This document shows positions 1 through 46,247 of a DNA stretch of 46,247 nucleotides, in pieces. The position numbers and the translations under genes were made by a program. Positions within the stretch are counted from its first letter, which is position 1, and each line of letters begins with the position of its first letter. Source of the DNA: Trueperaceae bacterium. GTDB lineage: Bacteria; Deinococcota; Deinococci; Deinococcales; Trueperaceae. Location: the NCBI GenBank assembly GCA_007130855.1, contig SLRS01000107.1, positions 1 through 46,247 of the forward strand. Direction: 5' to 3'. The notes under the pieces were generated by a model. It searched no databases. It was not told the DNA's origin and saw nothing but the letters and a program-made list of their open reading frames with translations.

Positions 1-565
1 CGCCTGCGGCCAGGACAGCCACGCCGCTGGCGCCGAGCCGGAGGCGGCCGCCGGGCAACGACGATCCGCCGAGCGCACGCAGCCGCGTATGGGTCCAGGC
101 ACTCGCGACCGCCTGGCCGTCGGCCGACGACAGGGCACGCGCGGCCCGGTCGAAGCCGGGCGGGATGCGCCGGGGCGTCACCAGCCGCAGCGTCGGGAGC
201 CTGCCGGCACCGCGCAGCACCAGTGCCGGCCGCTGCGGCAGCGCGCTCACGCGCAGCCGGCCCTCGTCCCAGTCGAAGTCGATCCGGTTGGGCGTCACCA
301 GCACCCGGGCGCCGTCGGGCACGGGCGGCTCGAAGCGCACCTCGGCGGCCGCTCCGCTGCCCCACACCAGCAACTCGCGCACGCCGTCGACCCCCACGAG
401 CGCCTGCAGGCGCGCGCCGGTGAGGGCCAGTCGCACGGCACCGCGGCCGGCCAAGGCGCCATCGGGGCGCGGATCGAGGGCGGGCGCCACCGGCCCGTCA
501 GGCGGCGTGCGCGCCGCCGGACCAAGTCCACGACACGATCCTCGGCAGCGACGCTTTGACGGCAT
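1..565 (-). CDS. Partial protein of unknown function (3' end outside window)
   Basis: A minus-strand frame stays open from an ATG at 565-563 to the window edge, about 188 codons, with strong G/C preference at third positions. I do not recognise the family. The N-terminal 30 or so residues are Arg/Pro-rich and look unlike a folded domain, so the true start may lie further in. The later part alternates hydrophobic and charged residues (for example LVWGSGAAAEVRFEPP and RIDFDWDEGRLRVSALP), which suggests beta strands. The gene is divergent from the sugar operon at 761, and that operon's promoter overlaps the first codons proposed here. This is a second reason to suspect a later start. No signal peptide or catalytic motif is visible. 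Confidence 0.45.
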   Translation of the reverse strand, partial: MPSKRRCRGSCRGLGPAARTPPDGPVAPALDPRPDGALAGRGAVRLALTGARLQALVGVDGVRELLVWGSGAAAEVRFEPPVPDGARVLVTPNRIDFDWDEGRLRVSALPQRPALVLRGAGRLPTLRLVTPRRIPPGFDRAARALSSADGQAVASAWTHTRLRALGGSSLPGGRLRLGASGVAVLAAG

Positions 566-585
566 GGTGGGCCTCACCGTATACT
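556..585 (+). promoter_or_regulatory. Sigma-70-type promoter of the thu-like sugar operon
   Basis: TTGACG at 556-561 and TATACT at 580-585 are separated by 18 bases, close to the housekeeping consensus and unusually clear for this GC-rich window. Transcription would begin near 592, leaving a 5' leader of about 170 bases before the binding-protein gene at 761. I see no recognised riboswitch in the leader. Confidence 0.7.
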
Positions 586-760
586 CGAGGCGCAATCATC
601 CGCAAGGTGTGGCCCGACGCGATGGGCAGGAGCGGCCGCGAGACAGGCGACTCCATCACGCTCGACGACGCGCGTCACACCGGCCGGATGCCCTCTCGTG
701 GCGCGGTCCGAGCCGGCCGGAGGCGAGGCCCGTCACCGCGATTCCTTTCAGGAGGTTCGT

Positions 761-2035
761 ATGTCCAGGCGCTTCCGTTTCATCGCACTCCTCGCCGCAG
801 CCCTGCTGCTCTACGCCAGCGCGGCCGCTCAGGTCGAGCTGCGCCTCACCTGGTACGACGACGGTCCCGAAGGGCAGGTGATGCGCGAACTGCTCGACCG
901 CTTCGAGGCCGAGAACCCCGACATCCGCGTCGTGATGGACACCGTGCCGTACGCGACCGGCATCTTGCAGTCGCTGCCGCTGCAGCTCGCCTCCGGCGAG
1001 GCAGCCGACATGGCGCGCGTCACCAACCTCGGTGGCCTGTCGCAGTACTGGCTCGACATGCGCCCCTACCTGAGCGATCCGGATGTCTGGGAAGCCAACT
1101 TCGGCCCGTTCCTGGATTGGATGCGGCCCGAGGGCTCCGACGCCATCCCCGGGTTCATGACGCAGCTCACGGTCACGGGCCCCTTCATCAACCGCACCCT
1201 GTTCGACCAGGCGGGTATCGAGGTCCCCACGGGTGAGACGACCTGGGAGGAATGGGCCGAGGTCACGCGCCAGGTTGCCGACGCCACCGGCACGCCCTAC
1301 GCGATGGCCATGGACCGCACCGGCCACCGCCTGGCGGGGCCGGCGATCAGTCAAGGGGCTCGCTTCTTCGGTGACGACGGCCACGCCACGATCGATGACG
1401 AAGGCATGCGCGAGATGATGCAGCTGATGGTCGACTGGCACGCCGACGGCACCATGGACCCCGAGGTATGGATCGCCGCTGGCGGCGGCTATGCGGCCGC
1501 CAACGAGCCCTTCATCAACGCCCAGATCGTGCTGTACATGTCGGGCAGCTGGCAGGTGGGCCAGTTCGCCGAGCTGATCGGCGACGCCTTCGACTGGGAG
1601 GCCGTACCCAACCCGTGCGGCCCGGCGGCCTGCACCGGCATGCCCGGCGGGGCCGGCGTCGTCGGCATCGCCGACACCGACCACCCCGAAGCGGTGGCGC
1701 GCGTGATGGAGTACCTGGCGCAGGAAGAGGTGCTCGCCGAGTTCTACGGTCGCACCCTGTTCATCCCCGGGCACCTCGGCCTGGCCGAGTCGGGCATCGA
1801 CTTCGTGACCGACATCGAGTCGGCCCGCGACGCCCTGAACGTGTTCGCGAGCGAGGTGCCCAACTTGCACCCGACCGCCTACGCGTTGCAGGCTTACCCG
1901 TTCAACTTCGTCGTGTTCGACACGATGCGCGACCGTCTCACCCAGGTGTACGTGGGCGAGCTGACGCTCGATGAGGCGCTCGAGCGCATCCAGGCCGACA
2001 TCGACGAGGTGCTGCGCGAGGAAGGCGAGCGCTAG
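761..2035 (+). CDS. Sugar ABC transporter substrate-binding protein (ThuE-like)
   Basis: Captures a sugar outside the membrane for the two permeases that follow. The 424-residue protein starts with an Arg-rich, hydrophobic signal peptide ending near AAAQ (about residue 23). The mature protein follows the family-1 extracellular solute-binding pattern (ELRLTWYDDG, then FEAENPDIRVVMDTV and SGEAADMARVTNLGG). Two cysteines in PCGPAAC could form a small disulfide loop. The start at 761 has an AGGAGG ribosome site at 750-755; longer in-frame starts upstream lack one. It is the first gene of an operon with two permeases, a ThuA-like protein and a Gfo/Idh dehydrogenase, which points to trehalose, sucrose or a related glycoside. 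The exact sugar cannot be read from sequence. There is no lipobox cysteine at the signal cleavage site. Confidence 0.9.
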   Translation: MSRRFRFIALLAAALLLYASAAAQVELRLTWYDDGPEGQVMRELLDRFEAENPDIRVVMDTVPYATGILQSLPLQLASGEAADMARVTNLGGLSQYWLDMRPYLSDPDVWEANFGPFLDWMRPEGSDAIPGFMTQLTVTGPFINRTLFDQAGIEVPTGETTWEEWAEVTRQVADATGTPYAMAMDRTGHRLAGPAISQGARFFGDDGHATIDDEGMREMMQLMVDWHADGTMDPEVWIAAGGGYAAANEPFINAQIVLYMSGSWQVGQFAELIGDAFDWEAVPNPCGPAACTGMPGGAGVVGIADTDHPEAVARVMEYLAQEEVLAEFYGRTLFIPGHLGLAESGIDFVTDIESARDALNVFASEVPNLHPTAYALQAYPFNFVVFDTMRDRLTQVYVGELTLDEALERIQADIDEVLREEGER

Positions 2036-2076
2036 AGCCCCAGCCCAGCGTGAACGCCGCCCCTCCCCCGCTCGCC

Positions 2077-2109
2077 CGGGCGCTACCGGTACGATACCGG
2101 TAGCGCCCG
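2077..2109 (+). terminator. Intercistronic hairpin after the binding-protein gene
   Basis: Perfect 15-bp inverted repeat: arms 2077-2091 and 2095-2109 around a CGA loop (arm CGGGCGCTACCGGTA). No T-run follows, so it is unlikely to stop transcription fully. Hairpins between a binding-protein gene and its permease genes usually protect the upstream mRNA and allow more binding protein than permease. The same role is inferred here. Confidence 0.75.
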
Positions 2110-2154
2110 CATCATCTGCGCGCTCCTCGGGGCGACCCGACAGGAGGCTCCCGT

Positions 2155-3183
2155 ATGGCTGCTAGAGCGACCGTCGTGCAGCGCGCCGCCGCCCTCGTTG
2201 GCCGCGGCGTCGAGGGCGTCTACGTGTTGCTCATGAACGCCGTCGGCCTGCTGATGGAGCCGCTCCAGCGCCTCGTGGGTATGCGCCGCATGGCGTGGCT
2301 CTTCCTGCTCCCGAACCTGCTGGTGTTCACGATCTTCATCCTCTTCCCGATGGTCCTGAACGTCTACTACGCGACCACCAGCGGGCCGCGGCTCTATCCG
2401 CAGGACCGCCCGTTCGTCGGCACCGCCAACTTCGAGCGACTCTTCACCTGTACCGACTACACCAACCCCAACACCTGCCTCGAGGACCGCTTCTGGCGCG
2501 CGGCCCGCAACACCGGCGTGTTCGTGCTGTTCCAGGTCGGCGGCATGGTGGCCATCTCGCTCCTCACCGCCCTGGTGCTCAACCGCAAGGTCGTCGCCCG
2601 CGGCTTCTTCCGCAGCGTGTTCTTCTACCCGGTGCTGCTCTCGCCGGTGGTGGTGGCGCTCATCTGGAAGTGGATCTTGCAGCGTGACGGGGTGCTCAAC
2701 GCAATGCTGGTCTCGCTCGGCGGCGAGCCGATCAACTTCCTGCTGAGTGGCAGCTGGGCCATGGCCTGGGTGATCATGGTCAGTATCTGGGCCAACATGG
2801 GCTTCTACACGCTCATCTTGCTCGCCGGCCTGCAGAGCATCCCCGTCGAGCTCTACGATGCCGGCGCCATCGACGGCACCTCCACGCTGCAGTCCTTCCG
2901 CCACATCACCCTCCCGCTGCTGATGCCGACCATGATGGTGGTGCTGGTGCTGGCGCTGATCCGGGCCGTGCAGATGTTCGACGAGGTCTTCGTGCTCACC
3001 GGTGGCGGCCCCGGCAGCGCCACGCTGCTGCTGGTCCAGTACATCTACCAGACGGGCTTCGGTACCCAGAACCCACGCTTCGGCCTGGCCGCCGCCACCA
3101 GCGTCACGCTCGGGGCGGTGCTGCTCGTGGCCACGTTGCTGCAGCTCCGCATCGGGCGCGGCAGCGAGAGGCACTTGGCATGA
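2155..3183 (+). CDS. Sugar ABC transporter permease, MalF/UgpA type (ThuF-like)
   Basis: One of two membrane subunits forming the import channel. The 342-residue protein has an extended N-terminal region of about 45 residues, then a first membrane span (WLFLLPNLLVFTIFILFPMV). A periplasmic loop holding two cysteines (FTCTDYTNPNTC) follows, and the remaining spans are of the binding-protein-dependent permease fold. The EAA coupling loop that contacts the ATPase is present (ELYDAGAIDGTS followed by ITLPLL). The start at 2155 is supported by an AGGAGG site at about 2141-2146. The stop overlaps the next start as ATGA at 3180-3183, so the two permeases are translationally coupled. Confidence 0.92.
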   Translation: MAARATVVQRAAALVGRGVEGVYVLLMNAVGLLMEPLQRLVGMRRMAWLFLLPNLLVFTIFILFPMVLNVYYATTSGPRLYPQDRPFVGTANFERLFTCTDYTNPNTCLEDRFWRAARNTGVFVLFQVGGMVAISLLTALVLNRKVVARGFFRSVFFYPVLLSPVVVALIWKWILQRDGVLNAMLVSLGGEPINFLLSGSWAMAWVIMVSIWANMGFYTLILLAGLQSIPVELYDAGAIDGTSTLQSFRHITLPLLMPTMMVVLVLALIRAVQMFDEVFVLTGGGPGSATLLLVQYIYQTGFGTQNPRFGLAAATSVTLGAVLLVATLLQLRIGRGSERHLA

Positions 3184-4253
3184 CGGCGGTCGCGCGTTTC
3201 CTGACCCGGCGGCAAGGCGACCGGCCGCATGGTCGGCGGGGCCGTTGGACCGTCACCGACGTGCTCACGTACGCCTACCTCGGGGCCGGCGTGTTGGTGA
3301 TGTTCGGCCCCGTCGCCTGGCTGGTGCTGTCGTCGTTCAAGACGCCGGCGAACCTGATCGAGTTCCCGCCGACGCTGCTCCCGCTCGCGCACGACACGGC
3401 GCTGGTGGGCGACTACCCGCAGCCGCTACCGCTCTATGACGTGGTGCTCGAGGACGGCACCACGGCACGCTTCGCGCAGGTGCGCCGCATCGGCCTGACC
3501 GCGCAGATGGTCGACCCGGCGGCGCCCGACGACATCATCGCGGTGCCGATCGATCAGCGCACGCCGGTGCGCAGCTTCCGCCTGGCCTTCGAGAACTACA
3601 CCGAGTCGTTCACCCGCTTCAACTTCGCGCGCTACTTGCGCAACAGCGTGGTCGTGACCGTGGGCGCCACCCTCATCACCCTGGTGATCAACAGCATGGC
3701 CGCCTTCGCGCTGAGCAAGTACCGCTTCCCGGGCCGTAACCTGGTCTTCCTCGTCATCATCAGCACCCTCATGATCCCCATCAGCGTGATCCTGGTACCG
3801 GTGTACTTGGTGATCAACCAGGTGGGCTGGGTCAACAACCTCTGGGGCGTGATCATCCCGGGTGCCGCCACGCCCACCGGCGTGTTCCTGCTACGGCAGT
3901 ACATGCTCACCATCCCGGACGAGCTGCTCGACTCCGGCCGCATCGACGGGGCGTCCGAGTGGCGCCTCTACTGGCAGATCGTCTTGCCCCTGGCCGCCCC
4001 GGCGCTGGCGGTGCTGGCGATCTTCTCGGTCATGTGGCGCTGGAACGACTTCCTGTGGCCGCTGATCGTGCTCACCCGCAGCGAGTTCTTCACCCTGCAG
4101 GTCGGCCTGAACGCATTCCAGGGTGAGCTCCAGGTCCAGTGGCACTACGTGCTGGCGATGACCGTGCTGACGCTGCTCCCGATCACGCTGGTCTTCTCGC
4201 TCCTGCAACGCTTCATCACCACCGGCATCGCCAGCACCGGCGTCAAGGGCTGA
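3180..4253 (+). CDS. Sugar ABC transporter permease, MalG type with periplasmic insertion (ThuG-like)
   Basis: Second membrane subunit of the importer, 357 residues against about 280 for typical MalG-type permeases. The extra length is a block of about 95 residues between the first and second membrane spans (roughly residues 55-150, starting at LLPLAHDTALVGDYPQ). It would form a periplasmic domain that may touch the binding protein. The rest is canonical, with the EAA loop (LLDSGRIDGASEWR, then IVLPLAAPAL). The gene overlaps the preceding permease by four bases. No ATP-binding subunit follows; a shared MalK/UgpC-type ATPase elsewhere in the genome must energise the system. That last point is inference. 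Confidence 0.92.
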   Translation: MTAVARFLTRRQGDRPHGRRGRWTVTDVLTYAYLGAGVLVMFGPVAWLVLSSFKTPANLIEFPPTLLPLAHDTALVGDYPQPLPLYDVVLEDGTTARFAQVRRIGLTAQMVDPAAPDDIIAVPIDQRTPVRSFRLAFENYTESFTRFNFARYLRNSVVVTVGATLITLVINSMAAFALSKYRFPGRNLVFLVIISTLMIPISVILVPVYLVINQVGWVNNLWGVIIPGAATPTGVFLLRQYMLTIPDELLDSGRIDGASEWRLYWQIVLPLAAPALAVLAIFSVMWRWNDFLWPLIVLTRSEFFTLQVGLNAFQGELQVQWHYVLAMTVLTLLPITLVFSLLQRFITTGIASTGVKG

Positions 4254-4390
4254 GCCGGCCCGTCGCCGGTGACGCGCGCGCCCGGGCCAGCGGCGCGGCG
4301 ACCGACCCGCACGCGTGGTAGCCTCGCGGCGCAACGAACGACCCTTGCACGATGGGCGACGCGATCGCGGCGTCGCGGAAGGCGGTAGGC

Positions 4391-5035
4391 GTGAAGCGAG
4401 CGCTCTTCCTGACAGGCGGCTGGGAGGGTCACGAGCCGGCCGAGACCACCGCCATCGTGGCCACGGCCCTCGAGGCCCGCGGCTTCCACACCGAAGTGGC
4501 GACGCGCATCGCGGCGCTCGAGGACGGCGATCACCTGCGCGGCTTCGACCTGATCGTCCCGAACTGGACGATGGGCACGCTGACCGACGCCGCCGAACGA
4601 GCGCTGCTCGACGCGGTGGCGGCGGGCACCGGGATCGCCGGCTGGCATGGCGGCCTGGCCGACGCCTTCCGCGATCGCACCGCGTTCCAGTTCATGGTGG
4701 GCGGCCAGTTCGTCGCCCATCCGGGCGATGCCGTGCGCTACGACGTCCGGCTGCTGCCCACCCCCGACGGCCTACTCGACGGCATCGACGACTTCCAGCT
4801 CACCTCCGAGCAGTACTACCTCCACGTCGACCCCTCCAACGAGGTGCTCGCCACCACCACCTTCTCCGGCGAGCACGTCGCCTGGATCGCCGGGACCGTG
4901 ATGCCGGTCGCCTGGCGCCGTCGCTGGGGCGCGGGCAAGGTCTTCTACTCGTCGCCGGGGCACGGCGTGCGCGACTTCGCGGTGCGCGAGGTGCTGGAGT
5001 TGACCGTGCGGGGCCTCCACTGGGCGGCCCGCTAG
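4391..5035 (+). CDS. thuA: ThuA-like protein
   Basis: A 214-residue ThuA-family protein with a class-I glutamine-amidotransferase-like fold: strand and loop RALFLTGGWEGHEP, DLIVPNWTMG in the middle, then GIAGWHGGLADAF and near the end KVFYSSPGHG. In rhizobia ThuA acts with the dehydrogenase ThuB in breakdown of trehalose and related disaccharides through 3-keto derivatives. The direct neighbour downstream is a ThuB-type dehydrogenase, which supports the same route here. I chose the GTG at 4391 because GGAAGG sits about eight bases upstream. An in-frame ATG at 4352 would add 13 residues but lacks a ribosome site. The stop TAG is directly followed by the next ATG. A TAGCCT box at 4319-4324 could be an internal -10, but this is weak. 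Confidence 0.82.
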   Translation: MKRALFLTGGWEGHEPAETTAIVATALEARGFHTEVATRIAALEDGDHLRGFDLIVPNWTMGTLTDAAERALLDAVAAGTGIAGWHGGLADAFRDRTAFQFMVGGQFVAHPGDAVRYDVRLLPTPDGLLDGIDDFQLTSEQYYLHVDPSNEVLATTTFSGEHVAWIAGTVMPVAWRRRWGAGKVFYSSPGHGVRDFAVREVLELTVRGLHWAAR

Positions 5036-6148
5036 ATGGCCGCGCCCGGCGCGCTGCGGGTGGGCATCATCGGCTGCGGCGACATCAGTGGCGCCTACCT
5101 GCGCTCGCTCGCACGTTTCCGCGACGTCCGCGTCGACGCCCTCGCCGACCTAGACACCGAACGCGCGCGTCGCGTCGCGCGCACGTTCGACGTGCCCGCT
5201 GCCCTCGAGGTCGAGGCCTTGCTCGCGCGCACCGACATCGATCTCGTCCTCAACCTGACGGTCCCGCGCGCCCACGCGGAGGTCGGCCTCGCGGCCCTCG
5301 CCGCCGGCAAGCACGTCTACTCCGAGAAGCCGCTGGCGACCACCTTCGAGGACGGCCGGCGGCTCGTGGAGGCGGCCCAGGCGGCGGGTCTACGGCTCGG
5401 CTCGGCTCCCGACACCTTCTTGGGGGCGGGCCTGCAGACCTGCCGCCGGCTCATCGACGCGGGCATGATCGGTCGGCCGATCGCCGCCATGGGCGCCATG
5501 CTCAACCATGGCCACGAGCACTGGCACCCGAACCCCGGGTTCATGTACCAAGTCGGCGGCGGCCCCCTGTTCGACATGGGACCGTACTACCTGACCGCGC
5601 TGGTGCACCTGCTGGGCCCGGTACGCCGCGTCCACGGTGCGGCCGCCATCGGCTGCGAGGTGCGCCCGGTCACCAGCCAACCCCTCGCGGGCCTCGAGAT
5701 CGTGCCCGAGATCGACACTCACGTGATCGCCACGCTCACGTTCGCGAGCGGCGTCCTCGCCACGCTGACCACGAGCTTCGACGTCTGGGCGAGCGACGCT
5801 CCGCTGCTCGAGATCCACGGCACCGAGGGCAGCCTCAGCCTGCCCGATCCGAACACCTTCGGCGGCCCGGTGCGGCTGAGGGGGCGCAACGACGCCGGCT
5901 GGCAAGACGTGCCGCTCCAGGGTGACTACGTCGGCAATGCCCGCGGCCTGGGCGTGGCCGACCTGGCGACGGCGCTGCGTAGTGGTCGGGCGCACCGAGC
6001 CTCGGGCGAGCTGGCCTTCCACGTGCTCGACGTGATGTCGTCGGTGCTCGACAGCGCCGAGCGCGGCGCGGTACTCGAGACGCGCACCTCGTGCGCGCGC
6101 CCGGCAGCACTGCCACACGGCCTCGAGTTCGGCGTCCTCGACGACTAG
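5036..6148 (+). CDS. Gfo/Idh/MocA-family dehydrogenase (ThuB-like)
   Basis: NAD(P)-dependent sugar oxidoreductase of 370 residues. The N-terminal Rossmann domain shows the dinucleotide-binding start RVGIIGCGDISGAYL and the family EKP motif (YSEKPLATTF, around residue 100). The C-terminal sheet domain holds GGGPLFDMGPYYL and HEHWHPNPGFMY. Its start codon directly follows the ThuA stop. In the rhizobial thu operon the equivalent enzyme is paired with ThuA, and members of the family make or use 3-keto-glycosides. The precise reaction is not deducible. It is the last gene of the sugar operon; the next gene has its own possible promoter 23 bases after the stop. Confidence 0.88.
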   Translation: MAAPGALRVGIIGCGDISGAYLRSLARFRDVRVDALADLDTERARRVARTFDVPAALEVEALLARTDIDLVLNLTVPRAHAEVGLAALAAGKHVYSEKPLATTFEDGRRLVEAAQAAGLRLGSAPDTFLGAGLQTCRRLIDAGMIGRPIAAMGAMLNHGHEHWHPNPGFMYQVGGGPLFDMGPYYLTALVHLLGPVRRVHGAAAIGCEVRPVTSQPLAGLEIVPEIDTHVIATLTFASGVLATLTTSFDVWASDAPLLEIHGTEGSLSLPDPNTFGGPVRLRGRNDAGWQDVPLQGDYVGNARGLGVADLATALRSGRAHRASGELAFHVLDVMSSVLDSAERGAVLETRTSCARPAALPHGLEFGVLDD

Positions 6149-6170
6149 ACGCCCCTGTCGCGCTGGCGGG

Positions 6171-6176
6171 TATACT
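6171..6176 (+). promoter_or_regulatory. Possible -10 box for the split phosphotransferase operon
   Basis: TATACT lies 45 bases before the TTG start at 6221. It matches the -10 of the promoter at 556-585, but no good -35 is found at 16-18 bases upstream. The gap between operons (6149-6220) is the natural place for a promoter. Confidence 0.4.
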
Positions 6177-6220
6177 CTCCGCCACGGTCACGGTCCGTCG
6201 GGACCACCGGGGAGGACCCC

Positions 6221-7102
6221 TTGGACGCGCACGCAACAGGTCCCGCGATCGTCTGGCTCGGCACTCCCGAGTGCACCGACCCCGACCTGGTCGGCCCCAA
6301 GGCGGCACACCTTAGCGCGCTGGCAGCAGCCCAGCCGGTGCCGGCGGGCTTCTGCCTCACCGCCGCGACGCACCGCGCGAGCCTGCGCGACGGCGGCCTG
6401 ACGCCCGCGCTGCGCAGTGCGGTGCGCGCGGCCTACGAGCGCCTGACGCACGACGCCGGACACGCCGGCGACAGCGTCGCGGTGCGCTCGTCGGCGCTCG
6501 ACGAGGACGGAGCCGTAACGTCGTTCGCCGGCCAGCACGACACCTACCTGAACGTCGTGGGGATCGACGCGCTGCTGGCGGCGATCGAGGGTGCCTGGGC
6601 ATCGCTGCACGGCGAGGCGGCGCTGCGCTACCGGCGCGCGCGCGGCGCCGGCGCCCACGACTTGGCCCTGGCGGTGCTGGTGCAGCGCATGGTGTGGGCC
6701 GACGCCGCCGGTGTCGCCTTCAGCCTCGACCCACTGACCGGCGACGCCGATCGGGTGGTGATCAGTGCCGCCTGGGGCCTGGGTGAGAGCGTGGTGGCCG
6801 GCACGATCACGCCCGACACCTGGACCCTACGCAAGCGCGATCTCAGCCTGCTCGACGCGCGGCTGGGCGACAAGGAGCGCATGATGATCCCGAGCGAGCG
6901 CGGCACGCGCGAGGTGACGGTGCCGAGCTTCCTGCGAACGCGACCGTCGCTCGCCGACCACGAGCTGCGCCGCGTCGCCGAGGTGACGCGCGCCTTGGAG
7001 CTCGAGCGCGGCTGGCCCGTCGACATCGAGTTCGCCTGGCGTGAGGGCGAGTTCGCGTTGCTGCAGTGCCGGCCCGTCACCGCTAGCGGAACCTACGCGT
7101 GA
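6221..7102 (+). CDS. PEP/pyruvate-binding (ATP-grasp) subunit of a split phosphotransferase
   Basis: Corresponds to the N-terminal ATP-binding domain of PEP synthase, rifampin phosphotransferase and phenylphosphate synthase. It would bind ATP and pass a phosphate to the histidine domain. The 293-residue protein shows GPKAAHLSAL early, the conserved VAVRSSALDEDG and TSFAGQHDTYLNV block, VLVQRMVWADAAGVAFSLDP, and WGLGESVVAG. It ends with the DIEFAW and LLQCRPVT signature that normally closes this domain. The start is TTG at 6221, with GGGGAGGA at 6209-6216. Its stop overlaps the next start as GTGA. In most relatives this domain is fused to the rest of the enzyme; here it is a separate gene, as in the two-subunit phenylphosphate synthase of Thauera. 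The substrate is unknown. Confidence 0.85.
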   Translation: MDAHATGPAIVWLGTPECTDPDLVGPKAAHLSALAAAQPVPAGFCLTAATHRASLRDGGLTPALRSAVRAAYERLTHDAGHAGDSVAVRSSALDEDGAVTSFAGQHDTYLNVVGIDALLAAIEGAWASLHGEAALRYRRARGAGAHDLALAVLVQRMVWADAAGVAFSLDPLTGDADRVVISAAWGLGESVVAGTITPDTWTLRKRDLSLLDARLGDKERMMIPSERGTREVTVPSFLRTRPSLADHELRRVAEVTRALELERGWPVDIEFAWREGEFALLQCRPVTASGTYA

Positions 7103-8736
7103 CGTGCGCGGGAGCCGAGCTGCCGTCGCCGGCTTGGCTCGAGCCCGGCGACGCCGAGCGCCATTGGCAGCGCGACCTGGCTCACTTCCCCGGCCAGGTG
7201 ACCGAGCTCGATGGTGCGTTGCTACGGCGCTTCATCGAAGGCGGCTTCCGCGAGGCCATGGCGGCTCACTCGCTGCCCTTCGCGCTGCTGATCCGCCGCT
7301 TCTGGACCTACTACTACCAGTTCGACGGCCCGCTCGCGCTGCCCGAGGACGAGCGCAAGGCGATGCTGGAGCGCTCGCTGCCGCAGCGCGAGCTCGCCCG
7401 GACCACCATCGCCCGGCGTTGGCACGACGAATGGCTCCCCGAGGTGCACGAGCACCTGGCGTTCTGGTCGGCGATCGACCCCTTCGCGCTCGACGCGCAC
7501 GCCCTCGCGTCCCATCTCGACGACACGCTCGCGCGCGGCGACCGTCTGTGGCTGCTGCACTTCGAGCTCGCCGTGGCGCTCTCCCTGGCCAGGCGCGCCT
7601 ACCTCGAGCTCTACGGCGAGCTGTTCGAGCCCTCGTCGCCGCTCGAAGCCCAGACCCCCTTGTCGGGCTTCGACGTGCTCACCACTCGCGCCGCGCGCGA
7701 GCTCTGGCCGCTGCGCGAGCTGGTCGCGCCCGAGCGCGTCCGCGACGCGCTGTTGGGCGTGGCGCCGCGCGACGCCATGGCGGCGTTGGCCGCCGAGCCC
7801 ACCGCGGGGCCGCTGGTCGCGGCCCTGGACGCCTACCTCGAGGCGAACGGCCAGCGTTCCCCGTACCTGCTCTTCAGCGCGCCCTCGCTGCGCGAGTACC
7901 CCGCTCCGGTGATGAGCATGCTGCGCCACATGGTCGAGCGGCCCGAAGCCGATCCGAATCGCCTGCTCGCGGAGCAAGCCACCAAGCGTCGGCAAGCCGA
8001 GGCCGATGCACGTGAGCGGCTACGCTACTACCCGGCCCCGGTGCGCAGCGAGTTCGAGGCGCGTCTCGCCGCGGCCCAGACCGCAGCCCGCGTGAGCGAG
8101 GACCACAACTACCTGATCGACTACTCCTCCACCGCCCGCATCCGCCGGGTGTTCCTCGCCTGCGGGAACGCGCTGGCCGAGGCCGGCACCATCGCCGAGC
8201 CCGACGACGTGATGCACCTGCGCATCGAGGAGGTGCGCGCGGCCCTGCGCGGGGGCGGCACCGACTTGCGCGAGCGGGTTCGCGAGCGCCGCGCCCAGAT
8301 GACGCACTACGCCGCCATCGACCCGCCGTTCGACATCAATGCCCCGGCAACGGTCGACGGCGCAGCCGCCCCGACCGACCCGGGCCAGAGCGGGGCACGG
8401 CTCGATCCAGACGTGCTGCACGGCATGGCAGCCTCGGCCGGCGTCGCCCGCGGGCGAGCCCGGGTGCTGCGCTCGCTCGACGCCGTCGACGAGCTCCGAC
8501 CCGGCGAGGTGCTCGTGGCCACCACCACGGGCCAGGCCTGGACGCCGCTCTTCGCCACGGCTTCGGCCCTGGTGACCGAGAGCGGCAATCTGCTCTCGCA
8601 CGCGGCGGTGGTGGCGCGCGAGTACGCCCTGCCCGCGGTGGTGGCGCTGTCGGGCGCGACCCGGCTGATCCCCGATGGGGCGCTCGTGGAGGTCGACGGC
8701 GCGGCCGGCGTGGTGCGCCTGCTCGAGCGCCCCTGA
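7099..8736 (+). CDS. Substrate-binding and phosphohistidine subunit of a split phosphotransferase
   Basis: A 545-residue partner of the preceding ATP-grasp protein. The first 400 or so residues are a mostly helical domain comparable in place to the antibiotic-binding domain of rifampin phosphotransferase (FWTYYYQFDGPLAL, EARLAAAQTAARVSEDHNYL). The last 100 are the swivelling PEP-utiliser domain, GVARGRARVLRSLDAVDELRPGEVLV followed by TESGNLLSHAAVVARE. His501 in the SHAA motif is the predicted phosphate carrier; the usual GG before it reads SG. The start is GTG overlapping the preceding stop (GTGA), and the stop overlaps the MFS gene as TGATG, so all three genes are coupled. Possible roles are antibiotic inactivation, phenol phosphorylation or another small-molecule phosphorylation; sequence alone does not decide. 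Confidence 0.8.
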   Translation: MTCAGAELPSPAWLEPGDAERHWQRDLAHFPGQVTELDGALLRRFIEGGFREAMAAHSLPFALLIRRFWTYYYQFDGPLALPEDERKAMLERSLPQRELARTTIARRWHDEWLPEVHEHLAFWSAIDPFALDAHALASHLDDTLARGDRLWLLHFELAVALSLARRAYLELYGELFEPSSPLEAQTPLSGFDVLTTRAARELWPLRELVAPERVRDALLGVAPRDAMAALAAEPTAGPLVAALDAYLEANGQRSPYLLFSAPSLREYPAPVMSMLRHMVERPEADPNRLLAEQATKRRQAEADARERLRYYPAPVRSEFEARLAAAQTAARVSEDHNYLIDYSSTARIRRVFLACGNALAEAGTIAEPDDVMHLRIEEVRAALRGGGTDLRERVRERRAQMTHYAAIDPPFDINAPATVDGAAAPTDPGQSGARLDPDVLHGMAASAGVARGRARVLRSLDAVDELRPGEVLVATTTGQAWTPLFATASALVTESGNLLSHAAVVAREYALPAVVALSGATRLIPDGALVEVDGAAGVVRLLERP

Positions 8737-10088
8737 TGCGCCCGACGTCCAGCCCTGGGGCGCTCGAGCGCTTGGCGCTGGCCGCAGCCATCTCGGCATC
8801 GGTCCTCGCGCCGCTGAACTCGACCATGATCGTGGTGGTCCTCCCCGCGCTGCTGGCCGACCTCCGAGCGCCGCTCGCCTGGGGCAGTTGGATCGTGGTG
8901 TCGTACCTGGTGGCGATGGCCGCCGTGCTGCCCTTGGGCGGCAGCCTCGGCGACCGCTTCGGCCAGCGGCGGATGATGCTGCTCGGGCTGGCCGGCTTCA
9001 CCCTCGCGAGCCTGCTCGCAGCCGTCGCGTGGCGCGTCGAGGTGCTGGTGCTGGCGCGCACCGTCCAGGCGATCACCGGCGCGAGCGCCATCCCCAATGG
9101 CATCGCCCTGATCCGCACGCTGGTGCCCAAGACTCGGCAGGCGCGCACCTTCGGACTGCTGGGCGCCGGCACCGGCGTGGCCGCGGCCATCGGGCCGCCG
9201 CTGGGCGGGCTGGTCAGCGATCTCCTCGGCTGGCGCTGGATCTTCGCCGTCAACCTGGTCGTCTTGTTGCCGGGTCTGGTGCTCGTGGCGCACCTGCCGG
9301 CTCTCGCTGCCTCACGCAGGAGTGGTCGCTTCGACGTCCTCGGCGCCACCCTGCTGCTCCTGACGCTGGTGGCGGCGGCGCTCGGCGCGACGGTCTGGCG
9401 TGTCCCCGGCGTACCCGCGCTGGCGGTGCCGGCGCTCCTCACCCTGGCGCTGGCCGCCGGTCGCTGGTTCGTCGTGCACAGCCGTCGAGCCACCGCTCCG
9501 GTGCTGCGGCTCGCGCTGCTGCGACGGCCCGGCTTCCTGGCCGCCGGCGCCACCGTGGCGACGAGCAACCTGGTCATGTACACGGTCTTCCTGGCGCTGC
9601 CGCTGTTCTTGGCCCAGCGCGTGGGCTGGGGCGTGCGAGAGGTGGGCTGGGTGTTGGCGGGCATGTCGCTGGCCATGCTCGTGTTCGGGCCTGTGGGAGG
9701 TGCCTTGGCCGATCGCCTGGGTCGGCGCGGGCCGGCCCTCGCCGGCACACTGATCGCGGTGGCGGGCACGGCACCGTTCGTGGCGATCGCCGCCGACTGG
9801 CCCTGGTGGGCATACCTGACGCTGCTCGTGACGATCGGCGTCGGCATCGGCCTCACCAGTGCACCGATCCAGGCGGCTGCCATGCAGGCTGCCGAGGCGG
9901 GCGAGGCGTCACAAGCGGCCGGCCTCTACTCGACCATGCGCTACACCGGCAGCATCGTCGGCACCGCCGCCCTCGCCGCGGTGTTGGGCGACGCCGGCGA
10001 GGTCGCTGCGTTCCGGTTGCTGTTCGTGCTCGTGATCGTCGCGGCGTTGGCCTCGGTGGCGAGCGCGGCGAGCCTGCCACGCGGCTGA
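8736..10088 (+). CDS. MFS exporter, DHA2-like drug:proton antiporter family
   Basis: A 450-residue membrane protein with 12-14 hydrophobic spans. It has the family's early LNSTMIVVVLPAL, the motif-A loop GGSLGDRFGQRRMM after the second span, the R-x-x-Q-A element (ARTVQAITGASAIPNG), and motif C in the fifth span (GAGTGVAAAIGPPLGG), which marks antiporters that export. The second half has the matching GGALADRLGRRGP. The start overlaps the stop of the phosphotransferase subunit by one base. Co-translation with a drug-kinase-like enzyme suggests the two act on one compound or its phosphorylated form, but the substrate is not known. It ends just before a perfect palindrome that likely serves as terminator. 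Confidence 0.88.
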   Translation: MRPTSSPGALERLALAAAISASVLAPLNSTMIVVVLPALLADLRAPLAWGSWIVVSYLVAMAAVLPLGGSLGDRFGQRRMMLLGLAGFTLASLLAAVAWRVEVLVLARTVQAITGASAIPNGIALIRTLVPKTRQARTFGLLGAGTGVAAAIGPPLGGLVSDLLGWRWIFAVNLVVLLPGLVLVAHLPALAASRRSGRFDVLGATLLLLTLVAAALGATVWRVPGVPALAVPALLTLALAAGRWFVVHSRRATAPVLRLALLRRPGFLAAGATVATSNLVMYTVFLALPLFLAQRVGWGVREVGWVLAGMSLAMLVFGPVGGALADRLGRRGPALAGTLIAVAGTAPFVAIAADWPWWAYLTLLVTIGVGIGLTSAPIQAAAMQAAEAGEASQAAGLYSTMRYTGSIVGTAALAAVLGDAGEVAAFRLLFVLVIVAALASVASAASLPRG

Positions 10089-10102
10089 GCGGCCGCTCAG
10101 CC
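10083..10102. terminator. Palindromic terminator between convergent genes
   Basis: A perfect 20-base palindrome (GGCTGAGCGGCCGCTCAGCC) spans the stop of the MFS gene and the four-base gap to the convergent gene that ends at 10106. A second copy of GCTCAGCC follows at once. It folds the same way from either strand. No T-run is seen. Confidence 0.6.
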
Positions 10103-10105
10103 CGC

Positions 10106-11026
10106 TCAGCCGCCGTGACGCAGCGCCACCACGTCGTGCAGGAGCGGCGTGGCGCGCACGCTGACGCTGCGCCCGCGCGGCTCGGCACGCACCTCGGCCA
10201 GGCCGAAGTAGGCGAAGAAGCGCTCCAGGACCCGGCCGCGGAAGCAGTGTTCGAACTGCCCGCGCGCATCGACCCGGGAGCGGCCGGCGGTCGTGACGGG
10301 CACGAGCGGCTCGAACACGTCCTCGATGCCGGGAAAGGCCCTGAGCCAACGCTCGACGTAGAACGTCGCCGGGCGCGTCGAGTGCCCGAAGCGCACGAGC
10401 AGCACGAGCGCGAAGGCGAAGCTGGCCTGGACGATCGGCACGCGCGGGAAGCCGTCGAGCGACGACCATTCGAGGCGCGTCGCATACGTGCGCAGCAACG
10501 CCGGGTACACGCCGGCCAAGCCGTGGCGCTCGAACGACGCGCGCCCCTTGCGGGTGAGCTGGAACGTGCCTCGGTGCTTGCGCATCAGCCCGGCGAAGGT
10601 GGCCACCAAGCGCGCCACGTGGAGCGACATGAAGGCCGACTCGCTGGTGACCTTGGGTCGCTGCCGCTCGAACGGCAGCACGCCGTGCTCCTCGTACACG
10701 CGCCGTTCGATCGTCGCGCACAGGCCGGGCGGCAGGTAGCCGCTCGCGGTGGCCTTCGCGGGCGACTCGAGGAGCGCCTCGAAGAGCGGACCGAGCAGCG
10801 CCGTCACCGGCGCCCTCGGCGCGCGGGCCAGGACGTCGGCGAACACCAGCACGTCGGTGGCCTCGAACGGATCCTCCAGCAACTCGGCGAGCGCGTTGGG
10901 CGAGAGGCCCGCCAGGTCCTCGTTCGGGGCGGTGTTCCACAGCTCGAAGACCGCCTCGAGCGTCGCCTCGTCGATCTCGAGGCCGTCCTCGTCGAGCAGC
11001 GGGAAGTCCTCCGGGTCGTAGCTCAG
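10106..11026 (-). CDS. Uncharacterised conserved protein
   Basis: About 306 residues, cytoplasmic, with an acidic N-terminus. The stretch ELWNTAPNEDLAGLSPNALA, then LLEDPFEATDVLVF, and later ALLESPAKATASGYLPPGL resembles a widespread bacterial family of unknown function that I remember only from its pattern (LSP, then a short block, then KATAKGNLPR). The middle (KHRGTFQLTRKGRASFERHG) looks like a winged-helix wing. The start is unclear: there is no ATG, GTG or TTG near the conserved region. The nearest candidate is CTG at 11026-11024, overlapping the stop of the upstream dehydrogenase (CTGA). The longer frame reaching back to 11737 only crosses that dehydrogenase out of phase and is not part of the gene. 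Likely translationally coupled to it. Confidence 0.65.
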   Translation of the reverse strand: MSYDPEDFPLLDEDGLEIDEATLEAVFELWNTAPNEDLAGLSPNALAELLEDPFEATDVLVFADVLARAPRAPVTALLGPLFEALLESPAKATASGYLPPGLCATIERRVYEEHGVLPFERQRPKVTSESAFMSLHVARLVATFAGLMRKHRGTFQLTRKGRASFERHGLAGVYPALLRTYATRLEWSSLDGFPRVPIVQASFAFALVLLVRFGHSTRPATFYVERWLRAFPGIEDVFEPLVPVTTAGRSRVDARGQFEHCFRGRVLERFFAYFGLAEVRAEPRGRSVSVRATPLLHDVVALRHGG

Positions 11027-12021
11027 CGCGTCACCGCCACCCAGCCGGCCTCGCGACTGCTCGCCTTGATCGCGTCGAGCACCCGCATGTTCGCGACACC
11101 GTCGGCGAGCGGCAGCGGCACCGGCCGGTCCTCGAGGACCGCGCGCCCGAAGGCCTCGGCCTGCAGCGTGTACTGGTCGGCCTCGAAGACCTGCTCGTCG
11201 ATGCCCTGATCGGTCTCGTGCCAGAGCCTGCAGGGGCCGTCCTGTGGGGCATTGAAGGGGATCTCGAGCGCCACGCGCCCGCGGCTGCCGAACGCCTCGG
11301 CACGCTGGTGAGGCCACATCTGCGTCGCGCACGAGAACGTCGACGTGCGTCCGCCGCCGAAGTCGAGCAGCGCGCTGACCAGGCGATCGACGCCCAACTC
11401 GGGATCCAGGTCCACGGTCGCGACCACCCGGTTGGGCTCGGAGCCGAACAGGTAGCGAGCCAGCGACACGTCGTAGCAACCGATGTCCATCAACCCGCCG
11501 CCACCGGCCTCGGGCTGGTTGCGGATGTTGGCGGGATCGCGTTGGTCGTACGAGAAGTGGGAATGGACCTGCTGCAGGTCGCCGATGGCGCCCTCGTCGA
11601 CGAGGCGCTTGGCTTCGAGCCATTGCGGATGGAAGCGGTACATGAAGGCTTCCATCACCTTGCGCTCGGGTCGCTCGCGCGCCGCCCGTGCAAGGCGCTC
11701 GGCATCGGCACCATCCATGCCCAGCGGCTTCTCGCACAGCACGTGCTTGCCGGCTTCCAGCGCGCGGATCGACCAGTCGACGTGGAGGTTGTTGGGGAGC
11801 GGCACGTAGACGGCGTCGACGTCGGCATCGGCCAGGAGCGCCTCGTAACTGCCGTGGGCGCGCGCGATGCGCAGCGCCTGGGCGGCCTCACGGGCGGCGT
11901 CCTCGCGCCGTGAGGCGATCGCGACCACCTCGGCGTTGCGGGCCTTGACCAGGCCCGGGACGACCTTGTCGCGGGCGATGCGTGCGGTGCTGAGGATCCC
12001 CCAGCGAACGCGCTCTGGCAT
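11023..12021 (-). CDS. Gfo/Idh/MocA-family oxidoreductase, sugar or dihydrodiol dehydrogenase type
   Basis: A 332-residue NAD(P)-dependent dehydrogenase. The start VRWGILSTARIARDKVVPG and the motif KHVLCEKPLGMD, followed by MEAFMYRFHPQW and GGGLMDIGCYDVSLARYLFG, match the branch that includes bacterial D-xylose dehydrogenase and dimeric dihydrodiol dehydrogenase. This branch differs from the ThuB-like enzyme at 5036. The start at 12021 has GGGAGGT about ten bases upstream. The upstream gap (12022-12132) separates it from the V-ATPase operon and contains that operon's hairpin. The stop overlaps the possible CTG start of the next gene. The substrate cannot be named. Confidence 0.87.
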   Translation of the reverse strand: MPERVRWGILSTARIARDKVVPGLVKARNAEVVAIASRREDAAREAAQALRIARAHGSYEALLADADVDAVYVPLPNNLHVDWSIRALEAGKHVLCEKPLGMDGADAERLARAARERPERKVMEAFMYRFHPQWLEAKRLVDEGAIGDLQQVHSHFSYDQRDPANIRNQPEAGGGGLMDIGCYDVSLARYLFGSEPNRVVATVDLDPELGVDRLVSALLDFGGGRTSTFSCATQMWPHQRAEAFGSRGRVALEIPFNAPQDGPCRLWHETDQGIDEQVFEADQYTLQAEAFGRAVLEDRPVPLPLADGVANMRVLDAIKASSREAGWVAVTR

Positions 12022-12081
12022 GATCCATACCTCCCGGGCGAGCGGCGTCCAGGATACCGCGGACGGCGCGCCGCCAGACGG

Positions 12082-12120
12082 CGCTGCGCGGCCCGGCGCC
12101 GAACGCCGGGCCGCGCAGCG
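12082..12120 (-). terminator. Long hairpin ending the V-ATPase operon
   Basis: Arms of 17 perfect base pairs (12082-12098 and 12104-12120) close a five-base loop, only 12 bases after the stop of the K subunit gene. No T-run follows in the leftward direction, so it may act with Rho or as a stability element. Confidence 0.65.
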
Positions 12121-12132
12121 GGGGCGAGACGC

Positions 12133-12600
12133 CTACAGCGTGGCTTGGATGAAGACCAAGACGAACAGCGCCACGGTCTCGACGATGCCGATCGCCATGA
12201 GGTAGTTGCCCAAGCCCTTGCCGGTATCGCCCAGGGCGTCGGCAGCCGCCGCGCCGACGCGACCCTGCGCGAAGGCCGAGGCGGCCATCCCCAGGCCGCC
12301 GAAGAGGCCGGCGGCCATCATCGCCGGAAACCCGACGAAATCGCCGGCCTCCACGCGCTCGACGGCGACACGCACCAGCGCGTTCATCAGGATCATCCCG
12401 TAGATCGTCTGCGACAACGGCGCACCGATGAAGGTGACGAGGATGAACGGCACGGGCTTGTCCTGCGCGTAGCAGCGCTTCCAGACGCCGACCGCGGAGA
12501 GCGCGGCGGCACCGGTGCCGAAGGCCGAGCCGACCGCGGCGATTCCCAGAACGGCTGCGGCGCCGGCCTGACCGAGCGAGAGCATCACCTCGGGGTCCAT
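12133..12600 (-). CDS. atpK: V-type ATPase subunit K (membrane rotor ring)
   Basis: The ring subunit that carries ions through the membrane. With 155 residues it is a duplicated four-helix form, like Enterococcus NtpK, and not the two-helix form of Thermus. Each half shows the glycine-rich helix. Likely ion ligands are Gln64 in PLSQTIYG, Gln112 in AFAQGR and Glu141 in GIVETV. Tyr67 and Ser63 sit where the Na+-binding Enterococcus ring has Tyr and Thr. GAAGGAGAACC lies just before the start at 12600. It is the last gene of the operon and overlaps the end of subunit I by 16 bases. Confidence 0.93.
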   Translation of the reverse strand: MDPEVMLSLGQAGAAAVLGIAAVGSAFGTGAAALSAVGVWKRCYAQDKPVPFILVTFIGAPLSQTIYGMILMNALVRVAVERVEAGDFVGFPAMMAAGLFGGLGMAASAFAQGRVGAAAADALGDTGKGLGNYLMAIGIVETVALFVLVFIQATL

Positions 12601-14423
12601 GATGGTTCTCCTTCTGTGTCCCTGGGCACGTTGCGTGCAAATGGGCGATAGGGGTGCCCGGTCCAGGACAGGCCGAGGTGGCCCGCGAACTCGAGCGTGT
12701 TGAGGCGGACGCCGTGGACCAAGACGCCCATGGCCGCGAGCAGGATGTTGAGCGTGTGGCCGAAGAACAAGACCAGGGCACTGACCACGCCACCGATGAA
12801 GCCGCCGAGGCCGATCGAGGCCGCGAGCGCGTTGAAGGACTCGGCGACCGCGAAGGTCGCGGCGCCGACGGCGAACAGCCGCACGTAGGAGACCACGTCG
12901 ACGAAGTTGCTCACCAGGTTCAGCGGCAGCATCGCGTGGGTGAACCACTCCTGGCGCAGCCGGCGCCACGGCGTGATGAACGTGGCGATCAGCACCACAC
13001 CGACCACCAGCGACACCCAGGCGAGCGGCGGGAAGGGCTCACCGAGCACCAGCTGAAGGGCGAGGAAGTACATGGTCCAGGTGGTCGCGATCCACCCCAG
13101 CTCGACCAGCGCGCGCGTGGAGTTGATGAAGCGCACCACGTTCCAAGCGTGTGCCAGGGTGAGGTGCAGCACACCGATGGTGAAGGCCAGGGTCATCACG
13201 TTGCGCTCGTCGGTCAACCAGTCGAGCTGCAAGGCGCCGAGCGCGCCGGGCAGCGCCGCTACGCCGAAGTAGTTGCCGGTCGCGACGCCCCAGGCGATCG
13301 TGCCGATCGAGAGCACCCGCATCAAGCGGACCACCCGTTCCGAGGACGGCGGCAGGCGCCGTCGGAAGACCTCGGTCAGCACCAGGAACAGCAGCCCGTA
13401 GCCGGCGTCCCCGACGATCATCGCGAAGAAGATGCCGAAGAAGATCAGGAACGGCACGCTGATGTCCACCTGCCCGTAGGCCGGCACCACACCGAGGAAG
13501 GAGAACAGCGGCCGGATGGACTCCACCCAGCGCGGATTGCGGATCAGGGTAGGCGCGGTGCCGGGATCGGCCACCTCGGTGATCCACAGGCCCCAGCCGC
13601 GCTCGCGCGCGAGCGCAGTCAAGCGCTCGATCTCGTCGGCCGGCACGAAGCCGCGCAGCACCGCCACGGCGCCGACCGTCTCCATGGCCGCGCGCGCCTC
13701 CTCGAAGTGCAGCTCGTCCTCGCTGCGGCGCAGCCAGCGCTCGACGTCCATGCGGCGGCTGCTCAGGACCGCGAGCCGCTCGTGCGTGCGGCGCAGCTCG
13801 GCGTCCACCGCCTCGATCTCCTGGGCGAGCCGCTCGGGGGACTGCTCGGGCAGCGCGACCTCGTCGGGCACCTCCGCCGCAGCCACCGCGTCGAGACTGC
13901 CCACCAGCGCCAGCGCGAGGCGCTGCCGATCGCGACCGAGCTCGACCCAGGTGGCGTCGGCCACCGGCTCCGGCGGCCGTCGCAGCGGCGGGCGTGCCAG
14001 GCGGACGCCGACGCCGTCGGCCTCGAGCTGCGCGACCGTTGCCGGGTCGAAGGCGCCGAACGGCTCGAGTTGCCGGCGCTGGAAGTCGAGTTCGTCGTGG
14101 GTGCGCCGCAGGTCCTCGAGCCGCGTGGCGAGCCGCTCGACCTCGTCGACGATCTCCTCGGCGCTGGTGGCACCACTCGGCCCGTCCGGTGTCGGCGCAG
14201 CGGCGCCGCGTCTCGCGCGGCGCCGCTCCGAGGCCGCGGCATCGAGCACGGTGGCGGCGCGCCGCGCGCTGTCGAGCCGGGCGCGGGTGACGCTCACGGC
14301 CTCGGCGGCGGGCCCGCGGGTCTCGACCAGGTGCATCACGCCCGCGTCTTGCAAGGCGGCGAGCGTCGCCGCTTGATCGCTGGCGGCGGCCGCGAGGGTG
14401 ACCTCCTTCATCGTCACGATCAT
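12585..14423 (-). CDS. atpI: V-type ATPase subunit I (stator membrane subunit a)
   Basis: A 612-residue stator subunit. The first 320 or so residues form a cytoplasmic arm with coiled coils (VDEVERLATRLEDLRRTHDE and a later ELRRTHERLAVLSSRR). The second half has about seven membrane spans, with VVPAYGQVDISVPFLIFFG and FFAMIVGDAGYGLLFL. The functional arginine is probably in SYVRLFAVGAATFAVAESFN, which matches the family pattern. It makes the ion half-channels beside the K ring. The start [12 protein letters not shown] at 14423 overlaps the D-subunit stop as ATGA. The longer frame upstream of it is an out-of-phase reading of subunit D and is rejected. Confidence 0.93.
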   Translation of the reverse strand: MIVTMKEVTLAAAASDQAATLAALQDAGVMHLVETRGPAAEAVSVTRARLDSARRAATVLDAAASERRRARRGAAAPTPDGPSGATSAEEIVDEVERLATRLEDLRRTHDELDFQRRQLEPFGAFDPATVAQLEADGVGVRLARPPLRRPPEPVADATWVELGRDRQRLALALVGSLDAVAAAEVPDEVALPEQSPERLAQEIEAVDAELRRTHERLAVLSSRRMDVERWLRRSEDELHFEEARAAMETVGAVAVLRGFVPADEIERLTALARERGWGLWITEVADPGTAPTLIRNPRWVESIRPLFSFLGVVPAYGQVDISVPFLIFFGIFFAMIVGDAGYGLLFLVLTEVFRRRLPPSSERVVRLMRVLSIGTIAWGVATGNYFGVAALPGALGALQLDWLTDERNVMTLAFTIGVLHLTLAHAWNVVRFINSTRALVELGWIATTWTMYFLALQLVLGEPFPPLAWVSLVVGVVLIATFITPWRRLRQEWFTHAMLPLNLVSNFVDVVSYVRLFAVGAATFAVAESFNALAASIGLGGFIGGVVSALVLFFGHTLNILLAAMGVLVHGVRLNTLEFAGHLGLSWTGHPYRPFARNVPRDTEGEPSWTPR

Positions 14424-15025
14424 GCGGCGCGCTCCCGCTCCAACGTCTTGGCCTTGGCGATCTTGGCGCGCACGACCTCGGCCGCCTGGAGGTCGCCCAG
14501 GGCGATGCGGATGATCCGCAGCGCCTCTTGCGCCTCGGGGATCTTGACCTTCTCGAACAGGTTCACGCGCTGGCTCGTGAGGCGCAGCTCGTCGGCGAGG
14601 CGGCTGCGCTGCTCGGCCAGCACGCGGCGCCGCAAGCGCAGCGTCAGCAGACGTTCGAGCACGAGCAACGCATCGTCGAGCCACGACGCCGTGGCGTCCA
14701 GTGGCGGCGCCACGCGCTGCCAGCTGACCCCCTCGAACGTCGGCAAGGTCACGCCCGCCACGCTCGTCTCGGTCGTGCGGACCTCCTCGAGCGAGAGGAA
14801 CGACAGCAGCGGCGCGGGCTCGGCCCACAACTCGATCCAGCTCTCCAACTCGCGCCGGATGGCGGCCTCTTCCTCGCTGGCCTCCTGCAGCGCGACCTCG
14901 ACCCGGCGCAGTTCGACCTGCAGCTGCTGCTGCTTCAGCCGCAACGTCGGCAGGTAGCGCTCGTAGCGGGCCAGCGCATCGCGCTGGCGCTTGAGCTCTT
15001 GCTTGGTGGCCTTGACGCGGCTCAC
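14420..15025 (-). CDS. atpD: V-type ATPase subunit D (central rotor shaft)
   Basis: A 201-residue central-axle protein that turns inside the A3B3 head. It is a long antiparallel coiled coil: the first helix begins [15 protein letters not shown], and the second contains [22 protein letters not shown], a conserved D-subunit element. The start is GTG at 15025 overlapping the B-subunit stop (GTGA). Its own stop overlaps the start of subunit I (ATGA). No separate F subunit gene is present in the operon, as in other operons of this type. Confidence 0.92.
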
Positions 15026-16320
15026 GCTGCGGCCGGCCAGTGGCGCTCGATCAGCGCCGTCGGCAGTCCCGTCTGGGCAGGCTCGAACGAGTCCGCCAGC
15101 AGGCGCCAGCACTCGTCGAGCGCGCGCTCCAGCGGGAGGTCGACCTCGAGGTCCATCAGGCGCACCTCGAAGCCCTCGCCGTAGCGCACCAGCTGCTCGT
15201 CCCAGTCGCTCATCCGGAAGCCCATCGCGCGCTTCTCCAGCGTTTCGCGATAGGCGGCGTAGAGCTGGATCATGGTGTTCATCAGCGGCCGATGATCGTC
15301 GCGGGTCGAGGCGTTCACCAGCTGCTTCAGCCGGCTGAGGCTGCCGAACGGCTCGATCCGACCGCCGCGCAGGTAGAACTGGCCCTCGGTGATGTAGCCG
15401 GTGTTGTCGGGCACCGGGTGCGTCACGTCGTCGCCGGGCATGGTGGTGACCGCGAGGATCGTGATCGAGCCGGCGTCGTCGAAGTCCACCGCCTTCTCGT
15501 AACGCGCCGCCAACTGGCTGTAGAGGTCGCCGGGGTAGCCGCGGTTCGACGGGATCTGCTCCATCGTGATGGCCACCTCCTTGAGCGCGTCGGCGTAGTT
15601 GGTCATGTCCGACAGCAAGACCAGCACACGCTGGCCGCTCAAGGCGAAGCGCTCCGCGACCGCCAGCACCAGGTCGGGCACCAGCAGGCACTCGACGGTG
15701 GGGTCGGCGGCGGTGTGGATGAACGCGACGGTGCGCGCCAGGGCGCCGGCCGCGTCGAGCGTGTCGCGGAAGTACAGGTAGTCGTCGTGCTTGAGCCCCA
15801 TGCCTCCGAGCACGATCCGGTCGACCTCGGCCTGGAGCGCGAGGCGTGCGAGCAGCTCGTGATAGGGCTCGCCCGGTACCGAGAAGATCGGCAGCTTCTG
15901 GCTCTCCACCAGCGAGTTGAACACGTCGATCATCGGGATGCCGGTGCGGACCATGGTCCGCGGGATGATGCGCTTGGCGGGGTTGACGGAGGGACCGGCG
16001 ATGTCGATACCCTCCTCGTCGATCTCGGGTCCGTTGTCGCGCGGACGCGCGGCCCCGTCGAACACCCGGCCCAGCAGAGCGTCGGAGGCGGGCACGCGCA
16101 TCGGCCGCCCCAGGAAGCGCACGCGGGCGTTCGTCGGCAGGCCGCGCACGCCGGCGAACACCTGCAAGAACGCGCGGCCCCCCTCGAGCCGCACGACCTG
16201 GGCCAGCGAGCTGCCGCCCTCCCAGGTGATCTGCGCCAACTCGCGGTAGGTGGCGTCGCCGGCGCTCACGGCGACGACGCTGCCGGTGATGCGCTCGAGG
16301 CGAGTGTAGGCCTTATGCAT
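15022..16320 (-). CDS. atpB: V-type ATPase subunit B (regulatory head subunit)
   Basis: Non-catalytic partner of subunit A in the hexameric head, 432 residues. It lacks a Walker A loop; the equivalent position reads [14 protein letters not shown]. Conserved B-type elements are present: [57 protein letters not shown], and an [11 protein letters not shown] element near residue 310. It begins eight bases before subunit A ends and overlaps the D start by four bases, so head and shaft subunits are translated together. Confidence 0.95.
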
Positions 16321-18049
16321 GCGCGTGCACCTCGGTCACCTCGGCGAGCGAGTGCACCCGCTCGCGCGCGGCGTCGAACTCGGGGCTCCCCCAGGGGGCG
16401 CGGTTCCACTCCTTGGTCGCCTGCGTCAGGTGCTGGTAGAAGCGGCGGGCGGCGTCCTTGTCGGCATGCGGCTGCGGCGAGCGCAGCATGCGCACGAGTT
16501 CGCCGAAGACCAGCGCCTGGCGCTCGGCGCCGGAGGCGCCGTCGACCGGGTCGAAGGCGTCTTGCTGCAAGTAGGCGGCGTCGAGGTATTCCGCCTGCAA
16601 GTAGCGGACGAAGTCGTCGAGCGCGGTCCCCTCCTCGCCGACCACCTTCATCATCTGCGCCACCTCGTTACCGCTGCGCAGCAGCGCGCGGGCGAAGGCG
16701 ACGTCGGCCCCGGGCACCACGCCGGGGTAGTGGCTCCAGCTGTCGAGCGGGTCGATGGCCGGGTAGCGGCGCGCATCGGAGCGCTCGCGCGAGAGACCGT
16801 GGAACGCGCCGACCACCTTGAGCGTCGACTGCGTGACTGGCTCCTCGAGGTTGCCGCCGGCCGGGCTGACGGTGCCGGCGATGGTGACGGAGCCTTGCGT
16901 ACCGTCGCGCAGCGCCACCAGCCCGCCGCGTTCGTAGAAGGCGGCGACCACGGACTCGAGGTAGGCCGGGAAGGCTTCCTCGCCCGGGATCTCCTCGAGC
17001 CTTCCGGACACCTCGCGCAGGGCCTGCGCCCAACGGCTGGTCGAGTCGGCCAGCAGCAGGACGTCGAGCCCCATCTGGCGGTAGTACTCGGCCAGCGTGA
17101 CCGCGGTGTAGACGCTCGCCTCGCGAGCCGCCACCGGCATGGAGCTGGTGTTACACACGATGACCGTGCGCTCCATCAGGCTGCGGCCGGTGCGCGGGTC
17201 GGTGAGTTCGGGGAACTCGCGCAGCGTCTCGACCACCTCGCCGGCGCGCTCGCCGCAGGCGGCCACCACCACCACGTCGACCTCGGCGTGGCGGCTCATG
17301 AGCTGCTGGAGCACCGTCTTGCCGGCACCGAACGGGCCTGGGATGCAGGAGGTGCCGCCCCGTGCCACCGGGAACAGGGTGTCGATGATGCGGATCTTGG
17401 TGACCAGGGGCTCCTGCGGGCGCAAGCGCTCACGATAGGCGCGGATCGGCAGCTTGACCGGCCAGCGCTGCAGCATGGTCACCTCGTGGCTGCGGCCGCG
17501 CTCGTCCTCGAGCGTGGCCACCACGTCCTCGACGGCGTGCTCGCCGCCGTCGATCAGGTCCTTCACCGTCAGCCAGCCGGTCAGGCCGAACGGCACCATC
17601 ACCCGGTGCTCGAACTCGCCTTCCGGCACGCTGCCGAGCGTGTCACCGGCGCGGACCGCGTCGCCCACACGAGCGCGCGGGGTGAAGGCCCAACGGCGCT
17701 CGCGGTCGATCGGCTCGAGGTAGCGTCCGCGCTCGAGGAAGTAGCCGCTCACGGCGGCGAGGTCGAAGAGGGGGTTTTGGAGGCCGTCGACGACCTGGCC
17801 GAGCAGGCCGGGCCCGAGTTCGGCGATCAACATCTCGCCCGTGAACTCGACCTGGCCACCGACGTACAGGCCGGTGGTGTCCTCGAAGACCTGGAGGTCG
17901 GCATAGTCGCCGCGCACGCGGATCAGCTCGGCCTTCAGCCGTAGGTCGTCGATGATGGCGTAGCCGACCTCGTTCTGCACGACGGGTTGATCGAAGACGG
18001 CGGTGATCAGCGAACCGCTCACCGAGACGATGCGGCCGAGGTTAGCCAT
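16313..18049 (-). CDS. atpA: V-type ATPase subunit A (catalytic subunit)
   Basis: Catalytic ATP-binding subunit of the soluble head, 578 residues, the usual family length. The Walker A loop GPFGAGKT is at residues 238-245, followed by the catalytic-site block [19 protein letters not shown], and later [28 protein letters not shown]. The non-homologous insert typical of V-type A subunits is present ([19 protein letters not shown] near residue 105). It overlaps the upstream DUF2764 gene and the downstream B gene, each by eight bases. It could hydrolyse or make ATP depending on the ion gradient. Confidence 0.96.
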
Positions 18050-18596
18050 GGGGCGCCTCGATCTGCCGCAAGGCGGCCTCGAGCGCCGCCCGACCGTCCT
18101 CGACTCCCCAGGTGGCCCAACGCCAGGCGAGACGCAGCTGCACCGCCCGGGCGAACAGCTCCGGGAACTCGGCTGGCCCGCTCAGCGCGAGCTCGTCCGC
18201 CAGGCGCCAGCGCAGCTCGTCGAGCGAGCGCTCGCGGGCGGCCGGGTCGGGCAGTTGGAAGGCGCGGGTCACGGCCTCGGCGACGTCGACGCGATAGCCG
18301 CTGGGTTGACGCAGGAAGCTGGTCGCATCGCGCCGGGCGCGTGCGGCGCGCTCGCGCGCCACCGCGTCCTCGACCTGGGCGGCGAGATCGGCCCAGGCGC
18401 GGGCGGTCGGGTCGCGTCGATCAGGCACCTCGGGCCGGCTCGCAGGTGCCGGCCAGTCGCCGAGGAGCGCGCGCAGGTCGTGCCAACGCGACTCGCTCAC
18501 GAAGCCGCGGCAGCGCTCGACGAACGTCTCGAGCTCGATGGTGGGGCGCTCGCCGAGCTGGGGCGTCGGCAGGCTCGCGAGCAGATAGGCGACCAT
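18042..18596 (-). CDS. DUF2764 family protein of V-ATPase operons
   Basis: A 184-residue soluble protein between subunits E and A. In Chlamydia, spirochaete and Bacteroides V-ATPase operons the same position holds a DUF2764 gene, which may replace the C-type subunit of other V-ATPases. The call rests on that position plus the N-terminal pattern YLLASLPTPQLGERPTIELETFVERC, which fits the family start (YLVASLP then a Cys near residue 30). It is shorter than the members I remember (about 230-280 residues), so part of the C-terminal region may be missing. The start forms TGATG with the stop of subunit E. Confidence 0.75.
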   Translation of the reverse strand: MVAYLLASLPTPQLGERPTIELETFVERCRGFVSESRWHDLRALLGDWPAPASRPEVPDRRDPTARAWADLAAQVEDAVARERAARARRDATSFLRQPSGYRVDVAEAVTRAFQLPDPAARERSLDELRWRLADELALSGPAEFPELFARAVQLRLAWRWATWGVEDGRAALEAALRQIEAPHG

Positions 18597-19273
18597 CAGG
18601 ACGGTCCTGCCGACGCCTCCGATGACGTCGCCGCCACCGGGGCCGCCGCTTCCGAGACCTGCGGCGCCACACGCGGCAGGATCTCGGCCAGGTGCGGCCG
18701 CAGGTGATGGGTCAGGGCATCGGCGATGGCGTCGATGGTGAAGTCGTGCTCGACGTGCTCATCCACGAGCGCGACCCGGAATCCCTTGACCACGCTGTTG
18801 TCGAGCCGCAGATCGACGCCCTGGGGCAGCTTCTCGTGGAGTCGCTGGGTGTAGTAGCGCACCAAGGCATCGAGATCCTCGGGACCGAGCAGCACGGCCA
18901 TCCGACGCTCGCGACCGCTGCGTGACGAGTAGGCATGGGCCATCTTCACGAGCATCTCGGCCAGCAGGTCGGGCTGCAGTTGCTGCTCGAGCGACTCGCG
19001 CACCAACCCGGCCAGAACGTGTTCGATCGACTGGCTCACCGTGATGAGGAGGTCGCGGCCGGCTTGTTCCAGGGCCACCTGGCTGCGCTCGGTGAACGCC
19101 TTGGCATCGTGCTCGGCCTGTTCCAGCACACGCTTCGCCTCGGCCTCGGCCTCTCGGAGGAGCGTCGCGGCCCGCGCCTCGGCCTGTTCCACGATGGCGC
19201 GCGCCTTGCGTTGGCCATCCTCGACGGCCTCGCGTTGCAGTCGATCGATGAGGGCCTGGAGGTCCTCCGCCAT
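18596..19273 (-). CDS. atpE: V-type ATPase subunit E (peripheral stalk)
   Basis: Outer-stalk subunit linking the head to the stator, and the first gene of the operon. The 225-residue protein opens with a long Ala/Glu/Arg/Lys coiled coil (residues about 5-80, including AEARAATLLREAEAEAKRVL). It then has the globular domain with GVDLRLDNSVVKGFRVAL and DALTHHLRPHLAEILPRVAPQ, the standard C-terminal E pattern. The tail is Ala/Ser-rich. No separate G (or H) stalk partner is present here. The upstream gap of about 190 bases is shared with the divergent fetA-like gene; I find only a weak TACGTT -10 candidate for the leftward direction. Confidence 0.9.
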   Translation of the reverse strand: MAEDLQALIDRLQREAVEDGQRKARAIVEQAEARAATLLREAEAEAKRVLEQAEHDAKAFTERSQVALEQAGRDLLITVSQSIEHVLAGLVRESLEQQLQPDLLAEMLVKMAHAYSSRSGRERRMAVLLGPEDLDALVRYYTQRLHEKLPQGVDLRLDNSVVKGFRVALVDEHVEHDFTIDAIADALTHHLRPHLAEILPRVAPQVSEAAAPVAATSSEASAGPS

Positions 19274-19432
19274 GCCTACCCCTTTCACGTGAAGACGGTC
19301 ACGAGCGCCGCCGCAGAAACGTACCCGCGGCCAGGACGCAAAGGCGGCCGCGGGACGTGACCACATTGCACCAAGCGTGGGGCCGCCAGCAAAAGGAACA
19401 AACGTCCGCCCGTCCTTCCGCCTGCTGCGGCA

Positions 19433-19438
19433 TATCAT
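19433..19438 (+). promoter_or_regulatory. Possible -10 box for the fetAB-like operon
   Basis: TATCAT lies 26 bases before the GTG start at 19465, with a GGAGG ribosome site between at 19452-19456. No convincing -35 is present. Confidence 0.3.
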
Positions 19439-19464
19439 GGTACACGCGACTGGAGGCCGGTTCG

Positions 19465-20130
19465 GTGGCGCGCCGCGACGACATGCCCCTGCTCCACGGA
19501 CGCGGCCTCGGTCGGCGGGTCGAGGGTCGCTGGCTCTGGCGCACCTTCGACCTGGACCTCACCCCCGGTGAGCGTCTCGCGGTCACTGGGCCCACCGGCT
19601 CGGGCAAGACGCTGCTCCTGCGAGCGCTGGCAGGACTCGACCCGCTCGACGAGGGCGAGATCACCTTCGCCGGCGCGACGCTGCGCACCTGGCCGATGCC
19701 CCGTTACCGCGCCCGGGTCGCCTACCTGCCGCAGCGGCCGTCGATGGTCGAGGGGACGGTGGCTGCCAACCTGCGCCTCGCCTTCGGTCTGAAGGCCCAC
19801 CGGGGGCGCACCTTCGCGCGCACCGGCGCAACTCGGATGCTCGAGCAACTCGGCCGCACCGAGTCGTTCCTGGATCAGCGTGCCGAGGAGCTGTCCGGGG
19901 GCGAGTCGCAGCTCGTGGCCCTGCTGCGGGTGCTGCTCATCGAGCCGAGCGTGCTGTTGCTCGACGAGCCGAGCGCCTCGCTCGACGAGGCCGCCAGCGC
20001 CGCCCTCGAGGGCCTCGTCGCCGCCTGGCTCGCCGCGCAACCGGAGCGGGCGGTCATCTGGACCAGCCATCAGGGCGCGCAGCTCGAGCGGGTGGCCGGA
20101 CGCCGCCTGGCGCTGGGCCCGCGCGCATGA
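19465..20130 (+). CDS. fetA: ABC transporter ATPase, FetA/YbbL-like metal exporter subunit
   Basis: Energises the membrane partner encoded next. The 221-residue ATPase has Walker A GPTGSGKT (residues 42-49), the Q-loop YLPQRPSMVEGTVAANL, signature LSGGE, Walker B SVLLLDEPSASLD and a switch histidine in IWTSHQGAQ. The PQRP-x-x-x-x-GTVAANLR layout is typical of FetA. The GTG at 19465 is chosen because GGAGG precedes it by eight bases. Longer frames back to 19357 add a Cys/Trp-rich stretch unlike the family, and an ATG at 19483 is a possible later start. It overlaps the permease by ATGA. Confidence 0.85.
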   Translation: MARRDDMPLLHGRGLGRRVEGRWLWRTFDLDLTPGERLAVTGPTGSGKTLLLRALAGLDPLDEGEITFAGATLRTWPMPRYRARVAYLPQRPSMVEGTVAANLRLAFGLKAHRGRTFARTGATRMLEQLGRTESFLDQRAEELSGGESQLVALLRVLLIEPSVLLLDEPSASLDEAASAALEGLVAAWLAAQPERAVIWTSHQGAQLERVAGRRLALGPRA

Positions 20131-20942
20131 ACGAGGTCGCCTACCTGCCCATCGGCCCTTGGCAGCTGGCGCTGGCGTCGCTGGCGATCGCGGTGAACGT
20201 GGCACTGTCGATCGGCCTGCGCCTGGGGCTGGCGCGCACGCTGGTGGTGGCGAGCATACGGATGACGGCGCAGCTGTTGCTGATCGGGCTGGTGCTCGAG
20301 TGGGTGTTCGCGCTCGACGAGCCGTTGCCCATCCTGGCGATCGCGCTGGTGATGAGCGGCCTCGCCGCGGTCGCCGCCGTGCAGCGCACGCAGCGCCGCT
20401 TCGCGGGCGTGTACTGGGACAGCCTGGTGTCGGTCTTGACCGCGGCCTTCCTGGTCACGGGATTCGCGCTCGTCGGCGTGGTCCGGGTGCGACCCTGGTA
20501 CGACGCGCAGTACCTGATCCCACTGCTGGGCATGGTGCTCGGCAACGTGCTCAACGGCATCTCGCTGGCGCTCGACCGCTTCACCGAGGGCGTCGCGCAG
20601 CGCCGCGGCCAGGTCGAGCTGCTGCTGACGCTCGGTGCCACCCGCTGGGAAGCGGCCCACGCCCTGGTGACCGACGCGCTGCGCGTCGCGATGATCCCGA
20701 CCATCAACGCGATGATGGTGATGGGCATCGTCAGCCTACCCGGCATGATGACCGGCCAGATCTTGGCTGGGGCCGCCCCCGCCGACGCCGTGCGCTACCA
20801 GATCGTCATCATGTTCATGATCGCCGCCGCCACCGCCCTGGGCGCCTTCGGCGTGGTGATGCTGGCGTTCGTGCGGCTGTTCGACGCCCGGCACCGCTTG
20901 CGCGCCGATCGGCTGCGGCGGGTGGAGCGCGGCCGACGCTGA
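20127..20942 (+). CDS. fetB: FetB-like iron/metal export permease (UPF0014)
   Basis: Membrane subunit of a FetAB-type transporter. In Escherichia coli that system exports iron and protects against oxidative stress. The 271-residue protein has about seven hydrophobic spans and the family hallmarks RMTAQLLLIGLVLEWVF, LIPLLGMVLGNVLNGISLAL, and the coupling helix RRGQVELLLTLGATRWEA. TPTINAMMVMGIVSLPGMMTGQIL reads here with PTINAMM. It starts inside the ATPase stop. The gene is convergent with a small cupin gene. Confidence 0.9.
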   Translation: MNEVAYLPIGPWQLALASLAIAVNVALSIGLRLGLARTLVVASIRMTAQLLLIGLVLEWVFALDEPLPILAIALVMSGLAAVAAVQRTQRRFAGVYWDSLVSVLTAAFLVTGFALVGVVRVRPWYDAQYLIPLLGMVLGNVLNGISLALDRFTEGVAQRRGQVELLLTLGATRWEAAHALVTDALRVAMIPTINAMMVMGIVSLPGMMTGQILAGAAPADAVRYQIVIMFMIAAATALGAFGVVMLAFVRLFDARHRLRADRLRRVERGRR

Positions 20943-20946
20943 TCGT

Positions 20947-20965
20947 GTCGGCGCAGCACGCCGAC
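20947..20965. terminator. Short hairpin between fetB-like and cupin genes
   Basis: Seven-base-pair stem (GTCGGCG / CGCCGAC) with loop CAGCA in the 33-base gap between two convergent stops. It could serve both directions. No T-run. Confidence 0.45.
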
Positions 20966-20975
20966 GCCGGGATGC

Positions 20976-21407
20976 TCAGTCCGGCTGCTCCGGCACCTCG
21001 GCGCCGTCCGTCAGGGCCGGCGCTGCCACGCGTCGGTCGCCGCCGTGGCGCCGGTTGCCCCGATCCTCCTCGCCGCCTTCCGGGCCGTAGAACAGCACCC
21101 AGACGGCGAAGTCCTCGCTGAAGCCCTCGAACCGGTGCTCGAGCCCGGCCGGGGCGAACAGCACGTCGAACGGGCCGCAGGGGTCGCGCTGATCGCCGTG
21201 GACGTAGGTCCCGGTGCCGCGCAGGACGACGTACACCTCGTCGCGGCTGTGCGCGGTCTGGAGATCGCGCCCGCGAGGCATGTACAACTCGACCTCGAGC
21301 GTCCCGTGACGGAAGACACTGACGAACGGATCGACGTGGTCGGCGAGGCGGGCCGCGGCATCCTCGAACCGTACGCGGCGTTTCGGATGCTCTCCCTGCG
21401 AGTCCAT
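20976..21407 (-). CDS. Small cupin-domain protein
   Basis: A 143-residue single-domain cupin. Cupin motif 1 reads LQTAHSRDEVYVVLRGTGTY, with His and Glu as likely metal ligands. Motif 2 reads GPFDVLFAPAGLEHRFEGFSEDF, with a further His. Such proteins may be enzymes, sensors or sugar binders; nothing nearby fixes the role. The Arg/Gly-rich tail after the fold is probably flexible. The ATG at 21407 lies six bases after a TATGAT box, so the mRNA is probably leaderless; there is no ribosome site. Confidence 0.8.
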   Translation of the reverse strand: MDSQGEHPKRRVRFEDAAARLADHVDPFVSVFRHGTLEVELYMPRGRDLQTAHSRDEVYVVLRGTGTYVHGDQRDPCGPFDVLFAPAGLEHRFEGFSEDFAVWVLFYGPEGGEEDRGNRRHGGDRRVAAPALTDGAEVPEQPD

Positions 21408-21413
21408 GACCGG

Positions 21414-21419
21414 ATCATA
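21414..21419 (-). promoter_or_regulatory. -10 box for leaderless transcription of the cupin gene
   Basis: TATGAT on the minus strand, then six bases, then the ATG at 21407. Transcription would start at or next to the A of the start codon. This pattern recurs at the antitoxin, IMPase and CueP genes. Confidence 0.55.
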
Positions 21420-21587
21420 GACGCTGCACCACGAGCTGCGCCATGTCGAACGACCGCCCACAGGGGCGTCGGCGTGCCCAGCGTGACCGACCTCGCGGCG
21501 CGACCCAGCCTCGCTGCGGCGTCTCGACCTGGCGCCGCGGCCGAGCGCTTGCGAAGCCCGGCACACAGCGTGCACCATGGACGTACC

Positions 21588-22289
21588 GTGCCAACGCCAC
21601 GCGCTGCACCCGCACCCTCACCCAGCCGACGGCTGCGCGTGCTGGGGCCGACCGATGTCGACGACGCCGCCACCGTCCTGGCGCGGGCCTTCGCCGACGA
21701 GCCCAGCAAGCTGGCCTTCCTCCCCGACGCACGCGATCGCCTGCATTTCACGCGCGGCGTGGCGACGGGCCGTCTGCGCGCGACGATCCCCTACGCGACC
21801 GCATTCGGGCTCGAGCGCGACGGCGCCTTGGCAGGGGTGGCCGTGTGGCACCCGCCGGCGGTGACGCCGTCGACCGGCGCCGCCGCCGGCGCCATGCTGC
21901 GCGCCCTGTTCGCGCCCGGTCGCCGCGCGTACCCGACCCTGCGGCGCGTGGCGCGCACGCTCTGGGACGATCGTGCGGCCCTGCGGCGCCTCGCCGCGAA
22001 CCGCAGCGCGGGCGCGCGGCTGGCTCGGCGCGGCCAGAGCTGGTACCTGGCGCTCTTGGGCACCGACCCGCGCCATCGTGGGCAGGGCGTGGCACGCGAG
22101 CTGCTCGAGCACGTCTTGGGCCGCTGCGACGTGGAAGGTCTCGGCGCCTGGACCGAGGCCACCAACGCCGGGAACGTCGCGATGTACGAGCGCTTCGGCT
22201 TCTCGCCGGTCGCGCACGGGCGCGGCGGCGCGGTGATCCCCGACCTGTGGATCTTGCGGCGCGAACCGCGAGCGCCCGCTGCGCGCTGA
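21588..22289 (+). CDS. GNAT-family N-acetyltransferase
   Basis: A 233-residue acetyl-CoA-dependent transferase of unknown substrate. The catalytic core shows GQSWYLALLGTDPRHRGQGVARELLEHVLGRC, where RHRGQG is the acetyl-CoA pyrophosphate loop. The closing strand and helix are TEATNAGNVAMYERFGFSPV. The N-terminal part (VLARAFADEPSKLAFLPD) and the hydrophobic insert are typical of a broad GNAT group that includes toxin and antibiotic modifiers. The start is uncertain: GTG at 21588 is used, but GTG near 21472 or 21639 also fits, and none has a strong ribosome site. Confidence 0.75.
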   Translation: MPTPRAAPAPSPSRRLRVLGPTDVDDAATVLARAFADEPSKLAFLPDARDRLHFTRGVATGRLRATIPYATAFGLERDGALAGVAVWHPPAVTPSTGAAAGAMLRALFAPGRRAYPTLRRVARTLWDDRAALRRLAANRSAGARLARRGQSWYLALLGTDPRHRGQGVARELLEHVLGRCDVEGLGAWTEATNAGNVAMYERFGFSPVAHGRGGAVIPDLWILRREPRAPAAR

Positions 22290-22374
22290 GCGCGACCGCG
22301 ACACGCGGTACAACGGCGTGAAGCAGTGGCGGCCCCTGAGCGCCGCCGCGAACGCTCGCGCCGAAGGAGCCACC

Positions 22375-23574
22375 ATGCCCGACACCGCCGCCCTCATCGA
22401 CCGCATCGACACCGCCCTCGAACGCGAGCGCGGCGCGCTGCTCGAGCTCTCCCATCGCATCCATGCCAATCCCGAGATCCGCTTCGAGGAGGTGCAGGCC
22501 AGCCGCTGGCTGGCCGACGCGCTCGAGCAACGCGGCTTCGTCCTGGAGCGCGGCCTGGGCGGCCTGCCGACCGCCTTCCGAGCAAGCATGCAGGGGCCGG
22601 GCGAGGGCCCCACGGTGGCGATCCTGTGCGAGTACGACGCGCTTCCCGGCCTCGGTCACGCCTGCGGTCACAACCTGATCGCGACGATGGGCGCGGGCGC
22701 CGGCTTCGCGCTGGGGCCGCTGATGGCCGAGATCGGCGGTACCCTGCTCGTGATCGGCACGCCGGCCGAGGAGGGCGGCGGCGGGAAGATCGTGCTGCTG
22801 AAGGCCGGCGTGTTCGACGGCCTCGACGCCGCGTTGATGCTGCACCCCGCCAACGTCGACCAGGCCGGCATGGCCTCGCTGGCGAGCGTGAAGTACGAGG
22901 TGGCCTTCTCCGGCGTCCCGGCGCACGCCGCCTTGGCGCCGCACCTCGGGCGCAACGCGCTCGATGCGGTTCGGCTCGTCTTCGCCGGCATCGACGCCAT
23001 GCGCCAGCACGTGCGCGACGACGTGCGCATGCACGCGATCATCACCCACGGCGGCGACGCCGCGAACATCATCCCCGAGCGGGCCAGCATGACCTGCGTC
23101 GCGCGCGCCGCCGACGCGGCTCACCTGCACGACGAGCTCGTACCCCGACTCCGCGACGTGTTCCAGGGGGCGGCGCTGATGACCGGCACCAGTGCCCGCG
23201 TCTCGAACGCCTCGCACCCCTACGCCGAGATCCTCAGCAACGCGCCGCTCGAGGCGGCATTCGAGCGCCACGCGACGCGTCGCGGACGCAGCGTCACACC
23301 CTACGCGCCGAACGGACCGGCCGGGTCGACGGACATGGGCAACGTGTCGCAGATCGTGCCGGGCCTGCATGGCATGCTGGCGATCGACGACGAGGCGCTC
23401 CCCCACACGGAGGCATTCGCGCAGGCCGCACGCTCCGAACGCGGCGACGCCACGGTGATCGACGGCGCCAGCGTGCTGGCCTCGGTGGCGCTCGAGCTGC
23501 TGACCGACCCTGCCGCCCTCGCCGCGGTCAAGGCCGCCTTCGAGCGCGAGCGCGGTGCGGTGCGCGCGGCCTGA
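22375..23574 (+). CDS. M20-family amidohydrolase, AbgB-like
   Basis: A zinc-dependent amide hydrolase of 399 residues in the M20D branch that includes p-aminobenzoyl-glutamate hydrolase AbgB and mammalian ACY1L2. Metal and catalytic residues appear in order: EYDALPGLGHACGHN, GTPAEEGGGGK, a His in LMLHPANVD, and LPHTEAF near the end. The dimerisation domain sits in the middle (YEVAFSGVPAHAALAPHLG). No signal peptide, so cytoplasmic. GAAGGAG is six bases before the ATG at 22375. Substrate may be a folate fragment, dipeptide or N-acyl amino acid. Confidence 0.88.
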   Translation: MPDTAALIDRIDTALERERGALLELSHRIHANPEIRFEEVQASRWLADALEQRGFVLERGLGGLPTAFRASMQGPGEGPTVAILCEYDALPGLGHACGHNLIATMGAGAGFALGPLMAEIGGTLLVIGTPAEEGGGGKIVLLKAGVFDGLDAALMLHPANVDQAGMASLASVKYEVAFSGVPAHAALAPHLGRNALDAVRLVFAGIDAMRQHVRDDVRMHAIITHGGDAANIIPERASMTCVARAADAAHLHDELVPRLRDVFQGAALMTGTSARVSNASHPYAEILSNAPLEAAFERHATRRGRSVTPYAPNGPAGSTDMGNVSQIVPGLHGMLAIDDEALPHTEAFAQAARSERGDATVIDGASVLASVALELLTDPAALAAVKAAFERERGAVRAA

Positions 23575-23593
23575 GCCCGGTGCGTCACCGGGC
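23575..23593. terminator. Hairpin between convergent amidohydrolase and acetyltransferase genes
   Basis: Perfect stem of eight base pairs (GCCCGGTG / CACCGGGC) with a CGT loop, starting one base after the amidohydrolase stop. It lies between two convergent genes and could work from both strands. Confidence 0.6.
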
Positions 23594-23614
23594 CGTCAGC
23601 CGGCCTCGGCGCCG

Positions 23615-24082
23615 CTACTCCTCGCGCGGTGGCACGCTGCGCTTGAAGAACACGACGCGCTCGGTCTCGCTGAACCCGAGTGCCCGGTGCACGCGCTGGC
23701 CCACGCTGTTGGCGAGCAGCGCGTCCGACGCCAGTTCACGGCAGCCGCGCAACGCCGCCCACACGAGCACCGCGTCCACGAGCCGTCGGCCGACGCCATG
23801 GCGGCGCTCGCGGTCGGTCACGAAAATGCCTTCGAGGAACGCCACCGGCGAGCTCTTCGTGCCGCTGACGGGCTCCATGCGCAGCGAGACCTCGGCGAAG
23901 CCGAGGGCCGCGCCGCCCGGGGCGTAGGCGAGGAACACGGCGTAGCGCTCGGGATCGTCGATCCGCGCCTGCATCTCGTAGCGGTGGCGGGCGCGCGGCG
24001 TATCGGGCCACAGCGCCTTGCGCAACTCGAGCCAGCCGGCCGCATCGGTATCGCGGCAGCGTTCGATGCGGAGGTCATTCAC
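23615..24082 (-). CDS. GNAT acetyltransferase resembling aminoglycoside 6'-N-acetyltransferase
   Basis: A 155-residue enzyme whose whole layout follows AAC(6')-I proteins: WLELRKALWPD near the start, LAYAPGGAALGFAEVSLR, then SGTKSSPVAFLEGIFVTDRE. RRHGVGRRLVDAV is the acetyl-CoA loop, followed by ELASDALLANSVGQRVHRAL and GFSETERVVFFKR. From memory, AAC(6')-Ig type enzymes have matching blocks such as TSPVGFLEGIYV, EFASDA and HRSLGFQETEKVVYF. It would transfer acetate from acetyl-CoA to the 6'-amine of an aminoglycoside or a related amine. The start is GTG at 24082, with GGGGGAG upstream. No integron or transposon surrounds it, so it looks like a resident chromosomal gene. Confidence 0.82.
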   Translation of the reverse strand: MNDLRIERCRDTDAAGWLELRKALWPDTPRARHRYEMQARIDDPERYAVFLAYAPGGAALGFAEVSLRMEPVSGTKSSPVAFLEGIFVTDRERRHGVGRRLVDAVLVWAALRGCRELASDALLANSVGQRVHRALGFSETERVVFFKRSVPPREE

Positions 24083-24151
24083 CCTCTCCCCCAGGGCACC
24101 TCAGTGCGACGAGACGCATGGCGGGCGCGGCGCGTCGGCGTCATACGGCCC

Positions 24152-24157
24152 ATGATA
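24152..24157 (-). promoter_or_regulatory. Possible -10 box for the aminoglycoside acetyltransferase-like gene
   Basis: TATCAT on the minus strand, 69 bases before the GTG start at 24082, in the 99-base gap after the glycosidase stop. A TATGAC follows a few bases later. The -35 is not clear. Confidence 0.35.
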
Positions 24158-24181
24158 GGACGCAGCGGGTCGTGGGCGTCA

Positions 24182-25498
24182 TCAACCGCGCCAGGTGCCG
24201 AAGAACGCCGCCTCGCCGCGCTCGAGCGCATCGAGCGCGTACAACAAGAGCGCGGCCGACCAGGCCTGCTGGGGGTGTCCCATCGGGCGCCCGCTGAGGC
24301 CATGGAGCCACTCGTTGAACTCCCACTCGTCGTGCTTGCCCGCGCGGTTGGCCGCGATCAGGGCGTCGAGTTGATGCTCGGCGCGCTGCACCTGGCCCGC
24401 ATGGACCAACGCAGCCACGTAGAAGCCACCCAAGAAGGGCCAGATTCCGCCGTTATGGTACTGGAACGGCAGGTTGAGCTCACGGCTCCGATAGTAGTCG
24501 CGCCAGTCACGATCACCCGGGAAGATCGGCGGGTAGAACGCCTTGATGGGGTACGGATCGTTCGCGCCCACGGCATGGGCGTGGGTCAGGATGCGCCCGC
24601 GCTGGCGCTCGTCGGCGACGCCGAGCAAGATGGCGAGGCAGTTGCCGAACGCGTCGAAGGTGTGGCCGAACTCGCGGAAGCCGGTCCAGGGCAGGTAGAA
24701 GGGCTTCTCCGTCAGCGTGGCCGTGTGCTGGTAGAGCAAGAACCACTCCAGTCGCAGCTGCTTGAGCTCGCCGAGTTGGCGGCCGAAGGCAGCGGCGTCC
24801 CAGGGCCGATCGAGCCACATCAGCAAGTTGATCTTGTGAGCCACGTCTTCGGCCCGGGCTACGTTCGCGCCGCCATCCGCGCCCAGTGCGTTGGCCATGG
24901 CAGCCATCGCGCGCAGCGCCGCGACGTACAGGACGTTGTCGTACAGGACGTTGTAGCGCACGCTGTACAGGTCGGCCCAGTCGCCGGCCTCGGGCACCTC
25001 GAGCAGGCCACAGGCGTTCATGTCCTGATAGCGCAACCACAGCGCCGCGCGCTCGAGCCGTGACCAGGAGGCGCGCACGAAGTCGAGGTCGCCGGTGGCC
25101 TGGCGATAGGCATCGTGCGCCACGATGAACCACAAGTTCGCGTCCACCGCCCCTGCGTTCTCGGTGGTGACATCGCCCGTGCGGGTGTCGACGTTGAGGT
25201 GGATCATGCCCAACTCGGTCTGGTGATCGCCGAGCGTCTCCAGCGAGGCTCGCGTGCAGGCGATCAGCTCGGGATCGCCCGTCACCAGCGCGCCGAGGGC
25301 GGTGATGCCGGCGTCGCGCGCCCACACCTGCGGATAACCGCCCGCGAAGGCCGAACCCTTGAACCCCGCCGGTGCGGCGCAGCGGCGCAGCACGTCGAGC
25401 GCGCGGGCGCGAGCCTCGACGCGTAGTTGCGCGCGGTCGCTCACGGGCGTAGCGGCGCTTGCTGCAGCCTGCCGGTCGCGGTCGGGGTCGATCGTCAT
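24182..25498 (-). CDS. GH100-like (alpha/alpha)6 glycosidase
   Basis: A 438-residue cytoplasmic enzyme (no signal peptide) with the helical-barrel pattern of bacterial invertase/debranching glycosidases. GYPQVWARDAGITALGAL, DANLWFIVAHDAYRQATGD, EVPEAGDWADLYSVRYNVLYDN, LPFQYHNGGIWPFLGGF and KHDEWEFNEWLHG follow GH100 alkaline invertases and related amylo-alpha-1,6-glucosidase-like proteins. Likely acids are the Asp in AGDWADL and the Glu in DEWEFNEW, by comparison only. It is the last gene of the second sugar operon and overlaps the upstream permease stop (TGATG). It is therefore probably the enzyme that splits the imported sugar, such as sucrose or a glucosyl-glycerate type compound. Confidence 0.78.
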   Translation of the reverse strand: MTIDPDRDRQAAASAATPVSDRAQLRVEARARALDVLRRCAAPAGFKGSAFAGGYPQVWARDAGITALGALVTGDPELIACTRASLETLGDHQTELGMIHLNVDTRTGDVTTENAGAVDANLWFIVAHDAYRQATGDLDFVRASWSRLERAALWLRYQDMNACGLLEVPEAGDWADLYSVRYNVLYDNVLYVAALRAMAAMANALGADGGANVARAEDVAHKINLLMWLDRPWDAAAFGRQLGELKQLRLEWFLLYQHTATLTEKPFYLPWTGFREFGHTFDAFGNCLAILLGVADERQRGRILTHAHAVGANDPYPIKAFYPPIFPGDRDWRDYYRSRELNLPFQYHNGGIWPFLGGFYVAALVHAGQVQRAEHQLDALIAANRAGKHDEWEFNEWLHGLSGRPMGHPQQAWSAALLLYALDALERGEAAFFGTWRG

Positions 25499-26382
25499 CA
25501 GCGGCCTCCGATGCCCGTCAGGGTGATGCCCTTGATGAAGTACCGCTGGGCGAACAGGAAGACCGTGAGCACCGGCAGCAGCGCCAGCACGCTCCCCGCC
25601 ATCAGCAGCGTCCAGGCGGTGTTGTACTGCCCCTGGAGCGTGTTCAGGCCCACGGTGAGGGTGCTCATGGTCACCGAGTTGGTCACCACCAGCGGATAGA
25701 GGAACGAGTTCCAGTTGAACAAGAACGTGAAGATCGCCAGGGCCGAGAGCGCGGGACCCGAGAGCGGCAGGATCACGCGCGTGAAGATCTGCCAGTGGGA
25801 GGCGCCGTCGACGACGGCCGCGTCCTCGAGCTCACCGGGGATGGTCAGGAAATACTGGCGCAGCAAGAAGGTGCCGAAAGCGCTGAAGGCGGCTGGCAGG
25901 ATGAGTGCCTGATAGGTGTCGATCCAACCCAGCGTGCGCAGCAAGATGAAGTTCGGGATGATCACCACCTGAGCCGGGATCATCAGCGTGCCCAAGTACC
26001 CTAGGAAGAGGGCGTCACGGCCGGGGAAGCGCAGCCTCGCGAACGCGTAGGCGGCCATCGCGCTCGTGCTCACGCCCAGGAGCGTCACCGAGCCGGCGAC
26101 CACTAAGCTGTTGACGAAGAAGCGCGCGAACGGCAGCACCTCGAAGAGCCGGCTGTAGTTGTCCCAGCGCAAGGGGCTCGGGATGAAGCTCGGCGGGTAC
26201 TCGAACACCGCACCGGCGCTCTTGAGCGAGGTCGAGAGCATCCACACGAACGGCATCAGCATCACGACGGCCGTCGGCACCAGGAAGATCACCAGCAGCC
26301 AGTTGCCGATCGTGTAGCCGAGCATCCGGCGCGGCCGGCGGCGGCGCTGCGCCGGCGGCGGCGTGCGCGAGCCCTCAGTCAT
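25498..26382 (-). CDS. Sugar ABC transporter permease, MalG type
   Basis: A 294-residue membrane subunit of standard length with six expected spans. An Arg/Pro-rich cytoplasmic N-terminus (residues 1-20) precedes the first span NWLLVIFLVPTAVVMLMPFV. The EAA loop is intact: ELEDAAVVDGASHWQIF followed by VILPLSGPAL. The C-terminus FAQRYFIKGITLTGIGGR is typical of MalG-type proteins. It overlaps the upstream permease by eight bases and the downstream glycosidase by one. Unlike the MalG-type protein at 3180, it has no periplasmic insertion. Confidence 0.93.
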   Translation of the reverse strand: MTEGSRTPPPAQRRRRPRRMLGYTIGNWLLVIFLVPTAVVMLMPFVWMLSTSLKSAGAVFEYPPSFIPSPLRWDNYSRLFEVLPFARFFVNSLVVAGSVTLLGVSTSAMAAYAFARLRFPGRDALFLGYLGTLMIPAQVVIIPNFILLRTLGWIDTYQALILPAAFSAFGTFLLRQYFLTIPGELEDAAVVDGASHWQIFTRVILPLSGPALSALAIFTFLFNWNSFLYPLVVTNSVTMSTLTVGLNTLQGQYNTAWTLLMAGSVLALLPVLTVFLFAQRYFIKGITLTGIGGR

Positions 26383-27307
26383 AGTGCACCCACTGCCGCT
26401 GGTAGCGGAACTGGACCACGGTCACCACGAAGATGATGGCGAACAGCACCCAGGCCATGGCGGCCGCGTAGCCCATCTGGAAGAACTGGAAGGCGTAGCG
26501 GTAGATGTTGAAGACCAGCGTGTTGGTGGCGTTGGCTGGACCGCCTTCGGTCATGATGAACGCCTGGTCGAATACCTGGAACGAGTTGATGATGCTGATC
26601 ACGAGCACGAAGAAGGTCGTCGACGACAGCATCGGGATGGTGATGTGCACGAAGCGGTGCCAACTGCTGGCACCGTCGATCTTGGCGGCCTCGTACAGGT
26701 GCGCCGGCACCGACTGGAGCCCGGCCAGGAACAGCACCATCGAGAAACCGATCTGCTGCCAGATGCTCATGATGATGATCGCCGGCAACGCCCAGCGCGT
26801 ACTCTGCAGCCAACTGGGCGGATCGTCGACGCCGAGCATGAACAGCACGCTGTTGAGCAGACCGAAGTCGGCGTGGAAGATCCAGCGCCACACCAACGCG
26901 ACGGCCACCGTCGAGGCGACCACCGGCATGAAGTAGGCGGCACGGAAGAACAGCCGCCCCGGGATGCGTGCGTTGAGCGCCATCGCCACGAGCAGCGCCA
27001 ACACCATCTGCGCCGGCACCGTTCCCAGCACGTACACGAAGGTGTTGCGCAAGACCCGGTGGAAGGTGGCGTCGTCGACGAGCCGCCGGTAGTTCGCGAG
27101 ACCCGCCCACTCCGGGGGCCGCAGCAGGTCCCAGTGGCTGAAGCTGATCAGCAGCGCCGCCAACACCGGGAAGAACGTGAAGATCAAGAAGCCCAGCAAG
27201 TTGGGCAGCAAGAAGCCGTAGGCCGTCGACGTGGTGCGGCGCTGCAGGCGACCGGAGTGCGCCTGGCGCGGCCCGGCGCGCACGCTGCGCTTCACATCGA
27301 CGGCCAC
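26375..27307 (-). CDS. Sugar ABC transporter permease, MalF/UgpA type
   Basis: A 310-residue membrane subunit. After a basic N-terminus of 30 residues comes span one (YGFLLPNLLGFLIFTFFPVL), then the conserved FSHWDLLRPPEWAGLANYRRL. The EAA loop is AHLYEAAKIDGASSWHRF followed by ITIPML. QVFDQAFIMTEGGPANAT is a family block. It begins ten bases after the amidohydrolase stop. The operon contains no ATPase gene. Confidence 0.93.
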   Translation of the reverse strand: MAVDVKRSVRAGPRQAHSGRLQRRTTSTAYGFLLPNLLGFLIFTFFPVLAALLISFSHWDLLRPPEWAGLANYRRLVDDATFHRVLRNTFVYVLGTVPAQMVLALLVAMALNARIPGRLFFRAAYFMPVVASTVAVALVWRWIFHADFGLLNSVLFMLGVDDPPSWLQSTRWALPAIIIMSIWQQIGFSMVLFLAGLQSVPAHLYEAAKIDGASSWHRFVHITIPMLSSTTFFVLVISIINSFQVFDQAFIMTEGGPANATNTLVFNIYRYAFQFFQMGYAAAMAWVLFAIIFVVTVVQFRYQRQWVHYD

Positions 27308-27317
27308 GGCGTCCCCC

Positions 27318-28187
27318 TCAATCCTCGAGCCCGAAGATGCGCGCGGCGTTCCCGTAGAAGATCAGCTCCTGCTGCTCCTGGCTGAGCCCCATGTCGGTGA
27401 AGGCAGCCCGCCACGCCTCGACGTCGCGCTTCATGCGGCGGTGGTCGGAGTCCGAGCCGTACACGAGCTTCTCGGGGCGGATCTCGCGCATGACGTAGCC
27501 ACCCTCGATGATGTGGTTGCGTACCACGTCGCCGCCGGAGATGTCGAAGAACAGCCTCGGTCGCCAGCGCGCGATCGCGCACGCCGTGCGGTAGTCGGGC
27601 CAGCCGAGGTGGGCACCGATGACGTACATCTCGGGGAAGTGGAAGGCGATGGTGTCGAGGTAGATCGGCTGCATGCGCGCCGAGCCGAAGCCGTAGCCGC
27701 GGCCGCGCGCCTGACGACCCAAGCGGGTCACCAGGCGCTCCTCCTCTTCGCCGCTCGGCGGCGCCTTCCAGGCGTCCTCGGCAGCCCCCATCAGGTAATC
27801 GTTGGGGCCGCCGAGGATGCCGGTGTGGAACAGCATGCGCATGCCGCGCGCCTGGGCCTTCTCATAGTGCCGGTAGTAGGCCTCGTCATCGTAGTTGCGC
27901 CTCGGGCCGAGCGTCTTGATGCCAGCGAAGCCGCGATCCGCGAACTCGTCGATCAGGCTCGGTGGGTCCTCGTCGAGGCGCAACCAGCCCAGGCCCACGA
28001 ACAGGTCCGGGGCACGCTCGATGGCGGCGCTCAACGCATCGTGGCCGGCGGGCCCGGGGTTGCCGAGGAGGGCGATCTTGACGATCCCCACCTCCTCGGC
28101 CACGTCCTCGAGCGCAGCCACGAAGTCCGCGCCGGAGGTGCGTTCCTCCCACCAGAAGTTGTGGACGTGGGCGTCGAAGATCCGCAT
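27318..28187 (-). CDS. Amidohydrolase-2 family metal-dependent hydrolase
   Basis: A 289-residue TIM-barrel hydrolase or decarboxylase of the amidohydrolase-2 family. Likely metal ligands are the N-terminal DAHVHNF, a His in RMLFHTGILGG, HLGWPDYR, and the Asp in VYGSDSDHRR near the C-terminus. Related enzymes include lactonases and decarboxylases. It sits between the binding-protein gene and the permeases, overlapping the former as TAATG, so it is expressed with the transporter. A lactone or sugar-derivative hydrolase is plausible; the substrate is not identifiable. Confidence 0.85.
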   Translation of the reverse strand: MRIFDAHVHNFWWEERTSGADFVAALEDVAEEVGIVKIALLGNPGPAGHDALSAAIERAPDLFVGLGWLRLDEDPPSLIDEFADRGFAGIKTLGPRRNYDDEAYYRHYEKAQARGMRMLFHTGILGGPNDYLMGAAEDAWKAPPSGEEEERLVTRLGRQARGRGYGFGSARMQPIYLDTIAFHFPEMYVIGAHLGWPDYRTACAIARWRPRLFFDISGGDVVRNHIIEGGYVMREIRPEKLVYGSDSDHRRMKRDVEAWRAAFTDMGLSQEQQELIFYGNAARIFGLED

Positions 28188-29446
28188 TACTGGCTAGCGG
28201 CCATGAAGCGGCGCACTTCGGCGCCCATCTGGGCGAGCGCGTCCTCGGCGCTCATCTCACCCGTATAGATCAGGTCGAGGTGGGGTACGACGATGGTGCT
28301 CTCGATCTCGCGCCAGTCGGGGAACATCGGTGCCAGACGACCCCGCTCGGTCTCGCTGATGAAGACCTCGCAGCTGACCGTCTCCGGGCAGGCGTTCACG
28401 AACGTGGCGGCCACCTCGGGATCGGCGAAGGAGGCGGGGACGGCGACGCCGGTGCCGGCGAAGATCGACTGGCCCTCGGGGCCGGCCAGGAACTGCAGGA
28501 AGGTCCAGGCGGCCTCGGGATGCTCGCTGGTGGCCGACATCACGTATCCGGCGCCGCCGAGGGTGTTGGCGCGAGTGCCGTCGGGACCTGCGGGCAGAGG
28601 CGCGACGTCCCAGGCGAAGTCAGCGTCCATGAAGGTCGGGATGCGCGCGGCGTTCGTCATCACCATCGCCACCCGGCCGGTGCTGAACAGCTCCGTGGTG
28701 CTGCCGAGCTGGGCCATCGCGTCGAAGCTGGGGACCGAGCCGTCGACCAGGATCATGTCGGCGATGAACTGGATCGCCGCGACCGCCTCGGGCTCGTCCA
28801 TCATGAACTCGGTGGGCTCGAGCGGGTCGTCGAACACGCTCCCCTGGTTCTGGTACACCCACTGCGGGTAGCGGTTCTTCTCCAGCGCCAGGCCGTACTG
28901 GGTGGCGCGGCCGCGCTCGTCGCGCACCGTGAGGGCCTGGGCGGCGGCGCGGATGTCGTCCCACCGCCATGCGTCGGTGGGGTACGCCATGCCGGCCTCG
29001 TCGAACAGGTCCTGGTTGTAGTACAAGACGTTGGTGTCGTTGTCGCGGGCGAAGCCGTAGACCTGGCCCTCGTAGCTGAAGATCTCGAGCAGGCCGGGAT
29101 GGTAGGCCTCGGTGTCGAAGCCGTCGCGCTCGATCAGCTCGTCGAGCGGAGCCAGCACGCCGCGGGCGGCGTAGGACGGGATGTTGTTGAGGAACATGAC
29201 GTCGGGCGCCGTGCCGCCGGCCATCTGCGTCAGGATGCGGTCGAAGTAAGCGCCCCAAGGCGCGTGCTGGACCTCGATGCGAACCTCGTCTTGGGCGGCG
29301 TGGAAGGCCTCGATGACCTCGTAGTTCGGTGGCAGTTCACCTGGATCGCCCCAGAACGACCACGTGATGGTGGTCTGGGCACTGGCGCCGATGAGCGCGC
29401 CGATGAGCGTGAGGGCGAGGGCGATGCGGATCAAGAGCTTGTTCAT
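28187..29446 (-). CDS. Sugar ABC transporter substrate-binding protein
   Basis: First gene of the second sugar operon, 419 residues. The signal peptide is MNKLLIRIALALTLIGALIG with cleavage likely after SAQ (no lipobox). Mature sequence matches family-1 binding proteins: TITWSFWGDPGEL, then FDRILTQMAGGTAPDVMFLNN and GVLAPLDELIERDG. Two Cys in ACPETVSC may form a disulfide, as in the binding protein at 761. CTGGAGGACGC precedes the ATG at 29446. The gene lies 60 bases after the ROK regulator, which suggests control by that protein. I find no strong promoter in the 60-base gap, so it may be read from the ROK promoter. Confidence 0.92.
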   Translation of the reverse strand: MNKLLIRIALALTLIGALIGASAQTTITWSFWGDPGELPPNYEVIEAFHAAQDEVRIEVQHAPWGAYFDRILTQMAGGTAPDVMFLNNIPSYAARGVLAPLDELIERDGFDTEAYHPGLLEIFSYEGQVYGFARDNDTNVLYYNQDLFDEAGMAYPTDAWRWDDIRAAAQALTVRDERGRATQYGLALEKNRYPQWVYQNQGSVFDDPLEPTEFMMDEPEAVAAIQFIADMILVDGSVPSFDAMAQLGSTTELFSTGRVAMVMTNAARIPTFMDADFAWDVAPLPAGPDGTRANTLGGAGYVMSATSEHPEAAWTFLQFLAGPEGQSIFAGTGVAVPASFADPEVAATFVNACPETVSCEVFISETERGRLAPMFPDWREIESTIVVPHLDLIYTGEMSAEDALAQMGAEVRRFMAASQ

Positions 29447-29506
29447 GCGTCCTCCAGGACAACGTTTCGTGCGCTATGCGCGATGATCCGGTCGGTCACT
29501 GGTTGC

Positions 29507-30643
29507 TCAGACGACACGTGTCAAGGGGCCTCCTCTCAACCAGCGCTCCACCGACCGCGCCGGCTCCAACGCCGTGGCGACGGCCCCATGCAAGCCGGCG
29601 TCGTCACCGAGTTGCGCTGCGGTCACGTCGACCTCGAAGCCGGTCATCAGCGCGACGGCGTCACGGACGGCGTCGAGTCGAGGGGCGCAGCGTAGGCCGA
29701 TACCGCCTCCCACGACGATACGTTCGGGATCGACGAGGGTGCTGACGGCGGCCAGCGCCCAGGCGAGATCGTCGAGGAACGACGCGACCAGCGTGGCGCC
29801 GGGCTCGCGCCCCTGCTCGGCCTCGAGGAAGGCGTCCTCGGGATCGCCGCTGCCGCCGGCCTGCAGGTGCCGGCGGCGCATGCCGGCACCGCAGAGGGCG
29901 TCCTCGAGCGTGGTCCGCGACCCTGGTGGGTACGGCAGCAGGCCGAACTCCCCGGCCCGCCCAGCCAGACCGCGTTGCAACGAGCCGCTCACCACCAGGC
30001 CGAACCCGAGGCCGGTGCCGATGCTGACGTAGACGACGTCACCGAGTCCCGCCCCGGCGCCCTGACGCAGCTCGCCGAGCGTCGCCGCGTTGACGTCGTT
30101 CAGCACCGTGAGGGGCAGCTCGAGCGCGGCGTCGAGCCGGTCGAGGAAGCCGTCGCTCTCGAGCGCGGGGAGGTTGGGTGCGAACGCGATCCGGCGCCGC
30201 AGCCGATCCACCACCCCCGGCGTGCCGATGGCGACGTCCAACACGTGTCCGGCCGCGCCTGCCTCGGCGGCGAGCCGCGCCACCATGGCGGCGAGCTGGG
30301 CCACGAGCGAGTCGGCAGGCCCGTGGTCGGTCGGCTCACGCAACGCGGCCACCACACGCCCGTCGAGATCGGCCAACACCGCTCGGGTGGTGGTGCCACC
30401 GACGTCCGCGCCGACGACGAAGCCGGCGTTGGCGTTGAACGCCAGGAGCTGCCCCGGGCGGCCGCTCGCGCGCCGCTCGAAGCCCCGCTCGACCACCAGC
30501 CGAGCCGCCAGCAGCGTCGCCACGAGGCCCGACGCGGTCGGCTTGCTGACGTTGCAGCGCCGGGCGATGGCGGCGCGCGACAACGGCCCCTCCTGTCGTA
30601 GCAGATCGACCACGGCTTGTTCCCGCATGGACACACCGGCCAT
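29507..30643 (-). CDS. ROK-family transcriptional regulator (NagC/XylR type)
   Basis: A 378-residue sugar-sensing repressor. Residues 1-60 form a winged-helix DNA-binding domain (LSRAAIARRCNVSKPTASGLVATLL). The rest is the sugar-kinase-like ROK domain: FVVGADVGGTTTRAVLADLDG, VLNDVNAATLGELRQGAG, VYVSIGTGLGFGLVV, RAGEFGLLPYPPG. The usual zinc-binding CGCxGC motif is replaced by TTLEDALCGAGM, with only one cysteine, so a zinc site is unlikely. It lies directly upstream of the sugar operon, and a palindrome abuts its start. ATG at 30643 is used; an in-frame ATG at 30628 is an alternative, and neither has a clear ribosome site. Confidence 0.9.
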   Translation of the reverse strand: MAGVSMREQAVVDLLRQEGPLSRAAIARRCNVSKPTASGLVATLLAARLVVERGFERRASGRPGQLLAFNANAGFVVGADVGGTTTRAVLADLDGRVVAALREPTDHGPADSLVAQLAAMVARLAAEAGAAGHVLDVAIGTPGVVDRLRRRIAFAPNLPALESDGFLDRLDAALELPLTVLNDVNAATLGELRQGAGAGLGDVVYVSIGTGLGFGLVVSGSLQRGLAGRAGEFGLLPYPPGSRTTLEDALCGAGMRRRHLQAGGSGDPEDAFLEAEQGREPGATLVASFLDDLAWALAAVSTLVDPERIVVGGGIGLRCAPRLDAVRDAVALMTGFEVDVTAAQLGDDAGLHGAVATALEPARSVERWLRGGPLTRVV

Positions 30644-30644
30644 C

Positions 30645-30665
30645 TTCGTTAGGAGACTTAACGAA
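30645..30665. promoter_or_regulatory. Palindromic operator of the ROK regulator
   Basis: TTCGTTA (30645-30651) and TAACGAA (30659-30665) are perfect inverted repeats around a seven-base spacer GGAGACT. AT-rich arms of this kind are rare in this GC-rich window. The site lies between a likely -10 and the ROK start codon, where a bound repressor would block transcription of its own gene and perhaps the sugar operon. Confidence 0.7.
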
Positions 30666-30676
30666 CCGTAGCCGTC

Positions 30677-30682
30677 AGTCTA
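30677..30682 (-). promoter_or_regulatory. Likely -10 box of the ROK regulator gene
   Basis: TAGACT on the minus strand, with transcription expected near 30670, just before the palindrome at 30645-30665. No matching -35 was found. A perfect 12-base palindrome CTGACGCGTCAG (30687-30698) lies just upstream; it could be a second operator or the end of the CAP-domain transcript. Confidence 0.4.
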
Positions 30683-30726
30683 CTCCCTGACGCGTCAGCG
30701 GCACGCAACCGGCGCAACGTCGCGGG

Positions 30727-31527
30727 CTACGGGCGCCCCGGTGCCACGCCCGGCTCGGCAGCGTCACGTTCGATCACGAGCGCATGGATCACGGCGACAC
30801 GCCCGCCCCCGAGCTCGTGGCCGGTCATGACGCTGACCGCCTGGTCGCCCTGCGGCAACCTCAGCGTGAGCTCGCGGCCGTCGCGCGTGGTCGGGGCCAA
30901 CGCTTCGTCCACCAGCACCACCAGGTCGGCGACGCTGCGCTCGAACGCGAGCCGCAGCTGCACGCCGTTGGCCAGCTCCACGCGCAGCAGCGGGTTCGGG
31001 TCGCCGGCGAACACCTGGACCACGAAGACGCGGCCGTCGGGGTGCTCGGCCAGACCGTGGCCTACGTGCGTCCACTCCTCGCCGAGGAGGTTGTCACGGT
31101 GCGCGCTGCTCTCCAGCCAGCCGCGCAGCGTCCGCTCGGCGAGATCGTCGCGCACGGACCGCACTTGGGCGAGGTTCTCCCCCAGACGAACCGTCGCGCC
31201 GCCGGCGTTCGCCACGCGCTGCGCCAGCGTCTCGTTCGCCGGCGTCGGGCTCTCGTGGTCGAAGTAGCCGAGCGCCACCATCTCGGCGGCATGGTGCCGT
31301 GCCGCCAGCGCCAGCACCTCGCTGTGCCTGAGCGCCGCGCGTCCCTCCCGCTTGCGCTCGGCGTCGACGAGCTCGAGGAAGCGGCCCTCGAGCGGGTGCG
31401 CCGGGACATCCGGGTAGGCGGCCGGCAGCGGACCCCGGGCCGCGGCCACGAGCGCGACCACGAGCAACGACAACGACGCCACGAGCGTCGCGCCGCGGGC
31501 GAGGCGACCTACTGAGTGGTGGCGCAT
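30727..31527 (-). CDS. Secreted CAP-domain (SCP/PR-1 family) protein
   Basis: A 266-residue exported protein with an N-terminal signal or anchor (LVASLSLLVVALVAA, about residues 15-30). The CAP domain spans residues about 45-175. It has DAERKREGRAALRHSEVLALAARHHAAEM, the His-Glu pair in GYFDHESPTPANETL, GENLAQVRSVRDD, and the closing LESSAHRDNLLGEEWTHVGHGLA. The C-terminal 90 residues look like a small beta domain of unknown type. It starts three bases after the corrinoid-activator stop, so it is probably co-transcribed with the methyl-transfer cluster. A functional link to that cluster is not evident. Confidence 0.85.
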   Translation of the reverse strand: MRHHSVGRLARGATLVASLSLLVVALVAAARGPLPAAYPDVPAHPLEGRFLELVDAERKREGRAALRHSEVLALAARHHAAEMVALGYFDHESPTPANETLAQRVANAGGATVRLGENLAQVRSVRDDLAERTLRGWLESSAHRDNLLGEEWTHVGHGLAEHPDGRVFVVQVFAGDPNPLLRVELANGVQLRLAFERSVADLVVLVDEALAPTTRDGRELTLRLPQGDQAVSVMTGHELGGGRVAVIHALVIERDAAEPGVAPGRP

Positions 31528-31530
31528 GCC

Positions 31531-33423
31531 TCAGCCTACGGCGGCGGGCTCGAATCCGAGGTGCGCGACGAACGCGTCGGCGAAGGCCGGCGAGCCGGAG
31601 AGCTCCAGGGTGCGCATCCGGGCTGCGATCGCCGCGGCGCGCTCACGCCGCGCCAACGAAGTGGCGGCCATCACCACGCCGCTGCCGGCGGCGTTCCCGA
31701 GCGCCTCGCTGCGAGCGCTCAGCACGGTCGGTAGCAGCCCCACCCGAGCGGCGGCGTCGGCGCGCAGGAAGCTGCCGAAACCGCCGGCCAAGTACACGCG
31801 CTCGACCTCGTCGGCAGCGATGCCGGCCGCGCCCAACAGCGTGTCGATCGCGGCCGCCACGGCCGCCTTGGCGAGCTGCAGTTCGCGCACGTCGCACTCG
31901 TTCAGCACGATCGCTTCGCCGCCCTCGGTCTCTGGGCCCGGCACCACCACGAACGCCGCCCGTCCCCGCTGCTCGACGCAGCGCTCGCGCACCGCCGCGG
32001 CCACCGACGGCGCGAGCTCGTCGCGCCTGCGCAGGCGGCCACCCTCGTCGATCACGCCGGCGTCGAGCAGCGCCGCCACGACGTCGAGCAGGCCCGCGCC
32101 GCAGATGCCCACCGCGGGTACTCCCCCGATGGTGCTCGGCGAGGGTACCTGGTCGCCCGGGGTCAGTGCGAAGGCGCTCACCGCGCCCTCGACACCGCCG
32201 ACGCCGGCGCCGATGCAGGCGCCCTCGAACGCCGGGCCGGCCGCGGCACTGCAGGCCAGCAGCCACGAGGCGTTGCCGAGCACGACCTCGCCATTGGTGC
32301 CGAGATCGATCAGCAGCGAGATGCCGCGAGCCTCGTCCATGCCCGCCGCGAGGACCGCCGCGACGACGTCGGCGCCTACGTAAGCGGAGACGCCCGGCAG
32401 CGTCTCCACCGATGCCGCCCGATGGAGCGAGAGGCCGAGCTCGCGCGCCTCGTAGACCCTTGCGGCGACGGTCACCGGCACGAATGGCGCCACCGCGATC
32501 GCGCTGGGGTCGAGGCCCAGCAAGGCGTGCAGCATGGTGGTGTTGCCCACGACGGTCAGTGCCCGCACGGCCGTGGGCGTCGACGCGTGGCGCGCGCTCA
32601 GCAGCGCCACCAGCGCCTGGAGCTGCTCGACGATGCGTCGCTGCAGCTCCCCGACGCCGTGCTGCCGGGCATGCGCGAGCCGTGTGACCACGTCGGCCCC
32701 GAGATCGGCCTGTCGGTTCGGCTCGGCGTGCACGTCGACCACGCGGCCGGTCGCGAGATCGACCAGGTAGGCGGCCACCGTGGTGGTCCCGATGTCGACC
32801 GCGACCCCCCACAACCCGGCGTCCGCCACGGGCGCCTCCACGGCGAGCAGGACGTTGCCCACCGTGCCCGACGGCGCCATGGCCTCGATCACGTCGACCG
32901 ACTGATCGCAGCGTCGCAGCGTCGCGCTCAGCTCCTGCAACGCCGCCAGCGAGAGCCGGTGGCCGGCGCAGCCGGCATGGCGCAACAGCCGCTCGAGGTC
33001 GGGGGCCGCATCGGTCAGCGTCGCCGGCGGCAGCGTCACGCGGCGCCGGCGCAGTGGCGGGTCGCGCCCGGGTTCGCCTCGACCGGGTCCGTCGGGGCCG
33101 GCCGCGGGCGGATCCGGGCGCTGTGCGCGAGCCCGACCCGGCGGCAGTTCGACCACCAGGTGCGCACTGGGCGCCAGGCGGCAGGCGAGCCGCACGCCGG
33201 CGGCCAACCGCGCCGGTGCCAGCAGACTCCGCTCCACGGCGTCCGCGGCGGCCGCCTCGCCGGCGAGCACGCGCACCGTGCACTTGCCGCAGGTCCCCGC
33301 GCCGCCGCAGGGCGCGTCGAGCGCGAATCGAAGCCGGCGAAGCACCTCCAGCACGTCCGTCGCTGTGCCGATCGAGACGGCGGCGCGGGCGCCGTCGTCG
33401 ACGACGGTGAGCAGGCGGTTCAC
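31531..33423 (-). CDS. Corrinoid-protein activator: [2Fe-2S] ferredoxin domain plus ASKHA ATPase (RACE/DUF4445 type)
   Basis: Reduces the inactive Co(II) corrinoid of a methyl-transfer protein back to Co(I) using ATP. The 630-residue protein starts with a [2Fe-2S] ferredoxin domain: Cys39, Cys45, Cys48 and Cys81 in APCGGAGTCGKC and ACRLAP. A linker rich in Pro/Arg follows, then the ATPase with GVAVDIGTTTVAAYLVDL, VVGNTTMLHALLGLDP, LLIDLGTNGEVVLGN and VYLAGGFGSFLRADAA. The GTG start at 33423 overlaps the DUF1638 stop (GTGA). An upstream extension of the same frame reads through that gene out of phase and is not included. The gene is the fifth of the methyl-transfer operon. Confidence 0.9.
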   Translation of the reverse strand: MNRLLTVVDDGARAAVSIGTATDVLEVLRRLRFALDAPCGGAGTCGKCTVRVLAGEAAAADAVERSLLAPARLAAGVRLACRLAPSAHLVVELPPGRARAQRPDPPAAGPDGPGRGEPGRDPPLRRRRVTLPPATLTDAAPDLERLLRHAGCAGHRLSLAALQELSATLRRCDQSVDVIEAMAPSGTVGNVLLAVEAPVADAGLWGVAVDIGTTTVAAYLVDLATGRVVDVHAEPNRQADLGADVVTRLAHARQHGVGELQRRIVEQLQALVALLSARHASTPTAVRALTVVGNTTMLHALLGLDPSAIAVAPFVPVTVAARVYEARELGLSLHRAASVETLPGVSAYVGADVVAAVLAAGMDEARGISLLIDLGTNGEVVLGNASWLLACSAAAGPAFEGACIGAGVGGVEGAVSAFALTPGDQVPSPSTIGGVPAVGICGAGLLDVVAALLDAGVIDEGGRLRRRDELAPSVAAAVRERCVEQRGRAAFVVVPGPETEGGEAIVLNECDVRELQLAKAAVAAAIDTLLGAAGIAADEVERVYLAGGFGSFLRADAAARVGLLPTVLSARSEALGNAAGSGVVMAATSLARRERAAAIAARMRTLELSGSPAFADAFVAHLGFEPAAVG

Positions 33424-34160
33424 GAGGCGGCGACCACGCCGTCGTCGTACGTCGGGGTGATCGTCGCGCCGGGTGGGACCGTCAGGAAGCGCTCGTCCCA
33501 GCCTCCCGCCAGCAGGTCGGTCAGCAGCGTCGCGTCGCCCGGCAACGCGTCGAAGCTCCAGCCGCGGCCCGCCGCCGTTCGCGCAGCCCGGGCACACGCG
33601 CCCGCGTCCGGCGCCCCGCTCGCCGTCGCAGCACCACGCCAGGCGATGAAGGTGCAGTGCTCGAGCCGTGCCAGGGCGTCGCGCTCGAGCTGCAGCAGGT
33701 AGGCGGCGGGCTCGGGGCCGAAGCGTGCCGTGGCGTCGTGGTAGCGGCGTAGGAGGTGCGCTTCGTCAGGCATGGCACCGTGCTCGACCCAGCCCCGCGA
33801 GGCCCAGAAGGTGCCCGGGCGCGCGGCCGTGCACTGGCGATACCGGTGGCGGCAGCCCAGCAGCAGCGTGAAGCAGTCGTGGGCGCGCGGGACCACCAGC
33901 CGGTGGTGCGCCGAGCGTAGGCCGACGATGCCGTTCCCGCACAGGCCGATGCCCAGCACGATGGCATCGTAGGCCGCAGCGCCGGCGTCACGAGCGGCAT
34001 CGATCCGGTCGATCTCGGCCTGCAGGGCCCTGCGCAGCGCCACGGGCCGCGCGTGCAGGCCCTGATCGAGGAAGCGCGCATCGACCGGGTGTGCCGTGCG
34101 CGCCAGCAGCGCCTGGAACTCCCGGTCCAGCACGCCGCAGGCGATGAGCACGAGGTGCAC
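33420..34160 (-). CDS. DUF1638 family protein
   Basis: A 246-residue protein of unknown function from a family often placed beside corrinoid methyltransferase genes in methanogens and anaerobic bacteria. The family pattern is clear: LVLIACGVLDREFQALL at the N-terminus, YDAIVLGIGLCGNGIVGL, then VVPRAHDCFTLLLG and PGTFWASRGWVEHG. Several conserved Cys and His (CGV, LCGNG, RAHDC) could bind a metal or cofactor. The start is GTG at 34160, with GAGGTGG upstream, 12 bases after the preceding stop. It is the fourth gene of the cluster. Confidence 0.85.
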   Translation of the reverse strand: MHLVLIACGVLDREFQALLARTAHPVDARFLDQGLHARPVALRRALQAEIDRIDAARDAGAAAYDAIVLGIGLCGNGIVGLRSAHHRLVVPRAHDCFTLLLGCRHRYRQCTAARPGTFWASRGWVEHGAMPDEAHLLRRYHDATARFGPEPAAYLLQLERDALARLEHCTFIAWRGAATASGAPDAGACARAARTAAGRGWSFDALPGDATLLTDLLAGGWDERFLTVPPGATITPTYDDGVVAAS

Positions 34161-34172
34161 GCTCAGCCCACC

Positions 34173-35528
34173 TCAGGCGCCGGCCAGCGCCTGCCGGATG
34201 CGCGCATCGAGCGCCTCCCGGCTGGGGATGATCGAGGCGTAGACGAGCTCCCCGTTGAGGTAGATGCTGGGCAGCGTGCTCACCCCCAGCGCCTTGCAGC
34301 GTGCGACGTTCTCGCGCTCGCTGAAGCGGTGCTCGACGACGTCGATCGCGCTCCCGAAACGCTCGCCGGCACCGAGCGCCGTGCGCAGCATGTAGGTGCA
34401 GGCGGCGCACGTGGCGGAGTCGAGCGTGAACACCTCGAGCAGCGGACGCGCCAGCGCCGCGTAGTCGGGAAGCTCGACCGTGATGGCCTCGTCGGTGCGC
34501 GCAGCGTGGCCGAGCGACGCGCGCGCGGCCGCCGGCCGGCGCAGCGCCTGGCCGAGGGCGATGACGTTCTCGACCGGCAAGTCGTAGGGCATGTCGCAGC
34601 CGGGCGACACGATCAGCCCGCGCGGGTCGACGGCGGCGAGCAGGTCGACGGCGCAGCGCATGTTGTCGAGCTGCGACCCGAACAGCATCACGGTCGTGAG
34701 CGGGACGTTGCCGCCGAGTGCGATGCGGTGTTCGTCGGTAACGACCTTCGCGGCCGCCAGGTCGACGTTCTCGTCGATCGAGATGCCGTCGGGGCGGGTC
34801 CGGCACATCGCCTCGAGATTGCGGGTGGCATCGCCGCAGACGAAGAACGACGACGGCGTGTCGCGGCTGCGCAGGCGCTCGAACAGCCGCGCGAAGGGCG
34901 CGTGCAGGAACTGCTCGAAGTGCGCCGGCGAGATCTGCGACACCAGCGGATCGACCACGGCCACGACGTCGGCTCCGACCTCCGCGTACAGGTCGGCCAT
35001 GTGCAACGCGACGCCGGTCGTGTGCGCCAACAAATCGTGTACGTAGGGCTCGTCGTCGAAGAGGTCGAGGAACAGCTCGGTGCCGCGCAGGTGCGAGGCG
35101 AGCGTGAACGGCCCGCACAGCAGCGCGTAGACGGCGGTGGTGTGGCCGACGCACGCCACGAGCCGGGCGACGATGTCGACCGCCATCGGGATGCGCGCCG
35201 CGGCCGCGTCGAAGGCGGGGAACGCGCCGCCGCGCGCCAGCGGATGCGTCACCACCACGGGCGGCGAGTCGGCCGACCAGCGCAGCTCGCAGCCCAGCGC
35301 CTCGGCCTCGAGCTGGAGGTCGAACATCGCCGGCATGCCATCGGGCTCGTACAGCCCGTGCGCCTCGAGCAGGCCCCGTTCCAGCGCCTCGACGTCGCGG
35401 TACAGCGCGTCGGCCGGCACGCCGATCAGCTTGCCGACGTGCACGCCGGTGAACGGCACCCACGGGGTCGCCGACGGCGTCTCGTGACGCAGCGCGGCGA
35501 GCACCCGGTCCCGACCGGTCAAGGGCAT
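34173..35528 (-). CDS. UroD-family methyltransferase fused to a thioredoxin-like domain
   Basis: A 451-residue two-domain protein. Residues 1-330 are a uroporphyrinogen-decarboxylase-type barrel as in MtaA/MtbA, with the family start TGRDRVLAALRHE. Zinc ligands in MtaA are His-x-Cys plus a distal Cys. Here the site reads FFVCGD, with Phe229 in place of His and Cys231 kept, and the distal Cys311 in SPGCDMPYD. Residues about 365-451 form a thioredoxin- or glutaredoxin-like fold with CAAC (Cys374, Cys377) and LPSIYLNGELVY holding the cis-proline. AGGAGG precedes the ATG at 35528. It likely moves a methyl group to or from the corrinoid protein encoded 19 bases upstream; the redox domain suggests a thiol or disulfide step. 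Confidence 0.85.
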   Translation of the reverse strand: MPLTGRDRVLAALRHETPSATPWVPFTGVHVGKLIGVPADALYRDVEALERGLLEAHGLYEPDGMPAMFDLQLEAEALGCELRWSADSPPVVVTHPLARGGAFPAFDAAAARIPMAVDIVARLVACVGHTTAVYALLCGPFTLASHLRGTELFLDLFDDEPYVHDLLAHTTGVALHMADLYAEVGADVVAVVDPLVSQISPAHFEQFLHAPFARLFERLRSRDTPSSFFVCGDATRNLEAMCRTRPDGISIDENVDLAAAKVVTDEHRIALGGNVPLTTVMLFGSQLDNMRCAVDLLAAVDPRGLIVSPGCDMPYDLPVENVIALGQALRRPAAARASLGHAARTDEAITVELPDYAALARPLLEVFTLDSATCAACTYMLRTALGAGERFGSAIDVVEHRFSERENVARCKALGVSTLPSIYLNGELVYASIIPSREALDARIRQALAGA

Positions 35529-35547
35529 GGCGAACCTCCTGGGACTT

Positions 35548-36192
35548 TCAGGATGCGCGACCCGCGCAGTGGGCCAGTGCGGCGTCGGCGGCGCTCGACG
35601 CGTCGGGCGCGTAGAGGTCGGCACCGATCGCCTCCCGGAACGCATCGGTGACCGGCGCCCCGCCGACCATGATGCACACACGGCCGCGGAGCCCCTGCGC
35701 CTGGGCCGCCTCGACCACGTGGCGCATCTCGGTCATGGTGGTGGTCAGCAGCGCCGAGCAGGCGACGATGTCGGCGTCGTGCTCGGTCGCCGCGCGCACG
35801 AAGCGCTCGGCGCTCACGTCGACGCCGAGGTCGATCACCGCGAGACCCTTGGCCTCCATCATCATCCGCACGAGGTTCTTGCCGATGTCGTGCAGGTCGC
35901 CCTTCACCGTACCGAGCACCACCTTGCCGCGGGCCTTCACGCCGGCACTGACGAGGTGGGGCTCGAGCACGGCGATCCCGGCGTGCATGGCCCGGGCCGC
36001 GATCAGCACCTCGGGCACGAACACCTCGTTCGCCTTGAAGCGCTCGCCGATCACGCCCATGCCTTGCATGAGCCCATCCTCCAGGATCCGCTGGGGCGTC
36101 TCGCCTTCGTCGAGCGCCTGCTGCACGAGCGCCTCGACCTCCTTGGCCTGGCCGCGCTGGAGCCGTTCGGACAGCTCGCGTAACACGCTCAC
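35548..36192 (-). CDS. Corrinoid (B12-binding) methyl carrier protein, MtaC/MtbC type
   Basis: A 214-residue methyl shuttle. Residues 1-90 are the helical cap (EALVQQALDEGETPQRILED, then RFKANEVFVPEVLIAARAMH). The B12 Rossmann domain follows, with GTVKGDLHDIGKNLV, where His101 is the lower cobalt ligand. SALLTTTM and VGGAPVTDAFREAIGADLYAPDA are the remaining cofactor contacts. The start is GTG at 36192, with GAGGAGGAG just upstream. A longer frame reaching 37371 crosses the upstream methyltransferase out of phase and is excluded. It sits between the two UroD-family genes, as expected for their shared partner. Confidence 0.93.
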   Translation of the reverse strand: MSVLRELSERLQRGQAKEVEALVQQALDEGETPQRILEDGLMQGMGVIGERFKANEVFVPEVLIAARAMHAGIAVLEPHLVSAGVKARGKVVLGTVKGDLHDIGKNLVRMMMEAKGLAVIDLGVDVSAERFVRAATEHDADIVACSALLTTTMTEMRHVVEAAQAQGLRGRVCIMVGGAPVTDAFREAIGADLYAPDASSAADAALAHCAGRAS

Positions 36193-36221
36193 GGTGCTCC
36201 TCCTCGCTCCCTTCTCACTGC

Positions 36222-37223
36222 TCAGGCCCGGTAGGGCAGCGGCCGGCACAGCGCCGCGAGGTTCTCGGCGGGCGTTCCCGCGGGGATCTCGCAGCCGGCG
36301 TTGACCATGTACGGATTGCCGGCACGCTCGTAGGCGTCCAGTACGCCGCTCGCGATCGATGCGGGGGTGCCGTTGCGGACCACCGAGACCGGGTCCAAGT
36401 TGCCGGTGATCACCACTCGCTCGCCCACGGCCGCGCGCACGGCGGCGAGGTCGACCATATGGTCGACATCGACGATGTCGACTCCGAGGTCGGCGATGCC
36501 CGGCAGCAGATGCGTGATGTTGCCGCAGATGTGCAACTTGGCGAAGGCACCCGACGCCCTGACGGCCTGCACCAGCCGCTTCTCGCGCGGCTGGATCAGC
36601 GCCTCGTAGGTGCGCGGGTCGATCTGGCTGGCGATCGCGTCGCCGATGCCGATGGTGTCGGCGCCGGCGGCGACCTGTGCGCGCGCGAAGGCGATGCCGG
36701 TCTCGACGCACACGTCCATCAGCGCGCCGGCGTACTCCGGATCGTCCATCAGGTCGAACATGAAGGTGATCACGCCGCGCAGGTTGGCGGCCTGGGCGGC
36801 CGGACCCTCCACCCAACCGAGCAGCGAGTACGTGCCGGCATGGTCGCGGGCGTAGCGCTCCACGGCCCTGACGCGATCGAGCATGCGCGCCGAGCCCATT
36901 GGGTCGGGCACCGCGAGCGTATCGAGGTCCTTCGTGTCGGCCAGTGGCTGGGTGCTGCGCGGAGGCCCGTCGGCGACGAAGGTCACCGCGCCGCCGAAGC
37001 CGTGCGTTTCGCGGTAGGGGTCGGAGATGCAGCTCAGCTGGTCGATGCCGAACACCTCGGCGCAGCGCACGTTGGCCTCCACCAGGACGCAGTGGTCGGC
37101 GGCGAAGCGGCCGTAGTCCGAACCGCTGAACTCGGCTGCGAACTGCATCAGGATCGGGGTCCGCGCCAGATCGTCGACGGCGCGCCCCGCGACCGTACCC
37201 AGGTACCGCTCGAGGCCGTTCAC
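36222..37223 (-). CDS. UroD-family methyltransferase with complete zinc site
   Basis: A 333-residue single-domain UroD-type protein. Its zinc site is intact: His231 and Cys233 in KLHICGNITHLL and Cys311 in NAGCEIP. The N-terminus (ARTPILMQFAAEFSGSDYG, CISDPYRETHGFGG) matches a bacterial UroD-like group and not true heme-pathway UroD. It probably demethylates the unknown substrate or passes methyl to an acceptor; which of the two UroD-family proteins does which is unknown. The start is GTG at 37223, coupled by GTGA to a small upstream frame; no ribosome site of its own is clear. Confidence 0.88.
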   Translation of the reverse strand: MNGLERYLGTVAGRAVDDLARTPILMQFAAEFSGSDYGRFAADHCVLVEANVRCAEVFGIDQLSCISDPYRETHGFGGAVTFVADGPPRSTQPLADTKDLDTLAVPDPMGSARMLDRVRAVERYARDHAGTYSLLGWVEGPAAQAANLRGVITFMFDLMDDPEYAGALMDVCVETGIAFARAQVAAGADTIGIGDAIASQIDPRTYEALIQPREKRLVQAVRASGAFAKLHICGNITHLLPGIADLGVDIVDVDHMVDLAAVRAAVGERVVITGNLDPVSVVRNGTPASIASGVLDAYERAGNPYMVNAGCEIPAGTPAENLAALCRPLPYRA

Positions 37224-37390
37224 CGCGACGCCCTGCGGGGCGCCGCGATGATGCCCCTGGCCTCGTGGCCCGCTGCGCCCGCGGCCCGCACGCCCGCGCC
37301 AGGTCGCAGCAGGTGCCCTGGTCGTCCGGCGGCACGCCTTCGGGCGATCCCCGGTCGACCGCGCTCATCACCCCGCTCCTTGCCGTTCAT
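37220..37390 (-). CDS. Possible small leader ORF of the methyl-transfer operon
   Basis: A 56-codon frame with a strong GGAAAGGAG ribosome site before its ATG at 37390, and a stop that overlaps the next gene's GTG start. The peptide is Arg/Gly/Ala-rich (MNGKERGDERGRPGIARRRA at the start) and has no known domain. A second frame with its own AAGGAG starts at an ATG 16 bases later. It has better third-position G/C and contains two adjacent cysteines, but has no stop before running through the methyltransferase gene. Either may be chance; at most one is real. Confidence 0.3.
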   Translation of the reverse strand: MNGKERGDERGRPGIARRRAAGRPGHLLRPGAGVRAAGAAGHEARGIIAAPRRASR

Positions 37391-37414
37391 GCGCGCTCCT
37401 TTCCGGCCCTCCTC

Positions 37415-37420
37415 AGCGTA
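37415..37420 (-). promoter_or_regulatory. Possible -10 box of the methyl-transfer operon
   Basis: TACGCT on the minus strand, 24 bases before the ATG at 37390, in the 121-base divergent gap with the EamA gene. No -35 is clear. For the rightward direction TTGACG at 37478-37483 is a possible -35, with a poor -10 (CATGCT) 17 bases on. Confidence 0.35.
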
Positions 37421-37511
37421 CTCGGGGCCGGCGCTCGGCGCGCTGCCCCGCGCCAGCCGCTTTGCGCTTCGGGGCGTTTGACGCCGGCGGACATCTGGAG
37501 CATGCTGCTGC

Positions 37512-38405
37512 ATGCCGTCGGCTCCCGGCCGCCCCGACCCGATCGCGCTGCTGCTCTTCGTCACCTGCGTACTGCTCGGCTCGGGCAACTTCCTGGCGGT
37601 GCGCTTCAGCAACCTCGAGCTGCCGCCGCTGTGGGGCGCCGGCCTGCGCTTCGGCCTCGCCGCAAGCATCTTCGTGGTGATCGCGCTGAGCTCACGCCGG
37701 CCCTGGCCGCGCGGCGCGCAGCTGGGCCAGACGGCGGCCTTGGGCTTGCTCAACTTCGGTCTCTTCTTCGCGCTGATGTACTGGGCCCTGCTGCACGTCA
37801 CGGCCGGGGTCGCCACCATCGTCACGGCCACGGTGCCGCTGCTGACGCTCCTGCTGGCCGTCACGCAGCGCCTGGAACGGTTCCGCCCACGGGCGCTGGT
37901 CGGCGGGCTCGCCGCGCTGCTGGGCATCGGCTGGATGGCGTTCTCGCCCGCCGCGCTGGAGGTGCCGCTGCTGCCGTTGCTGGCCCTGCTCGCCGCCTCG
38001 GTGGCCGTGGGGCAGAGTCTCATCCTCGGCAGGCGAGTGAGTGCCAACCCGCCACCGGTGACGAACGCCATCGCGATGAGCACCGGCGCCGTCGTGTTAC
38101 TCCTGGCTTCGCGCGCCGTGGGCGAGCCATGGGCCTTGCCCGCGGTGCCCGAGGCCAGATGGGCGCTCCTGTACCTGGTGCTGCTCGGTTCGGTCGGCCT
38201 GTTCGTGCTCACGCTGCTGCTGGTGCGCCGCTGGTCGGCCTCCGCCACGAGTTATGCCTTCGTGGTGATCCCGGTGACCACGCTCCTCCTCGAGGCCTGG
38301 CTGGTCGACGTGCCGATCACGGGCGCGGCGGTCGTCGGTGCCGCGCTCGTGATGACGGGGGTCTGGTTCGGGGCCTTGGCGCCCACACGCGAGGGTGACG
38401 GCTGA
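37512..38405 (+). CDS. EamA/DMT-family transporter
   Basis: A 297-residue inner-membrane protein with about ten hydrophobic spans in two EamA repeats. Repeat one holds SGNFLAVRFSNLELPPLWGAGLRF and ALMYWALLHVTAGVATIVTATVPLLTLLLA. Repeat two holds RWSASATSYAFVVIPVTTLLLEAWLV. Family members export amino acids or other metabolites; the substrate is unknown. The ATG at 37512 has no ribosome site; a nearby ATG at 37501 is in another frame. It is divergent from the methyl-transfer operon. Confidence 0.87.
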   Translation: MPSAPGRPDPIALLLFVTCVLLGSGNFLAVRFSNLELPPLWGAGLRFGLAASIFVVIALSSRRPWPRGAQLGQTAALGLLNFGLFFALMYWALLHVTAGVATIVTATVPLLTLLLAVTQRLERFRPRALVGGLAALLGIGWMAFSPAALEVPLLPLLALLAASVAVGQSLILGRRVSANPPPVTNAIAMSTGAVVLLLASRAVGEPWALPAVPEARWALLYLVLLGSVGLFVLTLLLVRRWSASATSYAFVVIPVTTLLLEAWLVDVPITGAAVVGAALVMTGVWFGALAPTREGDG

Positions 38406-38444
38406 GCGACCTTCGCGGCGGACGCGGGAGCGCGCGGAGCGTGC

Positions 38445-38457
38445 TACCGTGTTACAC
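38445..38457 (+). promoter_or_regulatory. -10 box and short operator at the toxin-antitoxin start
   Basis: TACCGT at 38445-38450 ends seven bases before the ATG at 38458, so the mRNA should be leaderless. The overlapping GTGTTACAC (38449-38457) is a small inverted repeat touching the start codon, a natural place for antitoxin autoregulation. The operator role is inference. Confidence 0.5.
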
Positions 38458-38721
38458 ATGGCCACGATCGGGGTCCGTGAGCTGCGCCAGCACGCCAGTC
38501 GCTACCTCGAGCGCGTGCGCGCGGGCGAGACCATCGAGGTGAGCGTGCGCGGGCGGGTGGTCGCGCGACTCGTGCCGGCGATCCACCACCCATGGGACGA
38601 GCTCGTGAGCGCGGGCCGCGTTCGGGCCGCCAGCGGCGGCTCGCTCCTCGACGTCACACCTATCGTCACGGCGGGCGAACCGCACGCGACGCTGGACGGC
38701 GGGCAGAGGGTCGCGCGCTGA
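38458..38721 (+). CDS. Phd/YefM-type antitoxin
   Basis: An 87-residue antitoxin. The N-terminal half has the Phd/YefM pattern: ATIGVRELRQHASRYLERVRAGETIEVSVRGRVVARLVP, split here by the usual turn. This region would bind DNA. The flexible tail (residues 55-87) would cover the toxin's active site. The stop overlaps the toxin start as TGATG. The start at 38458 follows a -10 box by seven bases. Confidence 0.88.
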   Translation: MATIGVRELRQHASRYLERVRAGETIEVSVRGRVVARLVPAIHHPWDELVSAGRVRAASGGSLLDVTPIVTAGEPHATLDGGQRVAR

Positions 38722-39134
38722 TGCTCTACCTCGACACCTCGGCCCTCCTGAAGCTGGTGGTGAATGGCGGCGACAGCGCGGCGCTGCGCGCCTTCTTGGC
38801 GCAGCACGCCGAGGCCGAGTGCTTCAGCAGCATGCTCGCGCACGCCGAGCTGTTGCGCGCCGTCCAGGGCGCCGGCGCCGAGGCCACGGGCGTGGCCCGC
38901 GAGGTGCTGAGCCGGATCCACCTGGTCGACGTCAGCCGCGAGCTGCTCGAGCAGGCCGCCACGCTCAGGACCGATACGCCGCTGTGCACCGCCGACGCGA
39001 TCCATCTCGCCAGCGCCATGGTCGCCGGCGAGCGCCTCGAGGCGCTGCTCAGCTACGATGCGCGCCGTAGCGCCGCCGCCGCGGCCTTCGGCCTTGCCGT
39101 GGCGACGCCTCGGACGCCGCCGGACGCGCGCTGA
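38721..39134 (+). CDS. PIN-domain toxin, VapC type
   Basis: A 137-residue PIN ribonuclease. Expected acidic residues are present: Asp5 in YLDTSALLKL, Glu near residue 43 in AHAELLRAV, and Asp in CTADAIHLASAM. It likely cuts tRNA or rRNA when freed from the antitoxin encoded one base upstream. The C-terminus (LLSYDARRSAAAAAFGLAV) fits the family. The Pro/Arg tail is unremarkable. Confidence 0.9.
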   Translation: MLYLDTSALLKLVVNGGDSAALRAFLAQHAEAECFSSMLAHAELLRAVQGAGAEATGVAREVLSRIHLVDVSRELLEQAATLRTDTPLCTADAIHLASAMVAGERLEALLSYDARRSAAAAAFGLAVATPRTPPDAR

Positions 39135-39162
39135 TCGTGTTCACCCTTCGGACTCCCGGCGC

Positions 39163-43106
<3,944 letters not shown>

Positions 43107-43145
43107 CGGACCGTCGGCGTAGCGCGCTGAGTCCAGGCGTCTCCC

Positions 43146-43153
43146 GGAGGTGA
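43146..43153 (+). promoter_or_regulatory. Strong ribosome-binding site without a matching canonical start
   Basis: GGAGGTGA is a perfect complement to the usual 16S rRNA tail. The in-frame codons at the right distance are ACG at 43157 and 43160, while the first in-frame ATG of the radical SAM gene is 63 bases further on and lacks a ribosome site. Confidence 0.6.
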
Positions 43154-43216
43154 CCGACGACGAAACCCACGCCTGAGGCACCCGTTCGCCAGTGGGCGGC
43201 GCGGCCGTTCCATCTG

Positions 43217-44467
43217 ATGGCCAAGCCGGTCGGGGCCATCTGCAACCTCGACTGCGCCTACTGCTACTTCCTGTCGAAGGAGCTCCTCTTCCCCGGCAGC
43301 CGCTTCCGAATGGCGCGCGAGACGCTCGAGTCCTACATCCGCCAATACCTCGCGGCGCAACCTCCTGGCGAGGTGACCTTCGCCTGGCAGGGCGGTGAGC
43401 CCACCCTGCTCGGCCTGGCGTTCTTCGAACTCGCCGTCGAGCTCCAGCGCGAGCACTGTCCGCCCGGCCGCCGCATCGTCAACACGATCCAGACCAACGG
43501 TACGAAGCTCGACGACGACTGGTGCCGCTTCTTCCGTCGGCACGGCTTCCTGGTCGGTATCAGCATCGATGGTCCGGCCGACCTCCACGACGCCTACCGG
43601 GTCGACAAGGCCGGCGCGGGCAGCTTCGCGCGCGTGATGGCGGGCCTCGCGACGCTGCAGCGCCACGGCGTGGCGTTCAACGTCCTCACCACGGTCCACG
43701 CCGCCAACGAGCACGCGCCGCTACGGGTCTACCGCTTCCTCCGCGACGAGGTGGGCGCGCGCTACTTGCAGTTCATCCCCATCGTCGAGCGCGACAACGC
43801 CACCGGCTTCCAGCAGGGCACCGCGGTGACGACGCGCTCGGTCGGCGCCGCCGCCTACGGCGCCTTCATGCAGATCATCTTCGACGAGTGGGTGGTCCGC
43901 GACGTAGGCCAGGTGTTCGTGCAGCTGTTCGACGTGACGCTCGGGAAGCACGTCGGCGAACGAGGCGGGTTGTGCATCTTCGAGGAGACCTGCGGCGGCG
44001 CCCTCGCGCTCGAGCACACCGGCGACGTGTACAGCTGCGACCACTACGTCGAGCCCGACCACCACCTCGGCAACCTCGTCGAGTTGCCGCTCGCGGACCT
44101 CGTCGACGATCCCCGGCAGCGCGCCTTCGGCCTCGCCAAGCGCGACACCCTGCCGCGGCAGTGCCGTGACTGCGACGTTCGCTGGCTGTGCCACGGCGGC
44201 TGCCCCAAGGACCGTATCCGTCGCACGGCCGACGGTGAGGAGGGGCTCAACTACCTCTGCGAGGGCTACTACGCCTTCTTCACCCACACTGGCCAGCTGA
44301 TGCGCTTCATGGCCAACGAGATCCGTCACCGGCGTCCGCCGGCGAACGTCATGCGCTACGCCGCGCGGCCCGGCGGTTCCGCGTCGGGTGCGCCGGCGCT
44401 CAGTCGGAACGCCCCGTGTCCTTGTGGCAGCGGGCGCAAGATCAAGCACTGCTGTGATCCACGCTGA
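43217..44467 (+). CDS. Radical SAM/SPASM protein, anaerobic sulfatase-maturase-like, with C-terminal SEC-C motif
   Basis: A 416-residue (or longer) enzyme. The radical SAM cluster is Cys9, Cys13, Cys16 (CNLDCAYCYF). FAWQGGEPTLLG, TIQTNGTKLDD and GISIDGPADLHDAYR are anSME-family blocks. SPASM cysteines for two more clusters lie in EETCGGALALEHTGDVYSCDHYV and QCRDCDVRWLCHGGCPKDR. It probably oxidises a Cys or Ser side chain to formylglycine or modifies a peptide; no sulfatase or precursor peptide is adjacent. The tail RNAPCPCGSGRKIKHCC is a SEC-C zinc motif. In-frame sequence upstream of the ATG (VRQWAARPFHL) looks like the family's true N-terminus, so the start is probably earlier and non-AUG, or a base is missing. 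Confidence 0.87.
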   Translation: MAKPVGAICNLDCAYCYFLSKELLFPGSRFRMARETLESYIRQYLAAQPPGEVTFAWQGGEPTLLGLAFFELAVELQREHCPPGRRIVNTIQTNGTKLDDDWCRFFRRHGFLVGISIDGPADLHDAYRVDKAGAGSFARVMAGLATLQRHGVAFNVLTTVHAANEHAPLRVYRFLRDEVGARYLQFIPIVERDNATGFQQGTAVTTRSVGAAAYGAFMQIIFDEWVVRDVGQVFVQLFDVTLGKHVGERGGLCIFEETCGGALALEHTGDVYSCDHYVEPDHHLGNLVELPLADLVDDPRQRAFGLAKRDTLPRQCRDCDVRWLCHGGCPKDRIRRTADGEEGLNYLCEGYYAFFTHTGQLMRFMANEIRHRRPPANVMRYAARPGGSASGAPALSRNAPCPCGSGRKIKHCCDPR

Positions 44468-44492
44468 CGGCGCCCGCTCTCGGCGGGCGCCG
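44468..44492. terminator. Terminator hairpin after the radical SAM gene
   Basis: Perfect 10-bp stem (CGGCGCCCGC / GCGGGCGCCG) with loop TCTCG, beginning right after the TGA stop, followed by a modest T-rich run (TGGTCTTGT). This is the most terminator-like structure in the window and lies between convergent genes. Confidence 0.75.
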
Positions 44493-44495
44493 TGG

Positions 44496-44540
44496 TCTTG
44501 TGACGACCGGTCTTGCGACGACCGGTCTTGCGACGACCGG
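44496..44540. repeat. Three tandem copies of a 15-bp unit
   Basis: TCTTGTGACGACCGG (44496-44510) is followed by two identical copies of TCTTGCGACGACCGG (44511-44525, 44526-44540), one base different from the first. They fill the gap between the terminator and the CueP-like gene's stop. Confidence 0.9.
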
Positions 44541-44568
44541 ACCGGACGGCAACGCGCGCAGGCGACCG

Positions 44569-45129
44569 TCAGCCGCCCACGGGTGAGAGCTGGAGCGTGG
44601 TGACGCAGGTGGGGCTGTCGCGATGGGTCGAGAGGACCCCGACCGTGCGGTAGCCATCGATCTCGAAGCTGACCTCGACGGCCTCGCCGCGCGGTAGCCA
44701 CAAGTCGATGAAGCCGTTGGCCATACTGGGCAGCACCTCGTCGATGACGACGGTGCCGTCGGCCAAGACGGCCCGGACCGCGAACGGTACCGCCACGAGC
44801 TCGCCCTGGCAGCTCGACATGTAGTGGGTGAGGCACGGGTGGGTGTGGTTCAGGAAGGGGGCGACCGACACGACCATGACGTCGGCGGGGAGCGACACGA
44901 TCACCTCGTGCTCGTCCGGGAAGACGAAGTGCACGGCCTGCGGCGTCACGAAGGTGGTGACCGCCTGGCCCTTCCAAGCGTTGGCGAGATCCATGGCAGT
45001 GTAGGCGTCGATGCCGTCGAGCGCGGCTGGTGACGCCTCCGGGACTTGGGCGTGGGCGGCCGCGCCGAAAGCCAGCGCGATCACGAGCAGCAGCGAACGA
45101 AGGCGGTGGGAAGTGGTGGACATGGCCAT
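44569..45129 (-). CDS. CueP-family periplasmic copper-binding protein
   Basis: A 186-residue exported protein. The signal peptide covers residues 1 to about 28 (SLLLVIALAFGAAAHAQ). The conserved CueP core is MVVSVAPFLNHTHPCLTHYM followed by SSCQGEL, with His95, His97, Cys99 and Cys107. Then come FIDLWLPRGEAVEVSFEIDG and Cys175 in DSPTCVTTLQL. These Cys and His are the likely metal ligands. CueP in Salmonella binds copper and helps resist it. No copper ATPase or oxidase lies nearby. ATG at 45129 is five bases after a TACCGT box; an in-frame ATG at 45123 is an alternative start. Confidence 0.82.
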   Translation of the reverse strand: MAMSTTSHRLRSLLLVIALAFGAAAHAQVPEASPAALDGIDAYTAMDLANAWKGQAVTTFVTPQAVHFVFPDEHEVIVSLPADVMVVSVAPFLNHTHPCLTHYMSSCQGELVAVPFAVRAVLADGTVVIDEVLPSMANGFIDLWLPRGEAVEVSFEIDGYRTVGVLSTHRDSPTCVTTLQLSPVGG

Positions 45130-45134
45130 GCGGC

Positions 45135-45140
45135 ACGGTA
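45135..45140 (-). promoter_or_regulatory. -10 box for leaderless CueP-like transcript
   Basis: TACCGT on the minus strand, five bases before the ATG at 45129. The same hexamer lies before the antitoxin gene at 38458. No -35 or ribosome site is seen. Confidence 0.45.
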
Positions 45141-45316
45141 GCCGGGGCCCATCGAGGCAGCGTGAAGCGCAGATCAAGGGCAGATCAAGACCGCGCCATG
45201 GTGACCGCCAGGCGCCTCCGCACGCAGGTCGCTCGCGGGAGCGGCGGACGCGTAGCGCGCCCGTGGCATGATGCCGCAACCGCTGCGCGGGCTACCGATC
45301 GCGCGCGAAGGAGTCA

Positions 45317-46247
45317 CGATGGGCATCGGCGCGTCCGACCACACCGTCCACCAGCACCAGCACCACCACACCTGGGACCGTGACGAACCGCCGGTGCTCG
45401 AGGTCGATGACGGTGCGAGCGTCGAGTTCGACACCACCGACGCGTCGGGTGGCCAGCTCGACGCCTCCTCGACCGCTGCCGACCTCGGCAGCGTCGACTT
45501 CGCTCGCGTCAACCCGGTCACCGGTCCCGTGTTCGTGCGCGGCAGCAGGCCCGGCGACGTGCTCGAGGTCGAGGTGCTGGAGCTCGGCATGACGCAGTGG
45601 GGTTGGACCGCGCTCATTCCGGGCTTCGGCCTGCTCGCCGACCAGTACCCCGAGCCGTGGCTCAAGCACTGGGATCTCACCCCTGGGACGAAGCATGCGC
45701 ACTTCGCCGACGGCGTCGAGATCCCCATCGCCCCCTTCCCTGGCACGATCGGTCTCGCCCCACCCACCCCCGGTCCCCATCCCACCGTGCCGCCTCACGC
45801 CTGGGGCGGCAACCTCGACATCAAGCACCTGACCGCCGGGACCAAGCTCTACCTGCCCGTCGGCGTGGAGGGCGCGCTCTTCTCGGTGGGCGACACGCAC
45901 GCCGCCCAGGGCGATGGCGAGGTGTGCGGGACCGCGATCGAGTCACGCATGCGCATCGCGCTGCGCTTCCGCGTGCGCCGGGACCTCCGCCTGCGCCAAA
46001 GCGCCTTCGAGACGTTCGGCGCGGCTCCCGGGGACAAGGCCACGGCCGGATCGTACGTGACCACGGGCGTCGCCCCCGACCTGATGGCGGCAGCGCGCGA
46101 CGCGGTCGCGGCGATGATCGACCACCTGATGGCCAGCGCGGGCCTGGACGCGAACGAGGCCTACGCATTGTGCAGCGTGGCCGTCGACCTGCGCCTGCAC
46201 GAGGTGGTGGACGCGCCGAACTGGGTGGTGGGCGCGTGGTTGCCACA
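45317..46247 (+). CDS. Acetamidase/formamidase family protein (3' end cut by window)
   Basis: Hydrolyses a small amide to a carboxylate and ammonia. The frame is open for 310 codons to the edge; the family is about 310-330 residues, so little is missing. Family blocks are VLEVDDGASVEFDTTDASGG, NPVTGPVFVRGSRPGDVLEV, PFPGTIGLAP, PPHAWGGNLDIKHLTAG, and VGDTHAAQGDGEVCGTAIE, where His and Glu are likely metal ligands. The last visible residues (DLRLHEVVDAPNWVVGAWLP) are the usual C-terminal part. The His-rich start HQHQHHHTWD resembles the HHTWD seen in the family. AAGGAG precedes the ATG. Confidence 0.9.

Follow-up and report, generated by a model that had tools for sequence, protein, structure and literature searches.

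In 2023, Kountz and Balskus described mlp gene clusters (MGCs), in which genes for MtaA-like proteins occur without one for an H4folate methyltransferase; broadly defined, an MGC encodes a corrinoid protein and an activator together with two or more MtaA-like proteins (PMC10418091). The type 1 mlp clusters have been reported from obligate anaerobes only; the His-Cys-Cys zinc ligands of their Mlps are reported to be invariable except in several Mlps1, and such a site is taken as a sign of S- or Se-methyl substrates (PMC10418091). Related systems are also known from aerobes. In the CmuA/CmuB/CmuC chloromethane system of aerobic methylotrophs, the UroD-type methyltransferase CmuA is fused to its own corrinoid domain and the H4folate methyltransferase CmuB is used, while the split methionine synthase and glycine-betaine demethylase systems of the Roseobacter group combine a corrinoid protein, a RACo-type activator, and DUF1638 with pterin-/homocysteine-binding or glycine-betaine enzymes, no UroD enzymes having been described there (PMC5764234, PMC12478193). 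Genetic work in Phaeobacter showed that B12-dependent methionine synthesis requires both DUF1638 and a RamA-like protein (PMC5764234).

The stretch of DNA analyzed here (the window; 46,247 nt of a Trueperaceae metagenome-assembled genome [MAG]) carries a five-gene operon on its minus strand, at positions 31531 to 37223 after correction of gene starts. In order, its genes encode UroD1, a putative corrinoid methyltransferase of the UroD superfamily (36222 to 37223; Pfam URO-D, 188 bits); a corrinoid (B12) methyl-carrier protein with the motif GDLHDIGKN (35548 to 36192; Pfam B12-binding and B12-binding_2, 96 and 82.5 bits); UroD2 (also UroD2T), in which a UroD/MtaA-like domain is joined to a C-terminal thioredoxin-like domain (34173 to 35528; Pfam URO-D, 163.7 bits); a DUF1638 protein that by homology may be an accessory to corrinoid reactivation (33420 to 34160; PF07796, 95 bits against a cut-off of 27); and a predicted RACo/RamA-type ATP-dependent corrinoid reductive activator (31531 to 33423). 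The activator contains an N-terminal 2Fe-2S domain, a RACo linker, a middle region, and an ASKHA C-terminal domain, with four Pfam domains above cut-off (RACo_C_ter, 231.6 bits; Raco_middle, 175.9 bits; Fer2, 35.2 bits; and the linker). Intergenic gaps of 29, 19, and 12 nt are followed by a 4-nt GTGA overlap, in which the GTG start codon of the activator overlaps the stop codon of the DUF1638 gene. All five proteins score far above the Pfam cut-offs, bearing out the first-pass annotation of five tightly coupled genes that include a DLHDIG carrier; the third-position GC of 0.80 to 0.95 further identifies them as coding genes rather than chance open reading frames. The corrinoid protein scores 222.9 bits against the MtgC model NF047996, below the curated cut-off of 370. 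An alignment of 13 DUF1638 relatives shows Cys8, His36, Cys74, and Cys96 to be invariant, and a fold search with this protein returned no significant PDB match.

A gene for a secreted-type CAP/SCP-domain protein (30727 to 31527, minus strand; Pfam CAP) starts 3 nt past the activator stop codon. It is probably cotranscribed with the block and is unlikely to have a role in methyl transfer; both this neighbor and the thioredoxin-like domain of UroD2, with its CAAC motif, had gone unnoticed in the initial reading. Beyond it, also on the minus strand, lies a sugar operon encoding a ROK regulator, a solute-binding protein (SBP), an amidohydrolase, two permeases, and a glycosidase-like protein (24182 to 30643; Pfam). 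This operon is kept in five relatives without any UroD gene; local adjacency therefore says little, which weakens it as a clue to the substrate, and we treat it as context of the block. Scans for promoters, terminators, and Rfam families yielded nothing useful, and no relatives were found in the viral collection or in phages. A foreign contig in the MAG is unlikely, as both flanks have close orthologues in the sister genome G002: UroD1 (81% identity), EamA (76%), and IMPase (86%) on one side and CAP (57%), ROK (69%), SBP (88%), and amidohydrolase (91%) on the other. In G002 the CAP gene lies ahead of the ROK-sugar operon with no such block there, and UroD1 is the only block gene that the genome keeps; a suspected recoded stop codon in its UroD1 match proved to be the gene's own stop.

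The block is an MGC in the broad sense but not of type 1. Its two MtaA-like proteins are encoded in the same direction as the corrinoid protein and the RACo-type activator, with gaps of at most 29 nt, where the broad definition allows none above 2 kb, and no H4folate methyltransferase is found within 20 kb (one side extends over 9 kb of contig), the Pterin_bind matches being on other contigs. The system thus has a precedent that the first-pass annotation had not recognized. MttB, MtaB, and MtmB are absent from the block, as had been noted, and the reported lack of an MtrH-type enzyme extends to the genome, where the Pterin_bind matches are a FolP-like protein and a full-length MetH and no stand-alone MtrH-type or H4folate methyltransferase was found. 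Departures from type 1 are the DUF1638 gene, the thioredoxin domain fused to UroD2, a Phe-Cys-Cys site in UroD2 alongside the His-Cys-Cys site of UroD1, and a host that, judged from genes, is probably no obligate anaerobe. The operon otherwise occurs mostly in anaerobes, whereas the genes of this host, including two for cytochrome oxidase subunit I (COX1), equip it for oxygen respiration. Its position beside aerobic genes had been considered notable, and the two COX1 genes agree with this; the situation is not unique, however, as two Chloroflexi carriers also have COX1. The block resembles the chloromethane system in placing a UroD-type methyltransferase with a corrinoid domain in a bacterium with aerobic genes and the Roseobacter systems in its corrinoid protein, activator, and DUF1638, and it has neither the CmuA fusion nor a CmuB.

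Neither UroD protein is a misannotated HemE, which scores and zinc motifs rule out: UroD1 and UroD2 score 91.6 and 49.8 bits against the HemE model TIGR01464 (cut-off, 302.95), and a URO-D family search found true HemE in 83 of 101 related genomes (although not in this incomplete MAG), so that the two are not haem enzymes misread. They are also distinct from the soluble coenzyme M (CoM) methyltransferases MtaA and MtbA despite the similar fold and the shared His-Cys-Cys site of UroD1: they have 29% and 27% local identity to Methanosarcina mazei MtaA, score 145 and 131 bits against the MtaA/CmuA subfamily model TIGR01463 (cut-off, 235.4), and occur in a nonmethanogen with no MtaB/MtbB-type partner in the block. 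Trees place neither protein in a clade of known substrate, in agreement with the earlier description of a cluster that lacks a known substrate methyltransferase.

Aligned to MtaA (4ay7), UroD1 has the zinc ligands His231-Cys233...Cys311, and its clade is well supported (100/99). Genes of this clade adjoin sugar ABC transporters in five genomes (L150 to L153 and L155). L125 and L159 have glycosidases nearby, and L151 and L157 have sulfatases; the exceptions are L156, which has a phosphate-type transporter, and L158, which lacks sugar genes. From these neighborhoods, an indirect link to sugars, and from its distribution, we propose that UroD1 is the substrate-specific, donor-side enzyme, most likely with a small, sugar-like or polyol-like methylated compound as its substrate.

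The UroD2 structure is predicted with high confidence (pLDDT 92), and its best PDB match is MtaA 4ay7 (TM 0.89 of target). In place of the His-X-Cys of MtaA and UroD1 it has Phe229-Val-Cys231 (34836 to 34844), with Phe replacing the zinc-ligand His in all copies checked; together with the thioredoxin domain, this sets the two UroD proteins further apart than the first-pass annotation had recognized. The thioredoxin-like domain (34176 to 34442; residues ~363 to 451) contains Cys374-Ala-Ala-Cys377, a motif invariant in the alignment, and a cis-Pro loop (LPS), and its profile matches the archaeal thioredoxins 1nho and 1fo5. Cys311 (34596 to 34598; PGCDMPY) occupies the position of the final zinc-binding Cys in MtaA, and orthologues in two clostridial MAGs have an in-frame TGA at this position that probably encodes selenocysteine (Sec). 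TGA ends other genes in these MAGs (e.g., DUF2284 in L116), which argues against an alternative genetic code. A hairpin lies 3' of both TGA codons, but hairpins that match or exceed the stronger of these in strength also occur in 10 of 98 Cys orthologues; we accordingly give the feature little weight and do not take it as a SECIS element proving selenocysteine. A search of a review from 2026 that covers the prokaryotic selenoproteome (PMC13188914) turned up no UroD or MtaA entry; if the selenocysteine form at the metal ligand is real, a UroD-type methyltransferase would join the known selenoproteins.

At least 293 relatives of UroD2 were recovered in one scan of contigs from species genomes, and the family spans several hundred genomes, mostly of anaerobes, in Clostridia, spirochaetes, Chloroflexi, and other groups. 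Our literature search found no description of this family and no paper linking UroD, thioredoxin, and CobW. Among 81 UroD2 loci, 54 encode a corrinoid protein, 66 a CobW GTPase (58 directly downstream), 42 an activator, 40 PocR-AraC regulators, 31 a second UroD of varying family, and 5 an MtmB homologue; in most UroD2 genomes the pterin-binding matches are FolP/MetH-sized only. This common core with varying partner methyltransferases suggests that UroD2 is a shared, acceptor-side enzyme. Further, in one clostridial order UroD2 is present in 6 of 7 UroD1 genomes compared to 22 of 295 genomes overall (hypergeometric p ~6e-7, shared ancestry ignored), the two genes being on different contigs in 5 of the 6 co-carrying genomes. 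UroD1 occurs with no UroD2 at the threshold used in G261 and in the sister genome G002 (77% complete). All five block genes recur in L061 and L069, and UroD1, the corrinoid protein, UroD2, and the activator in L063; it is gene content alone that recurs, contrary to the expectation of a conserved five-gene order.

We infer the reactions and the substrate class from these patterns. The block may be a complete two-enzyme corrinoid methyl-transfer system with UroD1 on the donor side and UroD2 on the acceptor side, a reading to which we give roughly even chances; the split between donor and acceptor enzymes had been raised in the first-pass annotation, and it gains support from the association of UroD1 with transport and sugar genes, the shared core around UroD2, and their co-occurrence. 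By analogy with homologues, the activator would, with help from DUF1638, drive reduction of the corrinoid protein to active Co(I) at the expense of ATP. UroD1 would then demethylate its specific substrate and load the methyl group onto the corrinoid protein, and UroD2, with its Phe-Cys-Cys/Sec site and thioredoxin-like domain, would pass it to an acceptor, standing in for the missing H4folate or CoM methyltransferase. A thiol is the favored acceptor because of the Cys-rich site and thioredoxin domain of UroD2, with H4folate second.

An unlikely but serious alternative is methyl-sulfur or methyl-selenium salvage resembling the type 1 mlp systems, in which UroD1 would demethylate a compound with a methylthio or methylseleno group (perhaps a sugar derivative of this kind taken up by the sugar transporters) and UroD2 would carry out a second S/Se transfer. 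The broad MGC architecture, the probable selenocysteine in two UroD2 orthologues, and the His-Cys-Cys site of UroD1, typical of S/Se enzymes (PMC10418091), fit this alternative, though our alignment shows His-Cys-Cys in CmuA as well. Against it, the His that is invariant in type 1 Mlps is missing from UroD2, neither the surroundings of the block nor those of the UroD1 clade showed sulfur or selenium genes, and SelB had no match over the cut-off in the UroD2 genomes G103 and G104. In a topology test against three Mlps of an Acetoanaerobium cluster, which served for the comparison with Mlp2 and Mlp3, grouping with the MtaA/Mlp (SCMT/Mlp) rows was moreover rejected for UroD1 (p 0.0025, partly from one unlabelled row inside the clade); for UroD2 it was not rejected (p 0.42).

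The roles could also be reversed, with UroD2 demethylating one common substrate and UroD1 and other partners methylating different acceptors such as thiols. Either enzyme could bind the corrinoid protein, and UroD1 keeps the MtaA-type thiol-activating site, but transporters, glycosidases, and regulators track UroD1 rather than UroD2, and the shared acceptor step would be expected of the conserved partner, making this arrangement decidedly unlikely. We regard as very improbable a feed into methionine synthesis like that of the Roseobacter split MetH with MtgC, RamA-like protein, and DUF1638, in which the methyl group would reach homocysteine via UroD2 or MetH. The DUF1638 and RACo-type pair required there (PMC5764234; PMC12478193) is present in the block and the UroD2 fold also resembles MetE; nevertheless, a frame of full MetH length (1262 aa) is present in the genome, the block has no homocysteine- or pterin-binding partner, and a core methionine pathway would not be expected to be missing, as the block is, from the 110 other genomes sampled in the phylum. 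Presence in 1 of 111 genomes of that sample, with UroD1 only in the sister genome, might also mean that the block is an accessory island, newly gained or in decay, that currently does nothing for this strain. We attach almost no credence to this: all frames are intact, the catalytic residues are invariant, GC content overall and at third positions matches the window, and gaps and overlaps are operon-like.

Returning to the two-enzyme reading, we tentatively extend it to the family, with more doubt than confidence: the UroD2-thioredoxin fusion might represent a class of enzymes, so far undescribed, that process methyl-corrinoids, have an altered Phe-Cys-Cys site (Sec in some species), and provide the shared last step of many corrinoid demethylation systems in which CoM and H4folate methyltransferases are lacking, and the host of this block might demethylate sugar-like compounds. 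If UroD2 is such a general acceptor-side enzyme, this would answer where the methyl group goes in MtaA-like clusters without an H4folate or CoM methyltransferase, and the question of the acceptor would become testable with one purified protein. Given a family this large and widespread, a route for methylated compounds may lie unrecognized in many genomes.

The window, contig C244, comes from a genome of 3.55 Mb and 89% completeness, presumably that of a Trueperaceae-like member of the Deinococcota, and the corrinoid block claimed in the first-pass annotation proved both real and more structured than that reading had seen. All five genes lie on the minus strand with unambiguous family assignments: UroD1 (36222-37223), a corrinoid protein (35548-36192), UroD2, which joins a UroD domain to a thioredoxin-like domain (34173-35528), a DUF1638 protein (33420-34160), and a RACo-type activator (31531-33423). 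The intergenic gaps are 29, 19, and 12 nt, with a 4-nt overlap at the end. A CAP-domain gene begins 3 nt past the activator stop and is followed by a ROK-regulated sugar operon, whose ROK operator is likely the palindrome just upstream of the ROK gene (TTCGTTA-7-TAACGAA, 30645-30665; perfect 7-bp arms, single copy in the window). For the DUF1638 protein, structure prediction is confident (pLDDT 88) and finds no significant counterpart in the PDB; together with its invariant Cys and His residues, this suggests a metal-binding fold not recognised so far. Phaeobacter genetics link DUF1638 and a RamA-like protein to B12 reactivation (PMC5764234).

The block falls within the mlp (MtaA-like protein) gene clusters as broadly defined by Kountz and Balskus, who suggested a methyl-selenium or methyl-sulfur role for type 1 (PMC10418091), but it departs from type 1 in two traits, the His-Cys-Cys of the Mlps and confinement to strict anaerobes. 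Its proteins score under the NCBIfam cut-offs for MtaA/CmuA, HemE, MtgC, and AcsV, and UroD1 and UroD2 each form their own clade. Constraining UroD1 with the MtaA/Mlp rows was rejected (p = 0.0025, to which one unlabelled row within the clade contributes); the same constraint on UroD2 was not (p = 0.42).

Scanning named species genomes with UroD2 and a Subdoligranulum relative recovered at least 293 UroD2 relatives, the best 80 of which are full length, share 50-56% identity, and come from Clostridia, spirochaetes, Anaerolineae, and other groups. In UroD2 and the relatives checked, Phe (SFFVCG) replaces the zinc-ligand His of MtaA, while C231, C311 (PGCDMPY), and a CAAC motif are retained. Alignment to MtaA 4ay7, and to MtaA, CmuA, and three Acetoanaerobium Mlps, confirmed this register, with His-Cys-Cys in the references and UroD1 and Phe-Cys-Cys in UroD2. 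The CAAC motif lies in the C-terminal thioredoxin-like domain, which matches archaeal thioredoxins in profile searches and appears as an alpha/beta domain in the AlphaFold2 model (mean pLDDT 92); MtaA is the top-ranked Foldseek match. No paper on a UroD-thioredoxin family was found in the literature searched, and UroD2 is apparently an undescribed core enzyme.

Two sister clostridial MAG loci carry an in-frame TGA exactly at the C311 codon (L101 and L116, both at 10937-10939), beyond which the frame stays open to its natural end; re-reading gave one TGA in each genome. Both genomes encode SelB above the curated cut-off and use TGA as a stop for other genes, and a hairpin, not specific, lies 3' of the TGA in both loci. 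Two genomes whose UroD2 has Cys (G103 and G104) show no SelB match above the cut-off, a weak negative because they are MAGs. Judging from these sequences, the position is likely selenocysteine, making these orthologues probable UroD-type selenoproteins and pointing to a central chemical role for C311.

UroD2 is the shared core of varied corrinoid loci. Of 81 UroD2 loci, many of them truncated at contig ends so that the counts are minima, 54 include a corrinoid protein (immediately upstream of UroD2 in 30) and 66 a CobW GTPase (immediately downstream in 58). Activators are found in 42, PocR-AraC regulators in 40, and DUF1638 in 12; 31 hold a second UroD, drawn from many different families, 9 a Met_synt_B12-like protein, and 5 have MtmB homologues. 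All five gene kinds of the window recur at L061 and L069, and UroD1, corrinoid protein, UroD2, and activator at L063, in varying order, so that the proposed block exists elsewhere as a gene set and not as a fixed arrangement. The window's block has no CobW gene; the CobW-type GTPase downstream of UroD2 (L047-L126) is distantly similar to CobW-related selenoproteins and ZigA and is possibly a metal chaperone for UroD2. Separately, plasmids of Thiodictyon (L044:7332-12323) and Azoarcus (L045:7243-12392) carry genes for a corrinoid protein and for UroD proteins whose zinc ligands are degenerate. ASKHA/ATP-binding proteins accompany them, L044 also has a diguanylate cyclase, and these sets are perhaps corrinoid-based sensors.

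Within the window's genome, Pterin_bind is matched only by a FolP-like protein and a frame of MetH size, which agrees with the reported absence of an MtrH-type enzyme and leaves UroD2 as the candidate for the acceptor side. Most of 25 genomes checked likewise have FolP- or MetH-sized matches only, two have none, and G449 is an exception with ten. H4folate may be the methyl acceptor of UroD2; a thiol is favoured, in view of the site rich in thiolates and the thioredoxin domain.

In a sample of 295 genomes from one clostridial order, seven are strict UroD1 genomes, and six of these carry UroD2, on a separate contig in five cases, versus 22 of all 295 (hypergeometric p ~6e-7, or 7e-6 without the query genome, kinship uncorrected). 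This co-occurrence points to joint function, and we regard UroD1 as somewhat more probably the donor-side and UroD2 the acceptor-side enzyme than otherwise. The UroD1 clade (support 100/99) usually adjoins sugar genes: five genomes have ABC transporters of the Rbs/Xyl/ChvE or MalE type there, and other neighbours are a GH38 alpha-mannosidase in L125, GH3 in L159, and sulfatases in L151 and L157; UroD2 is missing at several such loci. A sugar-like substrate class is a tentative lead. In Peptoclostridium acidaminophilum (L127:2107-9765), a sugar ABC transporter, a DUF4091 protein, a corrinoid protein, and a His-Cys-Cys UroD lie consecutively, which is another hint that corrinoid chemistry is linked to sugars.

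In GC and third-position GC the block matches its surroundings. The sister genome G002 carries UroD1-EamA-IMPase (81, 76, and 86% identity) and CAP-ROK-SBP-amidohydrolase-permease (57-91%) on two separate contigs, so the window contig belongs to the genus; the corrinoid protein, UroD2, DUF1638, and activator are all absent between these conserved flanks in G002. UroD2 occurs in 1 of the 111 genomes sampled from the phylum and DUF1638 in 1 other among 101 relatives, and this core of four genes was either inserted as an accessory or retained as a rarity. At the position of the corrinoid block, upstream of the CAP-ROK-sugar operon, G002 has a different UroD-like gene (L040:409-1572; HWDGD motif; URO-D 22.4 bits, just under the cut-off).

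The placement of such a system beside aerobic-looking genes holds, with two COX1 genes in the window's genome, but is not a sole exception: COX1 is also present, in one or two copies, in two Chloroflexi carriers, and is missing from those clostridial UroD2 genomes that were tested. Strict confinement of the system to anaerobes thus does not hold, and the block is a variant of an mlp-type cluster already described, built around an apparently undescribed core enzyme.

Follow-up and report, generated by a model that had tools for sequence, protein, structure and literature searches.

Among the described systems closest to the protein analysed here, a UroD-family barrel fused to a thioredoxin-like (Trx) domain, are the soluble coenzyme M methyltransferases (SCMTs) MtaA and MtbA (4ay7). 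The fusion shares with them the UroD barrel, two zinc-ligand cysteines, an aligned active-site Glu and corrinoid partner genes. However, it has Phe in place of the ligand His and an extra Trx domain, and it scores below the curated cut-off of the MtaA/CmuA family TIGR01463 (131 vs 235.4 bits).

A second comparison is provided by the type 1 mlp clusters of Kountz and Balskus (PMC10418091), which, according to the accessible part of that paper, likewise combine UroDs with a corrinoid protein and a Ram/RACE activase, without a folate methyltransferase. In contrast to the fusion, the Mlps described there are nearly always His-Cys-Cys and no Trx fusion is mentioned in that part, while the fusion loci add a G3E GTPase and PocR regulators. 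Where a type 1 cluster has Mlp2 and Mlp3, both His-Cys-Cys, the operon studied here has one His-Cys-Cys UroD, and the fusion is Phe-Cys-Cys. Similarly, the O-demethylase/dehalogenase MT1 enzymes MtvB, OdmB, MtoB and CdmB are UroD barrels that act with a corrinoid protein, some of them zinc-free, but no Trx domain is reported for them; CdmB works with a folate MT2 (PMC13222342).

Two further families touch on parts of the locus. The G3E GTPases of COG0523 subfamily 13 co-localise with corrinoid methyltransferases (Haas 2009, PMC2770081), a likeness to our loci in gene context; the fusion goes unmentioned there. The HUIPC Trx-like (seleno)proteins (NF047660) are the nearest NCBIfam family to the Trx domain, the whole of which aligns with them, but the fusion lies far below their curated cut-off (23.3 vs 105 bits), carries CAAC or CAPC instead of HUIPC and is joined to a UroD. 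We found no description of the fusion, its ligand signature or its link to UroD expansions in the literature searched, which included few subscription journals. The fusion is apparently an undescribed conserved family of anaerobes, made of component parts of known kinds.

Results

A UroD-thioredoxin fusion in a corrinoid operon

The window, by which we mean the whole 46,247-nucleotide stretch of DNA analysed, carries an operon in the order UroD sister, corrinoid protein, fusion, DUF1638 protein and RACo, with intergenic gaps of 20, 19, 12 and -1 bases. Its features are:

36222..37223, minus strand: sister UroD-family protein, 333 residues, with LHICG and AGCE; candidate substrate-side methyltransferase
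35548..36201 (putative start), minus strand: corrinoid (B12-binding) protein, PF02607 and PF02310
34173..35528, minus strand: UroD-thioredoxin fusion, 451 residues; UroD/MtaA-like barrel (about 5-330), linker and Trx-like domain (about 364-447)
34173..34439, minus strand: Trx-like domain of the fusion, residues about 364-451, with C374-A-A-C377 and L419-P420
33420..34160, minus strand: DUF1638 protein
31531..33423, minus strand: RACo-type corrinoid reductive activase with an N-terminal 2Fe-2S domain

The corrinoid protein and the reductive activase in one operon, a combination that recurs in relatives, mark this as a corrinoid methyltransferase system. In Phaeobacter, DUF1638 and a RamA-like protein have been linked genetically to B12 reactivation (PMC5764234). 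The operon itself contains no G3E gene, two cobW-family proteins being encoded elsewhere in the window genome, and no folate MT2 gene was found near it. In this genome (89% complete) we found two UroD-family proteins, the fusion and its sister, and no match to HemE; it also has a 349-residue pterin-binding frame, and by frame length and score the picture looks like DHPS plus MetH.

The fusion is encoded by a single frame without interruption, with an ATG at 35528 preceded by AGGAGG. Profile searches matched PF01208 to residues 5-330 (7.5e-48; 163.7 bits vs a cut-off of 23.9), which places the barrel in the UroD superfamily, and Thioredoxin_3 weakly to residues 373-441. A profile of the fusion family matched MtaA (4ay7) at 6.1e-31 and the solved thioredoxin 1nho at 3.9e-08 over residues 364-447. 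AlphaFold2 modelled the whole protein with a mean pLDDT of 90.9 and a pTM of 0.89, and the isolated C-terminus (last 97 residues) with a pLDDT of 95.4. With the whole model, Foldseek gave MtaA (4ay7) as the top PDB match, UroD being also among the best; with the isolated domain, the matches listed were thioredoxins. This domain carries C374-A-A-C377 and an invariant L419-P420, as expected for a thioredoxin fold, the cis-Pro being assigned from the sequence. Thus, the initial annotation of a UroD-family barrel joined to a thioredoxin-like C-terminus with a CAAC and a cis-Pro loop is borne out by profiles and by both models. The frame error joining two genes that it had considered, or a chimera, can be ruled out because about 80 independent contigs encode the identical architecture. 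The fusion is likewise not HemE, given its TIGR01464 score (49.8 bits vs the curated 302.95).

The ligand pattern of the barrel

The barrel motifs of MtaA, HICG and PGC, have FFVCG and PGCDMPYD as their counterparts in the fusion. In this alignment F229 falls on the His of HICG, and C231 and C311 on both MtaA cysteines, as the initial annotation had read them, so that the His-Cys-Cys zinc ligands of SCMTs are replaced by a Phe-Cys-Cys pattern. The sister protein at 36222 does keep all three ligands (LHICG and AGCE, i.e. His-x-Cys ... Cys). In addition, E253 of the fusion aligns with the second Glu of SVEE in MtaA, which we take to lie near the zinc in that enzyme.

All 80 aligned sequences share F229, C231, C311, C374 and C377 without exception, and Phe also occupies the ligand-His position in the CAPC and three-domain clades described below. 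Because of this invariance, the Phe-Cys-Cys pattern reads as a signature of the whole fusion family and not as a decayed site. The substitution first described as a lost zinc histidine is therefore real, but the word 'lost' is misleading, as there was no local loss. Selenocysteine at the CxxC of the fusion was also considered and is ruled out, both positions being Cys in every aligned sequence.

Spread and forms of the family

A scan of genome contigs returned 261 relatives of the fusion. The best 80 of these, with 48-56% identity, are all full-length fusions, one of them (L017) split by a frame break, and the survey of its spread called for earlier thus shows a conserved architecture. These 80 come from Bacillota, Spirochaetota, Chloroflexota, Acidobacteriota, Calditrichota and Mycoplasmatota, and the carriers are anaerobes of gut, sediment and digesters. 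In a tree of 53 UroD sequences, all fusions fall in one clade (support 100/100) that comprises CAAC, CAPC and three-domain UroD-Trx-Trx forms. The fusion is usually single-copy, and its Trx domain, followed across 28 carrier genomes, occurs nearly always once per genome and within the fusion. In the window's own order only the window genome carries it (1 of 101 genomes), which suggests horizontal acquisition.

The only Trx-less members of the clade are two 332-residue paralogues from Oscillospiraceae (L041:3440-4495 and L052:3484-4548), in which C231, C311 and E253 are all lost; the Trx loss in the two is probably one event. The initial annotation had asked for homologues lacking the fusion as evidence against its proposal, and no Trx-less close homologue that kept the active-site cysteines was found. 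This joint loss points to a cooperation of the barrel cysteines with the Trx domain. In both genomes an intact fusion is also present, close to the paralogue gene.

A search of Clostridia with NF047660 returned no stand-alone HUIPC protein at the family cut-off, most matches being the fusion itself. At L166:6477-6761, a stand-alone 95-residue Thioredoxin_3 protein (CTAC) has a CAPC-type fusion on one side and a cobW-family GTPase on the other.

Gene neighbours and accompanying UroD proteins

Neighbours were counted at the 49 loci whose sequence extends 4 kb or more in each direction from the fusion. A G3E GTPase is present in 38 of these, a corrinoid protein or RACo in 31 (25 and 23, respectively) and a PocR-type regulator in 25, and in about half of the loci a corrinoid gene is absent nearby. 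The G3E gene lies directly downstream of the fusion in 40 of 75 loci, and the neighbouring G3E proteins have a Walker A motif (55/57) and, nearly always, a C-x-C. Some loci also encode MetH-activation-like proteins. The Pfam tally of neighbours showed no recurrent substrate gene beyond these core genes, and sugar genes adjoin the fusion inconsistently (L040; the ABC transporter in the window), so that methylated sugars are no more than a possible substrate. A BioB/PylB-like radical SAM protein adjoins the fusion at L038:2947-3927, with similar cases in about 11 loci. The three-domain loci (L161, L162, L163 and L164) have genes for a G3E GTPase, FTHFS, a pterin-binding methyltransferase, MTHFR and Etf; with these folate genes adjoining, the methyl partner in this clade may be folate.

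Carriers of the fusion hold more UroD proteins of other kinds. With kinship between the related genomes ignored, so that both p values overstate the evidence, the median number of other UroDs in a Clostridia sample was 14 in 37 carriers vs 0 in 43 non-carriers (Mann-Whitney p 1.4e-10; carrier status inferred from a weak Trx profile match, per-genome counts of 22 standing for at least 22), and in one Spirochaetota order 7 carriers had 1-17 further UroDs vs 0-4 in 54 non-carriers (p 5.5e-6). Several non-carriers also have many UroDs, so the fusion is not obligatory.

The UroDs neighbouring the fusion often have HSDG or HSCG motifs. A carboxylate in place of Cys is typical of O-type enzymes (PMC10418091), and the motifs of these neighbours resemble the O-type sites presented there. 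Searching 22 carrier genomes with PF00809 gave matches that in nearly all look MetH- or DHPS-like, with a plausible stand-alone MeTr-like match in one genome only (G128), as sorted by frame length and score only. Taken together, the UroD-rich carriers, the O-type motifs and the few stand-alone folate methyltransferases suggest a shared thiol-type step fed by several demethylases.

Discussion

The reading that we put first, while giving it somewhat less than an even chance, is that the fusion is a corrinoid-dependent thiol-type methyltransferase that partners substrate-specific UroDs, its Trx domain keeping the thiol chemistry reduced. Its starting points were observed directly: the architecture, the family-wide ligand pattern, the gene partners and the co-occurrence with extra UroD proteins. 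It is favoured because MtaA is the closest solved structure, because the operon includes a corrinoid protein, RACo and DUF1638, because carriers hold more other UroDs and because Trx loss goes with loss of the cysteines and the Glu. It is weakened by the folate genes adjoining the three-domain loci and by the roughly half of loci without a corrinoid gene nearby.

For such a system we infer methyl transfer and its direction, the thiol acceptor, the role of the CxxC and the presence of a metal as follows. One or many substrate-specific UroD proteins would load the methyl onto the corrinoid protein, whose activity would be maintained by RACo together with DUF1638 or a MetH-activation-like protein. 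The fusion would be the conserved, usually single-copy partner in this modular methyl-transfer system and would exchange the methyl of the corrinoid with an acceptor, either a thiol or sulfide. Where MtaA has its His-Cys-Cys zinc site, the fusion would use Cys231, Cys311 and probably Glu253. The C374-A-A-C377 of the Trx domain would hold the site cysteines, or the thiol of the acceptor, in the reduced state or else deliver the thiol, and in most relatives the G3E GTPase probably loads the metal. We know of no CoM synthesis in the bacteria carrying the fusion. Of the roles first offered for the redox pair, the best fit is upkeep of a thiol, in the substrate or in the active site, since the CxxC is invariant and both Trx-less members lost C231, C311 and E253. 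The operon already encodes a RACo activase, which makes corrinoid reduction a less likely role, and a methyl-thioether formed on the CxxC is a hypothetical third.

A conserved fusion would mark a shared step in the use of methylated compounds by anaerobes of gut, sediment and digesters. That O-demethylating anaerobes methylate sulfide is established physiology, and in freshwater sediments methanethiol and dimethyl sulfide arise in this way (PMC7374477). We found no enzyme for this activity during O-demethylation in the literature searched, and the fusion, if it passes the methyl to sulfur, could supply it. The bolder proposal is that the fusion is a previously unrecognised thioredoxin-coupled methyl-corrinoid:thiol/sulfide methyltransferase and terminal methyl acceptor that disposes of methyls from many O-methylated compounds, e.g. 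as methanethiol, in anaerobes without a folate methyltransferase; we regard this as unlikely.

Alternatively, the fusion could be an MT1 that charges the corrinoid by demethylating a methylated sulfur compound, be it a thioether, methanethiol or a mixed disulfide, with the Trx domain reducing the disulfide form of substrate or product and the methyl going elsewhere, e.g. to folate in Clostridia. We consider this possible, if doubtful. The related UroDs of type 1 mlp clusters have methyl-S/Se compounds as their substrates (PMC10418091), zinc-free UroD MT1 enzymes exist (CdmB, PMC13222342), and the three-domain clade adjoins MeTr, MTHFR and FTHFS. However, the fusion is highly conserved and usually single-copy, in contrast to the multiplied other UroDs, so a shared step fits better than one substrate, and most carriers have no obvious stand-alone folate methyltransferase.

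The Phe for His in all members and the invariant CxxC would also suit a protein without methyl transfer, in which C231 and C311 form a metal-free dithiol/disulfide pair coupled to Trx that protects or re-reduces the corrinoid protein or the UroD partners. The loss of Trx and both barrel cysteines together in one lineage agrees with such a role, and zinc-ligand cysteines of UroD-superfamily enzymes can oxidise; 1xr2, which we take to be oxidised MetE, is among the structure matches of the fusion model. This role is nevertheless improbable in our view, since a dedicated ATP-dependent activase is present in the operon, the Glu matching the active-site Glu of MtaA is kept and having a G3E GTPase as partner argues for a metal site. 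That the fusion is a corrinoid:homocysteine methyltransferase, i.e. a methionine synthase, is very hard to credit: the UroD/MetE superfamily, the S-type cysteines and the MetH-activation-like proteins in some loci speak for it, but a pterin-binding protein of MetH length is present in most carriers, among them the window genome, and the neighbour scan showed no recurring genes of methionine biosynthesis.

Surroundings of the window operon

In a same-genus genome (G085), L169:6693-7694 encodes a close copy of the sister UroD that adjoins the same DMT-type transporter gene. Within the 10.6 kb of L169 examined there is no corrinoid protein, fusion, DUF1638 or RACo; downstream of the sister copy are a creatininase-like gene and branched-chain-type ABC transporter genes. 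Between the two genomes, the module has been inserted or lost directly behind the sister gene. On the other side of the operon, after RACo (24182-31527, minus strand), the window carries, as read from the sequence, a CAP/SCP-like protein 3 bases on, then a ROK regulator, an ABC sugar-type transporter and amidohydrolase-like and glycosidase-like genes; these may possibly form a substrate-uptake context.
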